From positions 1,150,696-1,214,695 of the forward strand of contig NZ_JARPUQ010000001.1 in the NCBI RefSeq assembly GCF_029537735.1: a stretch of DNA of 64,000 bases, given 5' to 3'. The number at the start of each line of letters is the position of its first letter. The stretch's first letter is position 1. This DNA comes from Robiginitalea aestuariiviva. Lineage in GTDB: Bacteria > Bacteroidota > Bacteroidia > Flavobacteriales > Flavobacteriaceae. The notes under the pieces are model-generated. The model searched no databases. It was not told the origin of the DNA and was given only the letters and a program-made list of their open reading frames with translations. A program made the translations under genes and the position numbers. Positions 1 through 64,000 of the stretch are shown here, piece after piece.

Positions 1-32
1 AAGGTATGGCTCCGCCGGATGGAGCAGCCGGC

Positions 33-2108
33 TTAAAGGGTGTAGGACAAAACCGCCCCAACATAGTAATTTCGCGCGTTGCCGGGGTAGAAGTACCGCG
101 GTTCCGCACCCCCAAAGCTCCCTGCGTTAATCAGGACGGAAGAGGCGTACCGGGTATTCAGCAGATTATTTACCCCTAGTTGCAGGCCCGCTGTAAAACG
201 GCGGGATACGCTATGGCGGTACCCCCATTGCATGCTCACCAACTGGTAGGCATCGCTGTAGATGGAGGCATCGTCCCGAAGGGGGATGGCATCCACATAC
301 TGGTAGGTGGTGTTCCAGTACAGGCCGGAGGTGCCCTGTACCCGCAGCCCGGCATAGACGCGGTTTTTTGGCACCCCTGTAAGCGGGTTGCCGGAATAAT
401 CGTCATCCCCGTCCACAAATTCCCGGAATCGGTGCGCGCTTAAGGTATAGGAGGCGTAAGGGGCCACCACCCAACCGCGCCAATAAAATCGGTATTCCCC
501 GCTCAGTTCAAGGCCCCTGTGGCGGGTGCGGCCCGCATTGCGGCCTATATACTGGTCTTCCCCCACCCGCTGGGCCACCAGCAGGTCGCGGATGTCCATC
601 TGGTAGAGGGCAGCGGCCAGGGACAGGCGCCCATCCAGGGCCTCCAGGTGCCCGCCAAGTTCGTAGTTCATCCCATTTTCCTGGGCTATCTCGGGATTCA
701 CCACCCCGTCCGGATTCAGGGATTCTTCCAGGGAGGGGTTGCTGAACCCCCTGCTGGCATTGAGGTAGAGAAAAGAGCCGTTTTTTCCGTCGTAACGGAG
801 GTCCAGGCTGGGAAGCCAAATCGGGTCGAAGGCCCGCAAACCAGATTGGTCTTCTGCCCCCGCGCCCTGCAGATCGCGGTAATCGTAACGGGTGTGGTTT
901 ACCGAAAGCCCCGCCTGTACCGAAAGGCGCTGGGTAAGGGGCCAGCGCAGGTTGCCAAATACAAAATACTGGTTGCGGAATTCCTTGTTGCGGCTCAGGC
1001 GGTCGCCCTGCAGACTGCCATTGCCATTGTTCTGCTGGTACAGGTTTTCGTAGGTGCTCCAGGTATACTGGTCCTGGTAGAGTTCCCCGCCCCAGGTAGC
1101 CAGGGCTTGCCCACCAGGGGTGTCCCATTGCAGGCGAAAGATACTGCGCAGGCCATAGCCCAGGGTGAATTCATCCAGGATATTAAAGGGCCTGGGTTCG
1201 TAGTGGTCCAGGTAGGAGAAAAACACGCTGGTAGTGTTTTCGAGGCCGCCGCCCAGGTCCAGGCGGTTGGCCAGCCCCAGCAAGCTGTATTTATTGTCTT
1301 CATACCCTTTGGCCTGAGCCCAGGTAAAGGCCGCCTGGGTGGGGTCCTCCTCAAAGGCGGTACGGCTGATCGAACTGGGGATTTCCGCCCGGCATTCAAT
1401 ATAGTTGGCCAGCACCTCCAGGCTGTGGTTGTCCGAAAGGGAGACCTGGGTCCCGAAGAGGAATCCGTCCCGGTCAAAGGCGTTGTTTTGCCGGTACCCC
1501 TGGGTAGTGAGGTGGTTGTACCGCACTTCGGCGCTCAGGGTACTATCCCGGTGTTCCAGCCCAAGGTTGGTTTTGAACATGCCGTAAGAGCCCACCGTGC
1601 TGCGGTTGCGCATGGAGGTACCCCTGGGCCCTGCCTGGTCGGTCTGCAGCAGGAGGGCACCCCCCAGGGCTGCCCCATAGGCGCCGGATTTAGGGCCCTT
1701 TACTACGCGAAGCGAATGCATGTTTTCCAGGTCGAAGGCTTCCAGGGTGGAAGACCCCGTACCGTTGGTCACGGGGATGTCGTTGTAATACATCCGCAAT
1801 TTGTCCGTGCCGTATGGGGTGCGGGCACCCACCCCCCGGATGGTAATTCGGTTGGTATTCAGGGCCCCGGAAAGCATGTAAAGCCCGGGCACCTGGTTCA
1901 GGGTGCCCGCGAAGTCCACTGGGTTCTGCAGGCGTATGGCCTGCGGGGTAAGTACCTCGGAAGGGGTGAGGCCCAGGGGAGAGGCTGTATCGTTTTCCAG
2001 CTTCAGGACCACTTCTTCCAGGTCAATGATACTGTCTTGCGGGGTTTGCTGCCCCAAAAGGCCCGAGGTTCCTGCCAGCAAAAGACAGGTCCATAGTAGT
2101 GACTTCAT
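33..2108 (-). CDS. TonB-dependent outer-membrane receptor
   Basis: Outer-membrane active-transport receptor of 691 residues. I start it at the ATG at 2108 because the signal peptide (MKSLLWTCLLLAGTSGLLGQ) begins there; the frame stays open to 2150, but those 14 residues would precede the signal. A TonB-box-like IDLEEVVL follows the signal. The plug domain (about residues 45-160) contains NRITIRGVGAR and the GPKSGAYGAALGGAL segment typical of plug ends. The rest is a beta-barrel ending in an aromatic strand (YYVGAVLSYTL). There is no carboxypeptidase-like N-terminal domain, which separates it from SusC types. The substrate cannot be told; no partner lipoprotein gene lies next to it. Confidence 0.9.
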   Translation of the reverse strand: MKSLLWTCLLLAGTSGLLGQQTPQDSIIDLEEVVLKLENDTASPLGLTPSEVLTPQAIRLQNPVDFAGTLNQVPGLYMLSGALNTNRITIRGVGARTPYGTDKLRMYYNDIPVTNGTGSSTLEAFDLENMHSLRVVKGPKSGAYGAALGGALLLQTDQAGPRGTSMRNRSTVGSYGMFKTNLGLEHRDSTLSAEVRYNHLTTQGYRQNNAFDRDGFLFGTQVSLSDNHSLEVLANYIECRAEIPSSISRTAFEEDPTQAAFTWAQAKGYEDNKYSLLGLANRLDLGGGLENTTSVFFSYLDHYEPRPFNILDEFTLGYGLRSIFRLQWDTPGGQALATWGGELYQDQYTWSTYENLYQQNNGNGSLQGDRLSRNKEFRNQYFVFGNLRWPLTQRLSVQAGLSVNHTRYDYRDLQGAGAEDQSGLRAFDPIWLPSLDLRYDGKNGSFLYLNASRGFSNPSLEESLNPDGVVNPEIAQENGMNYELGGHLEALDGRLSLAAALYQMDIRDLLVAQRVGEDQYIGRNAGRTRHRGLELSGEYRFYWRGWVVAPYASYTLSAHRFREFVDGDDDYSGNPLTGVPKNRVYAGLRVQGTSGLYWNTTYQYVDAIPLRDDASIYSDAYQLVSMQWGYRHSVSRRFTAGLQLGVNNLLNTRYASSVLINAGSFGGAEPRYFYPGNARNYYVGAVLSYTL

Positions 2109-2190
2109 ATTCCGGGGGTTGGTGGCCCCAAAGATACCGCATAATTGCATTAGGAGAAGGCCGGGGGTTTCAGGGCTGCCCGCAAAGGGC

Positions 2191-2198
2191 TATTTTTG
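2191..2198 (+). promoter_or_regulatory. Bacteroidota -7 promoter box for xth
   Basis: TATTTTTG matches the Bacteroidota -7 consensus TAnnTTTG and lies 18 bases before the TTG at 2217. This argues against a start further upstream for the exonuclease gene, because the TTG at 2196 would lie inside the box. No clear -33 element was seen. Confidence 0.55.
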
Positions 2199-2216
2199 CA
2201 CCGAAATCGGATCGAT

Positions 2217-2981
2217 TTGAAAATTGCCTCCTACAATGTGAACGGAATACGGGCTGCCCTGCGCAAGGGCTTTTTGACCTGGTTGCAGCAAGCAGATCCC
2301 GATGTGATCTGCCTGCAGGAAATCAAGGCGCAGGAAGACCAGCTGGAACTGGAGGTCTTTGAAAAGGCCGGATATCCATATCATTACTGGTATCCCGCCC
2401 AGAAGAAAGGTTACAGCGGGGTGGCCATCCTCTCCAAGCAGCGGCCGGACCATGTGGAATACGGCACCGGGATTGCGTACATGGACTTTGAGGGCCGGAA
2501 CCTGCGGGCAGATTTCGGAGGCGTCTCCGTAATGAGCCTGTACCTGCCTTCCGGGACCAACATCGCCAGGCTGGAGCACAAACTCCAATACATGGCAGAT
2601 TTCCAGCAATACGTGGATGCCTTGCGTCAGGAGAGGCCCGAATTGGTGGTCCTGGGCGATTTCAACATTTGCCACCGCCCCATAGATATACACGACCCCG
2701 TGCGCAATAAAAACGTCTCCGGCTTCCTGCCCGTAGAGCGGGAATGGATCGGGAATTTTATCGATAGCGGCTTCATTGACAGCTTCCGGCATTTTAACCC
2801 GAACCCCCACCAGTACACCTGGTGGACCTACCGCGCCAATGCCCGGGCCAACAACAAGGGCTGGCGCCTGGATTACGGGATGGTAAGCGCGCCTCTGGAA
2901 CCGCACCTTAAACGCTCTGTTATCCTTTCTGAGGCCAAGCACAGCGACCATTGCCCCATCCTTTTGGAACTCAGCGAATAA
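2217..2981 (+). CDS. xth: Exodeoxyribonuclease III (AP endonuclease)
   Basis: Class II AP endonuclease/3'-5' exonuclease for base-excision repair, 254 residues, the family's usual length. I choose the TTG at 2217, giving KIASYNVNGIRAA at the N terminus as in ExoIII; the longer frame from 2196 begins within a promoter box. Metal and catalytic residues are visible: Glu35 in LQEIKAQ, Asp148 and Asn150 in GDFNICH, then RLDYGMVS and the C-terminal SDHCP aspartate-histidine pair. It is followed after 19 bases by an aldo/keto reductase on the same strand, so the two may be cotranscribed. Confidence 0.93.
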   Translation: MKIASYNVNGIRAALRKGFLTWLQQADPDVICLQEIKAQEDQLELEVFEKAGYPYHYWYPAQKKGYSGVAILSKQRPDHVEYGTGIAYMDFEGRNLRADFGGVSVMSLYLPSGTNIARLEHKLQYMADFQQYVDALRQERPELVVLGDFNICHRPIDIHDPVRNKNVSGFLPVEREWIGNFIDSGFIDSFRHFNPNPHQYTWWTYRANARANNKGWRLDYGMVSAPLEPHLKRSVILSEAKHSDHCPILLELSE

Positions 2982-3000
2982 CATTTAAACCAACTCCTGT

Positions 3001-4038
3001 ATGCAATACACTACCCTCCCGAACACCGACATCCGCGTGAGTAAGATCTGCCTGGGCACCATGACCTGGGGCCGGCAGAATACCGAAGCCGAAGGCCATG
3101 AGCAGATGGATTATGCCGCGGAACAGGGCATCAACTTTTTCGACACGGCGGAGCTCTATCCAATTCCCGCCCATTCGGATTACCACTCCCTCACGGAGGC
3201 CTACATCGGGAACTGGTTTAAAAAAACAGGGAAACGCCAGGACATTGTACTGGCTACCAAAATTGCTGGGAAGGCTCCTTTTACCAAATTTATCCGGAAC
3301 ACAGGCTTTAGCCCGGATTCCATAGTGGAGGCTGTGGAAGGCAGCCTCAGGCGTTTGCAAACGGACTATATAGACCTCTACCAGTTGCATTGGCCGGAGC
3401 GGCAGACCAACTTTTTCGGAAAGCGGGGCTATGTGCATTCCGCTTCGGACCACTGGCAGGACAACATCCACCAGGTGCTCGAAACCCTTTCCCGACTCAT
3501 CCAGGAGGGAAAAATCCGGCAGGTGGGCCTTTCTAATGAAAGCCCCTGGGGAACCATGCGGTTCCTGGAGGAAGCCAAGGTACATGACTTGCCGCGCATG
3601 ATCACCATCCAGAACCCGTACAGCCTGCTCAACCGCTTGTTTGAAGTCGGCCTCTCGGAAATCGCACACCGCTCCAAAATCGGGTTGCTGGCGTATTCTC
3701 CCCTGGGCTTTGGGGTGCTAAGCGGAAAGTACCTTGGGGGGCAAAAGCCAGAAAAGGCCCGGGTAACCCTTTTCCCGAATTACAGCCGTTACAGCGGGGA
3801 AACTGCGGTTAAGGCCACAGAGGCCTACAAGGCCATTGCAGACCGGCACGGGCTAAGCCTGGCGCAGATGTCCCTGGCGTATGTCAACACCCGCCCTTTC
3901 CTGACCAGCAACATTATCGGGGCCACCAGTATGGAGCAACTCCGGGAGAATATCGACAGCATCCATGTGGAGCTGACCCCGGAAATTCTGGAGGAAATCG
4001 AAGGGGTACACGAGCGGTACCCCAACCCGGCGCCTTAA
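3001..4038 (+). CDS. Aldo/keto reductase (Tas-like)
   Basis: NAD(P)H-dependent oxidoreductase of 345 residues, close in length and motif pattern to the E. coli Tas protein. The AKR catalytic tetrad is visible: Asp48 (FFDTA), Tyr53 (ELY), Lys87 (ATK) and His130 (LHWP). The cofactor end carries SPLGFGVLSGKY and the C-terminal NIIGATS phosphate-binding region. The insert YPIPAHSDYHSLTE after the Tyr is typical of the Tas branch. The cytosolic substrate is unknown. It starts 19 bases after xth, probably in the same transcript. Confidence 0.88.
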   Translation: MQYTTLPNTDIRVSKICLGTMTWGRQNTEAEGHEQMDYAAEQGINFFDTAELYPIPAHSDYHSLTEAYIGNWFKKTGKRQDIVLATKIAGKAPFTKFIRNTGFSPDSIVEAVEGSLRRLQTDYIDLYQLHWPERQTNFFGKRGYVHSASDHWQDNIHQVLETLSRLIQEGKIRQVGLSNESPWGTMRFLEEAKVHDLPRMITIQNPYSLLNRLFEVGLSEIAHRSKIGLLAYSPLGFGVLSGKYLGGQKPEKARVTLFPNYSRYSGETAVKATEAYKAIADRHGLSLAQMSLAYVNTRPFLTSNIIGATSMEQLRENIDSIHVELTPEILEEIEGVHERYPNPAP

Positions 4039-4123
4039 TGGCTAAGCCATAGAGACCCTTCCCTCATTCCCGGTGGTTTAACCAAAAAGGACGCCGTAAA
4101 CTGGTGTTCTAAAACCACTGGAT

Positions 4124-5542
4124 ATGAAAACCTTCCAAATTTTTCTCTGGTCTTTGATCGGGTTGTCGACCCAGGTTCGGGCCCAGGAGTTTAACGTGTT
4201 TGAAAACGGGTTGATTTATTCGCCCCCTGCGGTCGCCGAGTTGCGTGAACTTATTGCTGAAAAGGATGCGGCATTCCGAAAATGTGACCTGAACAAGACC
4301 TTTCGGTCAAGGTCTCAGACAACGGGGTATTTCATTCCAATCGAAAATGCCAGGCTGGAACACTTTCGGCTGCCGGCGGAAACGTTGTCCCTCCAGGCCT
4401 TCCTGGATAGCCTTGGGCAGGAACCTCCCAAGCAGGAGCACTTTGTCCTGACTGAAAACGTGGAATACAGGGGCAAAAATCATACACGGATATACCGAAG
4501 CCTGAAAGAGACCAGTTTCTATCTGGGTAACAGGGACTTTCAGAAGCAACGGGGCCAACGTTGGATTGGGGTCCCGGGCGGGGTCCTATACCTGGATGCG
4601 CCTTTCGTTGCAGCGGAATTGCCGGAGCGGTATGCCCGGTATCTGATGTACAGCGAATGTATGGTAGACACTACGGCGACGGTCCTGTTGGAGGATGCCC
4701 GCCGAAGCAATGGATTCGAACGAAACATGGCCTGGGAAGGCCTGGAGCGTTACATCAACCGGAAATTCGGCAAACGCGCACCCAAGTTTCCGGAAGAAGG
4801 AAGTGACCAGGCCTATAATACCTATAATGCGAACCTGTCCAAATGGCAGCAGGAGCGGGAACTTTATGTGGCGGACACCTGCAGCCGAACCTCCGCTTTT
4901 AAGGTGCAATTACAGAAGGCCCTGGACGAGGCACGCCTTTCCGGGAATTCCAACGGGAATCTGGAAATGTATGTAGCCCGCTATATTTCGCTCCTGCAGG
5001 CCCTGGAACTCAAACGCCGCCGCCGCGTTGTTGGTATGTGCAGTCAGGACAATAGTCCCAGGGTGCACGCCATGCAAATTGCCCAACTGGCTGCGGAATC
5101 CAGGCAGTGGGATATTTTCCTGCGTTCGCACCTGGATATCATGAACGACCGAATGGACCGTATGTCTGATGGGAGCTACGCTTACGATGCCCGTTTAACC
5201 TATTTGAAGGAACTCGAGGCCTTGCAGATCGATGTGCCTGAACTGATGTACGGCATTAGCCTGCGAACGGAGAACCCTTCAAGGAATCACTATTTCGGGA
5301 CCATCTGGCGTGTGGGAAGGGCGTTGTCCGAAAGCAGTATTGCGCCGGAAATTAAGCGGGAACTTCTGGAGATTGTTGCGGACGACTCCCTGGACTATTT
5401 CAACCGGTTATTGATGTATTATCTGTACGCCAACATGATATATTATGCAGATCCAGGCAAGGACAAAAAGGAATATGAAGCGGCCGAAGGCCAGGGGCTG
5501 AAACTTTTACCGGAATACATGCAGGCCTGGAAACGGTCTTAG
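4124..5542 (+). CDS. Secreted protein of unknown function
   Basis: A 472-residue protein with a plausible Sec signal peptide (MKTFQIFLWSLIGLSTQVRAQ, cleavage after Ala20). I do not recognise a family. The mature part has charged helical stretches, at least four scattered cysteines (CDLNK, SECMV, DTCSRTS, GMCSQD) that could form disulfides in the periplasm, and an aromatic tail (DYFNRLLMYYLYANMIYYADPGK). No lipobox, metal motif or repeat stands out. It stands 85 bases after the aldo/keto reductase and its stop overlaps the radA stop on the other strand by four bases. Confidence 0.75.
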   Translation: MKTFQIFLWSLIGLSTQVRAQEFNVFENGLIYSPPAVAELRELIAEKDAAFRKCDLNKTFRSRSQTTGYFIPIENARLEHFRLPAETLSLQAFLDSLGQEPPKQEHFVLTENVEYRGKNHTRIYRSLKETSFYLGNRDFQKQRGQRWIGVPGGVLYLDAPFVAAELPERYARYLMYSECMVDTTATVLLEDARRSNGFERNMAWEGLERYINRKFGKRAPKFPEEGSDQAYNTYNANLSKWQQERELYVADTCSRTSAFKVQLQKALDEARLSGNSNGNLEMYVARYISLLQALELKRRRRVVGMCSQDNSPRVHAMQIAQLAAESRQWDIFLRSHLDIMNDRMDRMSDGSYAYDARLTYLKELEALQIDVPELMYGISLRTENPSRNHYFGTIWRVGRALSESSIAPEIKRELLEIVADDSLDYFNRLLMYYLYANMIYYADPGKDKKEYEAAEGQGLKLLPEYMQAWKRS

Positions 5543-6897
5543 CTGAATAAGGAACGCATCAGGTCTTCCACCTTCCCAACCCCCACAATCTGGATCCCGC
5601 CTTTGGGTTTGCCCCTTTTGGCATGGGAAGAAATATAGATGCGTGAAAACCCGAGTTTTTCGGCTTCGCCAATGCGGGCGTCTATGCGGGGTACGGGTCG
5701 GATCTCCCCGGCAAGGCCCACTTCGCCGGCAAAACAGTAATCCCGGGGTACGGGGATGTCTGCCGTACTGGAGAGGATGGCGGCAAGCACGGCCAGGTCA
5801 ATGGCAGGGTCGTCCACCTGTATGCCGCCGGTAATATTCAAAAACACGTCTTTGGCAGCCAGCTTAAACCCCGCCCGCTTTTCCAGCACCGCCAGCAGCA
5901 TGTTCAGGCGGCGGGGGGCAAACCCGGTGGCGGACCGCTGGGGGGTGCCGTACACCGCGGTACTGACCAGGGCCTGGATTTCGATCAATAAGGGGCGCAC
6001 CCCTTCTACGGTGGCCGAAATGGCCGTGCCGCTCAGGGCTTCGCTGCCTCTGGAAATCAGGATGTCCGAAGGGTTGGCTACGGGGTGCAGCCCATCCCCC
6101 TTCATTTCGTAAATGCCCAGCTCCGAGGTAGAGCCAAAGCGATTTTTAAGCCCCCGGATAATCCGGAACATGTGGTTGCGGTCCCCTTCAAACTGCAGCA
6201 CCGTGTCTACCATGTGCTCCAGGATTTTGGGCCCGGCAATACTGCCGTCCTTGGTGATGTGCCCAATCAAAACCACCGGGATGTTCGAAACCTTGGCATA
6301 TTTGATGAGCTCTGCCGTGCACTCCCGGATCTGGGAGATGCTCCCGGCCCCGGCTTCCAGGTAATCCGAGTGGAGGGTCTGGATACTGTCTACCACCACC
6401 AGGTTGGGTTCCAGGCTTTCGATATGCTTGAAGATGCGGCTGGTATTCGTCTCCGTCAGGATGTAACAGGCATCGGACCCGGGGGCAATACGCTGTGCCC
6501 GCATGGCAATCTGCCGCTGGCTTTCCTCCCCGGAGACGTATAGGGTTTTAAAAGGCTGCTTCAGGGCCAGTTGCAGCATCAGGGTGCTTTTCCCGATGCC
6601 GGGTTCCCCGCCCAGCAGGGTGAGGGAGCCGGGCACCAGCCCGCCCCCGAGTACCCGGTCCAGTTCCGGGTCGCCCAGCGGGATGCGCATCTCCGCTTCG
6701 GCCCGGATTTCGCCCACGGGGAGCGGTTTGGAAGCTTTCGGTCCGCCCTGCCCGCTTTTCCATCCGGCGGGGGATTCCTTTTCGAGTACCTCCTCCACAA
6801 TGGTATTCCAGGCTTTGCAGGCGTTGCATTGCCCTTGCCATTTGGCATACTGGGCGCCACATTGCTGGCAGAAAAAAGCTGTTTTGGTTTTGGCCAT
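5539..6897 (-). CDS. radA: DNA repair protein RadA
   Basis: RecA-related ATPase that promotes branch migration during recombinational repair, 452 residues. The N-terminal zinc finger has Cys10, Cys13, Cys24 and Cys27. Walker A is GGEPGIGKS (96-104), Walker B is VVVDS ending at 171, and the RadA-specific KNRFG motif is at 251-255. The C-terminal part is the Lon-like domain (FLNITGGIQVDDPAIDLAV). It is the last gene of a minus-strand run panC-panD-flippase-hydrolase-radA, with a 66-base gap before it. Its stop overlaps the convergent gene's stop in TTAG. Confidence 0.96.
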   Translation of the reverse strand: MAKTKTAFFCQQCGAQYAKWQGQCNACKAWNTIVEEVLEKESPAGWKSGQGGPKASKPLPVGEIRAEAEMRIPLGDPELDRVLGGGLVPGSLTLLGGEPGIGKSTLMLQLALKQPFKTLYVSGEESQRQIAMRAQRIAPGSDACYILTETNTSRIFKHIESLEPNLVVVDSIQTLHSDYLEAGAGSISQIRECTAELIKYAKVSNIPVVLIGHITKDGSIAGPKILEHMVDTVLQFEGDRNHMFRIIRGLKNRFGSTSELGIYEMKGDGLHPVANPSDILISRGSEALSGTAISATVEGVRPLLIEIQALVSTAVYGTPQRSATGFAPRRLNMLLAVLEKRAGFKLAAKDVFLNITGGIQVDDPAIDLAVLAAILSSTADIPVPRDYCFAGEVGLAGEIRPVPRIDARIGEAEKLGFSRIYISSHAKRGKPKGGIQIVGVGKVEDLMRSLFS

Positions 6898-6963
6898 GCC
6901 GGGTCCTTCTTTGGGTTAAAGATAGACCGGGCAGCCGGAACTCACAACATGTACGGGAAGGGC

Positions 6964-8109
6964 TTAGAACCCGAAATCCGCTTTCAGGGCATCCATTTTT
7001 TCCAGTGCCATTTCCTTGGTGAGGAAGTCGATTTCTTCCATGCCAAAGGCTTTTTCAAAGGTGCGGAGGGCCTTTTTGGGTTCCCCCATCTGCTCGTAGT
7101 ATTCGGCTTCGAAATAAAACCCGAGCATGGTATCCGGGAAGGCTTCCTTGCAGAGGTCCGAAAGGGGCTTCAGGGATTCCGTGTCTTCCTTTTTGCGGCA
7201 CCCGGCATAGATGGCCAGGATATCGTCCAGTTCCACCCGCTTGCGGAAGCCGAACAGGTCCTCGATGGTAGCGTATTTGTTTTCCAGATAGTTAAAAACA
7301 GGTTCGTCCGAAGTCAGGATTTTTTCCCGGTATTCCGTGGGGCTGATCGGCTTGAAAAGGGAAAAGGTGCGGTCCCAGGCCTTGCCGATCCCATAGGCGC
7401 CGATGGCGTTTTCATCGGCCTCCGGGTACAGGTCGTAGTAATAGTGGAGCCCGTCCCGGTTTATTTGCCGGATTTGGGCATCCAGGGCGTTAAAGCGCTG
7501 CAGGTCCGGCCCGGGCCGTCCGTCTGCGATCAGGTGGTAGAAGATCTGCTGCTCCAGGTCCGCCAGGCGTTGCGGGATGCGGGATTCCATTTCCGGTGCC
7601 AGTAAAGGGGAAATACTGATGAAGGCATTGAACAGGCTCCGCTCTTTGAACAGGTAGTAGTTCCCGAAGTTGGCGGTAATGTCGTACCCTATTATCATTT
7701 TAAAGGGCGCCACATTGTATGCGCTCACCATATAGGGGACAATCTCCAGGCCAATGAATTCAAAGAAGCCCTTCCCCTTGTCCGAGGGTAATCCGGTGTC
7801 TTCCTCGAAGGCGCAATCGTACCAGCGCAATTCGTCTTTTTCCTGGTGAATGCCCACAATGAGGGCTTCGGGCATACCCTGGTATTTGCTGTGGTAGCGC
7901 GAAGCTGCCACCACCTGGTGGAACAGGCGTTCGGCATCCAGGACCACCACCAGGGGGTATTGCTTTTCCGGGGTGTAGTTTTCGGGGATGTAATAGGTTA
8001 CATCGCGCCGTTCCTGCAATTTGAAGGACTCGAAGATTTCTTGTTTTACCTGGGCCGAAAGGGGCATCAGGCTGGCTGCGGTAAGCAGGGCCGAAAGGAG
8101 ACGTTTCAT
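6964..8109 (-). CDS. Secreted alpha/beta-hydrolase-like protein without the serine nucleophile
   Basis: A 381-residue exported protein resembling the esterase family of Fes/IroE-type alpha/beta hydrolases. The start at 8109 gives a signal peptide ending MPLSAQ (about residue 20). The central sheet strand PLVVVLDAERLF and an elbow-like motif are visible, but the nucleophile position reads GYDITA (141-146), so Asp143 stands where GxSxG enzymes have Ser. The protein may be non-hydrolytic or may use another residue. The C-terminal third (about 290-381) looks helical and TPR-like (YYEQMGEPKKALRTFEKAF). It follows the flippase-like gene by 25 bases in the pan-radA operon. Confidence 0.78.
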   Translation of the reverse strand: MKRLLSALLTAASLMPLSAQVKQEIFESFKLQERRDVTYYIPENYTPEKQYPLVVVLDAERLFHQVVAASRYHSKYQGMPEALIVGIHQEKDELRWYDCAFEEDTGLPSDKGKGFFEFIGLEIVPYMVSAYNVAPFKMIIGYDITANFGNYYLFKERSLFNAFISISPLLAPEMESRIPQRLADLEQQIFYHLIADGRPGPDLQRFNALDAQIRQINRDGLHYYYDLYPEADENAIGAYGIGKAWDRTFSLFKPISPTEYREKILTSDEPVFNYLENKYATIEDLFGFRKRVELDDILAIYAGCRKKEDTESLKPLSDLCKEAFPDTMLGFYFEAEYYEQMGEPKKALRTFEKAFGMEEIDFLTKEMALEKMDALKADFGF

Positions 8110-8134
8110 GGGATTGGTTTCTGCGGGGAGGCCG

Positions 8135-9100
8135 TTATTTGGCCCTGTTCCATAACGGCAGCAGCAGGAAAGATATTGCACCGAAGAAGAAGACCATCAG
8201 GGTCTGGGCAATCCACATAATCCACCCAAAGGCATCCCCGGAGACGGTACTGATCCCGAAAAGGGCCAGGGCCTGGCTAACGGCAATGGGGTAGAGGCCC
8301 AGCCCGCCCGGGGTGGCGGTCATGGCGAAGGCGCCGGCTACAAAGGCAACCAGGAGTTCGCCTGTATTTAAGGGCACGGTTTCGGGCACGGTGTATTTGA
8401 TCACCCAGAACATACCGAAATAGGCCGTCCAGATAAAGAGGGTGTGGCCCAGAAAGGCCCATTTGCGTCGGATTTTAAAAATGCTCAACACGCCTTCCAG
8501 CAAACCCCGTACAAACCCGCGTACCTTGTTGGCAAGGGGGTGGGAAGAGCGGCGCAGGAAGGCCCGCAGCACAAAAAGGCCGCCTACCCCGCAAACCAGC
8601 AGCACAATGCTGCCGGTTAGGCCCAGCCCCTGTTCGGAGAGGAACCCCAGGATAATGTCCGTTTGCGCCGCCAGGGTAATCAGGATTACCAGCAGCAGCA
8701 TAATGAGGTCTACAATGCGCTCCGTAACGATGGTCCCGAAACCTTTCTGGAAGGGTACGTCTTCGTAGGTGGCCAGGGCAGTGGCCCTTAGGAATTCCCC
8801 GGACCTGGGAATGCCCAGATTGGCCAGGTAGGCGATCAGGATGATCAGGATGTTGTTCCGCAATTTGGGCCGGTACCCCATGGGCTCCAGCAGGTAATTC
8901 CACCGGATGGCCCGGCTCACGTGGCTCAGGATGCCGATCAGGACGGATATGCCCACCCAGAACAGGTTGGCTTCCCGGATATACCGCACAATCTCGCTGC
9001 GGTCTTCCGGGGAGGTCATCTGGTAGGAATAACCGATCAGGAAGAGTCCCAGGGCAATGGGCAGGAGAATCTTCAGCGCTCTTTTCAGGCGGGGGCTCAA
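8135..9100 (-). CDS. Lysylphosphatidylglycerol synthase TM-domain (flippase-like) membrane protein
   Basis: A 321-residue inner-membrane protein with about seven or eight hydrophobic segments, matching the UPF0104/AglD/MprF transmembrane family in length and motifs: SHVSRAIRWNYLLEPMGY, LGIPRSGEFLRATALATYE, and the late GAFAMTATPGGLGLYPIAV loop. The family includes lipid flippase domains, but there is no aminoacyl-transferase domain, so lysyl-PG synthesis is not implied. It begins two bases after panD and is followed closely by the hydrolase-like gene, so it sits inside the pantothenate operon. The lipid substrate is unknown. Confidence 0.85.
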   Translation of the reverse strand: MSPRLKRALKILLPIALGLFLIGYSYQMTSPEDRSEIVRYIREANLFWVGISVLIGILSHVSRAIRWNYLLEPMGYRPKLRNNILIILIAYLANLGIPRSGEFLRATALATYEDVPFQKGFGTIVTERIVDLIMLLLVILITLAAQTDIILGFLSEQGLGLTGSIVLLVCGVGGLFVLRAFLRRSSHPLANKVRGFVRGLLEGVLSIFKIRRKWAFLGHTLFIWTAYFGMFWVIKYTVPETVPLNTGELLVAFVAGAFAMTATPGGLGLYPIAVSQALALFGISTVSGDAFGWIMWIAQTLMVFFFGAISFLLLPLWNRAK

Positions 9101-9102
9101 GG

Positions 9103-9453
9103 TCAGTTCAGGAGGTTGGTGGCTTCGTTGGGGAATACCAGGGCCGGGTTGAAGTTACGGGCTTCCTCCACTGCCATCCAGGCATAGGTGATCAGGATCA
9201 GAATATCCCCTACAGCCACTTTGCGGGCAGCAGCCCCGTTCAGGGTAAGCTCTCCGCTGCCCCGGGGGCCGGGGATGGCATAGGTTTCCAGGCGCTCGCC
9301 GTTGTTGTTGTTCACGATCTGCACCTTTTCGCCAGGAATGATATTCGCGGCGTCCATCAGGTCTTCATCGATGGTAATGGAGCCGATATAATTCAGGTCG
9401 GCGCCGGTTACCTTTACGCGGTGAATCTTGGACTTGACTACTTCAATTTGCAT
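9103..9453 (-). CDS. panD: Aspartate 1-decarboxylase
   Basis: Pyruvoyl-dependent enzyme making beta-alanine from aspartate for pantothenate and CoA, 116 residues. The self-cleavage site Gly24-Ser25 is present in YIGSITID, so Ser25 would become the pyruvoyl group. Lys8-Lys9 in the KSKIHR segment and [19 protein letters not shown] complete the family pattern. It lies 13 bases after panC, whose product uses the beta-alanine, and two bases before the next gene, which indicates a single transcript. Confidence 0.96.
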
Positions 9454-9466
9454 GGGGCAAAGATAC

Positions 9467-10315
9467 TTAATTCAGGGCGATGTTGTCGATCAGCCGTACC
9501 CCGCCCAGATAGGCGGCGGCAAAGGCCCGGTACTTTTTTCCGGCTTGCTTGCGGCTTACCGGCTTCAGGGTCCGGGCATCTGCGATCTCGATGTATTCCA
9601 GGCTGAAATCCGGATGGTCGGCAAATTGCGCCCTCACATATTCCTTTACTTTCATAGCACTTTTCGTGCCAAATAAAGCCCTGGCAGCCTGCAGGGTGGC
9701 ATACAGGAATGGGGCCTGCTGCCGCAGGGGTCCGGGCAGGCGGGTATTGCGGGAACTCATGGCCAGCCCGTCCGCTTCGCGGACGATGGGGCAGGGTATA
9801 ATTTCCACCGGGATTTCCCGGGTTTCCACCAGTTTGCGGATGATCTGCAGTTGCTGGTAATCCTTTTCCCCGAAGTAGGCGCGGTCCGGGCCTACCAGGC
9901 GAAGCAGGGTCTCCACAATGGTGCCTACCCCGTCAAAGTGCCCTTGCCGATGGGCGCCTTCCATCACGCGGTCCAGGCCGTCGAAGTCATAACGGTCTGC
10001 ATCCACCCGCTCCGGGTACATTTCCGAGATGTCCGGGGCAAATACGGCGAGCCCCGGGTCTACCTTCCCAAGAGCTTCCATATCTGCCTCCAGGGTACGC
10101 GGGTATTTCGCCAGGTCTTCGGCCTTGTCGAATTGAGTGGGATTAATAAAGATGCTTACGATAACCGATTGGTTTTCAGCCAATGCACGTCTAACCAGCT
10201 CCAGGTGGCCCCGATGCAGGGCCCCCATGGTGGGCACCAGCCCGAGTGTCCCGCCGTCCCGGCGCGCTTCCCGGGTAAATTCCCGGAGTTCGGATTTGGT
10301 TTTCAACAGTCGCAT
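9467..10315 (-). CDS. panC: Pantoate--beta-alanine ligase
   Basis: ATP-dependent condensation of pantoate and beta-alanine to pantothenate, 282 residues. I use the ATG at 10315 ([10 protein letters not shown]), which aligns with usual PanC starts; an ATG at 10324 would add MGH. The nucleotidyl-transferase HxGH motif is in [14 protein letters not shown], the GEKDYQQL segment binds ATP/Mg, and MSSRNTRL is the KMSKS-like loop. First gene of the minus-strand operon; a TAAGTTTG box lies 20 bases upstream. Genes panB and panE are not in the window. Confidence 0.96.
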
Positions 10316-10334
10316 ATGGCCCATAAACAGCGTG

Positions 10335-10342
10335 CAAACTTA
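10335..10342 (-). promoter_or_regulatory. -7 promoter box for the panC operon
   Basis: On the minus strand this reads TAAGTTTG, an exact TAnnTTTG match, 19 bases before the panC ATG. It lies in the 102-base divergent intergenic region shared with the GT5 gene. Confidence 0.5.
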
Positions 10343-10373
10343 CTATAATTACAGGTATTCTTCATAATTTTTG

Positions 10374-10381
10374 TACTTTTG
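10374..10381 (+). promoter_or_regulatory. -7 promoter box for the GT5/DUF4270 genes
   Basis: TACTTTTG matches TAnnTTTG and sits 36 bases before the ATG at 10418. It supports the shorter start, since an upstream start at 10379 would fall inside the box. Confidence 0.5.
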
Positions 10382-10417
10382 CACCTGCGTTGCCTCGCGA
10401 ATCAAACACCACCCTCT

Positions 10418-11227
10418 ATGAATGGTAAAAAGATATTGTTTGTATCTTCAGAATTAGTACCCTACTTACCCGAAAACGAGGTTTCCCTGATGTCTTATGA
10501 AGCACCCCGGATGGTCAACAGCAAAGGCGGCCAGATCCGGATCTTTATGCCGCGTTACGGGAACATCAACGAGCGCAGGCATCAACTGCACGAGGTGATC
10601 CGGCTTTCGGGTATGAACCTGGTGATCAACGATATGGACCAGCCCCTGATCATCAAGGTGGCTTCCATTCCCAAGGAGCGTATCCAGGTGTACTTTATCG
10701 ACAACGAAGAATACTTTAAACGCAAGGCCACTTTTGCCGATGAGAACGGAGCCCTTTTTCCGGATAACGACGAACGGGCTATCTTCTTTGCCAAAGGCGT
10801 GGTGGAAACCGTAAAAAAACTCAACTGGTCCCCGGACATCATCCATGTGCACGGATGGATGGCCTCCCTGCTTCCGCTGTACCTTCGGGAGTACTATGCG
10901 GACGAACCCCTTTTTGCGGACAGTAAAATTGTCCTTTCCGTGTACGGCCGCGGGTTCGAAGGGGAACTAAACCCGGAACTTTCCGATAAAATAGCCTTCG
11001 ACAACCTTCCTGAACCCCAGGTGGACACCCTGAAGGCCCCGTCCTACAATAATTTGTTAAAAATAGCCATAGATTATTCGGACGCCGTTATCTTAGCCGC
11101 CGACGATATCCCGCAGGATTTGGGGGATTACATCGCAAAGGTCGATAAACCGGTATTGCCCTACGTGCCCCTCCAGGAATTTGAGGAAGCGTATGCCGAG
11201 TTCTATAATACCGAAGTGCTAAACTAA
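10418..11227 (+). CDS. Glycogen/starch synthase N-terminal-domain protein (GT5, half length)
   Basis: A 269-residue protein that corresponds to the N-terminal Rossmann domain of GT5 glycogen synthases (MNGKKILFVSSELVPYLP, PRYGNINERRHQ, PDIIHVHGWMASLLPLYLRE). Full GlgA is about 480 residues; the C-terminal nucleotide-sugar-binding GT-B domain is missing. The usual N-terminal Lys-x-Gly-Gly donor motif is also absent: the start of the chain reads SSELVPYLPENEVSLMS. Catalysis is therefore doubtful. The stop is followed six bases later by the DUF4270 gene and then glmS, so the three may be functionally linked. From family memory, this short form recurs in flavobacteria, but I could not check that. 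Confidence 0.8.
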   Translation: MNGKKILFVSSELVPYLPENEVSLMSYEAPRMVNSKGGQIRIFMPRYGNINERRHQLHEVIRLSGMNLVINDMDQPLIIKVASIPKERIQVYFIDNEEYFKRKATFADENGALFPDNDERAIFFAKGVVETVKKLNWSPDIIHVHGWMASLLPLYLREYYADEPLFADSKIVLSVYGRGFEGELNPELSDKIAFDNLPEPQVDTLKAPSYNNLLKIAIDYSDAVILAADDIPQDLGDYIAKVDKPVLPYVPLQEFEEAYAEFYNTEVLN

Positions 11228-11233
11228 GCGGAT

Positions 11234-13033
11234 ATGAAACGATTGCTTTACCCTGCCCTTGCGGGGTTCTGCCTCTTGCTTGTTGCGGTTTCCTGCCAGG
11301 AAGACCCGCTTACCCTGGGCCAGGGTGTCATTCAGGGGGAGCCCTTCGGAACCGGCAAAGTGAACTACGACGTCTTTGCCTATAACCGCAAAATCGATGC
11401 GGTGCCCACTAACCGCCTGCCCGTTTACCAGTTGGGAGTCTATAACAACCCCATTTACGGCCGTACCGAAGGCCGGATCACCGCCCAGCTTAACCTGGCC
11501 AACAACCAGGGGAACCCAGCTTTTGGGGTGTATTCCCAGTTGCGGGAAAACACCGATGCGGATGCCATTGCCGAAAATGAAACCCTGACTTCCGTTCAGC
11601 TGTACCTGCCCTATTTTATCGATGGGAACGAAGATTCAGACCTGGATGGGGTAATCGACAGCCAGGAACCGGGATTTGAAGACGACCCCAACAACGACTC
11701 CGACGGGGACGGACTTACCAACAACCAGGAGCGGATTGCCGGGACGGACCCCCTGAACGCCGATACGGACGGGGATGGGATAGACGACGGGGAAGACACC
11801 CTCACCCCAAGCAATATCTTCCCGAAAAAAAGGGAGCTTGACAGCATTTACGGGGATCGCGAACAAACCTTTACCCTGAAAGTGGAACGCTCTACCTATT
11901 TCCTGAACGATCTGGACCCGAATACCGGCTATCAGGAACCTGAGCTGAATTTCTCCAACCTGGAGATCAGCCCCGCTTTTGTGTCGGACGTTTTGTTTGA
12001 AGGGCCGGTCACTATTTCGGATACGGAGATCCTGACCTTTGAAGAGGACGACCCCGACACCGAGGCAGACGAGTCCCAAACGGTGGACGACCGCAGATCC
12101 CCCGGGATCCTGGTAGACCTGGACCCGCAATTTTTCCAGGAAAATTTCCTGGATAAGGAAGGGGAGCCCGAACTGCTGAGCAACGAGAACTTCCATGACT
12201 TTATCCGCGGGCTGCACCTGAGCCTGACCCCGGAGAGCGGAAAGGACCTGATGATTCTCCTGGACCTGACCCAGGCCCGGGTAACCCTGCAGTACGAGTA
12301 CGATGTCAAAGACCAGGAAGAACGCGCGTCTTCCCAGTATGAATTCCTCCTGCTTTCCGGCGGGGGCAATTCCGAGATTCGGGGAAATGCAGTCAACACC
12401 TTAATCGAAGAAGCTTATCCCGCTGAGGTGGCCGACGAGATAGGCACTGATCAAAATGTATCCCGCATTTACCTTAAAGGCGGGAGCGGCACCTATGCCG
12501 AACTGGAACTGGATGGGAGTGAGATGATCAATCGCCTGCAGCAGGAAAACTGGCTGATCAATGCGGCCTACCTGGTGTTTTATGTAGACCGGGACGCCCA
12601 GGCCCAGGCGGGTAACCCTGTGGCGCCGCCCCGGTTGTATGTGTACAATGCCGAAACCAACCAGCCTTTGTACAACCCCCTGACGGAGACCAATACGGCC
12701 AATAGCGCTTCCGGGGCCTACCTGAATTATGACGGGTTTATACAAACTGATGGTGGGGCTGCAGACCGGTATTCGGTGAATATTACCGAGCACATCAACA
12801 ACATTGTAATCCGGGATTCCGCGAATGCCCGCCTGGGGCTGATGATCACCCCGGACCTGCGCCTGGATGGCACTTCGCGTTTAAAGGTGCCGGGTGCAGA
12901 AGGCCCGGAAAAGGTTATGCCCGTTAGTAGTTCGCTGAGCCCCCTGGGTACGGTACTCATCGGCAGTAACGTAGATGCGGCCGACCCGCGCCGGCTGCGT
13001 CTGGAGATCCATTACACCGAGCTGAACCCCTGA
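11234..13033 (+). CDS. DUF4270 lipoprotein with calcium-binding type repeats
   Basis: A 599-residue outer-membrane or periplasmic lipoprotein: MKRLLYPALAGFCLLLVAVSC gives a lipobox with Cys21. The N-terminal GQGVIQGEPFGTGKVNYDVFAY and PVYQLGVYNNPIYGRTEG segments are DUF4270-like. Residues about 130-190 hold an acidic insert of thrombospondin-type-3-like units (DSDGDGLTNNQE, NADTDGDGIDDGED), which usually bind Ca2+. The C-terminal part is beta-rich. It is six bases behind the GT5 half-protein and about 110 bases before glmS, which has its own promoter box. The function of DUF4270 is unknown. Confidence 0.82.
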   Translation: MKRLLYPALAGFCLLLVAVSCQEDPLTLGQGVIQGEPFGTGKVNYDVFAYNRKIDAVPTNRLPVYQLGVYNNPIYGRTEGRITAQLNLANNQGNPAFGVYSQLRENTDADAIAENETLTSVQLYLPYFIDGNEDSDLDGVIDSQEPGFEDDPNNDSDGDGLTNNQERIAGTDPLNADTDGDGIDDGEDTLTPSNIFPKKRELDSIYGDREQTFTLKVERSTYFLNDLDPNTGYQEPELNFSNLEISPAFVSDVLFEGPVTISDTEILTFEEDDPDTEADESQTVDDRRSPGILVDLDPQFFQENFLDKEGEPELLSNENFHDFIRGLHLSLTPESGKDLMILLDLTQARVTLQYEYDVKDQEERASSQYEFLLLSGGGNSEIRGNAVNTLIEEAYPAEVADEIGTDQNVSRIYLKGGSGTYAELELDGSEMINRLQQENWLINAAYLVFYVDRDAQAQAGNPVAPPRLYVYNAETNQPLYNPLTETNTANSASGAYLNYDGFIQTDGGAADRYSVNITEHINNIVIRDSANARLGLMITPDLRLDGTSRLKVPGAEGPEKVMPVSSSLSPLGTVLIGSNVDAADPRRLRLEIHYTELNP

Positions 13034-13111
13034 AACTGCGCCTCGCAGAAATTTTAAGCCATTCATCCGGCAAATGCGATGCCCCCTTCCGGGATGTTGT
13101 AGCTTTAATCC

Positions 13112-13119
13112 TATCTTTG
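13112..13119 (+). promoter_or_regulatory. -7 promoter box for glmS
   Basis: TATCTTTG fits TAnnTTTG and lies 22 bases before the glmS ATG, giving an expected leader of about 15 bases with no room for a glmS ribozyme. Confidence 0.55.
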
Positions 13120-13141
13120 GACTCGAAAATTACGTATTGCT

Positions 13142-14989
13142 ATGTGTGGTATCGTTGGATATATTGGCCATAGGGAGGCCTATCCCATAATCGTTAAGGG
13201 CTTGCAACGCCTGGAATACCGGGGCTATGACAGTGCGGGCATCGCACTGTACGACGGCACCGGCATTCAGGTGTCCCGTACTCCCGGGAAGGTAGACGAC
13301 CTGAGGGCCAAGGCCGGGGCGGAATTGGGCCTGGACGGTTTTATCGGCATAGGGCATACCCGTTGGGCAACCCACGGAGAGCCCAATGAACGCAATGCCC
13401 ACCCCCACACCTCTAACTCCGGGGACCTGGTCATCATCCACAACGGCATTATCGAGAATTACGAAGCCATCAAAAAGGAGCTTACCCAACGGGGGTATGT
13501 ATTCCATTCCGATACAGATACCGAGGTTCTGGTGAACCTGATCGAGGAGGTCAAGAAGAAGGAAAATGTCAAGCTGGGCAAGGCCGTTCAGATCGCCCTG
13601 AACCAGGTGGTTGGCGCCTATGCGATTGCCGTTTTTGACCGGACCAAACCGGATGAGATTGTGGTGGCCAAACTGGGCTCGCCCCTGGCCATCGGGATTG
13701 GGAAGGACGAGTTCTTTATCGCCTCGGATGCCTCCCCCTTTATCGAATACACCAACAATGCCGTGTACCTGGAAGACGAGGAAATGGCTATTGTAAGACG
13801 GGGCAAGGAAATCAAGCTCCGCAAGATCAAGGACGATGCCATTGCCTACCCGGCCGTGCAGGAGCTGCAGCTGAATCTGGAGGCCATTGAGAAGGGCGGA
13901 TACGAGCACTTCATGCTGAAAGAGATTTACGAACAACCCCACGCCATCAAGGACACCTTCCGGGGACGGATCCGGGTAGACCAGGGCCTGATTAAAATGG
14001 CCGGGATTGACCAGAACCTGGAACGTTTCCGCAATGCGAACCGCATCATTATTGTAGCCTGCGGGACCTCCTGGCACGCGGGGCTGGTGGCCGAATACAT
14101 CTTTGAAGACCTGGCGCGCATCCCGGTGGAGGTGGAATACGCCTCGGAGTTCCGTTACCGCAACCCGGTCATTACCGACAAGGATGTGCTGATTGCCATT
14201 TCCCAGTCCGGTGAAACGGCGGATACCCTGGCCGCCATTAAACTGGCCAAATCCAAGGGAGCCTTTGTTTTCGGGATTTGCAACGTGGTAGGGTCTTCCA
14301 TAGCCCGGGAAACCGACGCTGGGGCCTATACCCACGCCGGGCCGGAAATCGGGGTGGCTTCCACCAAGGCATTTACCACCCAGATTACGGTACTTACCCT
14401 GCTGGCCCTGAAACTGGCCAAGGAGAACGGTACCCTTTCGGAATCCCGTTATTACGAACTACTCACCGAGATTGAGGCCATACCCGAAAAGGTAGAGCGG
14501 GTGCTGGAAACTAACCCGGCCGTGGAACTTATTGCCGAGGCCTACAAGGATTCCACCAACTGCCTGTACCTGGGCCGGGGCTATAATTTCCCGGTGGCCC
14601 TGGAGGGCGCTTTGAAGCTCAAGGAAATCAGTTATATCCATGCCGAGGGCTACCCGGCGGCAGAAATGAAACACGGCCCCATTGCCCTTATTGACGAGCA
14701 CATGCCGGTGATTGTGATTGCTACCCGCAAGGGGCACTACGAGAAGGTAGTGAGCAACATCCAGGAGATCAAATCCCGCAAGGGCAAGATCATTGCCGTG
14801 GTAACCGAAGGTGACGAGCAGGTTTGCGATTTGGCAGATCATGTGGTGGAAATCCCGGAGACCTCCGAATGCCTTTCCCCCTTGCTGACCACCATCCCCC
14901 TGCAGCTTTTGTCTTACCATATCGCGGTGATGCGGGGATGCAATGTGGACCAGCCCAGAAACCTCGCCAAATCCGTAACGGTAGAGTAA
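13142..14989 (+). CDS. glmS: Glutamine--fructose-6-phosphate aminotransferase
   Basis: Makes glucosamine-6-phosphate from fructose-6-phosphate and glutamine, the first step to UDP-GlcNAc for peptidoglycan and LPS; 615 residues, full length. The N-terminal glutaminase begins MCGIVGYIG, with Cys2 as nucleophile after Met removal, and has the RGYDSAG and GHTRWATHG motifs. Two SIS domains follow (ACGTSWHAG, SQSGETADT, TKAFTTQ), and the C terminus ends NLAKSVTVE as in GlmS. Cytosolic. Its neighbour upstream is the GT5/DUF4270 pair. Confidence 0.97.
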   Translation: MCGIVGYIGHREAYPIIVKGLQRLEYRGYDSAGIALYDGTGIQVSRTPGKVDDLRAKAGAELGLDGFIGIGHTRWATHGEPNERNAHPHTSNSGDLVIIHNGIIENYEAIKKELTQRGYVFHSDTDTEVLVNLIEEVKKKENVKLGKAVQIALNQVVGAYAIAVFDRTKPDEIVVAKLGSPLAIGIGKDEFFIASDASPFIEYTNNAVYLEDEEMAIVRRGKEIKLRKIKDDAIAYPAVQELQLNLEAIEKGGYEHFMLKEIYEQPHAIKDTFRGRIRVDQGLIKMAGIDQNLERFRNANRIIIVACGTSWHAGLVAEYIFEDLARIPVEVEYASEFRYRNPVITDKDVLIAISQSGETADTLAAIKLAKSKGAFVFGICNVVGSSIARETDAGAYTHAGPEIGVASTKAFTTQITVLTLLALKLAKENGTLSESRYYELLTEIEAIPEKVERVLETNPAVELIAEAYKDSTNCLYLGRGYNFPVALEGALKLKEISYIHAEGYPAAEMKHGPIALIDEHMPVIVIATRKGHYEKVVSNIQEIKSRKGKIIAVVTEGDEQVCDLADHVVEIPETSECLSPLLTTIPLQLLSYHIAVMRGCNVDQPRNLAKSVTVE

Positions 14990-15157
14990 AAGTTGCCATA
15001 CCGGTAAGGACATCCCTTCCAGGTTCCGGAGGCTCCGGGTTTAGGGCGGGTTTTACACGGGCTGATTCGCAGCCTAAAACAGGGCCGTAACTCCCATTTA
15101 TTGCGGTATTTACAGGAAAAGCAGGATAATATTCCGGACTTGGATGTTATGCGTGCA

Positions 15158-15165
15158 TAATTTTG
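15158..15165 (+). promoter_or_regulatory. -7 promoter box before the large TonB receptor
   Basis: TAATTTTG matches TAnnTTTG in the 250-base gap after glmS, 74 bases before the receptor ATG. The remainder of the gap shows no other gene, hairpin or riboswitch that I can recognise. Confidence 0.4.
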
Positions 15166-15239
15166 TGAAATTATGATAACGCATCTGAAAAAATTGGTAT
15201 CTTGCCTTTCAACCGAATAAAGCAAACTAAGCAAAGCAC

Positions 15240-19684
<4,445 letters not shown>

Positions 19685-19714
19685 GAAAGTCCTCAACCCT
19701 AAAAAGCAAGCTTT

Positions 19715-19993
19715 ATGTACCTAGAAATCGTTTCGCCGGAAGCCACCTTGTTCTCAGGGGAAGTTACCTCGGTAACTGTACCCGGGATCAACGGGGAATT
19801 CCAGATGCTGCAGGACCACGCGCCCATCGTATCCCTCCTCCAGGCCGGACAGGTAAAGTTTACCGGCCAGGTAGAAATTGCGGAAGAATACGCAGACCGG
19901 TTCACCAGGTCTGCGGACGGAAAAACCGCGCTGCCTATCCGTAGCGGGACCATAGAGCTTCAGAATAACAAGGTGATCGTACTGGCCGATTAG
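19715..19993 (+). CDS. atpC: F1 ATP synthase epsilon subunit, short form
   Basis: A 92-residue epsilon subunit covering the N-terminal beta-sandwich domain (MYLEIVSPEATLFSGEV, GINGEFQMLQDHAPIVSLL). Typical epsilon is 130-140 residues with a C-terminal helical hairpin that inhibits ATP hydrolysis; that part is absent here and the stop is clean, with a terminator directly behind. Epsilon-type inhibition by the extended C-terminal domain should therefore not operate. The position behind atpD supports the identification. Confidence 0.93.
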   Translation: MYLEIVSPEATLFSGEVTSVTVPGINGEFQMLQDHAPIVSLLQAGQVKFTGQVEIAEEYADRFTRSADGKTALPIRSGTIELQNNKVIVLAD

Positions 19994-20016
19994 TCACAAC
20001 GATTCCATCATACAGC

Positions 20017-20044
20017 AACCCCGGTATTCCACCGGGGTTTTTTT
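20017..20044 (+). terminator. Intrinsic terminator of atpD-atpC
   Basis: AACCCCGG and CCGGGGTT arms around TATTCCA, then a run of T. The T-run overlaps the last bases of the convergent GNAT gene. Confidence 0.9.
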
Positions 20045-20588
20045 ATGGCCAGATGACCACGTGCCAGAGGGTGTCCCCTTCCTGGTGTACGGCGAGTTCC
20101 CGAAAGCCGATGGCCAGGTGCGCTCCCAGGGAATGCCGGTTGGCATCGGACACCTCAGTGATCAGAGGGAGGGGGGCGCACTGCTGCTTCAGGCATGCGT
20201 ACATGGCTCGGAAAACCCCGGTCCCCCGGGCTTCCCTGGCCACGCAAACCTGTCCCATAACCCGGTACGCTTTCGGGGCATTTATCTGCTCCCGGATACA
20301 GGCAAACATGGGCCCCAGGGCAGGCACCTGGTCCTGGAGGTCCGGGTGGAGGCAAAGGGCATAGCCCACCACGCGGTTGTCCCATAAGGCCACCACCTGA
20401 GGACAAGCCTCCTGCATGAGTTGCAACAAGGGCAGGGAATGGGTCAGGGTCACAAAACCTTCCTGCCGTTCTTCCTCCGGCGGGAGGGTGCCTTTCAGGT
20501 TGATGCGCTGCAGGGCAAGGATTTGCTCAAGCTCCCCGGAAGACCGGGCCGGACGGTACTGAACCTCCGCAGGATTCAAGGACTTCAT
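20043..20588 (-). CDS. GNAT-family N-acetyltransferase
   Basis: A 181-residue acetyl-CoA-dependent acyltransferase, started at the ATG at 20588 (MKSLNPAEVQYRPARS). The fold signature is visible: VVGYALCLHPD (strands 4/5 region), VCVAREARGTGVFRAMY, a V-x(5)-R-G-x-G-like acetyl-CoA pyrophosphate loop with RGTG, and the later EVSDANRHSLGAHLAIGFREL typical of GNAT beta6-beta7. The substrate is unknown. It is divergent from bioF with a 47-base gap and stands alone. Confidence 0.85.
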   Translation of the reverse strand: MKSLNPAEVQYRPARSSGELEQILALQRINLKGTLPPEEERQEGFVTLTHSLPLLQLMQEACPQVVALWDNRVVGYALCLHPDLQDQVPALGPMFACIREQINAPKAYRVMGQVCVAREARGTGVFRAMYACLKQQCAPLPLITEVSDANRHSLGAHLAIGFRELAVHQEGDTLWHVVIWP

Positions 20589-20635
20589 AGGCCATAAATA
20601 TAGCCGATTCAAGGGGGATATGCTACCTTTAGGGC

Positions 20636-21790
20636 ATGGACGAATTCCCCCAAAAACTTTGGGAAAAACTGGAATTGCGCCGGCAGGAAGATAGCCTTAG
20701 GAAGCTTTCCGAACCGTCGGGGTTAATTGACTTTTCCTCCAACGATTACCTGGGGCTGGCGCGCCTACCCCACAACCTGGATGGGCTACAACGCCCGGGG
20801 GGGAGCACCTCTTCCCGCCTCATCCGGGGCAACCATAAGGGATTTAACCGGGCCGAGGCCCTGGCCGCCCGGTATCACCAGGCAGAGAGCGCCCTGATTT
20901 TTAATTCGGGCTATGACGCCAACCTGAGCCTGCTGGCGTCGGTGCCGCAGCGGACGGATATCATCTTCTATGACCAGCAGGCCCATGCCAGCATCCGGGA
21001 CGGGATTCGCCTTTCCCAGGCCCGCGCCTACTCTTTTCAGCACAACAATTTAGCGGCCTTGTTGCAGCGGTACCAGACGGTCTTCGCCAAGGGCAGGCCG
21101 GAGGGTTCCGAAGTTTATGTGGTTACGGAAAGTGTCTTCTCCATGGAAGGGGATGGCCCGCCCCTGGAGGAAATGATGGCCTTTTGCGAGGCCCACCACT
21201 GCCGGTTGATCCTGGACGAAGCCCATGCCACGGGCGTGTTGGGGCCCGGCGGCAGGGGGATGGCTGCGGCCCTGGGCTTGGAAGGCCGCATCTTTGCCCG
21301 GGTAGTGACCTACGGCAAGGCCATGGGCAGCCACGGCGCTGCAGTTCTCGGTAGCCAATCCCTTAGGGATTACCTGATCAACTTTGCCCGGAGTTTGATC
21401 TACACCACGGCCCTCCCGCCGGAGAGCCTGGCCCGGATTTCCTGGGCCTATGAATTGCTTTCGGGGCCGGAAGGCACCCGGCTGCAGGAGGAATTGCGTG
21501 CCAACTGCGAGACCTTTCGGGGTGCCGTCCGTCAGTTTGGCCTGGAAGCGCGGTTCCGGGGCGGGCTGGCCGCCATCTTTGCCTATCAGGTGGGCGGCAA
21601 TGCCCGAACCCGTTCCCTGGCAGCCGCCCTGGCGCAGCACGGATATGATGTACGGGCCATCCTGGCGCCTACGGTACCCCCCGGAGAGGAATGCCTGCGC
21701 TTTTGCCTGCACAGTTTCAATACGGAGCAGGAAATCATGGAGGTTTTGCGTATTTTAAGCGTATCATCTGAAGGAACAAAACATGAATAG
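20636..21790 (+). CDS. bioF: 8-amino-7-oxononanoate synthase
   Basis: PLP enzyme condensing pimeloyl-ACP/CoA with alanine in biotin synthesis, 384 residues, normal length. Motifs: FSSNDYLGLA, SRLIRGNHKGFNRAE, LIFNSGYDANLSLL, LDEAHATGVLGPGGRGM and the PLP-lysine segment TYGKAMGSHGAA. A TACCTTTA box at 20624-20631, one base off TAnnTTTG, lies immediately before the ATG, so the leader would be very short or absent. The DUF2007 gene overlaps the end by eight bases, and bioD follows. Confidence 0.95.
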   Translation: MDEFPQKLWEKLELRRQEDSLRKLSEPSGLIDFSSNDYLGLARLPHNLDGLQRPGGSTSSRLIRGNHKGFNRAEALAARYHQAESALIFNSGYDANLSLLASVPQRTDIIFYDQQAHASIRDGIRLSQARAYSFQHNNLAALLQRYQTVFAKGRPEGSEVYVVTESVFSMEGDGPPLEEMMAFCEAHHCRLILDEAHATGVLGPGGRGMAAALGLEGRIFARVVTYGKAMGSHGAAVLGSQSLRDYLINFARSLIYTTALPPESLARISWAYELLSGPEGTRLQEELRANCETFRGAVRQFGLEARFRGGLAAIFAYQVGGNARTRSLAAALAQHGYDVRAILAPTVPPGEECLRFCLHSFNTEQEIMEVLRILSVSSEGTKHE

Positions 21791-22163
21791 CAACTACAAA
21801 GTGATCGGGACATTTGAGTATGTAGCGGATGCAGAACTGCTCAAAACCCGCCTGGAAGCCGAAGGCATCCCGGTCTTGCTCAAAGACGCCAATATCATGC
21901 AGGCAGAGCCCTTTATTGCCACCGCCATAGGAGGTGTTAAGGTAATGGTACCCGGAGAAAATGAGGCCCTGGCCCGATCCCTGTATGATGAGGTGCGCGC
22001 CTATGCTCAGGATGACGCGGGGAACCCCCTGAAATGCCCCAATTGCCAGGCCGCCCGCATGGAACGCTACCTCAGGCCCAAAGGGGTATGGTACCGCTTG
22101 TTTCCGTTTCTCGAACCCCGAAAGTATGTCTGCCTGGAGTGTGGCATGATTTCAAAACCCTAA
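21783..22163 (+). CDS. DUF2007 domain protein with C-terminal zinc ribbon
   Basis: A 126-residue cytosolic protein. Residues about 5-70 form the DUF2007 'putative signal transducing' ferredoxin-like domain (YKVIGTFEYVADAELLKTRLEAEGIPVLLKD). Residues about 83-123 hold two CxxC pairs (CPNCQ and CLECG) that should bind one zinc ion. It overlaps bioF by eight bases and ends two bases before bioD, so it is translated within the biotin operon; whether it has a biotin role is unknown. PII-like or chaperone-like roles have been suggested for DUF2007, without proof that I know of. Confidence 0.85.
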   Translation: MNSNYKVIGTFEYVADAELLKTRLEAEGIPVLLKDANIMQAEPFIATAIGGVKVMVPGENEALARSLYDEVRAYAQDDAGNPLKCPNCQAARMERYLRPKGVWYRLFPFLEPRKYVCLECGMISKP

Positions 22164-22165
22164 AC

Positions 22166-22792
22166 ATGAACACCTTTTTTGTAACCGGGATTTCCACCGA
22201 GGTGGGAAAGACCCTGGCATCCTGTATTTTGGTGGAAGCCCTGCAGGCCGATTACTGGAAGCCAGTACAGGCAGGAGACCTGGATCATTCCGACAGCCAT
22301 AAGATCCAGAACCTGGTCCGGAATCCCCGGACGGTAATCCATCCCAATGCCTATGCCCTAAATACGCCCATGAGCCCCCATGCCGCGGCCGATATTGACG
22401 GGATCCGCATAGACCTGAATCAGATCACGCCCCCAAAGACACAAAACCACCTGGTTATTGAAGGCGCCGGCGGGCTGCTGGTGCCCCTGAATGAGACGGA
22501 TACCATCCTGGACCTGATCCGGCCCGGGTATAAGGTGGTGGTGGTTTCCCGCCATTACCTGGGGAGCATTAACCACACCCTGCTTACCCTGAACCCCTTG
22601 ATGGAAAAAGGCCTGGAGGTATACCTGCTCTTCAGCGGGGACGAACACCCCACCACCGAGGCCATCATCTGTTCCAAAACCGGGGTCCCGGTCCTGGGGC
22701 GGATCCCGGAACTGCCCAGGGTGGACCAGGCAGCGGTATCGCGTTGTGCGGGAGAATTGGGAGAATCCCTTCGATTTCACAACCTCTTATAA
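22166..22792 (+). CDS. bioD: Dethiobiotin synthetase
   Basis: ATP-dependent carboxylation of 7,8-diaminononanoate to dethiobiotin, 208 residues. The start at 22166 gives MNTFFVTGISTEVGKT, whose P-loop GISTEVGKT (8-16) is the family signature; the frame upstream to 22034 is an overlap with the DUF2007 gene. WKPVQAGD and VIEGAGGLLVPLNE are the other substrate and Mg motifs. It overlaps the convergent glycosyltransferase gene by 16 bases at the 3' ends. Confidence 0.95.
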   Translation: MNTFFVTGISTEVGKTLASCILVEALQADYWKPVQAGDLDHSDSHKIQNLVRNPRTVIHPNAYALNTPMSPHAAADIDGIRIDLNQITPPKTQNHLVIEGAGGLLVPLNETDTILDLIRPGYKVVVVSRHYLGSINHTLLTLNPLMEKGLEVYLLFSGDEHPTTEAIICSKTGVPVLGRIPELPRVDQAAVSRCAGELGESLRFHNLL

Positions 22793-24258
22793 ATGGCAGC
22801 CTGCCCTACACGGGCTTCCACGCAGTAATGCTGGTCCAGGTAGGATTCTACATAGTGGTTTTCTTCCGGGTACCATTTGGCAAAGGCCGGTTTTCCGTCC
22901 CGGCAGACCACCCATTCAGGTTGGCGCCTCTCAAAAAGCATGCGAAGTTCTGCGGCTGGGTTTGCCTGGGTGCCGGGAATAAACGGGTAGAGTTCCCCAC
23001 GGCAGATATTGGTCGGGTGGGTCAGGGCCGGGCTTGGGGGCTGTAAATCCATAAGCCAGTACCCGATATGGTATTCCAGAAAAAGGACGTTTTCAGCCCC
23101 AGGATGATGATCATTCATGTACTCGGGCACATCTACCCCTTCCCCGTTGTACAGGCGACCGTGTGCCCTGTAATTCCCGATAACGTTGCCGTACTCCAGG
23201 TAGCTTTCCACAGGTAGCAGCAGTAACAGCCCCCAGAAATAAGTGCCGATAAAGCGGGGTACGCTGGGGACTTTCATATGAAGCCCGGCAAAGAGCAGGA
23301 CCAGGAAAACTGGGTAGAATTGCAACAGGTAATGCCCGTTCAGCTTCCCGCCTTTCAGGAAGGCCAGCAGGATTCCGGCCAACAGGTACAGGACCAGGCG
23401 CTGGCTGCGTTCCTGCCATTTCAGCCATCCGCGGCGATACCCCAGAATCAAGAAGGCGCCCACCCCCAGGTAAAAGGGCAGGTTTTTTAAAGGGACCCCT
23501 TCCTGCTGACCCGAATAGGCCAGGGGTGCCCGAACCACTGAATCCCACCACAGGCTTTCCTGCCCCGCGGCTAGGTAGGGCCAGAAGGAGGCCAGAACCG
23601 TGAGCCCGCCGCCCAGTGCGGTTAAGGCTAAAAGTCGCAGTGCCCTAAGGTTCCGGATATAAACGGCTTCGGCCAGCAGGGATAAGCCCAGGATCAGGAG
23701 GGCCACCATGAGGTTGCTTTTACATAAAACCGCCATCCCGGCCAGGACGCCGGCCAGCAGGAAAGTGCCTGCCCGTCCCCCGCGTATCAACAGTAAAAGG
23801 GCCGGCAACAGGAAAACCATGCTCAGGTGTTCTGACATCACCCCCTGCACGCTGTTGAAAAGGCTCATCAGGAACATACAGAACAAGCCGGCGGCAAAAC
23901 CGGCTTCCCGACCTGCGGCCCGGGTCGTAAGCCGAAAAGTAAAAAAGCTGATCAGCCCTGCGGCAAGCCACCCCAGTATCCGGATAGCCAAAAGGCTTTT
24001 CCCGAAAAGGGCAATGGGAAGCGAAAAAATCCAGAATAGCAAAGGGGGTTTCAGGTCCCAGAGCTCGGCATATGGCAGGTGACCATCCACCACGGTCTGG
24101 GCCACCAGGATAAAGGTGCTTTCGTCCCGGTCTACGTAATCCCGGAAAAAGAACGGGAGGCGCATCAGCAGGGAACCCAGGAGGTAAAAGCCTAAAAAAG
24201 AGTAGGATACGGCCGAATTTACCCAACGGGAAGCGGTCTTTGCCAGGCGGCGTACCAT
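22777..24258 (-). CDS. GT39-like polytopic membrane glycosyltransferase
   Basis: A 493-residue inner-membrane protein with about 10-12 hydrophobic segments. The first large periplasmic loop has FFRDYVDRDESTFILVAQTVVDG and LPYAELWDLKPPLLFW, the DE-containing signature of the PMT/ArnT/GT39 superfamily that uses lipid-linked sugars. The C-terminal 150 residues form a soluble periplasmic domain. The acceptor is unknown: lipid A, glycan or protein. It sits on the minus strand inside the biotin cluster between bioD and bioA, which looks like an insertion into an older operon. Confidence 0.82.
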   Translation of the reverse strand: MVRRLAKTASRWVNSAVSYSFLGFYLLGSLLMRLPFFFRDYVDRDESTFILVAQTVVDGHLPYAELWDLKPPLLFWIFSLPIALFGKSLLAIRILGWLAAGLISFFTFRLTTRAAGREAGFAAGLFCMFLMSLFNSVQGVMSEHLSMVFLLPALLLLIRGGRAGTFLLAGVLAGMAVLCKSNLMVALLILGLSLLAEAVYIRNLRALRLLALTALGGGLTVLASFWPYLAAGQESLWWDSVVRAPLAYSGQQEGVPLKNLPFYLGVGAFLILGYRRGWLKWQERSQRLVLYLLAGILLAFLKGGKLNGHYLLQFYPVFLVLLFAGLHMKVPSVPRFIGTYFWGLLLLLPVESYLEYGNVIGNYRAHGRLYNGEGVDVPEYMNDHHPGAENVLFLEYHIGYWLMDLQPPSPALTHPTNICRGELYPFIPGTQANPAAELRMLFERRQPEWVVCRDGKPAFAKWYPEENHYVESYLDQHYCVEARVGQAAIYKRL

Positions 24259-24323
24259 GGGCTAATGGGGATTATTTCTCATCTTTGCAAGATAGAAAAT
24301 CAAGATAAGTAAAGCCCCCCGCA

Positions 24324-25613
24324 GTGGAGAATCTTTCCGAGCGCGACGCACGCCATATCTGGCACCCGCTAACCCAGCACCAAACCCACCCTGCAGCCTG
24401 GCCCATACAGAAAGCAGAGGGGGTTTACCTCTATGACGAGGCCGGCCGCAAGTACATCGATGCGATTTCGTCCTGGTACACGGCCGTATACGGGCACTGC
24501 CACCCGGAAATCACCGGGCCGGTAGCCCGGCAGATGCAGGAGCTGGACCAGGTGGTCTTTGCGGGGTTTACCCACCGCCCGGCTGTGGAACTTGCCGAAC
24601 GCTTGCTGGGGCTCTTGCCCGGCAATCAGGAAAAGGTATTCTTTTCGGACAATGGGTCTACCTCAGTGGAGGTTGCTATTAAAATGGCCCTGCAATACCA
24701 TTTTAACCAGGGGAAACGGCGGCAGGTGCTGCTGGCCCTGGAAGAGGGGTTTCACGGAGACACTTTCGGGGCCATGTCGGTTTCCGGTCTCTCAGTTTAC
24801 AACGGGCCTTTCCAAGACCTGAGCCTGGAAGTGATCCGCCTTCCGGCACCAACCGGAAAGAATAATGAGGCAGCCTTGGAGATGGCCCGGAAGATGGTAG
24901 CGGAACATGCCGTAGCAGCCCTTATTTATGAACCCCTGGTGCAGGGGGCAGCCGGGATGCGGACCCTGGACCCCGATGGTCTGGCAGCTATACTGGAAGT
25001 GGTCCGGGAAGCCGGCGGGCTCTTGATTGCCGACGAGGTGATGACCGGTTTTGGAAAAACCGGTACCCACTTCGCGTCCGAGCAGCTTCCGTTGAAACCA
25101 GACCTGATCTGCCTGTCCAAAGCCCTTACTGCAGGGTTGGTCCCTATGGGGCTGACCAGCTGTACCCGGGAGGTATTTGAAGCCTTCCTGGGGCAGGATA
25201 CCGGGAGGGGTTTCTTTCACGGACATACCTATACGGCCAACCCCCTGGCCTGCAGGGCGGCCCTGGCGGCCCTGGATCTCTTGCAATCCCCTGCCATTCA
25301 GGAAGGTATCCGCCACATATCCGGGCAACACGAGGCGTTCGCCAGGGAACTGGATGGCCACCCCATGGTGGAAGAGGTACGGCATTGCGGGGTTATTTTT
25401 GCCCTGGACCTGAAGGTGCAGACCGACCGCTACAGTAATTTCAGGGACACCCTGTACCGGTTTTTCATGGACCGGGGGGTGTATCTGCGCCCTCTGGGGA
25501 ATACGGTTTACCTGCTTCCCCCATACATCACGGCCCCCGAAGAACTCGAAACGCTATACGCTGCCATACGGGAGCTGCTGGACACTCTAGAAGCGGGAAC
25601 CTATGCTGGCTAA
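24324..25613 (+). CDS. bioA: Adenosylmethionine--8-amino-7-oxononanoate aminotransferase
   Basis: PLP transaminase producing 7,8-diaminononanoate from KAPA with SAM as donor, 429 residues. The start is GTG (MENLSERDARHIWHPLTQHQ); this WHP(L/F/Y)T N terminus is BioA-specific. Trp51-Tyr52 (SSWYTAVYGH) contact substrate, Asp237 (IADEVMTGFGKTG) and Lys266 (CLSKALTAG) bind PLP, and GHTYTANPLAC follows. CATCTTTG at 24281-24288 is a weak -7 box. The ketoacyl synthase gene overlaps its end by 11 bases. Confidence 0.96.
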   Translation: MENLSERDARHIWHPLTQHQTHPAAWPIQKAEGVYLYDEAGRKYIDAISSWYTAVYGHCHPEITGPVARQMQELDQVVFAGFTHRPAVELAERLLGLLPGNQEKVFFSDNGSTSVEVAIKMALQYHFNQGKRRQVLLALEEGFHGDTFGAMSVSGLSVYNGPFQDLSLEVIRLPAPTGKNNEAALEMARKMVAEHAVAALIYEPLVQGAAGMRTLDPDGLAAILEVVREAGGLLIADEVMTGFGKTGTHFASEQLPLKPDLICLSKALTAGLVPMGLTSCTREVFEAFLGQDTGRGFFHGHTYTANPLACRAALAALDLLQSPAIQEGIRHISGQHEAFARELDGHPMVEEVRHCGVIFALDLKVQTDRYSNFRDTLYRFFMDRGVYLRPLGNTVYLLPPYITAPEELETLYAAIRELLDTLEAGTYAG

Positions 25614-26757
25614 TCCGGTATCCATAACAGGCATGGCCTCCCTCTCCGCCCTGGGCAGTAACCGGAACGCGGTTTGGGATGCCTATGGCACACAGACCCA
25701 TGCCCTGACCCAGCATGACTTCGGAAGCCAACAGGTCTGGGCAGGCGCCCTGCCCCAGCCCGAAAAGACGCGGCTGGAGGCTCTGGCCCAGTCCCACCTG
25801 CCGTATCGCCGGCTGGACCCCACAGCCCTGATGGCCATTGCGGTAAGCCGGCGTGCAGTACAGGAGGCCGGGTGGGGCGCCGATACCCGTTTTGGAGTCA
25901 ATTTCGGGTCCTCCCGCGGGGCTACATCCCTCACGGAGGAATTTCTCACTGACATGCAGGAAGGCAGGCGGCTCAGCAGCCTGGCATCCCCCCATACTAC
26001 TTTGGGTAATATCAGTTCCTGGGTGGCCCAGGACCTGGGTGCCTCCGGGCCCGACCTGTCCCATTCCATTACCTGCTCCACGGCCCTGCATGCCGTGCTC
26101 AATGGGGTGGCCTGGCTCCATTCCGGCCTGGCTTCCCGGTTTCTGGTGGGGGGCAGTGAAGCCCCGCTAACCCCGTTTACCCTGGCCCAGATGCAGGCGC
26201 TGAAAATCTACAGTTCGCGGGGAGGAGATTACCCTTGCCGGGCCCTGGACCTGGAAAAAGAAGACAATACTATGGTCCTTGGCGAAGGGGCTGTTGCCCT
26301 TTGCCTGGAACCCGGGAATAGGCCAGGTTCCCTGGCCCAGATACACGGGATCGGCTATGCAACCGAGGCCCTGGCCCACCCGGCATCCCTTTCCGCAGAG
26401 GCCCGCTGCCTGCAGCGCTCCATGCACATGGCCCTGGAGGGCGTTTCCCCCCAGGAGGTGGGCGTAGTGGTGATGCATGCTCCGGGCACCCTGCAGGGCG
26501 ACCGGGCAGAACTGGAGGCGGTCCGGGCTGTTTTTGGAAACCGGATGCCGGCCATCACCTCCAACAAATGGAAAATTGGCCATACCCTGGGGGCCTCGGG
26601 CCTCTTGTCCCTGGAGCTGGCCGTGGGGATGCTCAGGCATAAGCAGGTTATTGGGACACCCTTTACCCACCCGGGTGAACTGGAAGGGCGTTACGCCCTG
26701 ATCAATGCAGTGGGCTTCGGCGGGAATGCCGTAAGCCTGCTAATCGGACACCCCTGA
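25603..26757 (+). CDS. FabF/FabB-type beta-ketoacyl synthase in the biotin cluster
   Basis: A 384-residue condensing enzyme, shorter than FabF (about 410). The catalytic residues are intact: Cys158 (ITCSTALH), His292 (VMHAPGTLQGD, aligned with FabF NAHGTSTPLGD by the following Gly-Asp), Lys322 and His327 (SNKWKIGHTLGASG). The surrounding motifs are divergent, so it is not a housekeeping FabF. Its start overlaps bioA by 11 bases and bioB follows, so it should act in biotin synthesis, plausibly in building the pimeloyl chain. No bioC, bioH, bioG, bioW or bioZ was seen in the window. Confidence 0.85.
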   Translation: MLANPVSITGMASLSALGSNRNAVWDAYGTQTHALTQHDFGSQQVWAGALPQPEKTRLEALAQSHLPYRRLDPTALMAIAVSRRAVQEAGWGADTRFGVNFGSSRGATSLTEEFLTDMQEGRRLSSLASPHTTLGNISSWVAQDLGASGPDLSHSITCSTALHAVLNGVAWLHSGLASRFLVGGSEAPLTPFTLAQMQALKIYSSRGGDYPCRALDLEKEDNTMVLGEGAVALCLEPGNRPGSLAQIHGIGYATEALAHPASLSAEARCLQRSMHMALEGVSPQEVGVVVMHAPGTLQGDRAELEAVRAVFGNRMPAITSNKWKIGHTLGASGLLSLELAVGMLRHKQVIGTPFTHPGELEGRYALINAVGFGGNAVSLLIGHP

Positions 26758-26807
26758 TTGGGAAAAGTTGGGTTTCCCGTAGAATTGTCCATCCAGATCG
26801 AATCACC

Positions 26808-26815
26808 TATTTTTG
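26808..26815 (+). promoter_or_regulatory. -7 promoter box for bioB
   Basis: TATTTTTG matches TAnnTTTG, 25 bases before the bioB ATG. bioB can thus be transcribed separately from bioA and the ketoacyl synthase. Confidence 0.5.
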
Positions 26816-26840
26816 GGGAATCGATTCAACACCAAGACGC

Positions 26841-27923
26841 ATGAGTGATATCCGAAACGACTGGACGCGGGAGGAAGTAATGGCAGTGTACAACCAGCCT
26901 ATGATGGAATTGCTCTATCAGGCGGCAACGGTCCATCGCAAATATCACGACCCCAATACGGTACAGGTGTCCACCCTGCTGTCTATCAAAACCGGCGGAT
27001 GCCCGGAAGATTGCGGGTATTGCCCGCAGGCGGCCCGCTACCATACGGATATTGAGGGCAACGACCTGATGAGTGTTTCCCAGGTGAAGGCCCAGGCCCT
27101 GCGGGCCAAAGCCTCCGGGAGTTCCCGGGTATGTATGGGAGCGGCCTGGCGAAATGTCAAGGACGGGCCCGAATTTGAACAGGTGCTGGAGATGGTACGT
27201 ACCATCAACAAACTGGACATGGAGGTTTGCTGCACCCTGGGCATGCTCACGGAAAACCAGGCGCAGCGTCTGGCGGAAGCCGGCCTTTATGCCTATAACC
27301 ACAACCTGGATACCTCCGAAGAATACTACAAGGATGTGATTTCCACCCGGGCCTTTGAGGATCGCATGGAGACCATTGGCAATGTGCGGAAGACCAATGT
27401 GACCGTTTGCAGTGGCGGCATCATCGGGATGGGGGAATCCCTGGAAGACCGTGCCGGCATGCTGGTGGCCCTGAGCACCCTGAACCCGCAGCCGGAATCC
27501 GTTCCCATCAATGCCCTGGTTGCCGTACCCGGCACGCCCATGGAAGAAATGGAGCCGGTGTCTATATGGGAAATGATACGGATGGTGGCCACCACCCGCA
27601 TTATCATGCCCCAGACCCAGGTCCGGCTTTCTGCAGGCCGTACCGATATGAGCCGGGAAGGGCAGGCGCTTTGCTTCTTTGCGGGGGCCAATAGCATCTT
27701 TGCCGGAGACAAGCTCCTGACCACCCCCAACCCGGATGTGAACGAGGATATGGACATGTTCCGTACCCTGGGCCTGGAGCCCCAGAAGCCCTTTGTCAAA
27801 AAGGCCCAACCCCAGACCGTGGAAGCCGCGGATTCCCAGTTGGCTCCCCTGGGCGAAAAGCCCCGCTGGACCCGTCCCGGGCACACCATTGCCCGTAACG
27901 AGGAAGCGCGGAAGACCAGCTAG
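26841..27923 (+). CDS. bioB: Biotin synthase
   Basis: Radical-SAM enzyme inserting sulfur into dethiobiotin, 360 residues. Cys54, Cys58 and Cys61 (GGCPEDCGYC) bind the radical-SAM 4Fe-4S cluster; the sulfur-donor 2Fe-2S ligands are recognisable in SRVCMGAAWR, EVCCTLGM and VTVCSGGI, with the arginine in GRTDMS. YNHNLDTSEEYY and the C-terminal CFFAGANSIFAGDKLLTT region are typical. The C-terminal 40 residues, rich in Pro and basic residues, look disordered. Last biotin gene of the cluster. Confidence 0.97.
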   Translation: MSDIRNDWTREEVMAVYNQPMMELLYQAATVHRKYHDPNTVQVSTLLSIKTGGCPEDCGYCPQAARYHTDIEGNDLMSVSQVKAQALRAKASGSSRVCMGAAWRNVKDGPEFEQVLEMVRTINKLDMEVCCTLGMLTENQAQRLAEAGLYAYNHNLDTSEEYYKDVISTRAFEDRMETIGNVRKTNVTVCSGGIIGMGESLEDRAGMLVALSTLNPQPESVPINALVAVPGTPMEEMEPVSIWEMIRMVATTRIIMPQTQVRLSAGRTDMSREGQALCFFAGANSIFAGDKLLTTPNPDVNEDMDMFRTLGLEPQKPFVKKAQPQTVEAADSQLAPLGEKPRWTRPGHTIARNEEARKTS

Positions 27924-27990
27924 CGGTGTTAAATTCGCGGAAGAATTCTGCGCTATTTTTACCTTAGCGAAAGAAAAAACGCACAATCCG

Positions 27991-28851
27991 TTGGAACTGC
28001 AAGACGTACCCCGGGTATCCCGCCTCAGTAAAGAAGCTTTCCTTAAGGGGTATTTCAAGCCCCAGCAGCCGGTGGTCATCGAAGAGGCCATAGCCCACTG
28101 GCCGGCTTATTCCAGGTGGAACCTGGAGTATATGCGGCAGGTGGCCGGCCAGAAGGAGGTGCCCCTGTACGACGACCGCCCGGTGGACTACCGCGACGGC
28201 TTTAACGAACCCCATGCCCGGATGCGCATGTCCGAGTATATTGACCTGTTGCAGCGGGAACCCACCCGTTACCGCATTTTCCTGTGGAACCTGCTCAAGG
28301 AAGTCCCCGGCCTGCAGGAAGATTTTGATTACCCGGATTTCGGGCTGCGGCTCATGAAGGGGTTGCCCATGCTTTTTTTCGGCGGCAGGGATTCCTATAC
28401 CTTTATGCATTACGACATAGACCTGGCCAATATCTTCCATTTTCATTTCGATGGGGAGAAGGAGTGTATCCTGTTTCCGCAGTCCGAGAACCGCTTCCTC
28501 TACAAGGTGCCCCATTCCCTGATTACCCATGAAGGGATTGATTTTTCCAACCCCGATTACGAAAAATGGCCCGCCTTAAAGCAGGTAAAGGGGTTCCGGG
28601 CCCGGCTCAATCACGGGGAGGTGCTCTACATCCCGGAAGGCTATTGGCATTATATGAAGTATGTGACCCCGGGCTTTTCCATGAGCCTTAGGGCCATTGC
28701 CCGCCATCCGAAACGCCTGAGCCGTGCCTTGTACAACATCTTTGTGATGCGCCATTACGACAACCTGATGCGCCGCATCCAGGGGCAGCGGTGGATCGAT
28801 TGGAAGAACGAACGGGCCGTAACGCGTACGCATAACCGCTTAAGGGATTAG
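27991..28851 (+). CDS. JmjC/cupin-8 type Fe(II)/2-oxoglutarate oxygenase-like protein
   Basis: A 286-residue protein starting at the TTG at 27991 (MELQDVPRVSRLSKEAFLKGYF). The open frame extends upstream into bioB but cannot be used there, and a TATTTTTA near-consensus -7 box lies at 27953-27960. The cupin Fe site is visible: His140 and Asp142 (FMHYDIDLANIF) and His220 (YIPEGYWHYMKYV), as in FIH-like hydroxylases that modify proteins. The N-terminal PVVIEEAIAHWPAYSRWN is the Cupin_8 opening. The substrate is unknown. The stop overlaps the recX stop in TTAG. Confidence 0.85.
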   Translation: MELQDVPRVSRLSKEAFLKGYFKPQQPVVIEEAIAHWPAYSRWNLEYMRQVAGQKEVPLYDDRPVDYRDGFNEPHARMRMSEYIDLLQREPTRYRIFLWNLLKEVPGLQEDFDYPDFGLRLMKGLPMLFFGGRDSYTFMHYDIDLANIFHFHFDGEKECILFPQSENRFLYKVPHSLITHEGIDFSNPDYEKWPALKQVKGFRARLNHGEVLYIPEGYWHYMKYVTPGFSMSLRAIARHPKRLSRALYNIFVMRHYDNLMRRIQGQRWIDWKNERAVTRTHNRLRD

Positions 28852-29321
28852 AGGTCTTCCAGGACCTCCAGGATGCGTTCCTGTTCCCACCCCCGGTAGT
28901 AGAGGTACTGGTAGAGTTTCTGCTTTTTCTGTGGCGCGGGTTCCTGCGCAAGGGTCTCCCGTTTTTTTTCCGCCAGTTCGAATAACCGTTCACGGTACTC
29001 GCCCTCCGGAATGGAACCAAGGGCTTTCCGGATCAGGAAATCCGAAATTCCCTTTTGCTTCAGCCCGGCCCGCAGGCGTATTTTTCCCCATCCCTTCTGT
29101 CGGAATTTGCCCTGGGCAAAGGCCAGGGCAAAACGCTCTTCGTTCAGGAAGTTATGCTGGATCAGGTGTACCAGGATGGCGTCGACCGCTTCGGGGATCA
29201 TCCGCATACCGCGCAATTTCTCCGCCACTTCCTGATGGCAACGCTCCTGGTAGGCGCAATAGCGTTCCATACGCCGCCTGGCTTCTTCTACCGTATAGGA
29301 TTTCCGGCCAAATGCACTCAT
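28848..29321 (-). CDS. recX: RecX-family regulatory protein
   Basis: Modulator of RecA filaments, 157 residues, within the family range. The chosen ATG at 29321 gives MSAFGRKSYTVEEARRRMERYCAYQER; the longer frame to 29444 lies inside the upstream gene. Three helix repeats are seen: CHQEVAEKLRGM, FLNEERFALAFAQGKFRQKGWGKIRLRAGLKQKGI, and a C-terminal YLYYRGWEQERILEVLEDL. Its ATG overlaps the TGA of the glycosidase gene in ATGA, so translation is coupled to an unrelated function. recA is not in the window. Confidence 0.88.
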   Translation of the reverse strand: MSAFGRKSYTVEEARRRMERYCAYQERCHQEVAEKLRGMRMIPEAVDAILVHLIQHNFLNEERFALAFAQGKFRQKGWGKIRLRAGLKQKGISDFLIRKALGSIPEGEYRERLFELAEKKRETLAQEPAPQKKQKLYQYLYYRGWEQERILEVLEDL

Positions 29322-31747
29322 AATGGTTTGGGGGTATAGGTGAGTTCCAGTACGTCCCCCGTTGTTACGGCCATTCCTTCCCCATCCCGGGAGGTGCCAG
29401 GATGCAGCTCGGCCTTCGCGCCAGCGGGGGCTTCCAACCGCCATCCGGGCTGGGTCTGGGTCACTTTCAGGTGAATGCGCCCGTCCGGAAGCCGCTGGAA
29501 ATAGACGGAGATGGAATTCGACCCTATTTTTACATTTTCCAGGCTGGCTGTATCCCAGGTAGCCGGCATTTGGGGGTCTATGCGGATGCGCTGCTGGGAA
29601 GCCATCGGATCTATCCCGAAAAACTGTTCCACAATGGGCACGGCAAACCCGTAGAGGTTCCAGGCCTGCACCATCATCCCGTAATCCGGGGAAACTTCAT
29701 ACATACTACCGGGCAGGGCATAACTAAAGCTGCGCGCCATCCGATGCAAATAATCCAGGGCCTCGTCCGGACGGCCGTAGTTGTTTTCGGCCACGGCCTG
29801 TACCCCGGTGGGCAGGGTCATAACAGCCCCGGTATAGGAAAAGACCTTGCTGCCCTGGAAGGAGCCCTGGTCCGTGCCGGCGCTTTCGTCCCGGTCAATC
29901 CCGGTGACAAACATCCCGAAGGGGTTGGTGAACTGCCGGGCTGTTTGCAGGGCCCGGATCGCCTTGGCCGAATCCGCAATGCCGGTTTCCATGGGGGTAT
30001 TGACCACCCAGTTGTGGTGAAGGACAAAAGGGCGGAGGCCCGCCTTCGGGTTGGCCAGGATGGCCTTGCGGGTTTCCTGTAGTTCGGCCAGGGCCCAGGG
30101 CTTGTTCAGGGTGTCTGCCCGCACCATGGCGTCTTCAATCAGGTGCAGGGCCTGCTGGTCCGTGCCCAAAAAGTCTGCAAAGGAGCCAAATTCTTCGGAC
30201 CAGAATTCGGCATTGATTTTCCGGGCCAGATCCCGGGCCCTGGCCAGGTATTTCTCAGCTGCCTCGGTTTCGCCCAGTTCCCGGGCCATCAGGCCGGCGT
30301 GGTAGTAGGCGGCCTGGGTATAGGCAGCCACGTCGATCATTTCGCTGTCCAGCCCGTGAATTTCCATCATCCCAAAACCGTCCGGGAAGCCATTCCCGTT
30401 GGCGTCGTTGGCTTCCATCAGCCAGTCCATGCCCTGCTTCACGGTCGGGTAATAGGTCTGGAGGAATTCCTTATTCCCGTTCCACCGGTATACCTGCCAG
30501 ATCAGGGATGCAAACTGGGGGGTTTCGTTGATATTCCCGGGGTTAAAGACCGCCCCGTTGGACGACATTTCATGGAGTATGCGCCCGTTGCCGTTTACGG
30601 CCCGGGAAACGCTGTCCAGCAGGCGGATGGTCTGGTAAACTACCTGGTCCTGCCCCACGGCCATATAACCCCTAAGGGCATATTCGCTGTCTACCCCGAA
30701 CCACCAGGGGTAATCCGGGATGCCGGCCGTGATTCCGGTGCCTATGCCCGGCACCTCCTGGATCATCCAGTCTGCATTGTACTTGAGCCATTCAAAGGTT
30801 TGGCGGATGGCCGAATCCGGGACGCTCAGTTTGGATTGTTCGGCCAGGGCTGCGTACCGGTCGCGTTTGGCAGCCAGATAGGTGTCCGCATTGGCGAGTA
30901 AATCCTTATAGGTGCTTTTTGCCTGGGATTCTGAAAGGGAAGAACCAGCAATAGCAATTCGGATTCGCTCGGTATGACCTGGTGGCACAGTAAGTCTTTG
31001 GGCAATCCGAAGACGTTTGAATTCCTTTTTTTGGGAGGAAACATTCAGGTTAGGCGCTCCCAAATTAATTTTAATAATTTGCTCTTTAAACGGTATACCC
31101 GTGTCGTTTGGGCCGAATAGCATATACCATGGGTTCAAAGAGTCCTTAGATACCCACGCATTCAGATCGGAATCGTACTTCGAAATATCATAGCCATCAT
31201 ACATTTTTGTACGTGCCCCCAACCAGGTAGGTCGTAAATCGGGCCGGGCATATACCGCAAAATTTGCTATAAAGTCATTTGGTCCTGAGTTGGTAAATTC
31301 GTACTCCAGGACTACGCCCTCCTTGCTATCAGGGACAAACTGCCATCTGGAAACGCTCAGGGACAAGGAATCCAAGACGTAGTCATGACGGTTTGCCATG
31401 GGATAATTCGTAAAGGCAACCGCATTTTGCAGGGGGATAGGTTTCTCGTCCTTGAAGAGATATGCCTCAAACCCATCCATCAGTTTGATCGGATGGGCCC
31501 AGATGCCGCCCATTTCCCCTTTGATATGCCACCCGAGGTCCGGAAAACTCCCGTCCTGGTGGCCCACCATATAGGCCCGGTCTCCCGGGGTCACATAAGG
31601 GCTGCGCAGGTACTCCGCCCTGCCGGTAAGGGAAGGGGTGTTTTCCAACAAGGAGGCAAGGGACTGCGCTTTGTCCGGGGTTTGCGGATTACAGGATGCG
31701 AGTAACATACAAACCGCGGCGAGGACAGGAATCTTTTTTTCGAGCAT
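29318..31747 (-). CDS. Lipoprotein six-hairpin glycosidase
   Basis: An 809-residue exported lipoprotein (MLEKKIPVLAAVCMLLASC, lipobox Cys19; the start at 31747 replaces one at 31780). It has an N-terminal beta-sandwich of about 300 residues and then an (alpha/alpha)6 barrel resembling amylo-1,6-glucosidase/GH63-like enzymes, with PDYPWWFGVDSEYALRGYMAVGQ, RWNGNKEFLQTYYPTVKQGMDWL, ANGNGFPDG and a C-terminal beta domain. The specific glycan is unknown. The piece at 30900-31450 is much more AT-rich than the rest of the gene. recX is translationally coupled behind it. Confidence 0.8.
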   Translation of the reverse strand: MLEKKIPVLAAVCMLLASCNPQTPDKAQSLASLLENTPSLTGRAEYLRSPYVTPGDRAYMVGHQDGSFPDLGWHIKGEMGGIWAHPIKLMDGFEAYLFKDEKPIPLQNAVAFTNYPMANRHDYVLDSLSLSVSRWQFVPDSKEGVVLEYEFTNSGPNDFIANFAVYARPDLRPTWLGARTKMYDGYDISKYDSDLNAWVSKDSLNPWYMLFGPNDTGIPFKEQIIKINLGAPNLNVSSQKKEFKRLRIAQRLTVPPGHTERIRIAIAGSSLSESQAKSTYKDLLANADTYLAAKRDRYAALAEQSKLSVPDSAIRQTFEWLKYNADWMIQEVPGIGTGITAGIPDYPWWFGVDSEYALRGYMAVGQDQVVYQTIRLLDSVSRAVNGNGRILHEMSSNGAVFNPGNINETPQFASLIWQVYRWNGNKEFLQTYYPTVKQGMDWLMEANDANGNGFPDGFGMMEIHGLDSEMIDVAAYTQAAYYHAGLMARELGETEAAEKYLARARDLARKINAEFWSEEFGSFADFLGTDQQALHLIEDAMVRADTLNKPWALAELQETRKAILANPKAGLRPFVLHHNWVVNTPMETGIADSAKAIRALQTARQFTNPFGMFVTGIDRDESAGTDQGSFQGSKVFSYTGAVMTLPTGVQAVAENNYGRPDEALDYLHRMARSFSYALPGSMYEVSPDYGMMVQAWNLYGFAVPIVEQFFGIDPMASQQRIRIDPQMPATWDTASLENVKIGSNSISVYFQRLPDGRIHLKVTQTQPGWRLEAPAGAKAELHPGTSRDGEGMAVTTGDVLELTYTPKPL

Positions 31748-31811
31748 GGTCTGGAGGCTTAGAGCCATAAAAATAAACAATCCTCAGGGCGGGAGGGGGA
31801 GGGGACTGGAC

Positions 31812-31844
31812 AAAAAAAAACCGGCCCCTGTGCCGGGGCCGGTT
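31812..31844 (-). terminator. Intrinsic terminator of rng
   Basis: On the minus strand the arms AACCGGCCCC and GGGGCCGGTT flank GGCACA and are followed by a run of nine T. It begins four bases after the rng stop codon. Confidence 0.92.
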
Positions 31845-31847
31845 CTT

Positions 31848-33398
31848 TTACGCTTCAATGGCTTTGCCTTCCTTGTCCTGAAATTGATATTCGAGATACT
31901 TAAAGGCATCCCGGGGTTGGATTTTAACCCATTTCTTGTGTTCCAAAAACCATTTGGAACGGATGGAAGGGAATCCCTTGGTCAGGTATGCTGCAATAAA
32001 CGGGTGGGCGTTCAGCACAATGTGCTTGATTTTACCGTTCCGTTTTACGATCTGCTCCAGCTCATGGCTGAGTTTTTCGATAAGCACGATAGGCGCTTCT
32101 ACTTCCTGTCCATTGCCGCTGGGGTCTACTTCGGTGGTTTTTATATTAACCTCCGGGCGTACCCGCTGGCGGGTGATCTGTACCAGCCCGAATTTGCTGG
32201 GTGGAAGGATTTTGTGCTTGGCGCGGTCGTCTTTCATTTCGTCCCTGAGCCGGTTGTACAAACGCTTGCGGTGTTCCGGGCGTCCCATATCGATAAAATC
32301 GATAACAATGATGCCGCCCATGTCCCGAAGGCGAAGTTGCCGTGCAATTTCAGAGGCTGCCAGCAGGTTGACTTCCAGTGCGGTGTCCTCCTGGTTTTTG
32401 GCCTTGGTGGAACGGTTTCCGCTGTTCACGTCAATCACATGGAGCGCCTCGGTGTGTTCAATCACCAGGTAGGCACCCTTGCTCATGGAAGCCGTGCGTC
32501 CGAAGGAGGTCTTGATCTGCCGTTCGATCCCGAATTTCTCAAAAATCGGGACGGAAGAATTGTACAGCTTTACAATAGACTCTTTGTCCGGAGCAATTTC
32601 GTGCAGATAATCCTTGATTTGGTTGTAAAGGGTTTCGTCGTCCACATGGATTCCGGTGAAGGTGTCGTTAAAGACATCCCTCAGGATCGAGGAAGCCCGG
32701 TTGAGTTCGACCAGGACTTTGGACGGGGTGGAAGCCCTATGCAATTTTTTGCACATGGATGTCCATTTGGACATCAGGTTTTCCAGATCCTTGTCGAGTT
32801 CCGCAACTTTTTTGCCTTCTGCAACGGTCCGGATAATGACACCAAAACCTTTGGGTCTGATGCTCTGGACCAAACGTTTGAGCCGGCTTTTTTCCTCATT
32901 GCTCCCGATTTTCTGCGACACGGAAACCCGGTCGGAAAAGGGAACCAGAATGAGGTAGCGGCCAGCAATGGAGATTTCAGAACTGATCCGCGGGCCTTTG
33001 GTGGAAATCGGTTCTTTTACGATTTGCACCAGCATGGCCTGGTTCGGCTTGATAACATCTTTGATGCTACCGTTTTTGTCAATGTCTTTTTCGAATGGAA
33101 AATTCTTGAGCGAATAATCCCGCATCCTGCCGGAGCGGGCCTGTTTGATGAATTTGAGGAGGCTCAGAAGCTGTGGCCCCAGGTCGTGATAATGCAGGAA
33201 TGCATCTTTTTCATAACCCACATCCACAAAGGCGGCATTCAGGCCTGTTACCGGCTTGCGGATTTTGGCCATGAGCACGTCGCCAACATTGAAGTTGTGC
33301 TCGTTTTCGTCTTTGTGAAGCTCTATGAGTTTTCCATCCTTCAGAAGGGCAAAATCTACGGAATCAGAGTTGGATCTTACGATTAATTCTCTGTTCAC
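31848..33398 (-). CDS. rng: Ribonuclease E/G family endoribonuclease
   Basis: Single-strand endoribonuclease for rRNA and mRNA processing, 516 residues from the GTG at 33398 (VNRELIVRSNSDSVDFALLKDGKL); the frame is open to a TTG at 33428, giving ten extra residues that fit the family less well. The S1-like RNA-binding domain covers about 30-130 (GDVLMAKIRKPVTGLNAAFVDVGYEKDAFLHY). The Mg-binding aspartates lie in ALHVIDVNSGN and GGIIVIDFIDM. It lacks the long RNase E scaffold tail, so it is RNase G-like. A 150-base gap separates it from the small basic gene. Confidence 0.93.
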   Translation of the reverse strand: MNRELIVRSNSDSVDFALLKDGKLIELHKDENEHNFNVGDVLMAKIRKPVTGLNAAFVDVGYEKDAFLHYHDLGPQLLSLLKFIKQARSGRMRDYSLKNFPFEKDIDKNGSIKDVIKPNQAMLVQIVKEPISTKGPRISSEISIAGRYLILVPFSDRVSVSQKIGSNEEKSRLKRLVQSIRPKGFGVIIRTVAEGKKVAELDKDLENLMSKWTSMCKKLHRASTPSKVLVELNRASSILRDVFNDTFTGIHVDDETLYNQIKDYLHEIAPDKESIVKLYNSSVPIFEKFGIERQIKTSFGRTASMSKGAYLVIEHTEALHVIDVNSGNRSTKAKNQEDTALEVNLLAASEIARQLRLRDMGGIIVIDFIDMGRPEHRKRLYNRLRDEMKDDRAKHKILPPSKFGLVQITRQRVRPEVNIKTTEVDPSGNGQEVEAPIVLIEKLSHELEQIVKRNGKIKHIVLNAHPFIAAYLTKGFPSIRSKWFLEHKKWVKIQPRDAFKYLEYQFQDKEGKAIEA

Positions 33399-33527
33399 CT
33401 GATTCGATTTTGCATCACGCCCCCCCAACAGGGAGCATGAAAGGATTAAACATTATGTTATACAGGTTTTAAATAAACCTGATGAAATCCGTTAGGCGAA
33501 TTTCTATGTCAAAGAACGTCTTAAAGG

Positions 33528-33558
33528 AAAAAAAGTAGTGCTTAACACACTACTTTTT
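33528..33558 (-). terminator. Intrinsic terminator overlapping the stop of the 29-residue gene
   Basis: Arms AAAAAGTAGTG and CACTACTTTTT pair perfectly around a seven-base loop (TGTTAAG on the minus strand), with T following. The left arm on the minus strand contains the TAG stop of the small basic gene, so the last codons lie inside the hairpin. Confidence 0.82.
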
Positions 33559-33639
33559 CTTGTGGCGGTTAGCTCTCCTGCGCTTTTTGCGCTTGTGGGT
33601 AGCTACCTTATGTCTTTTTCTTTTTTTACCGCTCGGCAT
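33550..33639 (-). CDS. 29-residue basic AURKAIP1/COX24-like ribosomal protein
   Basis: A very short gene: the protein begins MPSGKKRKRHKVATHKRKK and ends ANRHKKK, almost all Lys, Arg and His. This matches the small COX24/AURKAIP1-domain proteins annotated throughout Bacteroidota and related to mitochondrial small-subunit protein mS38, so it is probably a ribosome component that binds rRNA. It starts 19 bases after hup and ends in an intrinsic terminator, so hup and this gene form one transcript. Its size and the terminator overlap make it easy to miss in automated annotation. Confidence 0.82.
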   Translation of the reverse strand: MPSGKKRKRHKVATHKRKKRRRANRHKKK

Positions 33640-33658
33640 AGCTCCTAATTAACAGTTA

Positions 33659-33949
33659 TTATTTTACCTGAACGTTGCTCTTCACTCCTTCTACAAACAC
33701 CTTGGCGGGTTTGAAGGCGGGGATGTTGTGAGCAGGTATCTTAATGGTCGTGTTTTTTGAAATATTACGCCCGGTTTTCTCGGCACGGGTCTTGATGATG
33801 AAGCTTCCAAAGCCCCGCAAATAGACATTGTCTCCATTCTCCAGGGATGCCTTCACCTCCTCCATGAAACTCTCAACAGTGGCTTGTACGTCCCCTTTTT
33901 CCATTCCCAGTTTTTCTGAGATTCTCGATACGATATCTGCTTTGGTCAT
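33659..33949 (-). CDS. hup: HU-family DNA-binding protein
   Basis: Histone-like dimeric nucleoid protein of 96 residues. The start at 33949 (MTKADIVSRISEKLGMEKGDVQATVESF) matches HU; the frame upstream to 34003 runs through the promoter. The beta-arm segment GFGSFIIKTRAEKTGRNISKNTTIKIPAHNIPAFKPAK contains the conserved Gly-Phe-Gly-Ser-Phe and the arm-tip proline (about residue 67). It diverges from mutY across a 120-base gap and precedes the COX24-like gene. Confidence 0.95.
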   Translation of the reverse strand: MTKADIVSRISEKLGMEKGDVQATVESFMEEVKASLENGDNVYLRGFGSFIIKTRAEKTGRNISKNTTIKIPAHNIPAFKPAKVFVEGVKSNVQVK

Positions 33950-33981
33950 TGTTATTTTGTTATCTCTAGGTTTCAGGGATG

Positions 33982-33989
33982 CAAATATA
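33982..33989 (-). promoter_or_regulatory. -7 promoter box for hup
   Basis: Reads TATATTTG on the minus strand, an exact TAnnTTTG match, 32 bases before the hup ATG in an AT-rich stretch. Confidence 0.55.
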
Positions 33990-34043
33990 TAAATATTATT
34001 CAATCTAATTGGCGCCCGGAGATTTTTAACTGCTTAAAAGCCT

Positions 34044-34051
34044 TAGTTTTG
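34044..34051 (+). promoter_or_regulatory. -7 promoter box for mutY-ssb-gldE-gldD
   Basis: TAGTTTTG matches TAnnTTTG, 18 bases before the ATG at 34070. The upstream in-frame TTG at 34049 overlaps the box, which decides the start of mutY. Confidence 0.55.
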
Positions 34052-34069
34052 CAGCCCTATTCAAATCCC

Positions 34070-35122
34070 ATGCCGTTTTCAGACATCATTTTGCAGTGGT
34101 ACGACCAAAACAAGCGGGATCTGCCCTGGAGGGGAAGCAGGGATCCGTACGTGATCTGGTTGTCTGAAATCATGCTGCAGCAGACACGCGTGGCACAGGG
34201 CATGCCCTACTTCCTCGATTTTATGGAACATTACCCGGCAGTGGAAGACCTGGCGCGGGCCTCTGAGGAAGAGGTACTGAAGCGCTGGGAGGGCCTTGGA
34301 TATTACTCCCGGGCCAGAAACCTGCACCATACGGCCCGGCATGTTGCGTTTACCCTGGGCGGGGCCTTCCCTCAGTCCTATAAAGGATTGTTGGAGCTCA
34401 AAGGGGTGGGGCCCTATACCGCCGCGGCCATCGCTTCCGTGTGCTTTGGCGAGGCAGTAGCGGTGGTGGACGGAAACGTCTACCGGGTGCTGAGCCGGTA
34501 TTTCGGCGTGGACCTTGAAGTAAACAGTTCGGAAGGGGTTCGCTATTTCCGGGAATTGGCGGCTTCTCTGATACGTGAGGACCGACCAGGGGATTACAAC
34601 CAGGCCGTTATGGAATTCGGGGCCGTGCAATGTACGCCTAAATCCCCTTCCTGTCAGCAGTGCCCCTTGTCTGGCAGTTGTCGCGCCCTGGAGACGGGAA
34701 AAGTAAGGGAGTTACCGGTTAAACGCCGGGGCAAGGAAGCCCGCCTACGAAGGTTGCATTATCTGGTTCCCGTGGGCCCTGGGCTGGAAACCTGCCTCTT
34801 GCGCCGGACGGGCCCGGGGATCTGGCAGGGACTTTTTGAATTCCCCTGCCTTGAAACCGAGTCGGAACCCACCCGGGATTCCATGGCCGCGTGCCTGCAA
34901 ACTACAACCGGGGTCCCCCAGGAAAGCATAGCGGATATCCGTTGTTTTAATGCGGAGCCCATTGTCCATAAATTATCCCATCAGCACCTGGTAACCACCT
35001 TCTGGATTGTATTTCTGGATCGGGCCCCCGCCTCTGCCGTGTCGCTTGAAGAGGCCCGTTCCCGACCCTTGCCCGTGCTGATTGCCAATTTCATGGATAC
35101 GGTTAAAAATTCGTACTTTTGA
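34070..35122 (+). CDS. mutY: A/G-specific adenine glycosylase
   Basis: Removes adenine mispaired with 8-oxoguanine, 350 residues. From the ATG at 34070 (MPFSDIILQWYDQNKRDLPWRG) the catalytic Glu33 is in EIMLQQTRV, the helix-hairpin-helix is LKGVGPYTAAAIAS, and the catalytic Asp134 is in AVVDGNVYRV. The 4Fe-4S ligands Cys188, 195, 198 and 204 have the C-x6-C-x2-C-x5-C spacing. The C-terminal NUDIX-like domain (about 225-350) recognises 8-oxoG. First gene of the mutY-ssb-gldE-gldD run known from gliding flavobacteria. Confidence 0.96.
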   Translation: MPFSDIILQWYDQNKRDLPWRGSRDPYVIWLSEIMLQQTRVAQGMPYFLDFMEHYPAVEDLARASEEEVLKRWEGLGYYSRARNLHHTARHVAFTLGGAFPQSYKGLLELKGVGPYTAAAIASVCFGEAVAVVDGNVYRVLSRYFGVDLEVNSSEGVRYFRELAASLIREDRPGDYNQAVMEFGAVQCTPKSPSCQQCPLSGSCRALETGKVRELPVKRRGKEARLRRLHYLVPVGPGLETCLLRRTGPGIWQGLFEFPCLETESEPTRDSMAACLQTTTGVPQESIADIRCFNAEPIVHKLSHQHLVTTFWIVFLDRAPASAVSLEEARSRPLPVLIANFMDTVKNSYF

Positions 35123-35137
35123 TTCAATTTCATTACT

Positions 35138-35605
35138 ATGAGCGGAACACTAAATAAGGTCATGCTGATTGGCCACCTCGGCGACGAGGTGAAACTCCAC
35201 TACTTTGAAGGGGGCAACTGCATTGGCAGGTTCCCTATTGCCACCAATGAATCCTATACCAACCGGCAGACGGGGGAAAAGGTTACCAATACCGAGTGGC
35301 ACAACATAGTGGTGCGCAACAAGGCCGCCGAGATTTGTGAGAAGTACCTCAAAAAAGGAGATCTTATCTACGTGGAAGGCCGGCTCAAAACGCGTCAGTG
35401 GCAAGGCGAAGACGGTGCTACCCGGTACACCACCGAGGTACAGGTAACCGATTTTACCTTCCTGTCTCCCAAGGGAGAGGGGGGTGGCCGACCGGAGGAT
35501 TACGCCCCGGGCCAACAGGGCGGCACCCAGAAATCCCGCCCGGAACCTGCCGGGAACCCGGCCCCGGGTATGCCCCCGGACGAGGATGACGACCTGCCCT
35601 TCTGA
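35138..35605 (+). CDS. ssb: Single-stranded DNA-binding protein
   Basis: A 155-residue SSB. The N-terminal OB fold (MSGTLNKVMLIGHLGDEVKLHYFEGG through TFLSPKGEG, about 1-112) is followed by a disordered Gly/Pro-rich linker and the acidic tip DEDDDLPF, which recruits repair and replication proteins. It lies 15 bases after mutY and 19 before gldE. The placement next to mutY is the usual flavobacterial one. Confidence 0.96.
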   Translation: MSGTLNKVMLIGHLGDEVKLHYFEGGNCIGRFPIATNESYTNRQTGEKVTNTEWHNIVVRNKAAEICEKYLKKGDLIYVEGRLKTRQWQGEDGATRYTTEVQVTDFTFLSPKGEGGGRPEDYAPGQQGGTQKSRPEPAGNPAPGMPPDEDDDLPF

Positions 35606-35624
35606 TCAACCCTAACTGAAGAAT

Positions 35625-36953
35625 TTGGACCCGGACCCCCTTTCTGCAATTTTGCCCCTGATGGCTTTTGACGGAATCCTGGCCCTGAAAACCGTGCTGC
35701 TGATCTGCCTGCTGGCGGGGTCGGCCTTAATTTCAGGTGCCGAAGTGGCCTTTTTCGGGCTTTCCCAAACCGAACTCAACGATTTTCGCGACAATGGCGG
35801 TAGTCCCGGACGACTGATTTACCGCTTGCTGCAAAAGCCCAAGAAACTGCTGGCTACCATTCTGGTCACCAACAATGCCATTAATATCGGGATTGTTTTG
35901 CTGCTCACCGATATGGGGGAGACCTGGTTTGCCGGGATGGATCAGGTGTACCTGGGGTTTATTTCCCTTCGCTTTGTCTGTGAAATTGTCCTGGCCACCT
36001 TCCTGATCCTGTTGTTCGGGGAAATTCTGCCCAAGGTATACGCCAACCGCAACCGGATGGCCTTCTCCAGACGCATGGCCTATGCACTGCGGGTGCTGGA
36101 TGTGTTGTTCACCCCCCTGACGACCCCCATGCGGGCCGGTACCCTGCTGCTGTACAAGCGGCTGGGCAAGCAAAAGTCCAGCCTGAGTGTGGACCATCTT
36201 TCCCAGGCCCTGGAACTGACTTCCGAAGGGGATACCACCCGCGAAGAACAGAAAATACTGGAAGGGATCGTATCCTTTGGCAATACGGATACCAAACAGG
36301 TAATGCGCCCGCGCCTGGACATTTTTGCCCTGAGCGACGACATGAAATACCCCGAGGTGCTGGAGGAAATCAAAAAGAACGGCTATTCCCGCATCCCGGT
36401 CTATTCCGAGAATGTGGACAAGGTCATCGGGGTGTTGTACGTGAAGGATTTACTGCCCTACTTAGACCGGAAATCCTTTAACTGGACCTCCCTGATCCGG
36501 GAGCCCTTTTTTGTGCCTGAAAACAAAAAACTGGACGACCTGTTACTGGAATTCCAGAATAAGAAAAACCACCTGGCCGTTGTGGTGGACGAATTCGGGG
36601 GGACCTCTGGGATTGTGACCCTCGAAGATGTGATTGAGGAAATTGTGGGGGATATCAGCGATGAGTTTGACGATGAAGACCTGGTGTTCTCCAAACTGGA
36701 CGACCACACCTACGTCTTTGAAGGCAAGACCAACCTGAAAGACTTTTATCGGGTGGCCCGTATTGCGGACGAATCCCTTTTTGAACAACAGAAAGGGGAG
36801 GCCGAAACCATTGCCGGGTTTGTGCTTGAAATTTCAGGGGGCTTCCCCAAGCGAGGCGAGACCGTGGCTTTTGAAGGGTTTGAATTCGTGGTGGAAAGCC
36901 TGGACCGCAAACGCCTGAAGCAAATTAAAGTAACCCTGCCGCATGACATTTAA
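35625..36953 (+). CDS. gldE: Gliding motility-associated protein GldE (CNNM/CorC-like)
   Basis: A 442-residue inner-membrane protein. I accept the TTG at 35625, giving MDPDPLSAIL, a start that fits the GldE family; an ATG lies 12 codons downstream. The N-terminal DUF21/CNNM domain has about four TM segments (SALISGAEVAFFGLSQ is typical), then a CBS pair (about 205-325: VMRPRLDIFAL, GYSRIPVYSENVDKVIGVLYVKDLL, HLAVVVDEFGGTSGIVTLEDVIEEIVGDI) and a CorC_HlyC domain to the end. GldE supports the T9SS/gliding machinery with GldD; its gene overlaps gldD by 11 bases. Confidence 0.92.
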   Translation: MDPDPLSAILPLMAFDGILALKTVLLICLLAGSALISGAEVAFFGLSQTELNDFRDNGGSPGRLIYRLLQKPKKLLATILVTNNAINIGIVLLLTDMGETWFAGMDQVYLGFISLRFVCEIVLATFLILLFGEILPKVYANRNRMAFSRRMAYALRVLDVLFTPLTTPMRAGTLLLYKRLGKQKSSLSVDHLSQALELTSEGDTTREEQKILEGIVSFGNTDTKQVMRPRLDIFALSDDMKYPEVLEEIKKNGYSRIPVYSENVDKVIGVLYVKDLLPYLDRKSFNWTSLIREPFFVPENKKLDDLLLEFQNKKNHLAVVVDEFGGTSGIVTLEDVIEEIVGDISDEFDDEDLVFSKLDDHTYVFEGKTNLKDFYRVARIADESLFEQQKGEAETIAGFVLEISGGFPKRGETVAFEGFEFVVESLDRKRLKQIKVTLPHDI

Positions 36954-37500
36954 CCGTATCCTGATTACTGTCGGGGCCCTGATTTTCCTGGCCTCCTGCG
37001 GGCCGGACCCGGTCCCCAAACCCAAGGCCATGCTGCGCCTTGACTATCCCAGCCATGCCTACCGCATGCTGGAATCCGATTGCCCGTTCACCTTTGAATA
37101 CAACCGTTTGGCGCGCCGGGAGGGCCAGGGGGGCTGTAATATGGTGCTGGATTACACCCCTATGAAGGGCTCCATTTACCTGACCTATAAAACGGTTGAA
37201 GGCAACCTGAACCAGCTGCTGAGCGATGCGCAGAAGCTCTCGTACGAACATGTAGTCAAGGCGGATAACATCCTGGAGCAGCCCTATGTGGATCCGGATC
37301 ATAAGGTCTACGGCATGTTTTATGAAGTGAAGGGGGATGCGGCTTCCCAATCCCAGTTCTACGTAACGGACAGTGTGTCCCACTTCGTAACCGGGTCGGT
37401 GTATTTCTATGCCCGCCCGAATTACGATTCCATCCTGCCCGCGGCCGCATATCTGCAGAACGACATCCGGAGGCTCATGGAGAGCATCCGCTGGAAATAA
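36943..37500 (+). CDS. gldD: Gliding motility lipoprotein GldD
   Basis: A 185-residue lipoprotein: MTFNRILITVGALIFLASC gives a lipobox with Cys19. The body PKPKAMLRLDYPSHAYRMLESDCPFTFEYN, DYTPMKGSIYLTYK and SVYFYARPNYDSILPAAAYLQND are recognisable GldD segments. In Flavobacterium, GldD is required for gliding and T9SS function; its mechanism is not known. The start overlaps gldE by 11 bases, which confirms the pair. The following enzyme gene begins four bases after its stop. Confidence 0.92.
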   Translation: MTFNRILITVGALIFLASCGPDPVPKPKAMLRLDYPSHAYRMLESDCPFTFEYNRLARREGQGGCNMVLDYTPMKGSIYLTYKTVEGNLNQLLSDAQKLSYEHVVKADNILEQPYVDPDHKVYGMFYEVKGDAASQSQFYVTDSVSHFVTGSVYFYARPNYDSILPAAAYLQNDIRRLMESIRWK

Positions 37501-37504
37501 AGTT

Positions 37505-38455
37505 ATGGCATCCTTAACCTTCACCCCGGAAATGCTGGCTGCGGCCAGGGAACTGGTGGGACCGCACGTGCACCACACCCCGGTAATGCATTCCCGCCTG
37601 CTGGACCAGCTGGCCGGAGCCCCGCTTTTTTTCAAATGCGAAAACTTCCAGCGCGGAGGCTCGTACAAACTGCGAGGGGCAACCCATGCGTTGCTTCGGT
37701 TGCAGGAACAGGCCCCCGTTCCGGCGGTGGTTACCCATTCGTCCGGGAATTTTGCCCAGGCCCTTTCCGTAGCCGCCCAGGCCGTGGGGATCCCCGCCCA
37801 CATCGTGATGCCGGAAAATGCCCCGGCAGTTAAGAAGGCTGCGGTTCACACCTATGGCGGGCGGATTACAGAATGCGCGCCTACCCTCGAGGCGCGGGAG
37901 GACGCTGCCGCCCGCATATCCGAAGAGACCGGGGCCGTGTTTATTCATCCTTCGAACGACCCCATGGTGATGCTGGGACAGGGAACCGCCTGTGCCGAGC
38001 TTCTGGAAGAGGTGCCGGACCTGGAGTGTGTGGTTGCCCCGGTGGGCGGGGGTGGCCTTTTGGGGGGTACGGCCCTGGCCTGCACCTTCACGGACAATGC
38101 CTGCGAACCGATTGGGGCTGAACCCTTGCGGGTAGACGATGCCTATCGTTCCCTGCAAAGCGGACGGATTGAATCCAATTCCCGTACGGATACCGTGGCC
38201 GATGGCCTGCGCACCGTGCTGGGCTCCCATACTTTCCCGGTATTAAAGCAATATGTGAACACCATTATCCGGGTGGAGGAGGCGGAAATCATCACTGCCA
38301 TGCGCCTGGTTTGGGAACGGATGAAAATTGTGATAGAGCCCTCCAGTGCGGTTGCCCTTGCTGCCGTATTAAAGGACCCGGGCTACATAGGTGGCCGCAA
38401 AACGGGTATTATCGTATCCGGCGGCAATGTAGACCTTGGCAAACTTCCATTCTAG
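37505..38455 (+). CDS. Threonine/serine dehydratase-like PLP enzyme
   Basis: A 316-residue fold-type II PLP enzyme, the size of serine racemase or catabolic threonine deaminase, with no C-terminal ACT-like domain. The ATG at 37505 (MASLTFTPEMLAAARELVGPHVHHTPV) is used; the earlier frame overlaps gldD. Lys55 in RGGSYKLRGA binds PLP, SSGNFAQALS holds the substrate carboxylate, APVGGGGLLGG binds the PLP phosphate and IVSGGNVD closes the site. It could deaminate threonine/serine or racemise serine. It follows gldD by four bases and ends in a CTAG overlap with the next gene. Confidence 0.88.
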   Translation: MASLTFTPEMLAAARELVGPHVHHTPVMHSRLLDQLAGAPLFFKCENFQRGGSYKLRGATHALLRLQEQAPVPAVVTHSSGNFAQALSVAAQAVGIPAHIVMPENAPAVKKAAVHTYGGRITECAPTLEAREDAAARISEETGAVFIHPSNDPMVMLGQGTACAELLEEVPDLECVVAPVGGGGLLGGTALACTFTDNACEPIGAEPLRVDDAYRSLQSGRIESNSRTDTVADGLRTVLGSHTFPVLKQYVNTIIRVEEAEIITAMRLVWERMKIVIEPSSAVALAAVLKDPGYIGGRKTGIIVSGGNVDLGKLPF

Positions 38456-38898
38456 GGGGCCGGAACGGAGTCCAGCAGGGCTTTTGCACGTTCAATGCTG
38501 CCAAATACCTGCTCCTTCATAGCCTGTACGCTTTCTTCTTCTTCCCGGATCCAATCCTGTTTTTCGGGGCTTATGGGTTCAATCCCCTTAATTTCCTCGT
38601 AGTTGAATCGATCTCCGAAATTTTTCATCCAGTCCATCATGGATTCATGGGCCTGCTGGAGGTCTTCCATAGCTACCCGATAGGGCGCTCCGGCCTCGAT
38701 GCTGTCGGCCAGGGGTTTCAATTGGGCTACCAGCTTGGCAATGGTGCCCATTTCGGGCATTACCTCGTCATGGATTGCGATAATAGCTTCCATGCGTTCG
38801 CGGTTGGGGTCTTCATTTTTTGGGGTTTCCCGGCAGCTGGCAAATAAGGTCAGGGCTGCGATCAGGGCCAGTTTGAATGTGGGATTAGACATCTTCAT
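38452..38898 (-). CDS. Small helical lipoprotein of unknown function
   Basis: A 148-residue protein (or 146 from the second Met) with a lipobox (LIAALTLFASC, Cys near 22) and a mature part made almost only of charged amphipathic helices (ERMEAIIAIHDEVMPEMGTIAKLVAQL; EEEESVQAMKEQVFGSIERAKALL). Similar proteins in flavobacterial genomes carry the uninformative label 'viral A-type inclusion protein'; nothing here suggests a viral origin. It is monocistronic and its stop overlaps the preceding enzyme's stop by four bases. Confidence 0.72.
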   Translation of the reverse strand: MKMSNPTFKLALIAALTLFASCRETPKNEDPNRERMEAIIAIHDEVMPEMGTIAKLVAQLKPLADSIEAGAPYRVAMEDLQQAHESMMDWMKNFGDRFNYEEIKGIEPISPEKQDWIREEEESVQAMKEQVFGSIERAKALLDSVPAP

Positions 38899-38952
38899 GG
38901 GGGTTGGGGGATATATCTATCAAAAGTAGGAACTTTGCAGCAAAATGCGGCT

Positions 38953-39852
38953 ATGAGCGATTCGAATAAGCGGTGGGCCTACCTCCTGGTTTTGGCCCTG
39001 ATCTGGGGCAGTTCCTATATCCTGATAAAAAAGGGCCTGGTTGGCTTTACCGCATTCCAGCTGGGGAGCGTGCGGATTGTGATGGCCGCCCTGATGCTTC
39101 TGGCCATCGGGTTTCCCTCCCTGAAGACCATTGGCCGGGGGCAGTGGAAATGGGTGGCCCTGAGCGGCGTGGTGGGTAGCTTGCTGCCCATGTACCTGTT
39201 TGCCTTTGCCGAAACGGAGATCGACAGCAGCATTGCTGCAGTCCTGAATTCCCTGGTGCCCCTGTTCACCCTTTTTGTGGGCTACTTTGCCTTTGGGATT
39301 GCCTTTAGCCGCAACCAGGTTGCCGGGGTGGCGGTGGGCCTGCTGGGGGCCCTGGCCCTGATCCTGCTGGGGGCCGACATCAATCCCGGGCAGGATTACC
39401 GCTTTGCCCTGCTGGTGGTATTGGCGTCCCTGGGCTATGCCTGTAATGCGAACATCATTAAAAGTAAGTTGTCCGGGGTAAGCCCCATGGGGATTGCGGC
39501 GGGAAATTTTATCTGTATCCTCCCTGTGGCGGCGGTGTTGCTGCCCTTTTCCGGGGCCCTGGGCGGAGCCGTTACGGCCGGGCCTGAATTCTGGCCTTCC
39601 CTGGGCTACATTTACCTGCTGTGCCTTTTTGGTACCTGTGTGGCCAAGGTGATGTTCAACAAGCTCATCCAGATTTCCACCCCGGTCTTTTCGGTTTCGG
39701 TTACCTACCTGATCCCTGTGGTAGGCATTGCCTGGGGCTTACTGGATGGCGAGCGATTCAGCCCCATGCAGGTAGGAGCCGCCTGTACTATCCTGCTTGG
39801 GGTATACCTGGTGAATAAAACAAAAAGGCACCCCCGAAGGCGTGCCTTATAA
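38953..39852 (+). CDS. EamA/DMT-family transporter
   Basis: A 299-residue inner-membrane exporter of the drug/metabolite superfamily with ten hydrophobic segments in two EamA halves (WAYLLVLALIWGSSYILIKKGL in the first, LGYIYLLCLFGTCVAKVMFNK in the second). The ATG at 38953 is preferred; a TTG at 38935 overlaps GAACTTTG, a weak -7 box. The substrate is unknown, perhaps amino acids or metabolites. It is convergent with the M16 peptidase pair, 17 bases apart, with no obvious terminator between. Confidence 0.88.
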   Translation: MSDSNKRWAYLLVLALIWGSSYILIKKGLVGFTAFQLGSVRIVMAALMLLAIGFPSLKTIGRGQWKWVALSGVVGSLLPMYLFAFAETEIDSSIAAVLNSLVPLFTLFVGYFAFGIAFSRNQVAGVAVGLLGALALILLGADINPGQDYRFALLVVLASLGYACNANIIKSKLSGVSPMGIAAGNFICILPVAAVLLPFSGALGGAVTAGPEFWPSLGYIYLLCLFGTCVAKVMFNKLIQISTPVFSVSVTYLIPVVGIAWGLLDGERFSPMQVGAACTILLGVYLVNKTKRHPRRRAL

Positions 39853-39869
39853 ACGTTGGGAGGCAGGGG

Positions 39870-41948
39870 TCAGTCAAAGTCCGAATCCTGAACCTGATAG
39901 TTCACCACCGCTTCCAGTAATTTGCTTTCCACCTGTTGCGGGCCCATGGCCTGCACCTTAACGGAAGGGAAGAGGATGCCGTCTACCTCCTGGTAATCCT
40001 TGATCAGGATTTCCTGGTTCTGGGTCTGCCCGTTCATATTGATTACCGAAGCTTCCTTTACCTTCAGGCCGGTTTCCACATCGTAGAAATAACTGGCCTG
40101 AACCACCTGCCCGGGAATGTCGATCCGGTAGGCTGGGCGTCCGTCCACCTCTTCAGTGCCGGCAAGCTTGGCCTGTGGGTTGGCCACCAGGGCCTGTTCG
40201 GCAAAGATGCCCAGGGTTTGCTGCATATCTTGCTTCATGGGTTCCGGCAGAGGCATTTTATTGGGTCCCTGCTTCATATAGAGTTCATCTCCCTTGGCAA
40301 TTACGCCCATCATGGGGGAATTGTTCATATAGGTAGTCTGGGCAAAGCGGTCTGCCGTGCGTAGCTCTTCGGTCTTCAGGGTAGCCCCCATGGCCGTGCC
40401 TTCGTAAACCAGCTTCAGGCTTTCGATCTGGCCTACTTTCTCCTTGCCCCCAATGGCTTTGAAGTAGGCATCTACTACGGATTGTACGCTAACCCCTTCG
40501 GGTACGGCAGCGGAGTAATCCGGTTTTTCGGCCGGTTCCACCATCTTGTCGTAAAACTTGATAGGTACGGCCTTCCCGTTAAACTGGAGTGTTTCCAGGT
40601 TTTCGAGCACTTCGCTGCCTTTGCCGGCAATCACCACCCGGGCATTATCCGTATCGAAATACTTCTGGGCGGCCTGCTGGATATCTTCCTTCGTAAGGGC
40701 ATTAAGGCGCTCCAGGTAGGTCTTGTAGTAATCGGAGGGCAGGTCCTGGGTCTCGATGTTCAACGCATAGCGCGCCACGGTGGAGGGTTGCTCCAGGGCC
40801 AGCACAAAGCTGCCTGTATATTTGGCCTTGGCAATCTCCAGTTCCTTATCCGAAACGGGTTGGGTGCGCATCCGGTCAATTTCCTTCAGGATTTCCACCA
40901 CGGAACTGTCGGTAACCATATTGCGCACGCTGGCCGAGGCGCTAAAACGGGAAGGCCCGTATTTATCGCTTCCAATCCGGGAATAGGACCCGTAGGTATA
41001 CCCTTTGTCTTCCCGCAGGTTCAGGAAAAGCCGGGCTTCCGCTCCTCCACCCAGGATTCGGTTAGCTACCAGGGCAGCCAGGTAATCCGGGTCTTTCATC
41101 TGCAGGTTTACCAGGTTTTGTACCGTGATTTCGGACTGCACCGCATTGGGCATGTCCACAAAGTTTACCTGGGTGTATTGGGCATCCTTGGGGGTGCCAT
41201 AGGAAAAGGAAGGGGGGGAAGCCTTGGTCCAGGGCGTAAAATACTCCGAGGCCAGTTCCTTTACCTGGTCGTAGGTCACATCTCCGATAACCACCAGGTA
41301 GGCGTTGGCCGGCACAAAATAGTTGCGGTAGAATTCCTCCACGTCAAAGAGGGTCACCCGGTTCACGGATTCCTCCGTGGTAAACTCCCCAAACGGGTGC
41401 CCCTTGCCATAGGCCAGGGCACGCTGGGCTCGGGAAGCGATGGAGGAGACGTCTTTCTCCTCGGTTTTCAGGGACGTCAGCAGTTTCTCCTTCTCCTTGT
41501 CGAATTCTTCCTGGGTAAAGTTGGGATGGATGGCGGCATCGGCCATCAGTTCCAGGATACGGGGGAAGTATTTGCTCAGGCTCTGTGCAAAGGCGCTTTG
41601 GGAACCGAAGTTGATGGAAGCCCCCAGAAAATCCACCTCCTCGTTGAATTCGTCCATGGAGATGTTCTGCGACCCCTTGCCCAGCAGGCTTCCGGTGAGG
41701 GAAGAAACCCCGGCCTTTTCGCCTTCCAGGATGGGCGGGTTGTCTATGGTGAGCTGTATGGCCACCCGGGGCAGTTTGTGGTTTTCCACTACCAGGACGG
41801 TAAGACCGTTCTTGAGTTCAAAGCGCTGGGCCTGTTCCAGGTTGATTTCCGGGGCAGGGCCGGATGCCGGCATTTTGGATCGGTCTACCTGGGCATACAT
41901 CCCCAGGGTCAGGGCTCCGAAAAATAAGGTGAGAATATATCGTTTCAT
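39870..41948 (-). CDS. M16 peptidase homologue lacking the zinc motif, with C-terminal beta domain
   Basis: A 692-residue exported protein (signal peptide MKRYILTLFFGALTLGMYAQ). Residues about 30-460 form two M16 half-domains, but the HxxEH position reads GVSSLTGSLLGKG, so it cannot bind catalytic zinc. The second half has the Arg/Tyr region EDKGYTYGSYSRI that M16 partners use to bind substrate. Residues about 480-692 form an extra beta-rich domain like lipoprotein-sorting proteins. It starts four bases after its zinc-bearing partner and is probably the regulatory half of a heterodimer. Confidence 0.88.
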   Translation of the reverse strand: MKRYILTLFFGALTLGMYAQVDRSKMPASGPAPEINLEQAQRFELKNGLTVLVVENHKLPRVAIQLTIDNPPILEGEKAGVSSLTGSLLGKGSQNISMDEFNEEVDFLGASINFGSQSAFAQSLSKYFPRILELMADAAIHPNFTQEEFDKEKEKLLTSLKTEEKDVSSIASRAQRALAYGKGHPFGEFTTEESVNRVTLFDVEEFYRNYFVPANAYLVVIGDVTYDQVKELASEYFTPWTKASPPSFSYGTPKDAQYTQVNFVDMPNAVQSEITVQNLVNLQMKDPDYLAALVANRILGGGAEARLFLNLREDKGYTYGSYSRIGSDKYGPSRFSASASVRNMVTDSSVVEILKEIDRMRTQPVSDKELEIAKAKYTGSFVLALEQPSTVARYALNIETQDLPSDYYKTYLERLNALTKEDIQQAAQKYFDTDNARVVIAGKGSEVLENLETLQFNGKAVPIKFYDKMVEPAEKPDYSAAVPEGVSVQSVVDAYFKAIGGKEKVGQIESLKLVYEGTAMGATLKTEELRTADRFAQTTYMNNSPMMGVIAKGDELYMKQGPNKMPLPEPMKQDMQQTLGIFAEQALVANPQAKLAGTEEVDGRPAYRIDIPGQVVQASYFYDVETGLKVKEASVINMNGQTQNQEILIKDYQEVDGILFPSVKVQAMGPQQVESKLLEAVVNYQVQDSDFD

Positions 41949-41952
41949 CGTC

Positions 41953-43272
41953 TTAATTGTCTAAGTTTTCTTCCGGCAGGTAGTCGATGACCACCCGCTG
42001 ATTCGGCTTCAGATATTTTTCTGCCACTTCGCGGATTTCCTCCCGCGTTATGGACCGGTAAATGTCGATTTCCTTGTTGATCAGGGAAGTATCCCCGTAC
42101 AGCATATAATTGCGCGCCAGGGAATTGGCGATGCCCTGTATGCTGGAATTCGAGTTGACAAACCGGTTTTCAAATTTGTTCTGCAACTTGGTGTAATCCC
42201 GCTCGGAAATGAGCTCGGACCGCACTTTGGTAATTTCCTCCTCTACCTCGGAAACCAGGGTGTCCAGGGAGGTGTTCCCCACCGGCAGGCTAAAGACAAT
42301 GTACATGCCGTAGTCTTCCTGCCCAATGTTGAAGGCGCCAACCTGCAGGGCCTGCTTCTGGTCGTCCACCATTTTTTTGTAGAGCTTGGAACTGCGGCCG
42401 TCGCTCAGGTAGGAGGAGATCATATCCAGAACATAGGCATCCCTTTCCTTAAAGCCAGGGGTGCGGTATGCCACAATGGACGCAGGAATCTGGATGTTTT
42501 TGTCGTAGGCCTTGCTGCGGATTTCCTCCGTAATGGGGTCCTCCTGCGGATAATTGCGTACGATGTCTGCCCCGCGGGGGATGCTGCCGAAATAGTCTGC
42601 GACCATTTTTTTGGTTTTGGCAGCGTTAATGTCTCCGGCTACCACCAGGACGGCGTTGTTGGGAACGTAGTACATCTGGTTATAAGCGATTACGTCTGCC
42701 AGGGTGGCTGCGTCCAAATCTTCCATATACCCGATGTTCGGGTCCTTGTAGGGGTGCTTTGAAAAGAGGCTCTTGCCCAGCACAGGGAGGATCTGGCCGT
42801 ATGGGGAATTGTCATAGCGCAGGCGTTTCTCCTCTTTAACCACTTCCTGTTGGGTGTCTACCCCTTCCTGGTTGATTACCGGGTGGAGCATCCGTTCAGA
42901 TTCCATCCACAGGCCCAGTTCCAGGTGGTTGGAGGGGAAGACCTCGTAGTAATAGGTACGGTCCTGGGTGGTGTTGGCATTGTTCTGCCCCCCGTGGGAG
43001 GACACAATCTCAAACCATTTCCCCTTTTCGATGTTTTTGGTTCCCTCAAACAGCAGGTGTTCAAAGAGGTGGGCAAAGCCGGTACGACCTTCGGTGCGGT
43101 CCTTCCCGCCCACATGGTACATGACCGAGGTCACCACCACGGGTGCCGAATTGTCCTGGTGCAGGATTACGTGAAGCCCGTTATCCAGGTCGTATTCCTC
43201 GTAGGCGACCTCCTGGGCGGATACCCATCCTGCGGCCCCCAGCAGGAGGCCGATTAGAAAGCATTTTTTCAT
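41953..43272 (-). CDS. M16 zinc metallopeptidase, catalytic subunit
   Basis: A 439-residue exported peptidase (MKKCFLIGLLLGAAGWVSAQ). The inverted zinc motif HLFEH is at 68-72 (His68, Glu71, His72) and the third ligand Glu148 lies 76 residues later in EVVKEEKRLRYDNSPYG. The two-domain fold matches MPP-beta and bacterial M16B enzymes. With the downstream zinc-less homologue it should form a periplasmic peptidase that degrades or processes peptides. No upstream TAnnTTTG box was recognised. Confidence 0.92.
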   Translation of the reverse strand: MKKCFLIGLLLGAAGWVSAQEVAYEEYDLDNGLHVILHQDNSAPVVVTSVMYHVGGKDRTEGRTGFAHLFEHLLFEGTKNIEKGKWFEIVSSHGGQNNANTTQDRTYYYEVFPSNHLELGLWMESERMLHPVINQEGVDTQQEVVKEEKRLRYDNSPYGQILPVLGKSLFSKHPYKDPNIGYMEDLDAATLADVIAYNQMYYVPNNAVLVVAGDINAAKTKKMVADYFGSIPRGADIVRNYPQEDPITEEIRSKAYDKNIQIPASIVAYRTPGFKERDAYVLDMISSYLSDGRSSKLYKKMVDDQKQALQVGAFNIGQEDYGMYIVFSLPVGNTSLDTLVSEVEEEITKVRSELISERDYTKLQNKFENRFVNSNSSIQGIANSLARNYMLYGDTSLINKEIDIYRSITREEIREVAEKYLKPNQRVVIDYLPEENLDN

Positions 43273-43444
43273 GGTTAATGTTTTTGTTATGTATACTAGG
43301 GGTCCGGCAGGGGGAGATTCGGACCAGCCCTAAATTAAGGCCATTTGGGCAATTCCCTAGGGGGATGCTGGGCTTTAACATTACTTTAAAAACAAGCGCC
43401 TCAAAATGCGTATCTTATAGGGAGCTATAAAACAACAACATATC

Positions 43445-43894
43445 ATGAAAAATTACGCCCTGCCCATCAGGTTTGGGATTGCAACCAGCGGAAGTCTGAT
43501 CGCGTATTTCCTGGTCCTCTCCCTTTTTGGTTTGCATACCAATGTCTTTTACAGCCTCTTTAACGGTGTAATCACCGGTTTTGGGATTTATGAAGCCATC
43601 AAGGTCTTTAAGCTGCGCAAAGGGGTGGCCTTCGAATACGGGAGCGGCTTTACCGCGGGGGTGGTTACCGGCGTTACGGCAACCCTTATTTTCACCCTGT
43701 TTTTTGCTGTTTACAGCACTGAAATCAGCGCGGAGTTCCTCCCGAATCTCTCCACCGCCTTTTTCGAGGATTTCAAAGAATTTCAGGGGATTGTTTTCCT
43801 GACGGTTGCCGTAATGGGTTTTGCTACCACCCTGGTGCTAACCCTGGCCTTTATGCAGTTGTTTAAGACCTCCAATAACCCCCGTAAAAAATGA
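43445..43894 (+). CDS. DUF4199 membrane protein
   Basis: A 149-residue inner-membrane protein with four hydrophobic segments (around 10-30, 33-48, 70-90 and 115-140) and the DUF4199 look: IRFGIATSGSLIAYFLV, GIYEAIKVFKLRKGVAFEYGSGFTAGVVTGVTATLIF. The acidic mid-loop STAFFEDFKEFQG faces one side of the membrane. DUF4199 members occur widely in Bacteroidota with no known function. It is divergent from the M16 pair and upstream of the rplU promoter. Confidence 0.82.
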   Translation: MKNYALPIRFGIATSGSLIAYFLVLSLFGLHTNVFYSLFNGVITGFGIYEAIKVFKLRKGVAFEYGSGFTAGVVTGVTATLIFTLFFAVYSTEISAEFLPNLSTAFFEDFKEFQGIVFLTVAVMGFATTLVLTLAFMQLFKTSNNPRKK

Positions 43895-43916
43895 TCTAAA
43901 AATCGCGCTTAGCCGC

Positions 43917-43946
43917 TTGTCTATTGAGAATTAAGCTTTATATTTG
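43917..43946 (+). promoter_or_regulatory. Promoter of rplU-rpmA (-33 TTG, -7 TATATTTG)
   Basis: TTG at 43917-43919, a 19-base spacer, and TATATTTG at 43939-43946 give a good Bacteroidota -33/-7 promoter. Transcription should start near 43952, leaving a leader of about 70 bases before rplU. Confidence 0.65.
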
Positions 43947-43952
43947 CACCCG

Positions 43953-43995
43953 CCTTTTCGGCTGCATCCGACAAACGTATGGAACGGCGAAAAGG
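43953..43995 (+). promoter_or_regulatory. Inverted repeat in the rplU leader
   Basis: CCTTTTCG (43953-43960) and CGAAAAGG (43988-43995) pair perfectly around 27 bases, right at the expected 5' end of the rplU mRNA. It may be a ribosomal-protein autoregulatory leader; there is no covariation evidence here. Confidence 0.4.
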
Positions 43996-44020
43996 ATAAC
44001 GATCATTAATTTTTGATGCT

Positions 44021-44560
44021 ATGTATGCAATTGTAGAGATAGCAGGGCAGCAATTTAAAGTTGCGAAAGACCAGAAGGTTTTCGTGAACCGCCTCAAGAC
44101 GGAAGAAGGAAAAAAGGTGACTTTTGACCAGGTGCTTCTGATCGAGGACGGAGGAGCGGTAACCATTGGCGCCCCCGCTATAGACGGTGCTGCCGTGGAA
44201 GCTAAAGTGGTTCAGCACCTGAAAGGAGACAAGGTAATTGTCTTTAAAAAGAAACGCCGTAAAGGATACCGCGTTAAGAACGGTCACCGCCAGCCCCTGA
44301 CCCAACTGGTTATTGAGGGTATTGTGGCGAAAGGTGCCAAGAAAGCTGCTCCGGCCAAAGCCGAAGTAAAAGCTGCCCCGGCCCCCAAGGCTGAGAAAAA
44401 AGCTGCCCCGGCCCCCAAGGCCGAGAAGAAGGCCGAGCCGGCTCAGGATCTGAGTGGGAAAACTGTGGCCGAGCTGAAAGAAATGGCCAAGGCTGCAGGA
44501 GTTAGCGGGTATTCATCCATGAAGAAAGCCGAGCTCATCGAAGCCCTCGGCGGAAAATAA
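44021..44560 (+). CDS. rplU: 50S ribosomal protein L21 with C-terminal helical extension
   Basis: A 179-residue L21. Residues 1-103 are the ordinary protein ([45 protein letters not shown]). It is extended by an Ala/Lys/Pro linker with a duplicated [10 protein letters not shown] unit, then a compact C-terminal domain (about 143-179: [33 protein letters not shown]) resembling SAP/HeH helix-extended-loop-helix domains that bind nucleic acids. Standard L21 is about 103 residues. rpmA follows after 42 bases. The extension probably projects from the ribosome surface. Confidence 0.95.
44371..44430 (+). repeat. Two tandem 30-base repeats in rplU linker
   Basis: Two nearly identical 30-base units (44371-44400 and 44401-44430, both starting AGCTGCCCCGGCCCCCAAGG) encode the repeated Ala-Pro-Lys linker of L21. 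Such units may expand or contract by slippage without changing frame. Confidence 0.85.
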
Positions 44561-44602
44561 AAGTCATAATCCGGGACCAGTTCCCGTAAAAACGAAAATA
44601 TC

Positions 44603-44863
44603 ATGGCACACAAGAAGGGAGTTGGTAGCTCCAAAAACGGACGGGAATCGGAATCTAAACGCCTTGGCGTTAAAATTTTCGGAGGCCAGAAAGCTGTTGC
44701 CGGAAATATCATCGTGCGTCAGCGCGGAACCCGGCACAATGCGGGTGACAATGTTTACATTGGCAAGGACCACACCCTGCATGCCAAGGTAGACGGCGTC
44801 GTACGCTTTTCCAAAAAGTCCGGAGGCAAGTCTTTTGTCTCCATCGAGCCTTTCGAGGCCTAA
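44603..44863 (+). CDS. rpmA: 50S ribosomal protein L27
   Basis: An 86-residue L27 near the peptidyl-transferase centre. [29 protein letters not shown] is the standard N terminus without the Firmicutes-type cleaved extension. The rplU-rpmA order is the universal bacterial one, and a terminator follows after 24 bases. Confidence 0.97.
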
Positions 44864-44887
44864 AATACTTCGAATTACACACGAAGG

Positions 44888-44924
44888 CCCCGGCTGCGGT
44901 TTTTACCGCTGCCGGGGTTTTTTT
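44888..44924 (+). terminator. Intrinsic terminator of rplU-rpmA
   Basis: CCCCGGC/GCCGGGG with an inner GCGGT/ACCGC stem, a T-T mismatch between the two, and a seven-base T run. Confidence 0.92.
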
Positions 44925-45003
44925 ATGGGCCAATCTTTGCGTGTTACTGTGTTTTTGAGGTATTCCTGCCACAGATTTCCGGAGCCACCCGATTGTGCTG
45001 AAA

Positions 45004-45034
45004 CAAAAAAGGCCCCGGAGAATTCCGGGGCCTT
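45004..45034 (-). terminator. Intrinsic terminator of ahcY
   Basis: On the minus strand AAGGCCCCGG and CCGGGGCCTT pair around AATTCT and are followed by T. It lies 22 bases after the ahcY stop. Confidence 0.92.
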
Positions 45035-45055
45035 GTGGTGGCTTGATGCCAGGTT

Positions 45056-46372
45056 TTAGTAGCGGTAATACTCCGGTTTAAAGGGGCCTTCCACGCTAAC
45101 CCCGATATACTTGGCCTGTTCCGGCCGCAGGGTGGTCAGCTCCGCTCCCATCCGGCTCAGGTGCAGGGCCGCTACTTTTTCGTCCAGGTGCTTGGGCAGG
45201 GTGTAGACCTGGTTGTCATAGCGGTCGCTGTGGTTCCAGAGCTCCATTTGGGCCAGGGTCTGGTTGGTGAAGCTGTTACTCATTACAAAACTCGGGTGGC
45301 CGGTGGCACACCCCAGGTTTACCAGCCGCCCTTCGGCCAGTACAATAATGTCCTTGCCTTCAAGGGTGTACTTATCTACCTGGGGCTTGATTTCATCTTT
45401 GGTGTCTCCGTAATGGGTGTTGAGCCAGGCCATATCAATCTCGTTGTCGAAGTGCCCGATGTTGCAGACGATGGCTTTGTCCTTCATGGCGCGGAAGTGC
45501 TCTTCCCGGATAATGTCTTTGTTCCCCGTGGCGGTAATCAGGATATCCATCTGCCCCACTACATTCTCCAGTTGTTTTACCTCGTACCCGTCCATACACG
45601 CCTGCAGGGCGCAGATCGGGTCAATCTCGGCAATGGTAACGATAGCCCCGGCCCCGCGAAAGGAGGCAGCGGTCCCTTTGCCCACATCGCCGTAACCGGC
45701 TACCAGGACGCGTTTGCCTGCCAGCATGGTATCGGTGGCGCGGCGGATGGCGTCTACGGCACTCTCACGGCAACCGTATTTGTTGTCGAACTTGGATTTG
45801 GTAACGGAGTCGTTTACGTTAATGGCCGGCATGGGCAGGGTGCCCTGCTTAACCCGGTCGTACAGCCGGTGAACCCCTGTGGTGGTTTCCTCGGAAAGCC
45901 CCCGGATACCTTTGGCCAGTTCCGGATACCGGTCCAGGACCATGTTGGTCAGGTCTCCGCCGTCGTCCAGGATCATGTTCAGGGGCTGACGCTCTTCCCC
46001 GAAAAACAGGGTTTGTTCTATACACCAGTCAAATTCCTCCTCGGTCATTCCCTTCCAGGCATACACAGGAATACCCGCTGCGGCAATGGCCGCGGCGGCA
46101 TGGTCCTGGGTAGAGAAAATATTACAGGAGCTCCAGGTTACCTCAGCGCCCAGTGCCACCAGGGTTTCAATAAGCACAGCCGTTTGAATGGTCATGTGCA
46201 GGCAGCCGGCAATCCGCGCCCCTTTCAGGGGCTGGCTGGAGCCGTATTCTTCCCGCAGGGCCATCAGGCCTGGCATTTCGGCTTCCGCCAACAGGATTTC
46301 CTTCCGCCCCCAATCGGCCAGGGAGAGGTCCTTTACTTTGTAAGGGAGGTATTCGATGCTTTTGGTGTCCAT
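45056..46372 (-). CDS. ahcY: S-adenosylhomocysteinase
   Basis: NAD-dependent hydrolysis of S-adenosylhomocysteine to adenosine and homocysteine, 438 residues. The real start is the ATG at 46372 ([36 protein letters not shown]). The frame is open another 591 bases upstream, but that part is the antisense of the phosphopantetheinyl transferase gene. Substrate motifs [13 protein letters not shown] and [18 protein letters not shown]-binding [10 protein letters not shown] and the C-terminal KPEYYRY are all present. Confidence 0.97.
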
Positions 46373-46508
46373 CTTCACAGAATTTTTATTTGCGGCTCCG
46401 GCATGGCACCTTGGGTTCCTGCTTTGGTACTTTTTAATTTGTACCTTGGACGGGTGCACAGGCGGCCTGAAATTTTTGTGCAAAGGTACTATTATTGAAT
46501 CAGAAGTC

Positions 46509-47159
46509 ATGCCTCTTTTTAAGACCATCGAAACCGAACCCGGCTGTACCTTGCTGATCTGGAAGGTATCCGAGCCGGAAGCGGACCTTGCCCGCGGGAT
46601 TTCCCTCCGTCCCGAGTGCAGCGCCCGCCTGTCCGGCATGCGCTCCGAAATCCATCGCAGGGGGTTCCTCAGCATCAGGCACCTGCTGGCCCTGAAAGGG
46701 TATACGGATTTTGACCTGACATACGACGAGGCCGGCAAGCCCCACCTTTCGGACGGCACCCATATTTCCATTACCCACTCCTTCTCCTTTACCGGCATTA
46801 TCCTTTCGCGCCAGGCGCAGGTAGGGATCGATATTGAGATGCAGCGGGAGAAAATCATGAAAATCGCCCATAAGTTTACCCCGTTTCGGGAATATCGCTC
46901 CCTGGCTAACGACGAGGCCATTGTGCGAAAGCTCACCATGGTCTGGGGGGCCAAGGAATCCATTTATAAAATCCTGTCTCAGCCTGGCCTGAGTTTCCTG
47001 AACCACATCTGCATAGACGATTTTACCCTGGAGGCTGCCGAGAGTACGGGCCGGGCGGTTTTCCACGGCCTGCGGGCAGACTTCCGCACCCATTTCCTGG
47101 AATTCGAGGGGTATACCTGCGCATATGCCATCCGCACAGGTGAATCAGGGTCTGCTTAG
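46509..47159 (+). CDS. Sfp-type 4'-phosphopantetheinyl transferase
   Basis: A 216-residue enzyme that moves the phosphopantetheine arm of CoA onto carrier proteins. From the ATG at 46509 ([20 protein letters not shown]) the Mg/CoA motifs are [11 protein letters not shown] and KFTPFRE, then [12 protein letters not shown] (the W-x-x-K-E-x-x-x-K signature). It is monomeric Sfp-like in length, not AcpS. It is divergent from ahcY, with 136 bases between. No polyketide or NRPS genes are nearby, so a fatty-acid or general carrier protein is the likely target. Confidence 0.88.
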
Positions 47160-47195
47160 ATTGCCGGGCGATTTTCCCGCCTGCGCCAGAGTCCC

Positions 47196-47203
47196 TACCT
47201 TTG
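47196..47203 (+). promoter_or_regulatory. -7 promoter box for the thiamine-binding/pnuC/kinase operon
   Basis: TACCTTTG matches TAnnTTTG, 18 bases before the ATG at 47222. The leader is thus too short to hold a riboswitch. Confidence 0.5.
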
Positions 47204-47221
47204 AGGCCTGAATTCACACCC

Positions 47222-47482
47222 ATGAACGTTTCCGTGGAATTGACGCTGAGCCCGCTGCAGGATCAGTACGAAGCCGAGATTATCCGCTTTATCAAAGCCC
47301 TGAGGGCCTCTGGCCTCACAGTGTTGGAAAACCCCCTGAGTACCCAGGTATTCGGAGAGTACCGGGAGGTGATGTCTCTGCTTCAGGAGGAGATGGAACG
47401 GAGTTTGCAACGGGTGGAGCAGGCCGTTTTTTTCATCAAGATGGTCAAAACGGACCGCAGCGATTATGAGCCCCATTTTTGA
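47222..47482 (+). CDS. YkoF/MTH1187-like thiamine-binding protein
   Basis: An 86-residue ferredoxin-like protein: MNVSVELTLSPLQDQYEAEIIRFIKALRASGLTVLENPLSTQVFGEY, as in the small MTH1187/YkoF family that binds thiamine or its hydroxymethylpyrimidine. It has no signal peptide, so it would act in the cytosol. Its end overlaps pnuC by 17 bases, and the TPP-riboswitch receptor lies 3.4 kb downstream; both facts support a thiamine role. Binding itself is inferred from the family. Confidence 0.72.
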   Translation: MNVSVELTLSPLQDQYEAEIIRFIKALRASGLTVLENPLSTQVFGEYREVMSLLQEEMERSLQRVEQAVFFIKMVKTDRSDYEPHF

Positions 47483-48098
47483 CTTCTTTTTTGATCCCTA
47501 CCGCCAGCGGGAGGTGCACCTGATTATCCTGGAGGCCATTGCCTTTTTTTTCGGCATTGCCAGCGTGGTTTATGCCAAACGGGAGCATATCTGGGTATAC
47601 CCGACAGGCTTGATTGCCACGGTGATCACCATGTATATTTTCCTGCAGGACGAATTGCTGGGCGATATGATGCTGAATTTGTACTACTCCCTGATGAGCA
47701 TCTATGGCTGGTGGAACTGGTCCCGTAAAAAAGGGGGGGAGCACCTGGTGCATATTTCCCGGACCACTCCCCGGGAAAAGGCCATAGGGGTAGTCCTGTT
47801 TGTGCTGACCGTAGGGGTTACCTACGGTGTTTACCGCCTGTTTGGCACCCGCATTGACTGGACCAACTACCTGGATATGGTTACTTCCGGCATTTTCTTT
47901 ACAGCCATGTGGTACATGGCCCTGAAAAAAATCGAAAACTGGACGCTCTGGATTCTGGCAGACGTCATTACCGTGCCTCTGTACGCATACCGGGGCTGGG
48001 GGATGCTTTCCCTTCAATACCTGATTTTCACCCTGCTCGCAATACAAGGATACATCGCATGGAAGAAACACTTGGCCAACAGGCTTCAGACCTCGTAA
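47466..48098 (+). CDS. PnuC-family vitamin transporter (probably PnuT, thiamine)
   Basis: A 210-residue inner-membrane protein with seven or eight hydrophobic segments and PnuC motifs: FFFGIASVVYAKREHIWVYPTGLIATVITMYIF, LNLYYSLMSIYGWWNW (the W-x-x-W substrate site), TSGIFFTAMWYMALKKIENWTLWILADVITVPLY. PnuC proteins take up nicotinamide riboside and PnuT members take up thiamine by facilitated diffusion, with a kinase trapping the substrate. Neighbours suggest thiamine: a thiamine-binding protein in front and a TPP-controlled receptor behind. It overlaps the kinase gene by 40 bases. Confidence 0.85.
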   Translation: MSPIFDFFFDPYRQREVHLIILEAIAFFFGIASVVYAKREHIWVYPTGLIATVITMYIFLQDELLGDMMLNLYYSLMSIYGWWNWSRKKGGEHLVHISRTTPREKAIGVVLFVLTVGVTYGVYRLFGTRIDWTNYLDMVTSGIFFTAMWYMALKKIENWTLWILADVITVPLYAYRGWGMLSLQYLIFTLLAIQGYIAWKKHLANRLQTS

Positions 48099-50167
48099 AA
48101 GTGGTCCTTTTTGGCCCGGAGAGCACAGGGAAAACCACCCTGGCTGCGCGCCTGGCCGAACATTACCAGACGCTTTGGGTCCCGGAATATGCCAGGGAAT
48201 ACCTGCAGGAGAAGTGGGATCGCACCGGGAAGACTTGCGAAAACCACGATCTGATCCCCATTGCCAGGGGTCAGATTCGACTGGAGAACGAAGCGGCCAC
48301 CCGGGCGGAGCGGTTGCTGATCTGCGATACGGACCTGCTGGAAACCAAGGTGTATTCGGAAACGTATTACGGAGGGTTTTGCGACCCGCTATTGGAGGAA
48401 TACGCCCTGAAAAACACTTATGACCTCTATTTTCTGACGGATATTGATGTGCCCTGGGAAGCGGACGATTTGCGGGATCGCCCTCACCAGCGCGAGGAGA
48501 TGTTTGCCTATTTCAAAGGGGCCCTGGAGCATGCCAACCGAAGATTTGTTATTTTAAGGGGCAGCCTTGAACAGCGGCTGGAGAAAGCGATTTCCCACAT
48601 CGACAACCTATTGATCATGCACGAATTTTCACCCGAAGACCTAGAATTCATGAAAACCCAGGGGTACTCCCCTGAAAAAGCCGCCAAACAGATCGAGATT
48701 TTCCGGGAGGGGATTCCCCCGGTGAAGCTCAGTAAAGCAGCGGTTGTGGGCGATGGTATCCTGCGGCTCTCCCAGGAAAGGCAGGAGGCGCTGCTGACGC
48801 GCTTCCGCAACCAAAGGGATGCCCTGAAGGTGGTTAAGTTTACCCCGGCTTCCGGGGCAGCATCCCGGATGTTCAAGGCCCTTTTCGGATTTCTGGATAG
48901 CTTCAACCCCGGGAAGGATTCCCTGGAGGCCTACCTGAAGCAGCCGGAACACGCGGATATAAAGACCTTCTATGATGGCCTGGAGGATTTTCCGTTTTAT
49001 GAGCAGGTCAGGGCGATGCGCTCTCAAGACCCCTCAGACCCCGGGGCTTTCCTGCACGCCTTTGTTTCGGAACTCCTGTCCGAATCCGGGATGAACTATG
49101 GTTTTTACCCCAAGGGCCTGTTGGCGTTCCACCGTTATGGAAAGAACCTGGCTACACCTTTTGAAGAACACCTCTATGAAGGGGCTGCGTATGCGCAGGC
49201 CAAAGGGACCGCACACCTGCATTTTACCATTTCCCCCCAGCATGAGGCTTTGTTCCGGGAGGAATACCAGCGGGCGGGGCAGTCGGTTTCCCAGGCTACT
49301 TCCTGCAGGTTTGAGGTAGGTTTTTCCTTTCAGAAACCCGCTACGGATACCCTTGCCGTTACCCCGGAAAATGAACCCTTCCGGGACGAAAACGGCCAGC
49401 TCCTGTTCCGGCCCGGGGGGCATGGCGCCCTGATCGAAAACCTGGACGAGCAGGACGCCGATGTCCTTTTCATCAAAAACATAGACAATGTGGTGGTGCG
49501 CACAGCTCAGGAGGACGTAGCGCGATGGAAGGAAATCCTTGGGGGCTTGTTGCTGGAACTGCAGGAGGAGGCCTTTCGCTATGCCCGCATGCTGGAGGAA
49601 GGCAGCCTGGATCTGGATTTGCTTATGCGTATCCGTGATTTCCTGCGGGATCGGCTTAATGTGCGTTTCCCGGAGTCATACCACCGCCTGAGCCCGGACG
49701 ATCAGGTGGCCGTATTAAAGGACAAGCTCAACCGTCCCCTCCGGGTTTGCGGTATGGTTCGCAACGAAGGAGAGCCAGGTGGTGGCCCGTTCTGGATTCA
49801 GGATGTTTCCGGGAATGAATCCCTGCAGATCGTGGAGTCTGCACAGGTAGATTTACAGGATGCCTCCCAACAGGAACTTTTTAAAGATTCCACCCACTTT
49901 AACCCGGTAGATCTGGTGTGCGGGGTAAGGGACGCCTATGGCAAGAAATATCTTCTGCAGCATTTTGTGGACGAACGCCAGGGCTTCATTACCGGAAAGA
50001 CCTACGAGGGCCGCCCCCTCAAGGCCCTAGAGCTGCCCGGACTCTGGAATGGGGGTATGGCCTTTTGGAACACGGTATTTGCTGAGGTTCCGGTGAGCAC
50101 CTTCAACCCGGTTAAAACCGTGAATGACCTGCTAAAGCCCGCCCATAAGGGTAAGGGCGGGGAGTAA
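48059..50167 (+). CDS. Fusion of NadR-like P-loop kinase and DUF4301
   Basis: A 702-residue two-part protein from the ATG at 48059. Residues 13-185 resemble the ribosylnicotinamide-kinase domain of NadR: Walker A GPESTGKT (19-26), WVPEYAREYL, ICDTDLLETKVYSETYYG. From about 187 (MHEFSPEDLEFMKTQGYSPEKAAKQIEIFREGIPPVKL) to the end it is DUF4301, with FTPASGAASRMFKAL, NIDNVV and the GGGPFWIQD segment. In most relatives I recall these as two adjacent genes. No stop lies at the joint, and Met187 could allow internal initiation. Kinase substrate is probably the vitamin brought in by PnuC/PnuT. Confidence 0.82.
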   Translation: MEETLGQQASDLVKVVLFGPESTGKTTLAARLAEHYQTLWVPEYAREYLQEKWDRTGKTCENHDLIPIARGQIRLENEAATRAERLLICDTDLLETKVYSETYYGGFCDPLLEEYALKNTYDLYFLTDIDVPWEADDLRDRPHQREEMFAYFKGALEHANRRFVILRGSLEQRLEKAISHIDNLLIMHEFSPEDLEFMKTQGYSPEKAAKQIEIFREGIPPVKLSKAAVVGDGILRLSQERQEALLTRFRNQRDALKVVKFTPASGAASRMFKALFGFLDSFNPGKDSLEAYLKQPEHADIKTFYDGLEDFPFYEQVRAMRSQDPSDPGAFLHAFVSELLSESGMNYGFYPKGLLAFHRYGKNLATPFEEHLYEGAAYAQAKGTAHLHFTISPQHEALFREEYQRAGQSVSQATSCRFEVGFSFQKPATDTLAVTPENEPFRDENGQLLFRPGGHGALIENLDEQDADVLFIKNIDNVVVRTAQEDVARWKEILGGLLLELQEEAFRYARMLEEGSLDLDLLMRIRDFLRDRLNVRFPESYHRLSPDDQVAVLKDKLNRPLRVCGMVRNEGEPGGGPFWIQDVSGNESLQIVESAQVDLQDASQQELFKDSTHFNPVDLVCGVRDAYGKKYLLQHFVDERQGFITGKTYEGRPLKALELPGLWNGGMAFWNTVFAEVPVSTFNPVKTVNDLLKPAHKGKGGE

Positions 50168-50187
50168 CCTCATTTGCCAAAACATGT

Positions 50188-50215
50188 AAAGGCCCTTTGC
50201 GGGCCTTTTTTTTTT
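50188..50215 (+). terminator. Intrinsic terminator of the pnuC-kinase operon
   Basis: AAAGGCCC/GGGCCTTT around TTTGC followed by a T-run up to 50215, 20 bases after the kinase-DUF4301 stop. Confidence 0.93.
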
Positions 50216-50280
50216 GCTGGGATGTGACCCGGCGGAAAAGGGTGTGTCTTAAAGATGAGAACCCCGAAAATGCCGCTCCG

Positions 50281-50481
50281 GTGAACACTTTTAAACGCGC
50301 TGCCATGATATATCTGCTCTTTTGTGCGGTCACCCTCATGCTTTTGCTGAGTTACACCCACAACAAACGATCCTCCGGCACCCCGGAAGCTATAGAACAG
50401 CTGAAAGAAAAGGATTCGACTATACTAGCACTAACCATAGTCTATCCGATTTCGGAACCCCTGTCCCGGTTTGCGAAGTAG
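50281..50481 (+). CDS. Possible small membrane protein
   Basis: A weak candidate: 66 residues from a GTG at 50281 (MNTFKRAAMIYLLFCAVTLMLLLSYTHN), with one hydrophobic segment (about 9-25) and a charged tail ending EPLSRFAK. The open frame continues upstream to 50197, but that piece translates the preceding terminator. It lies between two intrinsic terminators in a 700-base stretch otherwise without a gene. No TAnnTTTG box was found, and it may be noncoding. Confidence 0.3.
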   Translation: MNTFKRAAMIYLLFCAVTLMLLLSYTHNKRSSGTPEAIEQLKEKDSTILALTIVYPISEPLSRFAK

Positions 50482-50488
50482 TTTCTAA

Positions 50489-50532
50489 GGGACCATGGCG
50501 AGTACCTGCGGCTTAGGCCAAGGGTTGGTCCC
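50489..50532 (+). other. Stem-loop upstream of a terminator (possible small RNA)
   Basis: GGGACCA (50489-50495) pairs with TGGTCCC (50526-50532), with an inner TGGC/GCCA stem (496-499 with 517-520). It stands 37 bases before a terminator and could be the 3' part of a small transcript. No family is recognised. Confidence 0.35.
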
Positions 50533-50569
50533 GGCGAACGCTTTTTATGGACGGGGGCTTCTGAAAGCC

Positions 50570-50599
50570 AACCCCGGGAAAATTTCCCGGGGTTTTTTT
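50570..50599 (+). terminator. Intrinsic terminator of an orphan transcript
   Basis: A nearly perfect palindrome, AACCCCGGGAA and TTCCCGGGGTT around AATT/AAA, with a seven-base T-run. It ends something transcribed from 50220-50560, because the kinase operon already has its own terminator. Confidence 0.9.
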
Positions 50600-50610
50600 G
50601 TGTCCGTACT

Positions 50611-50640
50611 TTTGGGGCGTTGCCATCCGGCGTATATTTG
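50611..50640 (+). promoter_or_regulatory. Promoter of the TPP-controlled receptor (-33 TTTG, -7 TATATTTG)
   Basis: TTTG at 50611-50614, an 18-base spacer and TATATTTG at 50633-50640 form the best Bacteroidota promoter in the window. Transcription should begin near 50646, right at the 5' side of the riboswitch. Confidence 0.75.
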
Positions 50641-50647
50641 CAGGGTC

Positions 50648-50726
50648 TCATAAGGGGTGCTCCGCGCAGCGGGGCTGAGATTATACCCGATGAACCTGGG
50701 CAGGTAATGCTGCCAAGGGAAATCCG
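50648..50726 (+). ncRNA. TPP (THI-box) riboswitch
   Basis: The core thiamine-pyrophosphate aptamer is readable: GGGGTGC (50654-50660), a CCGC/GCGG P3 stem (662-665 with 669-672), GCTGAGA (50674-50680), TACCC and TGAACCTG (about 50684-50698), a GGCAG/CTGCC stem (699-703 with 710-714) enclosing GTAATG, and AGGGA (50716-50720). The closing P1 helix is weak by eye. It heads a leader of about 225 bases before the TonB receptor gene and has no T-run terminator, so control is probably at translation. When TPP is high, receptor synthesis should fall. Confidence 0.93.
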
Positions 50727-50850
50727 GAAATGCAATCCGCTTCAGGCGGTAGCAGTCGGAACGAGCTGCCCGGGCCTTTGCCCGGCAACTTCACGACAAG
50801 GCGGTGCAGATGCCGCAAAACCGAGTTTAACCAGAATAATGGCCCCTTTT

Positions 50851-50872
50851 ATTCGTAATGTATTTTACGAAT
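50851..50872 (+). promoter_or_regulatory. Hairpin sequestering the receptor start codon
   Basis: ATTCGTAA (50851-50858) and TTACGAAT (50865-50872) form an 8-bp stem with a six-base loop; the 3' arm includes the first two bases of the ATG (50871-50873). In a lineage with little Shine-Dalgarno use, hiding the start codon could be the expression platform of the riboswitch. Confidence 0.6.
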
Positions 50873-53105
50873 GAAACGCATTTATTCCTTAGTAGCCATC
50901 GTTGGGCTGGCTACGCAATCCATGGCCCAGCAACAGGAGCAGGACACCGTCCTGCAGGATCAGATTAACCTGGACGAAGTTCTGGTTTCGGCGGTACGCG
51001 CCGGGCAGGACGCGCCGGTAACCTTCTCTAATTTAAAGGCCGAGCGTATTCGCAGCCGCAACCTGGGGCAGGACATCCCCATCCTGATGAATTTCCTGCC
51101 ATCGGTAGTGACCACCTCGGATGCCGGGGCGGGTATAGGGTATACCGGTATCCGGGTGCGAGGCAGTGATGCCACCCGGGTGAACATCACCATAAACGGC
51201 ATCCCCTATAACGATGCGGAATCCCAGGGGACCTTCTGGGTAAACATGCCGGATTTTGCTTCGTCTACGGAAAGCCTGCAATTGCAAAGGGGTGTGGGGA
51301 CTTCCACCAACGGGGCCGGGGCCTTTGGGGCCAGCCTCAATTTGCTTACCGACGCCGTTGCACGCAAAGCCTATGCCGAAGTGGCGGGCTCTGCCGGCAG
51401 CTTTGGCACCCACAAGGCCACGCTGAAATTCAGCACAGGTGTTTTGGGCCAGGGGTTTGAGCTCAGCGGCCGCCTTTCGCGTATCGCCTCGGACGGCTAC
51501 ATTGACCGGGCATCCTCCGACCTGGATTCCTATTTCCTGCAAGGGGCGTATGTAGACAGCAACACCCTGGTGAAAGCCCTGCTCTTTGGAGGGCACGAGA
51601 TTACCTATCAGTCGTGGTACGGGTTTGACCCTGCCGTGTTGGGCGCTATTGGGGTAGACGCCAGCCTGGAAACCAACCGCAGGTACAATGTGGCGGGCAT
51701 CCAATTTGACGATGCCGGGAATTTTGAGGGGTTCTACGAGAACCAGGTAGACAACTACAAACAGGATCACTTCCAGCTGCACTGGAGCGAAAGCTGGAGC
51801 CCGGCCCTGCGTACCAACCTGGCCCTGCACTATACCCGGGGGAGGGGCTTTTTTGAGGAATACGTAGACGACTGGTATTACACCAATGTCTTTTTTGCCC
51901 CGGATGCCCAGCTGGATTTCCTGGGGCAGCCTGCCGTGGAGGTAGACGGGCAAACGCGGTCCTCCACCGATTACATCCGCCGCCGTTGGCTGGACAATGA
52001 CTTCTACGGCACTGTATTTTCTGCGAGGTACCAGGCAGAGGAGCTGCAGGTAACCCTGGGCGGCGGCTGGAATACCTACCGCGGCGATCATTTCGGGGAA
52101 GTGCTCTGGGCCCGCTATGCCCCGGGCATTAACCGGGGGGACCGGTATTACCAGGACGATTCCCGCAAGGACGACGGCAACCTTTTCCTGAAGGCCGATT
52201 ACCAATTCGGGGAGGCCTGGCGCGTATTTGCGGACCTGCAATACCGCGGGGTGCAGTACCAGGCCAATGGGGCGGAGACCGGCCTGGTAGACGACCGTTT
52301 TAACTTCTTTAACCCCAAGGCCGGGATTACCTACGGCCTGGGAGCAGGGCAGGACCTTTACTTTTCCTATGCCGTGGCCAACCGGGAGCCCAACCGGAAC
52401 GACTACGAAAACGGGAACCCCCGGCCGGAACAGCTCCAGGATTTTGAACTGGGGTGGCGATGGACCAAACCCGGCACCAGCCTGCGGGTAAATGCCTATT
52501 ACATGCGCTATAAGGATCAATTGGTGTTAACCGGAGAACTCAACGATGTAGGCGCTCCGCTGCGCGCCAATGTTGGGGATTCCTACCGTACAGGTATTGA
52601 GTTGGATGCGGCATTGCGGCTGGGTCCCAAATGGGAATGGCAACCCAACCTGGCTCTGAGTGTAAACCGCAATGTCGATTTCTTTTTCCGCCGGGACGGG
52701 GAACTGCGGGACCTCGGGAATACCGAAATAGCCTATTCTCCGGGTGTTGTAGGAGCCAGCAGGCTGGTATACCGGCCCTCGGAGGCCTGGCAAGTGGCCC
52801 TGCTCACCAAGTATGTGGGCGACCAGTACATGAGCAATATCGAGGCCGAGCGGTCTCGCCTGGATGCGTACTGGCAAACCGATGTAAACCTGCAATACGT
52901 CATTCCCGCATCCGGGCGTATGCCGGAAATTGCCCTGAACCTGCTGGTGAACAACCTCCTGGATGCCCAGTTCAGTTCCAATGGGTATTTCTATACCTAT
53001 GACGACGATTTCAGCAACCCGGGCACCATTACCACCATTGAAGGGGTGGGGTACTATCCCCAGGCGGGCATACACTTCCTGGCCGGGGCTACCGTGCGGT
53101 TTTAA
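50871..53105 (+). CDS. TonB-dependent receptor under TPP riboswitch (Omr1-like thiamine receptor)
   Basis: A 744-residue outer-membrane receptor: signal peptide MKRIYSLVAIVGLATQSMAQ, TonB-box-like LDEVLVSAVRA, plug with YTGIRVRGSDATRVNITINGIPYNDAESQGTFWVNMPDFASS and GVGTSTNGAGAFGASLNL, then a 22-strand-type barrel ending FLAGATVRF. The TPP riboswitch in its leader implies that it imports thiamine or a precursor across the outer membrane, in line with the riboswitch-linked Omr1 receptors described for Bacteroidota. Its stop overlaps the Rieske-like gene's stop in TTAA. Confidence 0.92.
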   Translation: MKRIYSLVAIVGLATQSMAQQQEQDTVLQDQINLDEVLVSAVRAGQDAPVTFSNLKAERIRSRNLGQDIPILMNFLPSVVTTSDAGAGIGYTGIRVRGSDATRVNITINGIPYNDAESQGTFWVNMPDFASSTESLQLQRGVGTSTNGAGAFGASLNLLTDAVARKAYAEVAGSAGSFGTHKATLKFSTGVLGQGFELSGRLSRIASDGYIDRASSDLDSYFLQGAYVDSNTLVKALLFGGHEITYQSWYGFDPAVLGAIGVDASLETNRRYNVAGIQFDDAGNFEGFYENQVDNYKQDHFQLHWSESWSPALRTNLALHYTRGRGFFEEYVDDWYYTNVFFAPDAQLDFLGQPAVEVDGQTRSSTDYIRRRWLDNDFYGTVFSARYQAEELQVTLGGGWNTYRGDHFGEVLWARYAPGINRGDRYYQDDSRKDDGNLFLKADYQFGEAWRVFADLQYRGVQYQANGAETGLVDDRFNFFNPKAGITYGLGAGQDLYFSYAVANREPNRNDYENGNPRPEQLQDFELGWRWTKPGTSLRVNAYYMRYKDQLVLTGELNDVGAPLRANVGDSYRTGIELDAALRLGPKWEWQPNLALSVNRNVDFFFRRDGELRDLGNTEIAYSPGVVGASRLVYRPSEAWQVALLTKYVGDQYMSNIEAERSRLDAYWQTDVNLQYVIPASGRMPEIALNLLVNNLLDAQFSSNGYFYTYDDDFSNPGTITTIEGVGYYPQAGIHFLAGATVRF

Positions 53106-53548
53106 TTGCTGAGGGTAAGGACACTGCCGGTGCGCACGGCACGGTATTCGAGCATATCGTAATACCGGGCTTCCCCGGATGGACGGTTCAGCAGCTGTCC
53201 GGTAAAGAGGCTGTATTCATAGTCTTCACAGCTACATCGGGCCACCTGCCCATCCACTTCCATGGTAGAACAGGAGTTGGGTGGGTGGTTCGGGCAGCTG
53301 GCTTCAAAGGCCCGGTAAACGTCAAACCCGGTGTTCATAACAACCACGCCCCGAATGCCCACTCCGGCCCCGCTCAGGTAAACGGGGTTACCCGTGGTGT
53401 TCAGGGGGCTGTACAGGGGCAGGTTCAGGTTCAGGTCGTACCGGAAACCCAATTCAGGCAGGTACGGGTTTCGGTTCACAGTATCCTGGGTGCACCCCAA
53501 CGACATCAGTAGACCCATAAGGAGGAAGGACTTTCTTAACCCCTTCAT
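53102..53548 (-). CDS. Rieske-like lipoprotein with incomplete cluster ligands
   Basis: A 148-residue lipoprotein from the ATG at 53548 (MKGLRKSFLLMGLLMSLGC, lipobox Cys19). The mature part resembles a Rieske fold: CPNH (Cys85, His88) and CSCEDYEYSLFTGQ (Cys105, Cys107) with another Cys93. A Rieske centre needs Cys-x-His and Cys-x-x-His; the second His is missing, so a normal 2Fe-2S site is unlikely, and the cysteines may form disulfides or bind another metal. It abuts the thiamine receptor convergently with a four-base overlap. No redox partner gene is nearby. Confidence 0.75.
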   Translation of the reverse strand: MKGLRKSFLLMGLLMSLGCTQDTVNRNPYLPELGFRYDLNLNLPLYSPLNTTGNPVYLSGAGVGIRGVVVMNTGFDVYRAFEASCPNHPPNSCSTMEVDGQVARCSCEDYEYSLFTGQLLNRPSGEARYYDMLEYRAVRTGSVLTLSN

Positions 53549-53588
53549 AACGCACGGTTTTGGCACACAAAAATGTGTAAAATTTGTC

Positions 53589-53596
53589 TATCTTTG
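53589..53596 (+). promoter_or_regulatory. -7 promoter box for greA
   Basis: TATCTTTG fits TAnnTTTG, 73 bases before the greA ATG. Confidence 0.45.
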
Positions 53597-53669
53597 TTTT
53601 AAATCCTCTAAATAACCTGCTTTTAGCCGGGTATTACGGGGGATTTTCTATTTAGTAAACGTACAGATT

Positions 53670-54143
53670 ATGAGTCAGGTATCCTACTATACGCCGGAAG
53701 GATTAAAGAAGTTGAAGGATGAGCTGAACCACCTCCGGGATGTGGAGCGGCCCAAGGCCTCCCAGGCCATTGCCGAGGCACGGGATAAAGGGGACCTTTC
53801 CGAGAATGCCGAATACGATGCGGCCAAGGAAGCCCAGGGCCTGCTGGAAATGAAAATCGCAAAGCTGGAGGAGTTGGTGTCCAATGCGCGCCTGATTGAC
53901 GAATCCCAGCTGGATACCTCCAAGGTACTGGTGCTCTCTACCGTAACCCTGAAGAATACCAAGAATAACCAACAACTGACCTATACCCTGGTTGCCGAAA
54001 GCGAGGCAGACCTCAAGAGCGGGAAGATCTCGGTAACTTCACCGATCGGGAAAGGGTTGCTGGGCAAACAGGTGGGCGACATTGCCGAAATCCAGGTGCC
54101 CAACGGGACGCTGGCCTTCGAAATCCTCGACATAAAAAGGTAA
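53670..54143 (+). CDS. greA: Transcription elongation factor GreA
   Basis: Rescues backtracked RNA polymerase by stimulating transcript cleavage, 157 residues. The coiled-coil N-terminal domain has the acidic tip DKGDLSENAEYDAAKEAQG (about 40-58), with Asp/Glu needed for cleavage; the C-terminal FKBP-like domain ends TSPIGKGLLGKQVGDIAEIQVPNGTLAFEILDI. Flavobacteria often place a HIT gene directly after greA; here an ArsR-SdpI pair lies between them. Confidence 0.97.
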   Translation: MSQVSYYTPEGLKKLKDELNHLRDVERPKASQAIAEARDKGDLSENAEYDAAKEAQGLLEMKIAKLEELVSNARLIDESQLDTSKVLVLSTVTLKNTKNNQQLTYTLVAESEADLKSGKISVTSPIGKGLLGKQVGDIAEIQVPNGTLAFEILDIKR

Positions 54144-54187
54144 GGTAACCCCGCCCAATTCAGGGGGAGGGTTGTTTTTTTCAATTA

Positions 54188-54211
54188 ATATTTAGATATT
54201 TACCTAAATAT
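54188..54211 (+). promoter_or_regulatory. Palindromic operator of the ArsR/SdpR-like repressor
   Basis: ATATTTAG (54188-54195) and CTAAATAT (54204-54211) form a perfect eight-base inverted repeat with an eight-base spacer, nine bases before the start codon. The TAAGTTTT sequence that follows (54213-54220) may be the -7 region. ArsR-family autorepressors bind such sites. Confidence 0.65.
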
Positions 54212-54220
54212 ATAAGTTTT

Positions 54221-54484
54221 TTGAACGCTCTTTTTAAAGCCCTTAGCGACCCCACCCGTCGGAAAATCCTGCAGCTGCTCAAGGCACAGGAGCTTACCGC
54301 AGGCGATATTGCCGGGCACTTTTCCATTTCCAAACCCAGTATTTCGCACCACCTGGACCTGTTAAAGCAAGCCGGCCTGGTTTCCGTACGCCGGGACGGC
54401 CAATACCTGTTTTACGCCATCAACACCTCCCTGCTCGAAGACCTCATGCAATGGGTCCTGGACCTTAAAAACGAACCATCATGA
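54221..54484 (+). CDS. ArsR-family autorepressor (SdpR-like)
   Basis: An 87-residue winged-helix repressor from a TTG start. ALSDPTRRKILQLLKAQELTAGDIAGHFSISKPSISHHLDLLKQAGLVSVRRDGQYLFYAI is the classical ArsR DNA-binding domain with recognition helix SKPSISHHLDLL. No CxCxxC metal site is present, as in SdpR. It overlaps the SdpI gene in ATGA; the pair is laid out as in Bacillus sdpRI, where the membrane protein controls the repressor. A strong palindrome in front suggests autorepression. Confidence 0.88.
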   Translation: MNALFKALSDPTRRKILQLLKAQELTAGDIAGHFSISKPSISHHLDLLKQAGLVSVRRDGQYLFYAINTSLLEDLMQWVLDLKNEPS

Positions 54485-55125
54485 AAACGACCCTCCGAAC
54501 CGAATTGCCCCTGCTGATTTTGGTGGCTGTGCCCTTTGTTTACCTCTGGTCCATTTGGGGCCAGTTGCCGGAATCCGTACCCCTGCACTGGAATGTAGAG
54601 GGGCAGGTAGACCGGTATGGATCCCGAAACGAGCTGCTGGTGATCCCGCTGGTCACCTCCCTGCTCATCTATGCGATCCTGTTGCTGGTACCCCTGATCG
54701 ATCCCAAAAAGCGCATCCAGGAAATGGGTCCCAAATATACCCAGTTGCGGTATGCCCTGGTCACCTTTATGTCTGGCTTGGGGGTGGTTATTCTCTACAT
54801 GGTACAACAGGAAGAAGGGCAGTCTCCCCGCCTGATTTTTGTGCTGGTGGGCCTGCTTTTTGCAGTCTTGGGGAATTACATGAAAACGGTCAAACCCAAT
54901 TATTTTATCGGGATCCGTACTCCATGGACCCTGGAAAATCCGGAGGTTTGGGACAAGACCCATAACCTGGGCGGGAAGCTCTGGGTTGCCGGTGGCCTGC
55001 TGGTGGTTTTACTCTCTTTGCTTACCGAAGGCCGGCTGCATTTTTACCTCTTTATGGGGGTGGTGGCGGTGATTGCCGGCATCCCTATGGTGTATTCCTA
55101 CCTCTTGTACCGGAAAGCGGGCTAG
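54481..55125 (+). CDS. SdpI-family membrane protein
   Basis: A 214-residue inner-membrane protein with about six hydrophobic segments. The DUF1648 start (VPLHWNVEGQVDRYGSRNELLVIPLV) and the SdpI C-terminal half (NYMKTVKPNYFIGIRTPWTLENPEVWDKTHNLGGKLWV) are both clear. In Bacillus, SdpI gives immunity to the SDP toxin and sequesters SdpR. No toxin gene is nearby, so the role may be toxin immunity against neighbours, or signal transduction. Coupled to the repressor by ATGA. Confidence 0.9.
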   Translation: MKTTLRTELPLLILVAVPFVYLWSIWGQLPESVPLHWNVEGQVDRYGSRNELLVIPLVTSLLIYAILLLVPLIDPKKRIQEMGPKYTQLRYALVTFMSGLGVVILYMVQQEEGQSPRLIFVLVGLLFAVLGNYMKTVKPNYFIGIRTPWTLENPEVWDKTHNLGGKLWVAGGLLVVLLSLLTEGRLHFYLFMGVVAVIAGIPMVYSYLLYRKAG

Positions 55126-55141
55126 GCATCCCCGGGATGTG

Positions 55142-55149
55142 TATCTTTA
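55142..55149 (+). promoter_or_regulatory. -7-like box for the HIT protein gene
   Basis: TATCTTTA is one base off TAnnTTTG, 19 bases before the HIT ATG. It suggests that the gene has its own promoter apart from greA. Confidence 0.35.
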
Positions 55150-55168
55150 AGGGGTAAAACCCAACGTC

Positions 55169-55561
55169 ATGGCCAGTATATTCACGAAGATTATTAACGG
55201 GGACATCCCCTGCTACAAGGTTGCCGAGGATGCAGACCACTTTGCCTTTCTGGACATCAACCCCAATAGCCCCGGACATACGCTGTGCGTACCTAAACAG
55301 GAAACCGATAAGCTCACGGAACTGGACCCGGAGGCCTACGCGAACCTCATGGCCTTTGCGCGCCGGGTAGCCCTGGCGCTGGAGCAGAGCGTGGATTGCC
55401 TGCGCATTGGCTTTACGGTTATTGGCCTGGAGGTGCCGCACGTACATGTGCACCTGATCCCGCTCAACCGCATGGAGGATGCCACGTTCCAGAAAAAGGT
55501 GCAGCTCACCGAAGCGGAGTTTGAATCCCTGGCCGCCCGGATCCGGGGGCATCTCAGATAA
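55169..55561 (+). CDS. HIT-family nucleotide hydrolase
   Basis: A 130-residue HinT/Fhit-type protein that hydrolyses nucleoside phosphoramidates or dinucleotides. The start SIFTKIINGDIPCYKVAEDADHFAFLDINPNSPGHTL and the triad HVHVHLIP (His-x-His-x-His) with the catalytic central His are textbook. It ends in an eight-base overlap with the convergent zinc-ribbon gene. Confidence 0.95.
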   Translation: MASIFTKIINGDIPCYKVAEDADHFAFLDINPNSPGHTLCVPKQETDKLTELDPEAYANLMAFARRVALALEQSVDCLRIGFTVIGLEVPHVHVHLIPLNRMEDATFQKKVQLTEAEFESLAARIRGHLR

Positions 55562-55904
55562 GTCCGTTCAAGAGGGCATAGGCCACGGCCGCAACGGCCG
55601 CAACCCCCAGTAGCATCAGGATGTAGAATAGCGGTTTTAACCGGATGGTTGCCTTTTTGGGTTCCACCAGTTTCTCGTAGTACTCCACGCTGCGTTCAAT
55701 GTCTTCGGTCCAGGAAACCGGATAAATCACATTATTGCAGGTATTGCAGCGCAATTCCCGGTGCACTTCCCCGAATACCCTGTGGATTAACCGCGTTACC
55801 CGGTGGCGCTGGCTGAACCGGAGGGTCATGTCCTGGTTAAAACATTCCGGGCAGTTGTTGCTCAGGGGGGCTTCGCGAATCACGACGTCTCTTTCTTTAC
55901 TCAT
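55554..55904 (-). CDS. Zinc-ribbon single-pass membrane protein
   Basis: A 116-residue protein from the ATG at 55904 (MSKERDVVIREAPLSNNCPECFNQDM). Two Cys pairs, CPEC and CNTC, can hold zinc across residues 18-55, and LFYILMLLGVAAVAAVAYALLNGLI is a C-terminal membrane anchor, so the zinc domain faces the cytosol. The function is unknown. Its start overlaps the histidine-kinase stop in ATGA, so its expression is tied to the kinase. Confidence 0.78.
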   Translation of the reverse strand: MSKERDVVIREAPLSNNCPECFNQDMTLRFSQRHRVTRLIHRVFGEVHRELRCNTCNNVIYPVSWTEDIERSVEYYEKLVEPKKATIRLKPLFYILMLLGVAAVAAVAYALLNGLI

Positions 55905-57055
55905 GGGGTCTCTTTCATGCGCAGGGTAATCTGCATAACTGTGCCCTCTTTCCCGGAGGTGAGGACCTTCACCCTGCCTTTGTGGTATTCTTCTACAATC
56001 CGACGCACCAGGGAGAGGCCCAGTCCCCAGCCCCGCTTTTTGGTGGTATAACCCGGATCGAAAATCCGGGTCCAGTGGTTCTTGGGGATACCTTGTCCGG
56101 TATCCGAGATCAATATTTTCACCCATGGCGTTTCTGCCACGATGTCTATGGCGATCTGGCCGCGGCCTTTCATGGCATCAATACCGTTGCGCACCAGATT
56201 CTCTATAGTCCAGTTGTACAGGGACCGGTTCAGGTCGACCATAATAGGCGCCTCCGGGGCCTGGAATCGGAATTGAATGAGTTTGGAACTTCGCAATTGC
56301 AGGTATTCCACAGCCTGTTGGGTTTCCGCTACAAGGTCGTGGGGTTCCAGACGGGGGAGGGAACCAATCTGCGAAAACCGCTCCGTAATGGTTTGCAACC
56401 GCCCGATATCTTTCTCAATTTCCCGGGTGATTTCCGGGTTCAGGGATTCTGCCTTCAGCAGTTCGTTCCACCCGAGCAGGGAGGTTAGGGGCGTCCCAAT
56501 CTGGTGGGCCGTTTCCTTAGCCATCCCGGCCCATAATTTGTTCTGCTCTGAAGCCTTGTTGGTCTTAAAGAAAAAGAAGATGACCGCGCCGAAGAGGAAG
56601 ATGATCAGCAACAACGCAATGGGGTAGTATTTCAGCTTGTTGAGCACTTCCGAATTGCCGTAGTACAGGGTGCCCAGGGTTTCCCCCTGATAGTCGATGC
56701 GGATGGGGGTGTTCTCCCCGCGGAAGGTGGCGATAAGTTCCTGGATCTCCTCCTGGTCCGTTACCGAGACCCCGGGCAGGTTGTTCACCTTGTAGGACCC
56801 ATCCGCATTCACCAGGATCATGGGGGTGCTGTGGTTGGTCTGCAGCACCAGCAGGGTGAGGTTCCCCAGGTCCTGGTCTTCCGAACTGCGCAGCAGCTCG
56901 GACTGGGCCGTGGCCCAGATTTCCATTTTATAGCGTTCCTCCTCCTTGAACTTCCGGAAGAAGCTGTTGGTATTCCAAAGGATCAGGCTCACAATCGCAA
57001 ATGCGGTGAGCAGCAAAAAGGCATTGGAGAATTTAGAAGGCGGATTCAGTCGCAT
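55901..57055 (-). CDS. Membrane sensor histidine kinase
   Basis: A 384-residue two-component kinase. TM1 covers about 11-28 and TM2 about 144-164, with a periplasmic sensor domain of some 110 residues between. The HisKA H-box is MAKETAHQIGTPL (His184), followed by N-box NLVRNGIDAM, G1 ISDTGQGIP, and G2 GWGLGLSLV. The F-box IFDPGYTTKKRG is also seen. No response-regulator gene is adjacent, so the partner is elsewhere. The next gene, for a zinc-ribbon membrane protein, is translationally coupled. Confidence 0.93.
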   Translation of the reverse strand: MRLNPPSKFSNAFLLLTAFAIVSLILWNTNSFFRKFKEEERYKMEIWATAQSELLRSSEDQDLGNLTLLVLQTNHSTPMILVNADGSYKVNNLPGVSVTDQEEIQELIATFRGENTPIRIDYQGETLGTLYYGNSEVLNKLKYYPIALLLIIFLFGAVIFFFFKTNKASEQNKLWAGMAKETAHQIGTPLTSLLGWNELLKAESLNPEITREIEKDIGRLQTITERFSQIGSLPRLEPHDLVAETQQAVEYLQLRSSKLIQFRFQAPEAPIMVDLNRSLYNWTIENLVRNGIDAMKGRGQIAIDIVAETPWVKILISDTGQGIPKNHWTRIFDPGYTTKKRGWGLGLSLVRRIVEEYHKGRVKVLTSGKEGTVMQITLRMKETP

Positions 57056-57149
57056 ACGCCAAAGGCTGGTCTTGCTAAGATAACTGAAAATGGACGGAAA
57101 TGTTGTGGCAAACCCAGGGAGCGGGCCTCGCTTTCGCCCCTAAATTTGC

Positions 57150-57157
57150 TACCTTTG
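57150..57157 (+). promoter_or_regulatory. -7 promoter box for the flavin reductase-like gene
   Basis: TACCTTTG matches TAnnTTTG only five bases before the ATG at 57163, so the message may be nearly leaderless. Confidence 0.45.
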
Positions 57158-57162
57158 CGGGT

Positions 57163-58056
57163 ATGGAAAAAAAGATGCTGACCCTCTTGCCGGGGGCGCT
57201 GGAAACCCGGAAATTGCACGGCTACCTGCTGGGTGCTGTAGGGCCCAGGCCTATTGCCCTGGCCAGTACGGTGGATGCCGACGGCAACCCCAACCTTTCC
57301 CCGTTCAGCTTTTTTAACGTATTCAGTTCCAACCCGCCAATATTGATCTTTTCCCCTTCCCGCCGGGTACGGGACAATACCGTAAAGGACACCCTGGAAA
57401 ATGTGCGGCAGGTACCGGAAGTGGTAATCAATACGGTCTCTTATGGGATGGTGCAGCAAATGTCCCTTTCCAGTACGGAATACCCCAGGGGGGTGAATGA
57501 ATTCAGGAAGGCCGGTTTTGGCATGCTGCCTTCACAGGAAGTGCGGCCCTGGCGCGTAGCAGGTGCCCCTGCCCAGTTTGAGTGCCGGGTAACCGAAATC
57601 AAACCCCTGGGCGATCAGGGGGGTGCCGGGAATCTCATATTTTGTGAGGTGGTGGCCCTGCACCTGGACCCTGAAGTACTCGGGGCCGACGGAATGCCGG
57701 ACCCGGCCCTGCAGGACCTGGTTGCCCGTATGGGGGGCAATTGGTACAACCGCGCCTCTTCCGGGCTTTTCGAGGTCCCCAAGCCTTTGAGCCACCCGGG
57801 TATTGGGGTGGATGGTATTCCGCCCGAAATCCTGCACAGCAATGTCCTGACCGGAAACCACCTGGGCTTGCTGGGCAATGTAGATCGCCTTCCGGATCCT
57901 GAGGCAGTAGCTGCTTTTGTAGCCGAACGCATGGATGTGCGGGGTGTGCTGAGTTCGGGAGACAAGGAGCGCATTCATGAAAAGGCCCGGGAGTTTTTAG
58001 ACGGGAATGATGTATCTTCCGCCTGGAAAACCCTGCTGGCGTCCACCGAGAACTAA
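57163..58056 (+). CDS. Flavin reductase-like (FMN-binding split barrel) protein
   Basis: A 297-residue flavoprotein from the ATG at 57163 (MEKKMLTLLPGALETRKLHGYLLGAVGPRPIALASTVDADGNPNLSPFSFFN). The split-barrel FMN signature GPRPIALAST, SPFSFFNVFSSNPPILIFSP and RDNTVKDTLENV are plain, as in DIM6/NTAB flavin reductases. The C-terminal extension of about 70 residues is charged and helical. Its cognate oxygenase is unknown; none lies adjacent. Confidence 0.88.
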   Translation: MEKKMLTLLPGALETRKLHGYLLGAVGPRPIALASTVDADGNPNLSPFSFFNVFSSNPPILIFSPSRRVRDNTVKDTLENVRQVPEVVINTVSYGMVQQMSLSSTEYPRGVNEFRKAGFGMLPSQEVRPWRVAGAPAQFECRVTEIKPLGDQGGAGNLIFCEVVALHLDPEVLGADGMPDPALQDLVARMGGNWYNRASSGLFEVPKPLSHPGIGVDGIPPEILHSNVLTGNHLGLLGNVDRLPDPEAVAAFVAERMDVRGVLSSGDKERIHEKAREFLDGNDVSSAWKTLLASTEN

Positions 58057-58110
58057 CCCCGGGACCGGGCATGCCCTTCCCGCATATATTCCTTTCAACA
58101 CCTAAATATT

Positions 58111-58503
58111 ATGACGCAAGATCCTATGGAAGTACAAGGAACTATCAAAAAGATCGAATCCACCAAAACCTTTGGCAACAACGGTTTCCGCAAACGCGAA
58201 CTGGTCCTGACCACGGACGAGCAGTACCCCCAGTTTTTGCTGATTGAGTTTGTACAGGACAAAACCGACCTGCTGGATGCCTACCAGGTGGGGCAGCAGG
58301 TAAAAGTCAGCATCAACCTCAGGGGCCGGGAATGGACCAGCCCCCAGGGGGAAACCAAATACTTCAATTCCATCCAGGGGTGGCGTATTGAGGCTATGCA
58401 GGCAGCCCAGCCGGATGCAAACATGCCTCCCGTACCGCCCATGGAAGCCTTTGAACCTGCGGACGACCTCAAGGAAGAAGATTACGACGACCTGCCGTTC
58501 TAA
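58111..58503 (+). CDS. DUF3127 OB-fold-like protein with SSB-type C-terminal tail
   Basis: A 130-residue protein of the DUF3127 family (MEVQGTIKKIESTKTFGNNGFRKRELVLTTDEQYPQFLLIEFVQDK), probably a small OB fold, followed by a Pro-rich linker and an acidic end with EEDYDDLPF. The tail repeats the form of the SSB C-terminal tip (the true ssb here ends DEDDDLPF), which recruits DNA-processing proteins. It may thus bind nucleic acids or compete for SSB partners. No operon partner is obvious. Confidence 0.82.
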   Translation: MTQDPMEVQGTIKKIESTKTFGNNGFRKRELVLTTDEQYPQFLLIEFVQDKTDLLDAYQVGQQVKVSINLRGREWTSPQGETKYFNSIQGWRIEAMQAAQPDANMPPVPPMEAFEPADDLKEEDYDDLPF

Positions 58504-58544
58504 GGTATCGGAGGTTTCTTTCCAGAGCCATTAACCCTCGCCCC

Positions 58545-59921
58545 ATGGGACTGAGCAATACCTTGCTGGCCGGTTTTCGCCGTGTCCTGCCATCCCCCTT
58601 TGTCATCGCCCTGCTGTTGACCGGGCTTACCATGGCCCTTGCCTGGGGCTTTGGGGAGTACCCGGACCGCGCCGGCGCCTGGAAGCAGGTGTTGCGGGCC
58701 TGGGAAGGCGGGGTATGGAACCCGGGGTTGCTCGTTTTTGCCTACCAGATGATGCTGATCCTGGTGCTGGGGCATGTGGTGGTCCTGAGCCGGCCCATGG
58801 AACGGGTAATCGGCCGCATCACCGCCCTGGCACGGGATGGGGCCTCTGCTGCGCTGCTGGTCGCTTCGTCCACGGTGCTGGTGGCGTTCTTTAACTGGGG
58901 CCTGGCGCTGATCTTTGGCGCTATCCTGGCCCGCAAGGTGGGGGAACACGCCCAGCAACGCGGCATTGCCATCCATTACCCCCTGGTGGGTGCCTGCGGG
59001 TACCTGGGCTTGATGACCTACAACGGGGGCATCAGTTGTTCCGCCGCTATCAAGGCTTCGGAGCCCGGGCATATCACTACCCTGTTGCAGGGGGTGGTAG
59101 CCCCGGAAGCCCTGGCGGCCTATCCTGCCAGTATCCCAACCTCCCTTACGGTGTTCCATCCGTCTAACCTATGGACATTTGCCGCCTTGCTTATTGGGTT
59201 AAGCACCCTGGCCTGGTGGCTGGGAAAGCGAAGCCCGGGCCAGGCCCCCAGCTTAGCCGAAACTACACTGGGGCCGGTGGAGGAAGTGCCCCTGAAAGGC
59301 GCCGAACAGCTGGACAGGAACGCATGGGTGTCCAGGGTTTTTGCCGGGGTCATTTTTACGGCATTTTTCCTGCAATACTGGCCCCGCCTTACGCGCTTTG
59401 ACCTGACCCCGGATATGCTGAATTTCTTTATGCTGGGCCTGGGAGTGCTGCTGCATGGCAGCATAGGCAATTTCCGCAGGGCTGTAGGGGCAGCCATAGG
59501 GGGAACGGCTGGTATTCTGATCCAATTCCCGCTGTATTTCGGGATCATGGGAATTATGGCAAACAGCGGCCTGATCCAGATGGTCTCCGATTTTTTTGTA
59601 GCCATCGGGACGGAAACCACCTTCCCGATTTACACCTTCATCAGTGCCGGGATTGTAAACCTGTTTATTCCCAGCGGCGGCGGGCAGTGGGCGGTACAGG
59701 GCCCAGTAATCCTGCAGGCTGCCATAGATTTGGGGGTGTCCCCTTCTAAAACCCTTATGGCCCTGGCTTACGGCGACCAGCTGACCAACATGATGCAGCC
59801 TTTCTGGGCCCTGCCCCTCCTGGGGATTACCGGTCTCAAAGCCCGGGAGATCCTTCCCTATACCCTCATCTTTATGCTTTTCGGAGTCGTGGCCTTTCTC
59901 GTGGGCTTGCTTTTTTGGTAA
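58545..59921 (+). CDS. Short-chain fatty acid transporter (AtoE-like)
   Basis: A 458-residue inner-membrane transporter with about 12 hydrophobic segments. The family hallmarks are LVAFFNWGLALIFGAILARKVGEHAQQRGIAIHYPLVGACGYLGLMTYNGGISCSAA, FIPSGGGQWAVQGPVI and AYGDQLTNMMQPFWALPLLGITGLKAREI. AtoE homologues take up acetoacetate or short fatty acids. No ato/ketone-body enzymes are near. It begins 41 bases after the DUF3127 gene. Confidence 0.9.
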   Translation: MGLSNTLLAGFRRVLPSPFVIALLLTGLTMALAWGFGEYPDRAGAWKQVLRAWEGGVWNPGLLVFAYQMMLILVLGHVVVLSRPMERVIGRITALARDGASAALLVASSTVLVAFFNWGLALIFGAILARKVGEHAQQRGIAIHYPLVGACGYLGLMTYNGGISCSAAIKASEPGHITTLLQGVVAPEALAAYPASIPTSLTVFHPSNLWTFAALLIGLSTLAWWLGKRSPGQAPSLAETTLGPVEEVPLKGAEQLDRNAWVSRVFAGVIFTAFFLQYWPRLTRFDLTPDMLNFFMLGLGVLLHGSIGNFRRAVGAAIGGTAGILIQFPLYFGIMGIMANSGLIQMVSDFFVAIGTETTFPIYTFISAGIVNLFIPSGGGQWAVQGPVILQAAIDLGVSPSKTLMALAYGDQLTNMMQPFWALPLLGITGLKAREILPYTLIFMLFGVVAFLVGLLFW

Positions 59922-59945
59922 CCGGGATGCTATCTTGGGGTTATT

Positions 59946-60614
59946 ATGTCGGATACCCGCAGGCCCATACCATTTTTAACCGACGCCCTGGTATTCCCAC
60001 CCGCCGAAACGGCTGGGGGAGAAGGCCTGGTGGCTGCCGGGGGCGACCTGAGGCCGGACCGCCTGCGGCTGGCATACCGCTCGGGCATATTCCCCTGGTT
60101 TAACGAAGACGCCCTGATATTGTGGTGGAGCCCGGACCCGAGAATGGTGTTGTTTCCGGGAGAGCTGCGGGTTTCGAAGAGTATGCGGCGCCTGCTGAAT
60201 TCCGGGGTCTTTCAGGTGACCAAAAACCGGGATTTTGAGGCGGTAATCCGGGCCTGCGCCGCCGTTCCCAGGCCCGGGCAGGAGGGAACCTGGATTACGG
60301 AAGGGATGATTGCAGCTTACCTGGAACTCCATCGATCCGGGGATGCCGTTTCCTATGAGGTATGGGAGAACGACCGCCTGGTGGGCGGCTTATACGGGGT
60401 AGACCTGGGGCATGTTTTTTGCGGGGAAAGTATGTTTGCCCATGTTTCCAACGCCAGCAAGGCGGGCTTTATCCATATGGTACAGGACGTAGAAGCTGCG
60501 GGGTATGCCATGGTGGATTGCCAGGTATATACCCCCCATTTGGAAAGCCTGGGTGCCCGGGAAATTCCCCGGTCGGAATTCCTTCAGATCTTAAGGCAGG
60601 GCGCGGTGTCCTAG
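59946..60614 (+). CDS. aat: Leucyl/phenylalanyl-tRNA--protein transferase
   Basis: Adds Leu or Phe to N-terminal Arg/Lys of proteins, marking them for ClpAP through the N-degron route; 222 residues. The Aat signature is clear: FPPAETAGGEGLVAAGGDLRPDRL, YRSGIFPWFNEDALILWWSPDPRMVL, EGTWITEGMIAAYLELHRSG and GGLYGVDLGHVFCGESMFAHVSNASK. It stands alone, 24 bases after the fatty-acid transporter; its stop overlaps the next gene's stop in CTAG. Confidence 0.96.
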   Translation: MSDTRRPIPFLTDALVFPPAETAGGEGLVAAGGDLRPDRLRLAYRSGIFPWFNEDALILWWSPDPRMVLFPGELRVSKSMRRLLNSGVFQVTKNRDFEAVIRACAAVPRPGQEGTWITEGMIAAYLELHRSGDAVSYEVWENDRLVGGLYGVDLGHVFCGESMFAHVSNASKAGFIHMVQDVEAAGYAMVDCQVYTPHLESLGAREIPRSEFLQILRQGAVS

Positions 60615-61198
60615 TAAAGGATTCGGTCGAAATTGGCAGGCAGGGATTCCCGGTACTCCAGGAATTCACCTTCCGCATTAAAAAGGTACTCCAACTGTAC
60701 CCTTTGCCCCGTGGTGCGGGCCTCCAGTATCAGGTGATATCGGATTTCAGGGAGCAGCAGGTTCTGGAATGCAGCCCGCAAGGCAGGGGCTTCGGCCGGG
60801 AACTGGCTGCGGGGGTATTGTTGCAGGATGCGCCGGACGTTGTAGTGGGTATGCGTTCGGGAAAGGTAGGCCTGTATGGCCGCCCAGGTATCATCCGGAA
60901 TGTCTACAGGCTGGATATAAACGCCAAGGGCCTGAAATTCCCCTGCGGACAGGAAAGCCGCCCGGTAAACCAACCGATCTTTCTTAAACCGCATCAGGTA
61001 ACGCACCCGGTTTTGGTCTTTCTCCTTGTAATAGCGCAAACGGCGGGCATCTTCCAGGTAGGGTTTCAAAGTTTCCCGGGCCTGTTGCGGAAATTGTGCT
61101 TTTCGGATGCGGTAGGCGCGTTCGGAGGCTTCCTGGCTATACCCCTGTAACACCGTCAGGAAGAAAAGCAGGATCGGTAAATACCTACACTTCCCCAT
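60611..61198 (-). CDS. Secreted protein of unknown function
   Basis: A 195-residue exported protein: MGKCRYLPILLFFLTVLQGYSQ is a signal peptide (about 22). The mature part is basic in its first half and ends with a beta-rich piece (EIRYHLILEARTTGQRVQLEYLFNAEGEFLEYRESLP) of PepSY/BLIP-like appearance. I do not recognise the family. The 5' end overlaps the 3' end of tag by 14 bases, so it is cotranscribed with it. Confidence 0.7.
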   Translation of the reverse strand: MGKCRYLPILLFFLTVLQGYSQEASERAYRIRKAQFPQQARETLKPYLEDARRLRYYKEKDQNRVRYLMRFKKDRLVYRAAFLSAGEFQALGVYIQPVDIPDDTWAAIQAYLSRTHTHYNVRRILQQYPRSQFPAEAPALRAAFQNLLLPEIRYHLILEARTTGQRVQLEYLFNAEGEFLEYRESLPANFDRILY

Positions 61199-61748
61199 AT
61201 CGAAAACAACGGGTTTCGTGGTCGTTTACCATGCCGGTGGCCTGCATATGGGCATACACCACGGTACTGCCCACAAATTTAAAGCCCCGCTGTTTGAGGT
61301 CCTTGCTGATGCGGTCCGAAAGGGGGGTGTTGGCCGGGGCCTGCCGGTAATCGGAAATTTGGTTGTGCAGGGTTTTACCGTCGGTAAACCCCCAATAGTA
61401 CTGGCAAAAGGAGCCGAAAGTTTCCCGGATTTTCAGATAAGCCTGGGCATTGGTAACCGCAGCCCTTATCTTCAGGCGGTTGCGGATAATACCCGGGTTG
61501 CCCAACAGGGAAGCTATCTTAGCTTCGTCATAGCGGGCAACCCGGGTGTAATCAAAATCATCGAAGGCCTCACGGAAATGCGGCCTTTTCTTTAGAACCG
61601 TAATCCAGCTCAGACCTGCCTGAAAGGTTTCCAGGGTAAGGAATTCGAACATTTTAAGGTCGTCCCTTACTGGAACACCCCACTCGGTATCGTGGTAGGC
61701 CTCGTAGACGGGGTCCCCAAGGCACCATCCGCATCGGTGTTTCTCCAT
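61185..61748 (-). CDS. tag: DNA-3-methyladenine glycosylase I
   Basis: Excises 3-methyladenine from alkylated DNA, 187 residues. The N-terminal RCGWCLGDPVYEAYHDTEWG includes the zinc Cys and His, with the other ligands in MVNDHETRCFRY near the C terminus. FEFLTLETFQAGLSWITVLKKRPHFREAFDDFD is the helix-hairpin-helix/active-site part with catalytic Glu in LET. It overlaps the secreted-protein gene downstream by 14 bases. Confidence 0.95.
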   Translation of the reverse strand: MEKHRCGWCLGDPVYEAYHDTEWGVPVRDDLKMFEFLTLETFQAGLSWITVLKKRPHFREAFDDFDYTRVARYDEAKIASLLGNPGIIRNRLKIRAAVTNAQAYLKIRETFGSFCQYYWGFTDGKTLHNQISDYRQAPANTPLSDRISKDLKQRGFKFVGSTVVYAHMQATGMVNDHETRCFRYGEV

Positions 61749-61783
61749 GCTTTAAAGGTAGCCTAAAGGGGCTTGCGGTCCAA

Positions 61784-62134
61784 CTAATCCAGGGCGACCA
61801 GTTCTCCTGCTTCTATAGCCTCGGGCCAGTGGGCGGCTACAGTGCGGAAATTACGGAAGAATTTGGCGCCATCTTTCCGTTTCAGGATAACCACCTGGTT
61901 CCCGTTTTTCCGGCTGACGCGATCTACCACCACGGTAAGACCGTCTGTAGCGGCCATGTTGGCAATGCCGCCCCTTTTGATAATAAAGTTGGCTCTGGGG
62001 AACTGGATGTGCTGGTAGGTGCCTTCCGGCTTTTCGATGCGAAACTCGGCACCCTCCTGTACGGTAACGGCCTGGCTATAGGACAGCTGTCCAGCCAGCA
62101 AAACTGTCAATAATGTAAAAAAAACTCTTTTCAT
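61784..62134 (-). CDS. Small exported protein of unknown function
   Basis: A 116-residue protein with a signal peptide (MKRVFFTLLTVLLAGQLSYSQA, cleavage near 21) and a compact beta-rich mature domain (QHIQFPRANFIIKRGGIANM, VVVDRVSRKNGNQVVILKRKDGAKFFRNF). Similar small secreted proteins occur in flavobacteria without known role. A TATATTTG box lies 43 bases before its start on the minus strand. It is divergent from the TetR gene. Confidence 0.72.
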   Translation of the reverse strand: MKRVFFTLLTVLLAGQLSYSQAVTVQEGAEFRIEKPEGTYQHIQFPRANFIIKRGGIANMAATDGLTVVVDRVSRKNGNQVVILKRKDGAKFFRNFRTVAAHWPEAIEAGELVALD

Positions 62135-62177
62135 GGCTTCAAAATATTAAAATGACAATATGCGGTAGTCAATATTA

Positions 62178-62185
62178 CAAATATA
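62178..62185 (-). promoter_or_regulatory. -7 promoter box for the small exported protein
   Basis: Reads TATATTTG on the minus strand and fits TAnnTTTG, 43 bases before the ATG at 62134. Confidence 0.5.
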
Positions 62186-62210
62186 AGAAAATACCAGAGG
62201 ATTATAATCA

Positions 62211-62263
62211 TATTACTATCGTTAAATAATAGTTAAACACACATAAAATGATAGTAATACTAT
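62211..62263 (+). promoter_or_regulatory. Inverted repeats upstream of the TetR gene (candidate operator)
   Basis: TATTACTATC (62211-62220) is repeated inverted as GATAGTAATA (62250-62259), and ATAGTAATACTAT (62251-62263) is itself a perfect palindrome around one A. Both sit next to the -7 box, as expected for TetR self-regulation of the exporter operon. Confidence 0.55.
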
Positions 62264-62271
62264 TAAATTTG
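62264..62271 (+). promoter_or_regulatory. -7 promoter box for the TetR/ABC operon
   Basis: TAAATTTG fits TAnnTTTG, directly adjoining the palindrome that ends at 62263 and 14 bases before the ATG at 62286. Confidence 0.55.
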
Positions 62272-62285
62272 CGAAAATTCCTATC

Positions 62286-62972
62286 ATGGAAAGATTGATT
62301 CGCAACCTGAAAATCACCATCAACCCCAAGGTGTATGTGAAAGACCCGGAGTCTTCCGACCTTGGCAAGCGCCTGGTGGAACAGGGTATCGCCCTGATCG
62401 ACCAGCAGGGGTTTGAACACTTTACCTTTAAAAAACTCGGGGATCTGGTGGGCTCTAACGAGAGTTCGGTATACCGATACTTCGAGAACAAGCATAAATT
62501 TCTGCTCTATCTGTCCTGCTGGTACTGGGGGTGGATGGAGTACCGGCTGGTGCTGAACACCCTGGGGGCGTCCGACCCGGAAGATCGACTAAACAAAGCC
62601 CTGGAAATCCTGACCCAGCCCGTTGAGTTGGATATGGCTTTTGCCCATGTGGATGAGGTAGCCCTGAACCGGATTATGGTGAATGAGCACGCCAAACCTT
62701 TTTTGACCAAGGCCGTAGATCGGGAAAACAAGGAAGGATATTTCGAACCGTACAAAAGGTTGGTGGAACGCTTTGCGGAAATGATCGGGGAGGTGAATGG
62801 GGATTACCCGTTTGCCCGTAGCCTGGCCAGTACGGTGCTGGAGGGTTCCCTCCACCAGCATTTCCTGGAGAACCACCTCCCATCCCTGACCAATTGCAAA
62901 CAACCTGGCTCCATAACCCACTTTTTCAGAGGCCTCGTAACCTCAGTTCTTAATTCCAGTGAATATGTCTAA
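62286..62972 (+). CDS. TetR-family regulator
   Basis: A 228-residue repressor. Residues about 26-75 form the DNA-binding domain (GKRLVEQGIALIDQQGFEHFTFKKLGDLVGSNESSVYRYFENKHKFLLYL), with helix-turn-helix recognition SNESSVYRYFENK. The rest is a helical ligand domain without a recognisable effector site. It overlaps the ABC exporter gene by eight bases, and an inverted-repeat operator lies in front, so it most likely represses this exporter. Confidence 0.9.
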   Translation: MERLIRNLKITINPKVYVKDPESSDLGKRLVEQGIALIDQQGFEHFTFKKLGDLVGSNESSVYRYFENKHKFLLYLSCWYWGWMEYRLVLNTLGASDPEDRLNKALEILTQPVELDMAFAHVDEVALNRIMVNEHAKPFLTKAVDRENKEGYFEPYKRLVERFAEMIGEVNGDYPFARSLASTVLEGSLHQHFLENHLPSLTNCKQPGSITHFFRGLVTSVLNSSEYV

Positions 62973-64000
62973 ACCCATACTTACATCCTGGCAGCGATTG
63001 ATGGGGCTGCTGAGCCTGGAGAAAAAGGACCTGGCACAGATATTCTATTATGCCATTTTTGCCGGGTTGGTAAACCTTTCCCTGCCCTTGGGGATACAGG
63101 CCATCATCAACCTGATCCAGGGGGCCCAGGTAAGCACATCCTGGATTGTCCTGGTGATCCTGGTGACCCTTGGGGTAGCCTTTGTGGGGATCCTGCAACT
63201 CATGCAGATCCGCATCATCGAAAACCTGCAGCAAAAGATTTTTACCCGCTCGTCCTTTGAGTTTGCCTACCGCTTCCCAAAGATCAAAATGAGCGCGTTA
63301 ACCCGGTTTTACCCGCCGGAGTTGGCCAACCGGTTCTTCGACACCCTCACGGTACAGAAGTCCCTGTCCAAAATCCTGGTGGATTTTCCAGCGGCCCTGT
63401 TGCAGATCGTTTTCGGCTTGCTGCTGCTTTCCTTTTACCACCCTTTCTTTATCCTGTACGGACTGTTGCTGTTGTTGCTGATTTACGTGGTCTTCAAATA
63501 CACGGCCCAGCGCGGCCTGGATACCAGCCTTCAGGAGTCCAAATACAAGTACAAGGTAGCCCACTGGATACAGGAAGTAGCGCGGTCCATTATCAGTTTC
63601 AAACTTTCCGGGAAAACCTCCCACGCCGTGAACAAGAACGATGCCCTGGTGACCTCCTACCTGGAAGCCCGGGAGAGCCACTTCCGCATCCTGGTGATCC
63701 AGTTTATCCAGATGATCGGGTTTAAGGTACTCGTTACCGCCGGGCTGCTCCTTATCGGGGGGCTTTTGGTACTCAACCAGGAGATGAACATCGGGCAATT
63801 TGTGGCCGCCGAAATCATCATCCTTCTGGTCATAAGCTCAGTGGAGAAATTGATCCTGGGTCTGGAGACCTTTTACGACCTACTCACTTCCCTGGAAAAG
63901 CTCGGGCAGGTGGTAGATAAGGAACTCGAACCCATGGGCGGGGAACGCCCCTTTGCCGAAGGCGAAGGCTTCCGGGTGGAGGTGCGCGACCTCCACTACC
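62965..64000 (+). CDS. ABC exporter, permease part, truncated by the window
   Basis: The first 345 residues of an ABC transporter whose gene runs off the window. MSKPILTSWQRLMGLLSLEKKDLAQIFYYAIFAGLVNLSLPLGIQAIINLIQ opens a six-helix exporter TM domain with the usual intracellular coupling region (QEVARSIISFKLSGKTSHAV). The window ends where the nucleotide-binding domain begins (FRVEVRDLHY), so Walker motifs are not visible. It overlaps the TetR gene by eight bases. A periplasmic adaptor and TolC partner would be expected next but cannot be seen. Confidence 0.88.
   Translation, partial: MSKPILTSWQRLMGLLSLEKKDLAQIFYYAIFAGLVNLSLPLGIQAIINLIQGAQVSTSWIVLVILVTLGVAFVGILQLMQIRIIENLQQKIFTRSSFEFAYRFPKIKMSALTRFYPPELANRFFDTLTVQKSLSKILVDFPAALLQIVFGLLLLSFYHPFFILYGLLLLLLIYVVFKYTAQRGLDTSLQESKYKYKVAHWIQEVARSIISFKLSGKTSHAVNKNDALVTSYLEARESHFRILVIQFIQMIGFKVLVTAGLLLIGGLLVLNQEMNIGQFVAAEIIILLVISSVEKLILGLETFYDLLTSLEKLGQVVDKELEPMGGERPFAEGEGFRVEVRDLHY

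Follow-up and report, generated by a model that had tools for sequence, protein, structure and literature searches.

How the TPP aptamer in the leader of a TonB-dependent receptor gene of Robiginitalea aestuariiviva could control the gene behind it is the question that this locus raises. We addressed it by comparative analysis starting from the 64,000-nt stretch of DNA that carries the gene (the window). How TPP riboswitches work in Bacteroidetes is called uncertain in the part of a B. thetaiotaomicron study cited here (PMC5613172), and the same part reports a response to thiamine for the biosynthetic operon and no significant one for the mRNA of OMthi. The features of the locus are collected in Table 1.

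Table 1. Predicted elements of the receptor leader, in positions of the window.
Feature	Position	Strand	Basis or remark
TATATTTG, Bacteroidota-type -7 box (TAnnTTTG)	50633..50640	+	sequence
TPP aptamer (RF00059)	50643..50737	+	cmscan 43.6 bits, E 2.9e-6; CTGAGA at 50675-50680
5′ UCUCA, complementary to aptamer UGAGA (50676-50680)	50646..50650	+	subclass-specific 5′ element
AAGGGGU, 5′ strand of aptamer helix P2	50652..50658	+	conservation; duplex energy with C-rich element
Hairpin H1	50834..50854	+	GAAUAA (50834-50839) with UUAUUC (50849-50854), loop UGGCCCCUU
RCCYCUU C-rich loop element, complementary to AAGGGGU	50842..50848	+	purine before C-core kept
Start-codon hairpin H2	50847..50876	+	50847-50858 with 50865-50876, loop 50859-50864
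TonB-dependent receptor gene, 744 aa, regulated gene	50871..53105	+	Pfam PF00593, PF07715; ATG 50871-50873 inside H2

The aptamer named in the initial annotation was recovered by the covariance search over the full RF00059 model (positions 1-105), with a score below the Rfam gathering cut-off (43.6 vs 54.3 bits). Across 199 genomes of the family, matches lie above the cut-off in 59 and reach E ≤ 0.01 in 188. We therefore take the low score to reflect a cut-off unfit for the receptor subclass, not a false aptamer, and most TPP aptamers of this type in the family escape it. The aptamer core, the CUGAGA and GAACCU motifs and a transport gene downstream are shared with RF00059, from which the receptor class departs by its sub-cut-off score. 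This class carries a 5′ UCUC (TCTC in 83/83 family receptor leaders, 0/20 readable leaders of the high-scoring class), whereas high-scoring leaders in that family have an ACUUU..AAAGU P1; a role of the UCUCA element is hypothetical. A candidate P1 helix of receptor-class aptamers averages -3.10 kcal/mol for native and -2.57 kcal/mol for swapped strands (26/82 at or below -4), a measure that is blind to the high-scoring class (20 readable), whose P1 is invariant.

A PnuC-type transporter gene lies upstream, and the receptor has orthologues across the family, with TPP leaders. By analogy with OMthi and PnuT of B. thetaiotaomicron, as described in the cited part of PMC5613172, its substrate is probably thiamine. 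Between aptamer and gene (50738-50870) a pattern scan found no terminator, in agreement with the initial annotation; the sole terminator-like site in 50400-50900 is at 50570-50594, upstream of the aptamer. We therefore rejected a transcription attenuator or intrinsic terminator as the output. On reading of the sequence, no Shine-Dalgarno-like purine run precedes the receptor ATG. The TAnnTTTG motif, which we take to be the consensus of the Bacteroidota-type -7 box, ends 12-16 nt before the GGGG in 81/83 family leaders and would place the transcript start just 5′ of the aptamer; a scan for sigma-70-type promoters, which does not cover this promoter type, gave nothing.

The stem over the start codon had initially been described as 8 bp long. 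This core is present, ATTCGTAA (50851-50858) with TTACGAAT (50865-50872) around a 6-nt loop, but the description was too small: the core extends outward by T.G, T-A, T-A and T-A to 12 pairs, and the whole ATG is paired in both the MFE and the centroid structure. H2 begins 110 nt downstream of the aptamer end. As a chance set we used 329 ATG starts, drawn from the window together with twenty 20-kb stretches elsewhere in this genome and taken crudely as the longest ATG start of open frames of at least 150 codons. Ungapped stems of at least 8 pairs cover the ATG at 21 of these starts, so the 8-bp stem alone is not rare; a 12-pair stem occurs once, at this receptor.

We aligned 83 Flavobacteriaceae leaders, i.e., 89 regex rows minus six spurious or divergent ones (L026, L029, L031, L032, L079, L134), with L005 placed by hand. 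The ATG is wholly paired in the MFE of 80/83, and its mean pairing probability over the 83 modules is 0.96, vs 0.54 when the upstream part is shuffled. In the MAFFT alignment 61 cells of H2 are changed on both sides, and the covariation score is 0.138 vs 0.073, with 0/500 shuffles as high and values of 0.025-0.080 when the partner is slid. When the arms were swapped with those of other families the energy went from -9.0 to -3.2 kcal/mol in f1, from -8.0 to -4.0 in f5 and from -9.3 to -5.3 in f7; in f2 (3) and f3 (1) native arms had no advantage over swapped ones. For f1 taken by itself, the swap is weak for H2 (0.28 of swaps as stable on average) and uninformative for H1 (0.79), because both are nearly invariant there. 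Compensatory changes thus accompany the stem in orthologous leaders at the receptor start behind the TPP aptamer, which is half of the support that the initial annotation had asked for.

The model R1 built for the module matches at least 40 same-family genomes among the matches listed, with a TPP aptamer upstream in 30/30 loci examined. At 80 further named loci, none identical over 120 nt to any modelled leader, it matches with E ≤ 0.003 in 77 and E ≤ 1 in all 80. Alignment A4 was given little weight, as it was fitted to the model and mixes in opposite-strand matches at 32 loci. Family f11 lacks H2, and no such module was seen by eye in f8, f9, f10 and f15. Eight matches outside the family were examined (L173-L180); TPP receptor leaders account for five of them and other places for three.

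Among the TPP leaders tested, the module is confined to those of the receptor. Among 80 fetched TPP places, drawn from sub-cut-off RF00059 places among the matches listed, H2 is found in 59 of 70 receptor leaders; R1 adds degenerate modules in L134 (E 0.0069) and L098 (E 1e-4). L140 has no R1 match and a loose variant by eye, and eight of the 70 have neither the module nor an R1 match at E ≤ 1 except partial or opposite-strand ones. The 40 other TPP leaders (30 high-scoring, 10 non-receptor) hold no R1 match inside the leader; the four matches obtained there (best E 0.0071) are all outside it by position. The R1 search of these 40 leaders repeats a first screen with a short motif at fixed places, in which the aptamer was unlocated in some high-scoring loci.

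A second hairpin, H1, which competes with H2 and carries in its loop a C-rich element with complementarity to the aptamer, was overlooked in the initial annotation. H1 and H2 share UUAUUC and are therefore mutually exclusive folds, so that the start codon sits in a stem exclusive with an alternative fold, as in thiC-type platforms. In family leaders 94.6% of H1 cells are paired, with 4 both-side changes vs 0.7 in shuffles; sliding the partner by +1 in f1 gives 10 double changes vs 4, yet only 49% of cells then pair. H1 arms in other families are unrelated in sequence but still pair, and the C-rich element is retained where the arms change completely. A purine precedes the C-core in 80/83 family leaders and in 33/37 others. 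The latter come from 56 divergent leaders, of which 38 were kept after leaving out f8, f9, f10, f15 and L026 (16 leaders), L207 (no aptamer found) and L197 (no C-core); L209 was skipped in the pairing and purine counts, and L186 was left out of the analyses. For 20 class-level leaders (19 families), we chose by hand among the 98 genomes in which the receptor was matched; 10 of these leaders, against 1.5 expected, have a C-loop hairpin whose arms are unrelated in sequence, so that such hairpins recur in other families and orders. By comparison across leaders, both a predicted hairpin over the start codon (H2) and a competing C-loop hairpin (H1) have been conserved downstream of the gene's TPP aptamer.

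The duplex of AAGGGGU with the C-rich element is worth -11.6 kcal/mol. Within families no covariation of AAGGGGU with RCCYCUU was found (native vs swapped p 0.80 in f1, 0.46 in f7, 1.0 in f5), and the evidence there is conserved complementarity only, at p ≤ 0.05 against shuffled leaders in only 32/83 leaders of f1 and 3/12 of f7. Complementarity between the 5′ aptamer segment and the platform is strong, and changed yet pairing sequences are seen across orders only. Leader pairing at p ≤ 0.05 occurs in 7/20 class-level leaders, including L234, L235 and L242 with different sequences; 5/20 have neither this nor a C-loop hairpin at the cut-off. A CCUC core accompanies an A-run of at least three before GGGG in 34/35 leaders, vs 33/48 for CCCC (Fisher p 0.0013), which common ancestry may explain.

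Taken together, we think it probable that the leader is a TPP-controlled translational OFF switch of a thiamine-type TonB receptor. With TPP bound, helix P2 would be closed and the C-rich element left free of the aptamer; its downstream neighbour UUUUAUUC would pair with GAAUGAAA and keep the 30S subunit off the AUG. In the TPP-free state, AAGGGGU of P2 would pair with the RCCYCUU loop element and stabilise H1, which would remove AUUC from H2 and expose the AUG. In f5 the same swap would proceed without H1, via longer direct pairing of the 5′ leader. A two-state energy model, which ignores pseudoknot loop costs, favours H1 plus pairing over P2 plus H2 by 5.8 kcal/mol on average. In silico the ON state does not open cleanly: simply masking the pairing strands leaves the ATG 0.94 paired, and forcing H1 leaves it 0.66 paired (78/83 leaders, five lacking H1 by simple pattern). 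On a wider scale, and with somewhat less than even confidence, we propose a TPP platform of the whole class Bacteroidia, in which a C-loop hairpin reads the unliganded aptamer via the exposed P2 GGGG and, across much of Flavobacteriales, is joined to a start-codon hairpin independent of SD pairing. Such a kissing-loop switch would have the reverse wiring of cobalamin riboswitches.

A simpler arrangement would keep H2 as the TPP-controlled output with only H1, or a plain strand swap of the 5′ leader, as its TPP-free partner, the C-rich element being otherwise employed and no loop-aptamer pseudoknot forming. The lack of covariation inside families, the arm common to the two conserved hairpins and f5, which has H2 but lacks H1 (0/12 leaders), speak for it; yet the C-rich element outlasts complete changes of the H1 arms, its R and Y positions vary mostly within what pairing with GGGGU permits, and leader pairing persists with changed sequences in f17, f20 and f29. 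We consider this arrangement rather unlikely. Less probable still is a hairpin that represses translation constitutively, unlinked to TPP, with the aptamer working otherwise, e.g., through Rho-dependent termination. H2 is already in the MFE of the free leader, and ATG pairing without ligand averages 0.91, as such repression would have it; however, the module lies behind a receptor TPP aptamer in every one of the loci tested and not behind the 40 others, and it shares a strand with H1 and is complementary to the aptamer.

A transcription-factor operator in the DNA is suggested by the near-perfect palindrome that the inverted repeat forms and by R1 matching the opposite strand too, mostly weakly, at 32/80 named loci. 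We rejected this reading as very improbable, since loop lengths range from 3 to 11 nt, G-U pairs often arise by a change on one side only, one subclass retains a bulge, and families differ wholly in arm sequence. A chance palindrome at this single start, for which the frequency of 8-pair stems in the chance set might speak, is refuted by pairing and covariation in the 83 aligned leaders and the matches at the 80 named loci, and we give it practically no weight.

The TPP-controlled OFF switch that we favour has a precedent. In the part of PMC5234074 cited here, the TPP-bound state of E. coli thiC sequesters the RBS together with the AUG, and in the TPP-free state a 5′ aptamer segment pairs with a downstream part as an anti-P1 stem. 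Start-codon blocking as an expression platform, proposed in the initial annotation, is supported in part, by the conserved stem; the statement there that standard models leave it out goes too far. Sequestration of the start region with TPP would be shared with thiC, as would the 5′ aptamer segment as TPP-free partner. RBS and AUG are hidden together in thiC, whereas here the AUG itself is in the stem with no visible Shine-Dalgarno sequence, and the aptamer strand used is that of P1 in thiC and would be the GGGG of P2 here. As described in the cited part of PMC2258182, the output of cobalamin riboswitches is controlled by distant pairing of a C-rich loop, a feature that the proposed switch would share; there the loop pairs outside the aptamer core and ligand-dependently, whereas here it belongs to the platform, and ligand would oppose the pairing. 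We know of no counterpart of H1 with its C-rich loop in platforms of the E. coli thiC type.

Initiation in F. johnsoniae is tuned by the structure of the start region, according to the cited part of PMC6847099. The conserved start-codon hairpin shows a way in which initiation could be put under riboswitch control when ribosomes ignore Shine-Dalgarno sequences, and offers a concrete, testable translational answer to how TPP riboswitches work in Bacteroidetes. If true, the class-wide kissing-loop platform would explain why the receptor mRNA is unresponsive to thiamine.

The TPP aptamer that the initial annotation had placed in the leader of the TonB-dependent receptor gene was found by a covariance search with RF00059, at a score under the gathering cut-off. 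The 8-bp stem claimed to cover the first two bases of the start codon is present as part of a longer start hairpin, H2, which reaches over the whole ATG. The claimed lack of a terminator after the aptamer was borne out, as the sole terminator-like site found in 50400–50900 sits upstream of it. Among 329 starts sampled from the R. aestuariiviva genome, 21 have a stem of at least 8 pairs over the ATG and one, that of the receptor, has 12. An upstream hairpin with a C-rich loop, H1, shares UUAUUC with the 5′ arm of H2 and thus H1 and H2 are mutually exclusive. An out-of-frame ATG spans the junction of the H2 stem with its loop, 13 nt ahead of the start.

Features of the receptor locus, as positions in the window
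Feature	Position	Details
PnuC-type transporter and NadR-like AAA protein	47466–48637	upstream of receptor, same strand
Region with possible small RNA	50480–50601	outside any convincing gene
Strong terminator	50570–50594	
TPP aptamer (RF00059)	50643–50737	43.6 bits, E 2.9e-6; gathering cut-off 54.3
H1	50834–50839 with 50849–50854	GAAUAA:UUAUUC
H2 start hairpin	50847–50858 with 50865–50876	12 pairs, entire ATG included
Out-of-frame ATG	50858–50860	
TonB-dependent receptor	ATG at 50871	744 aa, downstream of TPP aptamer

The named relatives of the receptor by sequence are from Flavobacteriaceae (among them Eudoraea, Maribacter and Flavobacterium; identity at most 65%). The PnuC-type and NadR-like genes are probably a thiamine-uptake cluster, which the strong terminator separates from the receptor. 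The region ahead of this terminator has GCGAGTACCT in common with the same place in one same-genus locus (L005), not with the eight others compared. It gave no Rfam match close to its cut-off and is possibly a small RNA.

A search of 40 genomes gave receptor matches in 36. RF00059 matched at E ≤ 0.01 in 188 of 199 Flavobacteriaceae genomes and above the gathering cut-off in 59, with none above it in R. aestuariiviva; routine annotation would therefore miss receptor-class aptamers. We fetched 80 sub-cut-off places from among the matches listed, and 70 stand ahead of a receptor orthologue. The module GAATAATNRCCYCTTTT(T)ATTCG, a loop and CGAATGAAA is present in 59 of these 70 leaders, and all 59 were aligned with 24 further modules. 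R1, a model built on these 83 modules, adds two module-bearing leaders of the family (L098, L134), while nine of the 70 gave no full leader-strand match at E ≤ 1 (L064 weak or partial ones only). Of 40 other TPP leaders (10 non-receptor, 30 high-scoring), none had an R1 match inside the leader. The module is retained at spacings of 47 to 219 nt from the aptamer GAACC to the core of the C-rich element (C-core).

Among 246 genomes from the order, R1 had a match at E ≤ 0.1 in 79, of which 40 are Flavobacteriaceae; the genomes without a match, among those listed, belong only to other families. An aptamer lies upstream at all 30 Flavobacteriaceae loci returned. Eight weaker matches outside the family were inspected, of which five are at a TPP receptor leader (L173–L176, L178) and three elsewhere. 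In 80 named receptor loci, none identical to a modelled leader over 120 nt, R1 matched the start region every time (E ≤ 0.003 in 77). Two records titled Klebsiella pneumoniae MAG (L294) and Chitinophaga pinensis MAG (L313) carry Flavobacteriaceae-type receptor loci and are likely mislabelled bins.

In 80 of the 83 modules (exceptions L101, L109, L118) the minimum free energy structure pairs all of the ATG, with a mean pairing probability of 0.96 vs 0.54 with dinucleotide-shuffled upstream parts. Covariation was counted for one single structure on a MAFFT alignment fitted to no structure. The compensatory changes expected of a stem conserved in relatives were seen: 61 cells of H2 changed on both sides, and the covariation score was 0.138 vs 0.073, with none of 500 shuffles, which retain shared ancestry, as high. 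Slid partners scored 0.025–0.080. The number of pairs with double changes, 5 vs 3.3 in shuffles (15/500), is less decisive. These values were reached even though, in the CCUC subclass, a bulge breaks the H2 register counted. In other families (f2, f3 and so on) native arms paired better than swapped ones in f4 (−10.8 vs −4.1 kcal/mol), f5 (−8.0 vs −4.0), f7 (−9.3 vs −5.3) and f14 (−6.8 vs −4.4); f2 and f3 were not distinguishable, and H2 is absent in f11. L198 has a GTG start inside the same kind of hairpin.

For H1, 94.6% of cells are paired in Flavobacteriaceae, and four changed on both sides vs 0.7 in shuffles (1/500); a partner slid by +1 gave 10 double-changed cells, yet 49% pairing. Taken alone this covariation is modest, and other families of the order give stronger evidence. 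Around the C-rich loop the arms are GCGAGTAA:TTATTCGT, CACGGGTAAC:GTTACTTGTG, CAGGTAA:TTACTTG and CACGT:ACGTG in f7, CGAG:CTCG in f4, f7 and f14, and CATGCAT:ATGCGTG and CAAGT:ACTTG in f11. Native vs swapped energies were −3.9 vs −0.2 kcal/mol in f2 (n = 3), −8.3 vs −5.1 in f7 (n = 13), −6.0 vs −4.2 in f14 (n = 2) and −5.9 vs −0.8 in f11 (n = 6), with no difference in f3 (n = 1), little in f4 (n = 1) and native worse than swapped in f5 (n = 12). A blind search recovered a C-rich-loop hairpin in 12/13 leaders of f7, 4/6 of f11, 2/2 of f14, 2/3 of f2 and 1/1 of f3, and in 0/1 of f4 and 0/12 of f5. It also did so in 10 of 20 leaders from other orders of Bacteroidia (1.5 expected); cmscan places a TPP aptamer in each of the 20 at E ≤ 0.05. 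In L241 (f26) a T-rich run comes directly after the hairpin AGCAACC[TACCCC]GGTTGCT, which may thus be a variant of the switch that works as a terminator.

The 5′ strand of P2, AAGGGGU, has its complement in the loop element RCCYCUU (mean duplex −11.2 kcal/mol in Flavobacteriaceae). A purine, suited to pairing with U, precedes the C-core in 80/83 Flavobacteriaceae leaders and 33/37 others; the base one further 5′ is free. Native duplexes were no better than swapped ones inside families (p 0.80 in Flavobacteriaceae, 0.46 in f7, 1.0 in f5), and thus the evidence there is conservation, not covariation. Compared with shuffled downstream sequence, 5′ leader pairing reached p ≤ 0.05 in 32/83 leaders of Flavobacteriaceae, 8/12 of f5, 3/12 of f7, 2/6 of f11 and 7/20 of the other orders (one expected). 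In the other orders the letters that pair are different ones: leader TAAACAGGGG with CCCCTGTTTA in L235, GCTAACTGGG with CTCGGTTGGC in L242 and CTTTAATACAGG with CCTGTATTAAGG in L234. Neither C-loop hairpin nor leader pairing was found in five of these 20 leaders. H1 is lacking in f5; the leader there (GAAATAAAGGGG in several cases) is the complement of CCCCTTTTATTC over most of its positions, which would make for a direct strand swap.

A 5′ UCUC complementary to GAGA of the TPP pocket is present in 83/83 Flavobacteriaceae receptor leaders and 11/12 of f7, and in 0/20 of the high-scoring class. It may hold the empty aptamer open, but is absent from f5 (0/12) and f11 (0/6). The high-scoring leaders of Flavobacteriaceae (L034–L058), with P1 mostly ACUUU..AAAGU, have their own recurrent downstream blocks (AGUUGAAAA, CUUUUCA, UUUCAAAG), and this class apparently uses a second, different platform. 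Receptor leaders of f8 (L210–L215, L184) have AACTCC complementary to GGGAGTT at the aptamer 3′ end, a candidate for a different platform.

At the level of sequence, then, the leader carries conserved RNA hairpins that cannot form together, of which one sits on the start codon, and they are tied to the receptor's TPP aptamer. With TPP, P2 would be closed, H2 would form and translation would stop; without it, AAGGGGU would capture the C-rich loop, H1 would hold AUUC and the AUG would be released. Against this switch model, folding predictions give H2 even for the leader by itself (ATG pairing 0.91). Pairing was 0.94 with the two strands masked and 0.66 with H1 forced, and folding order during transcription would therefore have to matter, as has been reported of E. 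coli thiC (PMC5234074). There the ribosome-binding site and AUG are hidden when TPP is bound, and a 5′ anti-P1 stem forms without ligand. The receptor platform would work alike, but with no visible Shine-Dalgarno sequence, P2 in place of P1 and an extra C-loop hairpin. Cobalamin riboswitches likewise employ C-rich loop pairing, in a pseudoknot that is ligand-dependent (PMC2258182). For B. thetaiotaomicron, one study calls the mode of action of TPP riboswitches uncertain and gives no significant change with thiamine for receptor and pnuT mRNAs (PMC5613172), which agrees with translational control without proving it.

No title or abstract in open-licence PMC text described a start-hairpin/C-loop TPP platform; as far as these searches reach the platform is new, and an earlier description may exist. 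Taken together, the structure in the receptor leader is real, conserved and functional-looking, and its kind is an ordinary one, probably that of a TPP riboswitch acting on translation.
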